The notes beneath the pieces are model-generated. The model made no database searches and was not told the origin of the DNA. It saw only the letters and a program-made list of their open reading frames with translations. Made by a program: the position numbers and the translations under genes. A stretch of 8,381 nt of DNA, taken from assembly GCA_018667995.1 (NCBI GenBank), contig JABIQT010000998.1, positions 1-8,381 of the forward strand, read 5' to 3'. Source of the stretch: Candidatus Latescibacterota bacterium. GTDB taxonomy: Bacteria > JAAXHH01 > JABIQT01. Positions 1-8,381 of this stretch are shown here, piece by piece; position 1 is the stretch's first letter, and every line of letters begins with the position of its first letter.

Positions 1-97
1 ACTCACATTCGGGATCAATATCTCTCATGGGGGATTGCGTCTCAATGGCAGACTGGCCCCGAGGGAAGAAGCATACTATGCCTCCAAAGGGTGGCAT
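1..97 (-). CDS. possible 5' end of an unidentified gene, cut by left edge
   Basis: On the minus strand an ATG at 97 opens a frame of 32 codons that runs off the left edge without a stop. The frame is closed upstream by a TGA about nine codons before the ATG. The peptide begins MPPFGGIVCFFPRG and matches no family I recognise. It lies 57 bases downstream of the GDPD stop and in the same direction, so it could be a third gene of that transcript. The ribosome site is poor (GGGG about five bases before the ATG), and 97 bases is too short to judge coding character. An open frame of this length is expected by chance fairly often. Confidence 0.2.
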   Translation of the reverse strand, partial: MPPFGGIVCFFPRGQSAIETQSPMRDIDPECE

Positions 98-154
98 GAG
101 AGCCCCGACAAAATCTGGCGTAAATCATATTGGGAATAGAGGAAAGGTACCACT

Positions 155-886
155 TCAGGAATCGGTCTCGGCCTGGATCGCCTCTATCATCTCACCCAAC
201 CAGTCGGGCCGTCCGCAGGAATACTCATCTACCCCCATTCCTGCGAGATCCCTTACGACGGCGAAGGCCTGATCATAGGTCAAATCATCCCTGAATCCAC
301 ATCTCACATGAAGTCCATGTCGCTTCGCCTCCGAGATGTTCTCAGGCGTCGCAGCTTGCGGCCATACGATCACCATATCTACTCCAAGGCGCTCGATCAC
401 CTCAGTGGCTGAGAACACGCCAGGCTTTACGAAGAAACTCGCACGTGAGAGTTCTGGACGAAGTTTCCAGGCATGATTCAGGCACTCTTCGGTGAAAGAG
501 GATAGGGTACATTGATCCGTCATCCCCGCCCCATCGATCTGCTGCACGACTTCTTCGGTGATATCTGAGTCTTTGAGTTCAACGAGCAACTTGCTACGAC
601 CTCTGACGCATGCCAGCGTCTCGCTAAGCGTCGGAACCTGCTCACTTCCACCAACGCTAAGGCGCCTTAGCTCTTCCAGCGTTAGGTCACGTACACGGCC
701 AGTCCCGTCCGTGGTTCGGTCCACCGTCTCGTCGTGCATGACCACGATATGGCCATCTCGGGTGCCACGAACGTCCAACTCAATACGATAGGTAGAAAAT
801 TCGATTGCCTTTTCAAAGGCAGCCAGCGTGTTTTCCGGGGCATGGCACATGGCGCCGCGATGAGCGCCAATCAGCAGGGGTTGCAT
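155..886 (-). CDS. glycerophosphodiester phosphodiesterase (GDPD family)
   Basis: This enzyme should hydrolyse glycerophosphodiesters to sn-glycerol 3-phosphate plus an alcohol, salvaging products of phospholipid turnover. The 243-residue protein carries the GDPD signature in order: HRG at 9-11, PENT at 17-20, ELD at 36-38 with the metal-binding acidic pair E36/D38, HD at 51-52, the VPTLSETL segment at 84-91, and ELK at 103-105. H9 and H51 correspond to the family's catalytic histidines. The length fits cytoplasmic UgpQ-type enzymes, and there is no signal peptide or membrane segment. The chosen ATG lies directly before the first beta strand, with a GAGAGAGG stretch about nine bases upstream. 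It sits 44 bases downstream of the HD-domain gene and is probably co-transcribed with it. No glycerol-phosphate transporter is visible here, so its substrate source is open. Family assignment is secure; exact substrate is not. Confidence 0.93.
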   Translation of the reverse strand: MQPLLIGAHRGAMCHAPENTLAAFEKAIEFSTYRIELDVRGTRDGHIVVMHDETVDRTTDGTGRVRDLTLEELRRLSVGGSEQVPTLSETLACVRGRSKLLVELKDSDITEEVVQQIDGAGMTDQCTLSSFTEECLNHAWKLRPELSRASFFVKPGVFSATEVIERLGVDMVIVWPQAATPENISEAKRHGLHVRCGFRDDLTYDQAFAVVRDLAGMGVDEYSCGRPDWLGEMIEAIQAETDS

Positions 887-930
887 ATTGGCGAGCCTCT
901 CTCAACGATCTCTGGTAGGTCAGTTATGAT

Positions 931-1494
931 TCAGAAACGATTCAACACTTGATCGATCAGTACCGGATCTCCTGTAAACTGACGGCGGAGGATGGATTCT
1001 GTCTCTTCTCGCGAGAACCCAGCCTTGTAAGACCGTCGGCTCGCAAGTGCGTCCAGCATGTCTGAGATAGCAACGATTTCTGTGAGCCGTGCTATAGACG
1101 CATCCGGCTCACGTCTATCGGCGACATCGACACGAGACAATGTACGACGTTCCGAGGAACTGCGGGGAAAGGGCTGTGTTTGAAACTCATGATGACCAGC
1201 CACCACCATCTTTATTTTCCTAAACAGCCCTTCTTCCAGCTGAAGATATCCCATTCTCGGATGTTCCTGCACCTCCATCCGCTCCTTGGCGTTCAGAGCT
1301 GCCGGTTTGGACAGTACATCACTATCCACTGCGGTCTTCCCAAGATCGTGGAGTAACCCCGCATAGCCTACAGTTCGGACCTCGCTTTCGGTAAGCCTAT
1401 TCTCGTAACCCAGATCGATGGACATCAGAGCCACCCTGAGTGAATGATCGTATGAGTCATCATGGTGCTGCCGTAGTCGCTCCAGATACTTCAT
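931..1494 (-). CDS. stand-alone HD-GYP-like phosphohydrolase with degenerate GYP loop
   Basis: This is a metal-dependent phosphohydrolase domain of the HD superfamily, most like the HD-GYP branch whose classical members degrade cyclic di-GMP. Numbered from the chosen ATG at 1494 (187 residues), the metal-ligand pattern is complete: H17, the HDLGK motif at 49-53, H78, HHE at 101-103 and D145, followed by an ASRRSYK segment near 151-157 typical of HD-GYP proteins. The loop that normally reads DGxGYP after HHE is here QTQPFP, so the GYP signature itself is lost. There is no receiver or other sensory domain. An upstream ATG at 1560 would add 22 residues unlike the family; 1494 is preferred because AAGGG lies six bases before it and the domain starts naturally there. 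It is the first gene of the minus-strand pair with the GDPD. Substrate could be cyclic di-GMP, another nucleotide or a phosphoester. Confidence 0.82.
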   Translation of the reverse strand: MKYLERLRQHHDDSYDHSLRVALMSIDLGYENRLTESEVRTVGYAGLLHDLGKTAVDSDVLSKPAALNAKERMEVQEHPRMGYLQLEEGLFRKIKMVVAGHHEFQTQPFPRSSSERRTLSRVDVADRREPDASIARLTEIVAISDMLDALASRRSYKAGFSREETESILRRQFTGDPVLIDQVLNRF

Positions 1495-1644
1495 GATCGG
1501 CCCTTGAATAATGAGCCGATCGAGACATATTCTGCTCTTCTTGTATAGCGTATGTGGCATTCTCCATCCCGCTTTTTATGGCAAATGTATTGACAAACAT
1601 CCCGGTGTTAGACTGTATATCAAAATACCCCGTAACCCGGAAAA
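1495..1644. promoter_or_regulatory. divergent intergenic regulatory region
   Basis: These 150 bases separate the minus-strand HD/GDPD pair from the plus-strand dioxygenase cluster, and must carry promoters for both directions unless the HD gene starts at 1560. The plus-strand promoter is annotated separately. For the minus strand the best candidate is an extended -10-like TGCCATAAAA (reverse strand, roughly 1573-1582), without a convincing -35 partner. An imperfect 16-base palindrome, ATGT..T....A.ACAT at 1585-1600, overlaps the plus-strand -35 box and could be an operator. No RNA gene or terminator hairpin was seen. Confidence 0.45.
1590..1619 (+). promoter_or_regulatory. candidate sigma70-type promoter for the PhyH/AKR cluster
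   Basis: A perfect TTGACA at 1590-1595 is followed after 18 bases by TGTATA at 1614-1619, a weak -10 match. It would start transcription about 20 bases before the ATG at 1645, giving a short leader. The -35 is exact but the -10 is poor, so activation by a regulator would be plausible. This comes from sequence inspection only. Confidence 0.4.
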
Positions 1645-2448
1645 ATGCCACGTCTAAAGGACGAAGTTCTTTTGTTGACAGATCAGCAACGCGAGGAGTT
1701 CGAAACCAAGGGTTTTATACGAATCCAGGCTTTCGCTGCGGATGAAGCGCGTGCCATGGAGGACGCTATGTGGACCTTTCTCCAGACCATCCACGGCATT
1801 GATCGCGAGGATCGATCGACCTGGGCCCATATCTATCCCTCGGGACTTCAGCCTCATAAAAATCATCCAGTTTTCGATCCTATCAATAGTCCGGAGCTAT
1901 TGGCGACCATTGATGAACTGATGGGAAAAGGAAAATGGGAGCCGCCTCCCCACTGGGGGCAGTTTCTCGTAACCTTTCCTGAGACAGGGAGGGTCTGGGA
2001 TGTTCCATATGAATGGCATACAGATTATGGTTTCACTGAGTCAGGAGATAAACTGTTTGGCCTGCTCGCATTGATTTACGTGTCCGACGTGCCTGAGAGG
2101 TCGGGCGGAACCGGCGTCATATCCGGATCTCATCATCTCGTAAAGCAATATGTCAGAACGCAGAACAAGCAAGCACTAGGTAAAATGAAGCGAGTGCGCA
2201 AAGCACTGCGGTCTGTAAATCCCTGGATGACAGAGTTGAACACCGAGGGTGAGCCACTTGAGCGAATTGAACGATTCATGAACCAGGATACGGAGTGTTC
2301 AGGAATCCCACTTCGAGTCGTGGACCTGTCAGGATCGCCGGGCGATATCATACTGGGACACCCCTGGCTTCTCCACTCCAGCTCACACAATTGCGGCAAG
2401 CTTCCAAGGATGATGCGCGTGCAGCGTTTGCAGGCGGTTGGACAGTGA
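1645..2448 (+). CDS. PhyH-family Fe(II)/2-oxoglutarate dioxygenase 1
   Basis: This is a non-haem iron oxygenase of the phytanoyl-CoA dioxygenase (PhyH) superfamily, which couples decarboxylation of 2-oxoglutarate to hydroxylation or oxidative dealkylation of a small substrate. In the 267-residue protein the N-terminus has the usual helix-strand entry (LTDQQREEFETKGFIRI, 11-27). The iron-binding HxD is H125-T-D127 in EWHTDYG. The GGTGVISGSHH segment at 154-164 is the conserved turn before the long insert. The distal histidine is most likely H244 in LLHSSSHN, with R255 or R258 as the 2-oxoglutarate carboxylate anchor. The intact HxD argues for hydroxylation rather than halogenation. A basic, variable stretch at about 170-215 probably shapes the substrate pocket. 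The ATG has only a weak GGA three bases upstream. It is the first gene of the plus-strand cluster, and its stop overlaps the GTG of the next gene. The substrate is unknown. Confidence 0.9.
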   Translation: MPRLKDEVLLLTDQQREEFETKGFIRIQAFAADEARAMEDAMWTFLQTIHGIDREDRSTWAHIYPSGLQPHKNHPVFDPINSPELLATIDELMGKGKWEPPPHWGQFLVTFPETGRVWDVPYEWHTDYGFTESGDKLFGLLALIYVSDVPERSGGTGVISGSHHLVKQYVRTQNKQALGKMKRVRKALRSVNPWMTELNTEGEPLERIERFMNQDTECSGIPLRVVDLSGSPGDIILGHPWLLHSSSHNCGKLPRMMRVQRLQAVGQ

Positions 2449-3500
2449 GCTCCCCTATTCCCCGATTCTACCTGACTTCTGACTATGATATATCGAGGGT
2501 CATAAAGGGCGGGTGGCAGCTTGCAGGTGGCCACGGACAAGTCCACCTGCAAGATGCACTCGAAGACATGCTGCAGTACGTCAAAGCTGGGATAACGACC
2601 TTCGACTGCGCCGACATATATACGGGCGTGGAGGAACTTATCGGAGCGTTCCTCAGGAGACATAAGCACGCATTCGGAACGGACGAACTGCCCTCGGTCC
2701 AGATCCACACGAAATATGTCCCCGACCTAAGTGCCCTCAGTCGGCTATCGAGACAGGACGTAGAGAAGGTAATTGATCGATCCCTGACACGCCTCGGACT
2801 CGACCGTCTCGACCTGGTTCAGTTTCACTGGTGGGACTATGATACTCCTCGCTATGTAGAGGCGGCTCTGCACTTAAAGGCACTTCAAGGAGCCGGCAAG
2901 ATCAGGCATATTGGCGTCACGAACTTTGATGTCATGCATCTGAAGGATATCACAGACGCGGGAGTCACCATTGTATCCAATCAGGTCCAGTACTCCGTGC
3001 TTGACCAACGCCCCGAAGGTGAAATGACGGATTTCTGTCATGAGCATGATATAGTATTACTATGCTATGGCACGCTCGCAGGTGGCTTCGTGACCGACAG
3101 CTACCGGCGCACCCCCGAACCGCGAACGCCCCACGAGAACCGGTCTCTGACAAAGTACGCGCTGATCATTGACGATACGGGCGGATGGTCAACCTTTCAG
3201 GAAACGCTCGATATATTGAGAGAAGTTGCCGACAAACACAAAGTAGACATTGCCGATGTCGCGACCCGATATGTCATGCAGAAACCTCGGGTTGCCGCTG
3301 CCATCGTCGGGTCCAGAAATGCCCGATATCTCGTCAATACCAGCAAGCTGTTTACATTCGAGTTAGACAGTGATGACCTGAGCGCCATAAGGAGGCAAGT
3401 CTCGCAGACCAATGGTCTCCTCGGCGAGGTCTACGGTATCGAGCGGATCAAAGAAGGCAAACACGCGGGCATCATGAAATACGATCTCAACAAGGACTAG
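2445..3500 (+). CDS. aldo/keto reductase 1
   Basis: This is an NAD(P)H-dependent oxidoreductase of the aldo/keto reductase (TIM-barrel) superfamily, reducing aldehydes or ketones or oxidising the matching alcohols or sugars. From the GTG at 2445 the protein is 351 residues, a normal AKR length. The catalytic tetrad is complete: D54 and Y59 in FDCADIY, K90 in IHTKYV, H128 in VQFHWWD. The cofactor-side region with IVGSRNARYL is present near the C-terminus. The open frame reaches back to 2295, but that part lies inside the dioxygenase gene and would add 50 non-homologous residues. The GTG overlaps the preceding TGA as GTGA, a classic coupling arrangement. The ribosome site is weak (GGCGG at 2433-2437), consistent with re-initiation. 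The C-terminal tail after about residue 320 is longer than in minimal AKRs. Substrate unknown; the neighbours suggest a sugar- or polyol-like compound. Confidence 0.92.
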   Translation: MSSPIPRFYLTSDYDISRVIKGGWQLAGGHGQVHLQDALEDMLQYVKAGITTFDCADIYTGVEELIGAFLRRHKHAFGTDELPSVQIHTKYVPDLSALSRLSRQDVEKVIDRSLTRLGLDRLDLVQFHWWDYDTPRYVEAALHLKALQGAGKIRHIGVTNFDVMHLKDITDAGVTIVSNQVQYSVLDQRPEGEMTDFCHEHDIVLLCYGTLAGGFVTDSYRRTPEPRTPHENRSLTKYALIIDDTGGWSTFQETLDILREVADKHKVDIADVATRYVMQKPRVAAAIVGSRNARYLVNTSKLFTFELDSDDLSAIRRQVSQTNGLLGEVYGIERIKEGKHAGIMKYDLNKD

Positions 3501-3507
3501 GCACCCT

Positions 3508-3921
3508 ATGTATATGATGAAAGGTATGACCCGCGGTGAGTTTGACGTGTACGAACTACGGGACGATGAGTTTGGACTGTATGATCTCAGGATCACTACC
3601 GTGCATCTGGATACATCCCTTCCTCTGATCTGCAACCACCCCGAAGGCTCGTTTTTTGAGCTTTCTGGCGAGAATCTGTCCCTTCCTGACGGGGGAACGA
3701 TACCCATATATCCCCTGGCGGCCGTGTTACCGATATTGCCGGCCAAACAACGCATGAATCCATCCAATGACTGGATAGAAACGGACGCCCACGTTCGATG
3801 CCCTGACCCTTGTTGCGGCGGGGCGTTTCACATCGAACGCACAGGCGTCACGGTTTTTCGTAACAGTGAAGTGAGTGGCGCTATCGGCGGACCAAATGAC
3901 AATCGGAGGAATGCACCGTGA
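3508..3921 (+). CDS. TIGR04076-like small cysteine-containing protein
   Basis: This 137-residue protein has no known biochemical role. Its core (about 25-112) follows the pattern I associate with the TIGR04076 family: a beta-rich start (YDLRITTVHL), a cysteine followed by a G-x-F strand (C42, then EGSFFELSG), P-x-Y-x-L near 66-70, a hydrophobic LPILPAKQR stretch, a DW pair at 88-89, and a CPDPCCGG motif at 98-105 leading into a final FHIER strand. C42, C98, C102 and C103 could bind a metal or be redox-active; this is inference. The family call is from memory of its motif and is only moderately sure. Several in-frame ATGs (3508, 3514, 3517, 3526) compete for the start; 3508 is the longest, with AAGGA 11 bases upstream. 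It starts seven bases after AKR 1, and its stop overlaps the GTG of PhyH 2, so it is translationally locked into the operon. Confidence 0.78.
   Translation: MYMMKGMTRGEFDVYELRDDEFGLYDLRITTVHLDTSLPLICNHPEGSFFELSGENLSLPDGGTIPIYPLAAVLPILPAKQRMNPSNDWIETDAHVRCPDPCCGGAFHIERTGVTVFRNSEVSGAIGGPNDNRRNAP
3905..3910 (+). promoter_or_regulatory. strong ribosome binding site for PhyH dioxygenase 2
   Basis: GGAGGA lies inside the 3' end of the small upstream gene, seven bases before the GTG at 3918. The near-ideal site and spacing fix the GTG as the start, in preference to the in-frame ATG at 3963. Confidence 0.75.
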
Positions 3922-4832
3922 AATACGACGCTACAAATCGCTTGTTCGACTGCGAACCGACCATGACGGATACGCAGGTGCTTGAATTCTGCAGAGATGG
4001 GTACCTGATGTTAAAGGGCGTGGTACCTCAGGAAATCAACCAACGTACCTGTGACTACCTGGAAGGCAGGATCCCGGCGAATCCTTCCTATATTCCAAAG
4101 GGACTGAATGAGCAGGACCTTGAGCGAATACGAAACTCTCATGAGCCCAGCACCATTATGCTCGAGGACTGGTATATTGAGAACGTGCTTTTGAATCCTG
4201 AGCTATGTGGTGTCCTTCGATCTCTTCTGGGGAAGCAGGTCGGACTACCCGTGCTGGTGAGCAGCCACCGCGTTGAGTGCCCCACGGAGGCCCAGGGATG
4301 GCATCATGATGCCGACCATATCTTTGGCCCCGAAGTCAACTTCGTCGAGGTCTTCTATTTTCCTCAGGATACCCCCGTGGAGCTGGGTCCCACAGAGATG
4401 GTACCGGGTTCACATATTCGTCCAACCCATGGTGATCCGTCAGAGAGTGGCGTTCCGGCAGAGGGTCCGGCGGGATCTTTCGGCATCCATCTGCAGAGCA
4501 TTCTCCATCGCAGGGGGGCTTCCACGGCAGACGGTATTCGTCACATGCTCAAATACAATTACTGGCGCACCGAGGCCCCCGTTCGAGACTGGATTGTAGA
4601 GCCCGACTTCGACTTTCAAGACGCCTACTATGGTGGCCATGGCACCGCCCGATATAATGCTCACATATTCTATTGGCTGTGTGGAAAAGGTGATCAATAT
4701 CGAATCATAGGTGGGCAAGGATGGCCGTGGAAGACGGAGAACCAGATAGGTCCTTCGTATGGATTCGGTAAGTCGGACGGTTACCTGCCCAACTGGCGTC
4801 GGGACAACTCTGATGATTATTCCTCAGACTAG
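3918..4832 (+). CDS. PhyH-family Fe(II)/2-oxoglutarate dioxygenase 2
   Basis: This is a second oxygenase of the phytanoyl-CoA dioxygenase superfamily, 304 residues, clearly different from the first. The iron-binding HxD is H129-H-D131 in GWHHDADH. GPTEMVPGSH at 157-166 is the conserved PhyH turn. The distal histidine is probably H197 in LHRRG, followed by R208 and the LKYNYWRTEAP segment typical of bacterial PhyH proteins, which supplies the 2-oxoglutarate-binding arginine. All parts of the 2-His-1-carboxylate site are therefore present, and hydroxylation or demethylation of a small molecule is expected. The tail after about residue 225 is rich in aromatic residues and glycine, and is longer than in minimal family members. 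The GTG start overlaps the upstream stop (GTGA) and has a strong GGAGGA site. Its stop is eight bases from the next start. Substrate unknown; a pathway with two consecutive oxidations, or two related substrates, is the natural inference. Confidence 0.9.
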   Translation: MKYDATNRLFDCEPTMTDTQVLEFCRDGYLMLKGVVPQEINQRTCDYLEGRIPANPSYIPKGLNEQDLERIRNSHEPSTIMLEDWYIENVLLNPELCGVLRSLLGKQVGLPVLVSSHRVECPTEAQGWHHDADHIFGPEVNFVEVFYFPQDTPVELGPTEMVPGSHIRPTHGDPSESGVPAEGPAGSFGIHLQSILHRRGASTADGIRHMLKYNYWRTEAPVRDWIVEPDFDFQDAYYGGHGTARYNAHIFYWLCGKGDQYRIIGGQGWPWKTENQIGPSYGFGKSDGYLPNWRRDNSDDYSSD

Positions 4833-4836
4833 GAGG
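4831..4836 (+). promoter_or_regulatory. ribosome binding site supporting a TTG start
   Basis: AGGAGG overlaps the TAG stop of PhyH 2 and precedes the TTG at 4841 by four bases. No ATG or GTG in the same frame lies between the upstream stop and the Rossmann glycine motif, so this site is the main evidence for initiation at TTG. Confidence 0.7.
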
Positions 4837-4840
4837 GGTT

Positions 4841-5881
4841 TTGTACGGAATCGGCATACTCGGTAATTGCTGCACACACGGTGCAGGTGCAGCGGCACAA
4901 GCGAATAACCACCCAAAGACCGACCTGATAACCGGCTTCGAGGGCCAGTCCCGCAGAGGCCATGAATTGGCAGAGGCCATGGGTGTACCGTTGGCCAGCG
5001 GGTACGATGAAGTCATCCACCATCCGGACATCCAGATCCTGATAGTCACTTCTAATCCCTGCGACAAGGCTGACCTTATCGAGAAGGCGGCAGCGGCAGG
5101 GAAAGCTATCTTCGTCAACAAACCGCTCTGTCACAGCCCCGAAGACGCAAAGCGCATCGTGCGTGCAATTGAGAAGCACGAGACGCCAGCGGTGTTCGAT
5201 GCACCCATGATCAAAGGCATTTCAGCCTACGACTGTCTACTGAAGAGGGTACGGGCAGGCGAGTTCGGTCGAATCATCAACTATCATCATAGCTTTGGCA
5301 TGCTGTTCGATCAGGATTTCCCCATCGCGAAACGGTGGCCTGAGCGATTCGATCCTCCATCCGTATCCGGAGGGGGCGAAATGACTAACATGGGCTGCTA
5401 TGCCATAGATTTTGCTCTAAGAATGCTGGGACTTCCGCTGGGGATACAGGCTCGATCGCAGACATTCTGGGAGCCCTACAGTGCATCTAATGTCGAGAAT
5501 TTCGGACAGATCCTATTGGATTATGGATCGTATTGGGCGATGCTTACTGTCGGAAAGCAAACCACTACCGAACCAAGAAGCCACCGAAATGCGTTGACGA
5601 TTGAGTTTGAGACAGGGAATATCTTTCTCGACGCTCAAGCCGGAGTCCTGATGTATAATGGAGCGTCCCTATCTCTCGATACCTTTGTGGGTAACCACCA
5701 ACCCGTTTCTGCCATGGACCAGTTGATCGCGAGTCTGGAAAAGGGCAGCTTACCTGAAAGCGATATCTACACTGCCGCCAGGGGTGTGGATGTCCTCTGT
5801 GCCGGATATCAATCAGTGATAGACGGCCAACCAGTGGACTTCCCGATGCAGGAACCTGTCAATCCCCTGTTTGAGAGATAG
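4841..5881 (+). CDS. Gfo/Idh/MocA-family oxidoreductase
   Basis: This is an NAD(P)-dependent dehydrogenase of the Gfo/Idh/MocA family, which oxidises or reduces hydroxyl groups of sugars, inositols and related compounds. The 346-residue protein has an N-terminal Rossmann fold: GIGILGNCCTHGAG at 3-16, a DEVIHHPDIQILIVTSNP stretch at 56-73, and FVNKP at 91-95, where K94 is the conserved lysine and the usual glutamate of the EKP motif is asparagine. The C-terminal alpha/beta domain contains GGGEMTNMGCYAIDFALRML around 177-196. D190 and the C186/Y187 position correspond to the family's GxHxxD catalytic region, so the usual histidine appears to be replaced by tyrosine. The start is TTG, supported by AGGAGG and by the beta strand that begins at once. 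It is tightly linked to PhyH 2 (eight bases), with the HAD gene 30 bases downstream. Substrate unknown. Confidence 0.9.
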   Translation: MYGIGILGNCCTHGAGAAAQANNHPKTDLITGFEGQSRRGHELAEAMGVPLASGYDEVIHHPDIQILIVTSNPCDKADLIEKAAAAGKAIFVNKPLCHSPEDAKRIVRAIEKHETPAVFDAPMIKGISAYDCLLKRVRAGEFGRIINYHHSFGMLFDQDFPIAKRWPERFDPPSVSGGGEMTNMGCYAIDFALRMLGLPLGIQARSQTFWEPYSASNVENFGQILLDYGSYWAMLTVGKQTTTEPRSHRNALTIEFETGNIFLDAQAGVLMYNGASLSLDTFVGNHQPVSAMDQLIASLEKGSLPESDIYTAARGVDVLCAGYQSVIDGQPVDFPMQEPVNPLFER

Positions 5882-5911
5882 TTTACGGTACCGAAAAGTC
5901 CACCCGATTCC

Positions 5912-6664
5912 ATGAAATCATCCTCAAAGAGTATACACGCGGTCTTCTTCGATCTGGATGATACACTATGCCGTGCGTCTGATGCATGGCAACTGGCAGA
6001 ACAGGAAACTTTTGACAAGTTTCTCCTGCCTCGGCCCGGCCTGACTGAACTGGACACCAGGCGAGTCTGGGAAACGGTACATCAGGATCTCTTTGAACAG
6101 TTGGACAGCGGTCTTATCACTATGGCAGAGGTCCGCGATGCCAGATTCAGACTCACCTTGAAGCAATTGGGGGTAGGCGATCTGACCTTGGCAGATGAGT
6201 TGAATCTGTTCCTTTCTACTCGGCGACTCACGCACATGAAGCCTATGGACCATGTACTGGAGGTACTCGCCAAGCTGGGCTCAAGGTACCACCTCGGGAT
6301 CATCACTAACGGGGCAGCGGATCTACATGCCGACAGTCAATACACCCTGGCCAAGCACCTGCAGCTGCTGCCGCTTATTAAAACCTTTGTGGCATCTGAC
6401 ACCATTGGCTTCCGCAAACCGGATATTCGAATTTTTCGCCATGCGCTGAATGCAGCTGGCGCTAAGCCCTGGCAAGCAGCGTTCATCGGAGACTCCCTCT
6501 CAAAAGATATCAACGGAGCCAATCGAGCGGGCATGACCAGCATACTGTTTACCCCCACTAAAGCGCACTCACGGGTCTTTGCACCCTACGAAGAACCTGA
6601 TCATATCATCCATTGTATATCGGAACTGCCCGATCTTCTGGGCCAGATCAATCGCATAACGTAG
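5912..6664 (+). CDS. HAD-superfamily (subfamily IA) phosphatase
   Basis: This is a small-molecule phosphatase of the haloacid dehalogenase superfamily, 250 residues. Motif I is FFDLDDTL with the nucleophile D14 and acid/base D16. Motif II is IITNGAAD with T132. Motif III is K169 in GFRKPD. Motif IV is FIGDSLSKDINGANRAGM with D194 and D199 binding magnesium. A helical cap lies between motifs I and II (about 20-110), as in subfamily IA enzymes such as YjjG-type nucleotidases and N-acylneuraminate-9-phosphatase. It probably dephosphorylates a sugar phosphate or nucleotide, which would suit the neighbouring sugar-type oxidoreductases, but HAD-IA enzymes are promiscuous. The ATG at 5912 is the only start close to motif I, though no good ribosome site precedes it, so expression may be low or coupled to the upstream gene. 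A 97-base gap follows. Confidence 0.9.
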   Translation: MKSSSKSIHAVFFDLDDTLCRASDAWQLAEQETFDKFLLPRPGLTELDTRRVWETVHQDLFEQLDSGLITMAEVRDARFRLTLKQLGVGDLTLADELNLFLSTRRLTHMKPMDHVLEVLAKLGSRYHLGIITNGAADLHADSQYTLAKHLQLLPLIKTFVASDTIGFRKPDIRIFRHALNAAGAKPWQAAFIGDSLSKDINGANRAGMTSILFTPTKAHSRVFAPYEEPDHIIHCISELPDLLGQINRIT

Positions 6665-6761
6665 GAACCCGTGCATTCTCGTTTCAGGACCATTGCCCGT
6701 GAACATGGGGTAGATCGTATCCAAATACCGACTCTGGCGCCTACGCCATCAAGGAGATGCC
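6665..6761 (+). promoter_or_regulatory. 97-base intergenic gap with small hairpin before the dehydratase
   Basis: This is the largest gap in the plus-strand cluster. It ends with a short perfect stem, TGGCG at 6735-6739 and CGCCA at 6744-6748 with a four-base loop, just before the ribosome site. There is no T-run after it, so it is not an intrinsic terminator. It may affect translation or mark an RNA processing point. I see no convincing promoter, but a secondary one here would split the cluster into two units. Confidence 0.3.
6751..6756 (+). promoter_or_regulatory. ribosome binding site for the GTG-started dehydratase
   Basis: AAGGAG lies five bases before the GTG at 6762 and decides that start. 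The protein N-terminus from this GTG (MKITEVRTIVTCPGRN) begins as expected for the family. Confidence 0.75.
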
Positions 6762-7949
6762 GTGAAAATCACCGAGGTACGAACCATAGTAACCTGTCCC
6801 GGCCGCAATTACGTACTTGTGAAGATATTGACCGATGAGGGTGTTTACGGTGTCGGCGAGGGATCAATGAATAGCTCCGAACCGGCCGTGGCAGCTATGA
6901 TCGAGCACTCCAGCCAATGGCTGATCGGCCAGAACCCTTTCAACATTGAAGATCTGTGGCAGATTCTGTATCGCAACACCTACTGGAGAGGTGGACCCGT
7001 TTTTCGAACAGCTCTGGGGGCACTTGACATTGCACTTTGGGACTTGAAGGCCAAGGCTCTGAATGTACCCGTATACGAGCTGCTTGGGGGCCGGGCAAGG
7101 CGGGGGGTCCTGTGCTACACCCATTCCGGCGGCGGCTCCTACGACGAAATCGTAGAAGACGTCCAGCGGTGCCAGGAAGCTGGCTTCAGGGTCATCCGAG
7201 TACAGCACGGGGGCTATGGAGGCCCGGGCATTCTGGGCCATGATCCGAATCCAATAGAGGGTTTTCCGGCAATACCTATTTTCGAGCCTGGTGGTTATCT
7301 GAGTGATACGCCGAAAATGTTCGAGCATCTGAGGATGGCTCTTGGTGATGAGGTGGAATTGTGTCATGACGTACACGAACAGCTCGGACCGACCGACGCG
7401 GCCTGGCTCGCTCGCGCTCTGGAGCCCTTCCGGTTGTATTTCCTGGAGGACCCCGTCATGCCCGAGGAGTGGGAAGGTCTTCGCCAGATACGATCCGCCT
7501 CAACTACCCGCATTGCATTAGGGGAAATCTTGTATAATCGCGAGCATATTATCCCTCTGATTACGGAACGTCTCATCGATTTTCTACGAACCCCTCCCAT
7601 GCGTATGGGAGGCTTAACCGAGGCACGAAAAATCTTCAGTGTCGCTGAAATGTACGACGTACGAACGGCATTTCATGGCGCCCAGGATATTGGACCGATT
7701 GCGCAGGCTGCATCCGTACACTTCAATCTGGCCATCCACAACATGGGTGTGCAGGAATGGGTAACGTATCCCGACGCAGCCTATGAGGTAATGCCCGGTG
7801 CGTGTACATTCAGCGAAGGACTGGCCAATCCTAATCCTGGTCCAGGCCTGGGGATCGACATTGACGAGGACCTGGCGAAGAAATACCCCTTTCAAACGGC
7901 AAGATTACCGATTTTCCGAAGGTGGGACGGCGGTATTCACAGACACTAA
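6762..7949 (+). CDS. D-mannonate-dehydratase-like enolase-superfamily enzyme (ManD/RspA type)
   Basis: This is a sugar-acid dehydratase of the enolase superfamily (mandelate racemase/ManD group), which removes water from an aldonic acid through a Mg-stabilised enolate. The 395-residue protein has the N-terminal capping domain (ITCPGRN-like start at 9-16, YWRGGPV at 74-80, ALWDLKAKAL at 91-100) and then the barrel. The metal ligands expected for ManD are D203 (in HDVHE), E229 (in LEDP) and E255 (in LGE). H205, R276, H305 (FHGAQD) and E332 (QEW) match other ManD active-site positions. Two departures are visible. The tyrosine that pairs with the arginine at R146 in characterised ManD is not at its usual spacing; only Y152 lies nearby. 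The chain also ends DGGIHRH rather than DGTxWNW, so the C-terminal tryptophan that enters the active site is missing. Activity on D-mannonate is therefore doubtful; D-gluconate or another acid sugar is possible. GTG start. Confidence 0.88.
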   Translation: MKITEVRTIVTCPGRNYVLVKILTDEGVYGVGEGSMNSSEPAVAAMIEHSSQWLIGQNPFNIEDLWQILYRNTYWRGGPVFRTALGALDIALWDLKAKALNVPVYELLGGRARRGVLCYTHSGGGSYDEIVEDVQRCQEAGFRVIRVQHGGYGGPGILGHDPNPIEGFPAIPIFEPGGYLSDTPKMFEHLRMALGDEVELCHDVHEQLGPTDAAWLARALEPFRLYFLEDPVMPEEWEGLRQIRSASTTRIALGEILYNREHIIPLITERLIDFLRTPPMRMGGLTEARKIFSVAEMYDVRTAFHGAQDIGPIAQAASVHFNLAIHNMGVQEWVTYPDAAYEVMPGACTFSEGLANPNPGPGLGIDIDEDLAKKYPFQTARLPIFRRWDGGIHRH

Positions 7950-7956
7950 GCGGAGC

Positions 7957-7963
7957 GGAGGAG
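7957..7963 (+). promoter_or_regulatory. strong ribosome binding site for aldo/keto reductase 2
   Basis: GGAGGAG ends three bases before the ATG at 7967; its GGAGG core has a spacer of five. It lies in the 17-base gap after the dehydratase stop and fixes the start of the last gene. Confidence 0.7.
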
Positions 7964-7966
7964 CAC

Positions 7967-8381
7967 ATGAATACCAGGAGACTGGGACGTACCAATCTCC
8001 AAGTAAGTACGATTGGGTTTGGAGGCGCTCGGCTTGATGAGCAGCCCGAGCACGCTACGGAAACCGTACATCGCGCATTGGAAAATGGTGTCAATTTCAT
8101 CGACACGGCACGGTATTACGGCAACAGCGAGAAATTCCTGGGGATTGCACTGAAAGGACACAGGGATGAGGTCATACTGGCCACAAAATCGCTGATAGCT
8201 ACTCCTGATATTTCCCGGCAGAGCCTCGAAACAAGTCTCTCGCTGCTCCAGCTAGACGGCGTCGACCTTCTCTATGCACATGCATGTGACAACGAAGACC
8301 GCTACGATGATCTGACGCGCAAGAACGGGATGCTCAAGACACTGGAATCCATTCGTGAGGAAGGAATCACGCGGTTTCTCG
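7967..8381 (+). CDS. aldo/keto reductase 2, cut by right edge
   Basis: This is the N-terminal 138 residues of a second aldo/keto reductase; the frame is open at the window edge. The start MNTRRLGRTNLQVSTIGFGG is the standard AKR beta-hairpin entry. The catalytic tetrad is complete: D46 and Y51 in FIDTARYYG, K74 in LATKS, H105 in YAHACD. It resembles L-glyceraldehyde-3-phosphate or aryl-alcohol-type AKRs in layout, but is too short here to place in a subfamily. It differs clearly from AKR 1, whose matching segments read FDCADIY and VQFHWWD, so it is not a recent duplicate. It follows the dehydratase by 17 bases with a strong ribosome site, so it belongs to the same transcript. The reaction is probably oxidation or reduction of the carbonyl compound made or used by the neighbouring enzymes; the substrate is unknown. 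Confidence 0.9.
   Translation, partial: MNTRRLGRTNLQVSTIGFGGARLDEQPEHATETVHRALENGVNFIDTARYYGNSEKFLGIALKGHRDEVILATKSLIATPDISRQSLETSLSLLQLDGVDLLYAHACDNEDRYDDLTRKNGMLKTLESIREEGITRFL

Follow-up and report, generated by a model that had tools for sequence, protein, structure and literature searches.

The window, an 8,381-nt stretch of DNA that corresponds to an entire contig of the host genome (G000:C314), contains eight genes for redox and sugar-acid-type enzymes that probably form an operon-like, lineage-specific cluster. Its only deeply conserved core would be a two-gene module composed of an aldo/keto reductase gene (AKR1) and the gene of a small TIGR04076 family protein. The cluster is one among many paralogue-rich stretches of a genome rich in PhyH genes. 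The useful result is the conserved AKR-TIGR04076 pair, which is present in many bacterial phyla and in a haloarchaeon and whose genes are open to testing in culturable Rhizobiales.

The eight genes occupy positions 1645-8381 on the plus strand, as determined from open reading frames combined with Pfam and NCBIfam scans. The scans confirmed the family assignments of the original prediction, which had described eight same-strand genes of an oxidative cluster, and identified the small protein it had left without a name as a TIGR04076 member. The two four-base overlaps that it had reported are both GTGA. The first gene, PhyH1 (1645-2448), encodes an oxygenase of the Fe(II)/2-oxoglutarate type. Its stop codon is overlapped at 2445-2448 by the GTG start codon of AKR1 (2445-3500; Pfam PF00248). 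AKR1 is followed by the gene for the 137-aa TIGR04076 protein (3508-3921), the putative AKR1 partner, which in turn overlaps at 3918-3921 with PhyH2 (3918-4832), encoding a second oxygenase that is kept across the order. Downstream, a Gfo/Idh/MocA oxidoreductase identified by Pfam is encoded at 4841-5881 with a TTG start codon after AGGAGGGG. The next gene (5912-6664; Pfam and NCBIfam) specifies a HAD-family phosphatase-like protein that resembles YjjG and CTE7 but scores below the cut-offs of both. It is separated by 97 bases, the widest gap between cluster genes, from the gene for a ManD-like dehydratase of the enolase superfamily (6762-7949; Pfam). The last gene, encoding a second aldo/keto reductase, AKR2 (7967-8381; Pfam), is truncated by the contig end, and none of the other contigs of the genome overlaps this end to continue it past position 8381. 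Judged by their arrangement, the eight genes look like one operon and would be transcribed together. A promoter and terminator scan of the window yielded a result similar to that for shuffled sequences and no promoter-like site on the plus strand. Upstream, two genes are located on the minus strand: a divergent GDPD gene (155-886) and a gene for a 209-aa HD-GYP-like HD-domain protein (931-1560). PhyH1 and the HD gene are unlikely to form a PhnY/PhnZ-like pair, since the latter is divergent and fits a model of the HD-GYP type.

Relatives of AKR1 with 45-62% identity occupy 80 genome loci; the phyla represented include Chloroflexota, Pseudomonadota, Bacillota, Acidobacteriota, Gemmatimonadota and Planctomycetota. 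AKR1 and TIGR04076 are both present in 77 of these 80 loci, and in the loci mapped by tblastn the TIGR04076 gene adjoins the AKR gene. Likewise, window positions 2445-3921 comprise adjacent same-strand genes of both families. When plasmids are included, the gene for the small protein precedes the AKR gene in 75 of 81 loci, and the order found in the window occurs in six. Alphaproteobacterial plasmids carry, like the window, an AKR1-like gene (about 51-54% identity) next to a TIGR04076 gene, but here the small protein comes first, opposite to the window. In the annotated plasmids of this group, the pair is accompanied by genes for a GntR regulator and an ABC transporter; in contrast to the window, PhyH genes are missing from these loci. 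A haloarchaeal plasmid harbours the pair, too. In Chloroflexota, the pair adjoins an enolase-superfamily gene in one locus (L157), and in another (L158) it lies beside a second AKR gene and an ABC transporter of the oligopeptide type, at a locus that also encodes two M24 peptidases. AKR1 has retained D54, Y59, K90 and H128, residues checked over 85 relatives that we take to fit the AKR catalytic tetrad. By sequence comparison, this widespread two-gene pair is the sole deeply conserved core of the cluster.

The closest AKR1 sequences (62%) belong to Chloroflexota. Among the 15 order-level relatives of the host that were compared, the nearest of which belongs to a different family, no orthologue of either AKR1 or the TIGR04076 protein was found, and their AKRs do not exceed 42% identity. 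Both proteins are also absent from the remaining genomes of the phylum that were examined. This absence suggests horizontal acquisition, and it is plausible that the pair entered the lineage in this way, with its nearest sequences now in Chloroflexota. In a quick tree, AKR1 groups with Chloroflexota sequences on a long branch (support 85, not starred), a placement that must be regarded as weak.

The small protein was assigned to TIGR04076 with 42.2 bits (NCBIfam cut-off 33). Across 43 sequences, 17 columns are invariant, among them C103, and C42 and C98 are nearly so; all three cysteines are kept in the window copy. At position 119, where a nearly invariant His is found in the homologues, the window copy has N119; this His is a trait observed in the present analysis and not a published criterion. 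The AlphaFold2 model of the protein has a mean pLDDT of 84. Foldseek found no match to it below E 0.001. VIA-align aligned the model with the N-terminal parts of 2we8, 2we7 and 3on5, which are presumably XdhC/CoxF-like proteins, with Z-scores of 7.4, 6.7 and 6.6 (next 3.5), where values below 8 may reflect merely a common arrangement. In sequence searches, the protein had no match to XdhC/CoxF-type proteins. An N-terminal fold of this type, as the predicted model may indicate, is a lead only. In the literature searched, TIGR04076 appears in one table entry without a characterised function (PMC8667426). It is conceivable, albeit unlikely, that the two proteins work together as an oxidoreductase system to which the small, cysteine-bearing member contributes a metal or redox function. 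In this lineage, the coupling of the pair to two iron oxygenases through gene overlaps would then have created a new oxidative route for a metabolite.

Most of the other cluster genes belong to families with large numbers of paralogues in the host genome (6.06 Mb in 1165 contigs, 85% complete). We counted 154 PhyH matches, 85 of the Gfo type and about 59 for the ManD-like protein; the AKR1 search gave 15 places. PhyH genes lie close together on 23 contigs. Some frames in the genome contain two PhyH stretches (C1151, C434). Such numbers and such PhyH groupings count in favour of an explanation in which the window is a chance pile-up of abundant paralogues that share no pathway, with AKR1 and the TIGR04076 protein alone belonging together. 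Against this explanation speak the single strand throughout, the two overlaps and the low expected number of windows this dense. Uniform placement of 314 matches in 6.06 Mb predicts about 0.005 windows with six members of the four families per 8.4 kb, a value that overstates the surprise and serves only as a guide, because PhyH genes are mildly clustered elsewhere in the genome. C314 is the richest contig for the four families among those listed, a ranking in which 16 of the 59 ManD-type places are considered. Altogether, we regard a mere pile-up as improbable. PhyH abundance has a parallel in Poribacteria, where PF05721 is found in over 1.9% of the genes, mostly with unknown function, and the set comprises 305 sequences in 193 clusters, according to the part of the study considered here (PMC3909097). 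Within that part, the poribacterial expansion resembles the one in the host with its 154 matches, but no cluster of the present type is described.

A further explanation follows the one put forward originally: a dedicated pathway in which all eight genes act on a single unusual sugar, sugar acid or cyclitol, but which would be limited to the host's family or a narrower group. The tight spacing, the two GTGA overlaps and the density of C314 are in its favour, as are the enolase-superfamily gene or second AKR gene beside the pair in Chloroflexota. The dense packing and the overlaps count towards a joint function of the full set and against our best explanation. Conserved synteny of the eight families had been chosen beforehand as a test, and the set is not shared by the 15 order-level relatives: in the neighbourhoods fetched from them, no window gene lies beside a clear counterpart of another. 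PhyH2 has orthologues with 67-75% identity in each of the 15 relatives, and a further one comes from a genome outside the order. The latter (72%; L065, G054:C111:11943-12848) is as close as those from within the order. In these 16 genomes, the PhyH2 orthologues are located apart from the other window genes, barring a weak 25% ManD-like match about 6 kb away in G001, and their neighbours vary from genus to genus. The best order-level relatives of PhyH1 reach only about 33%, and one weak HAD match is the single window-type gene beside them. Gfo has one relative (55%, in G013), which stands alone without the cluster. Within the order, the ManD-like protein finds its closest matches at about 47% identity, and the one examined is closer to 3t6c, a member of another subgroup, than to ManD. 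Finally, a profile that picks up the two PhyH proteins of the window as well as 41 frames at loci of the relatives revealed no PhyH gene near the pair in any of 85 loci. Operon-like co-expression and a redox or sugar-acid flavour remain plausible parts of the original pathway claim, whereas conservation beyond the host's own family does not support a dedicated eight-gene pathway, which we consider rather unlikely.

In the preferred explanation, a lineage-specific cluster around the AKR1-TIGR04076 module, the genes for the PhyH oxygenases, Gfo, the ManD-like protein and AKR2 would have been added around the pair from the large paralogue pools. The cluster is best read as catabolic-type. AKR1 may interconvert carbonyl and alcohol groups of a small hydroxylated metabolite, and the TIGR04076 protein with its cysteines would be the partner dedicated to it. 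The PhyH oxygenases would open C-H bonds, leaving a hydroxyl or carbonyl that Gfo might oxidise or reduce. An acid product could be dehydrated by the enzyme of the enolase superfamily, and the HAD protein may take off phosphate.

Both oxygenases pass the PF05721 gathering score of 22, PhyH1 with 35.3 and PhyH2 with 42.4 bits. A motif scan of PhyH1 revealed H125-x-D127, a distal His (244 being the likeliest) and a downstream Arg; in PhyH2, H129-x-D131, H197 and R208 are invariant among the orthologues. As far as can be judged from these motifs, both proteins keep the HxD and distal His of the iron site and the 2-oxoglutarate Arg. The original prediction had extended to O-methylated sugars. Nothing in the data shows such chemistry. 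Searches of PDB sequences retrieved no relative for PhyH2 and only a marginal ectoine-hydroxylase match for PhyH1, and the ManD-like protein misses the ManD cut-off, scoring 432 bits where 550 are needed (NCBIfam equivalog NF043051). PF05721 also includes PHYHD1 and FJS, 2'-O-methyl nucleoside demethylases, and one poribacterial enzyme of the family was reported to act on 2'-O-methyl nucleosides as well (PMC12709175). PhyH1 and PhyH2 share the family with these enzymes but did not match PHYHD1, the one of them that the comparison covered, among the PDB chains at the limits used. The ManD-like protein falls into the same enolase-superfamily subgroup as ManD, and its best PDB match is 4fi4. In the printed alignment, however, it has a YGG-type loop instead of the STYGV loop of 4fi4. 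The N-terminal motif of Gfo, GILGNCCTHGAG, is unusual for a dinucleotide-binding loop and is the same in the G013 relative.
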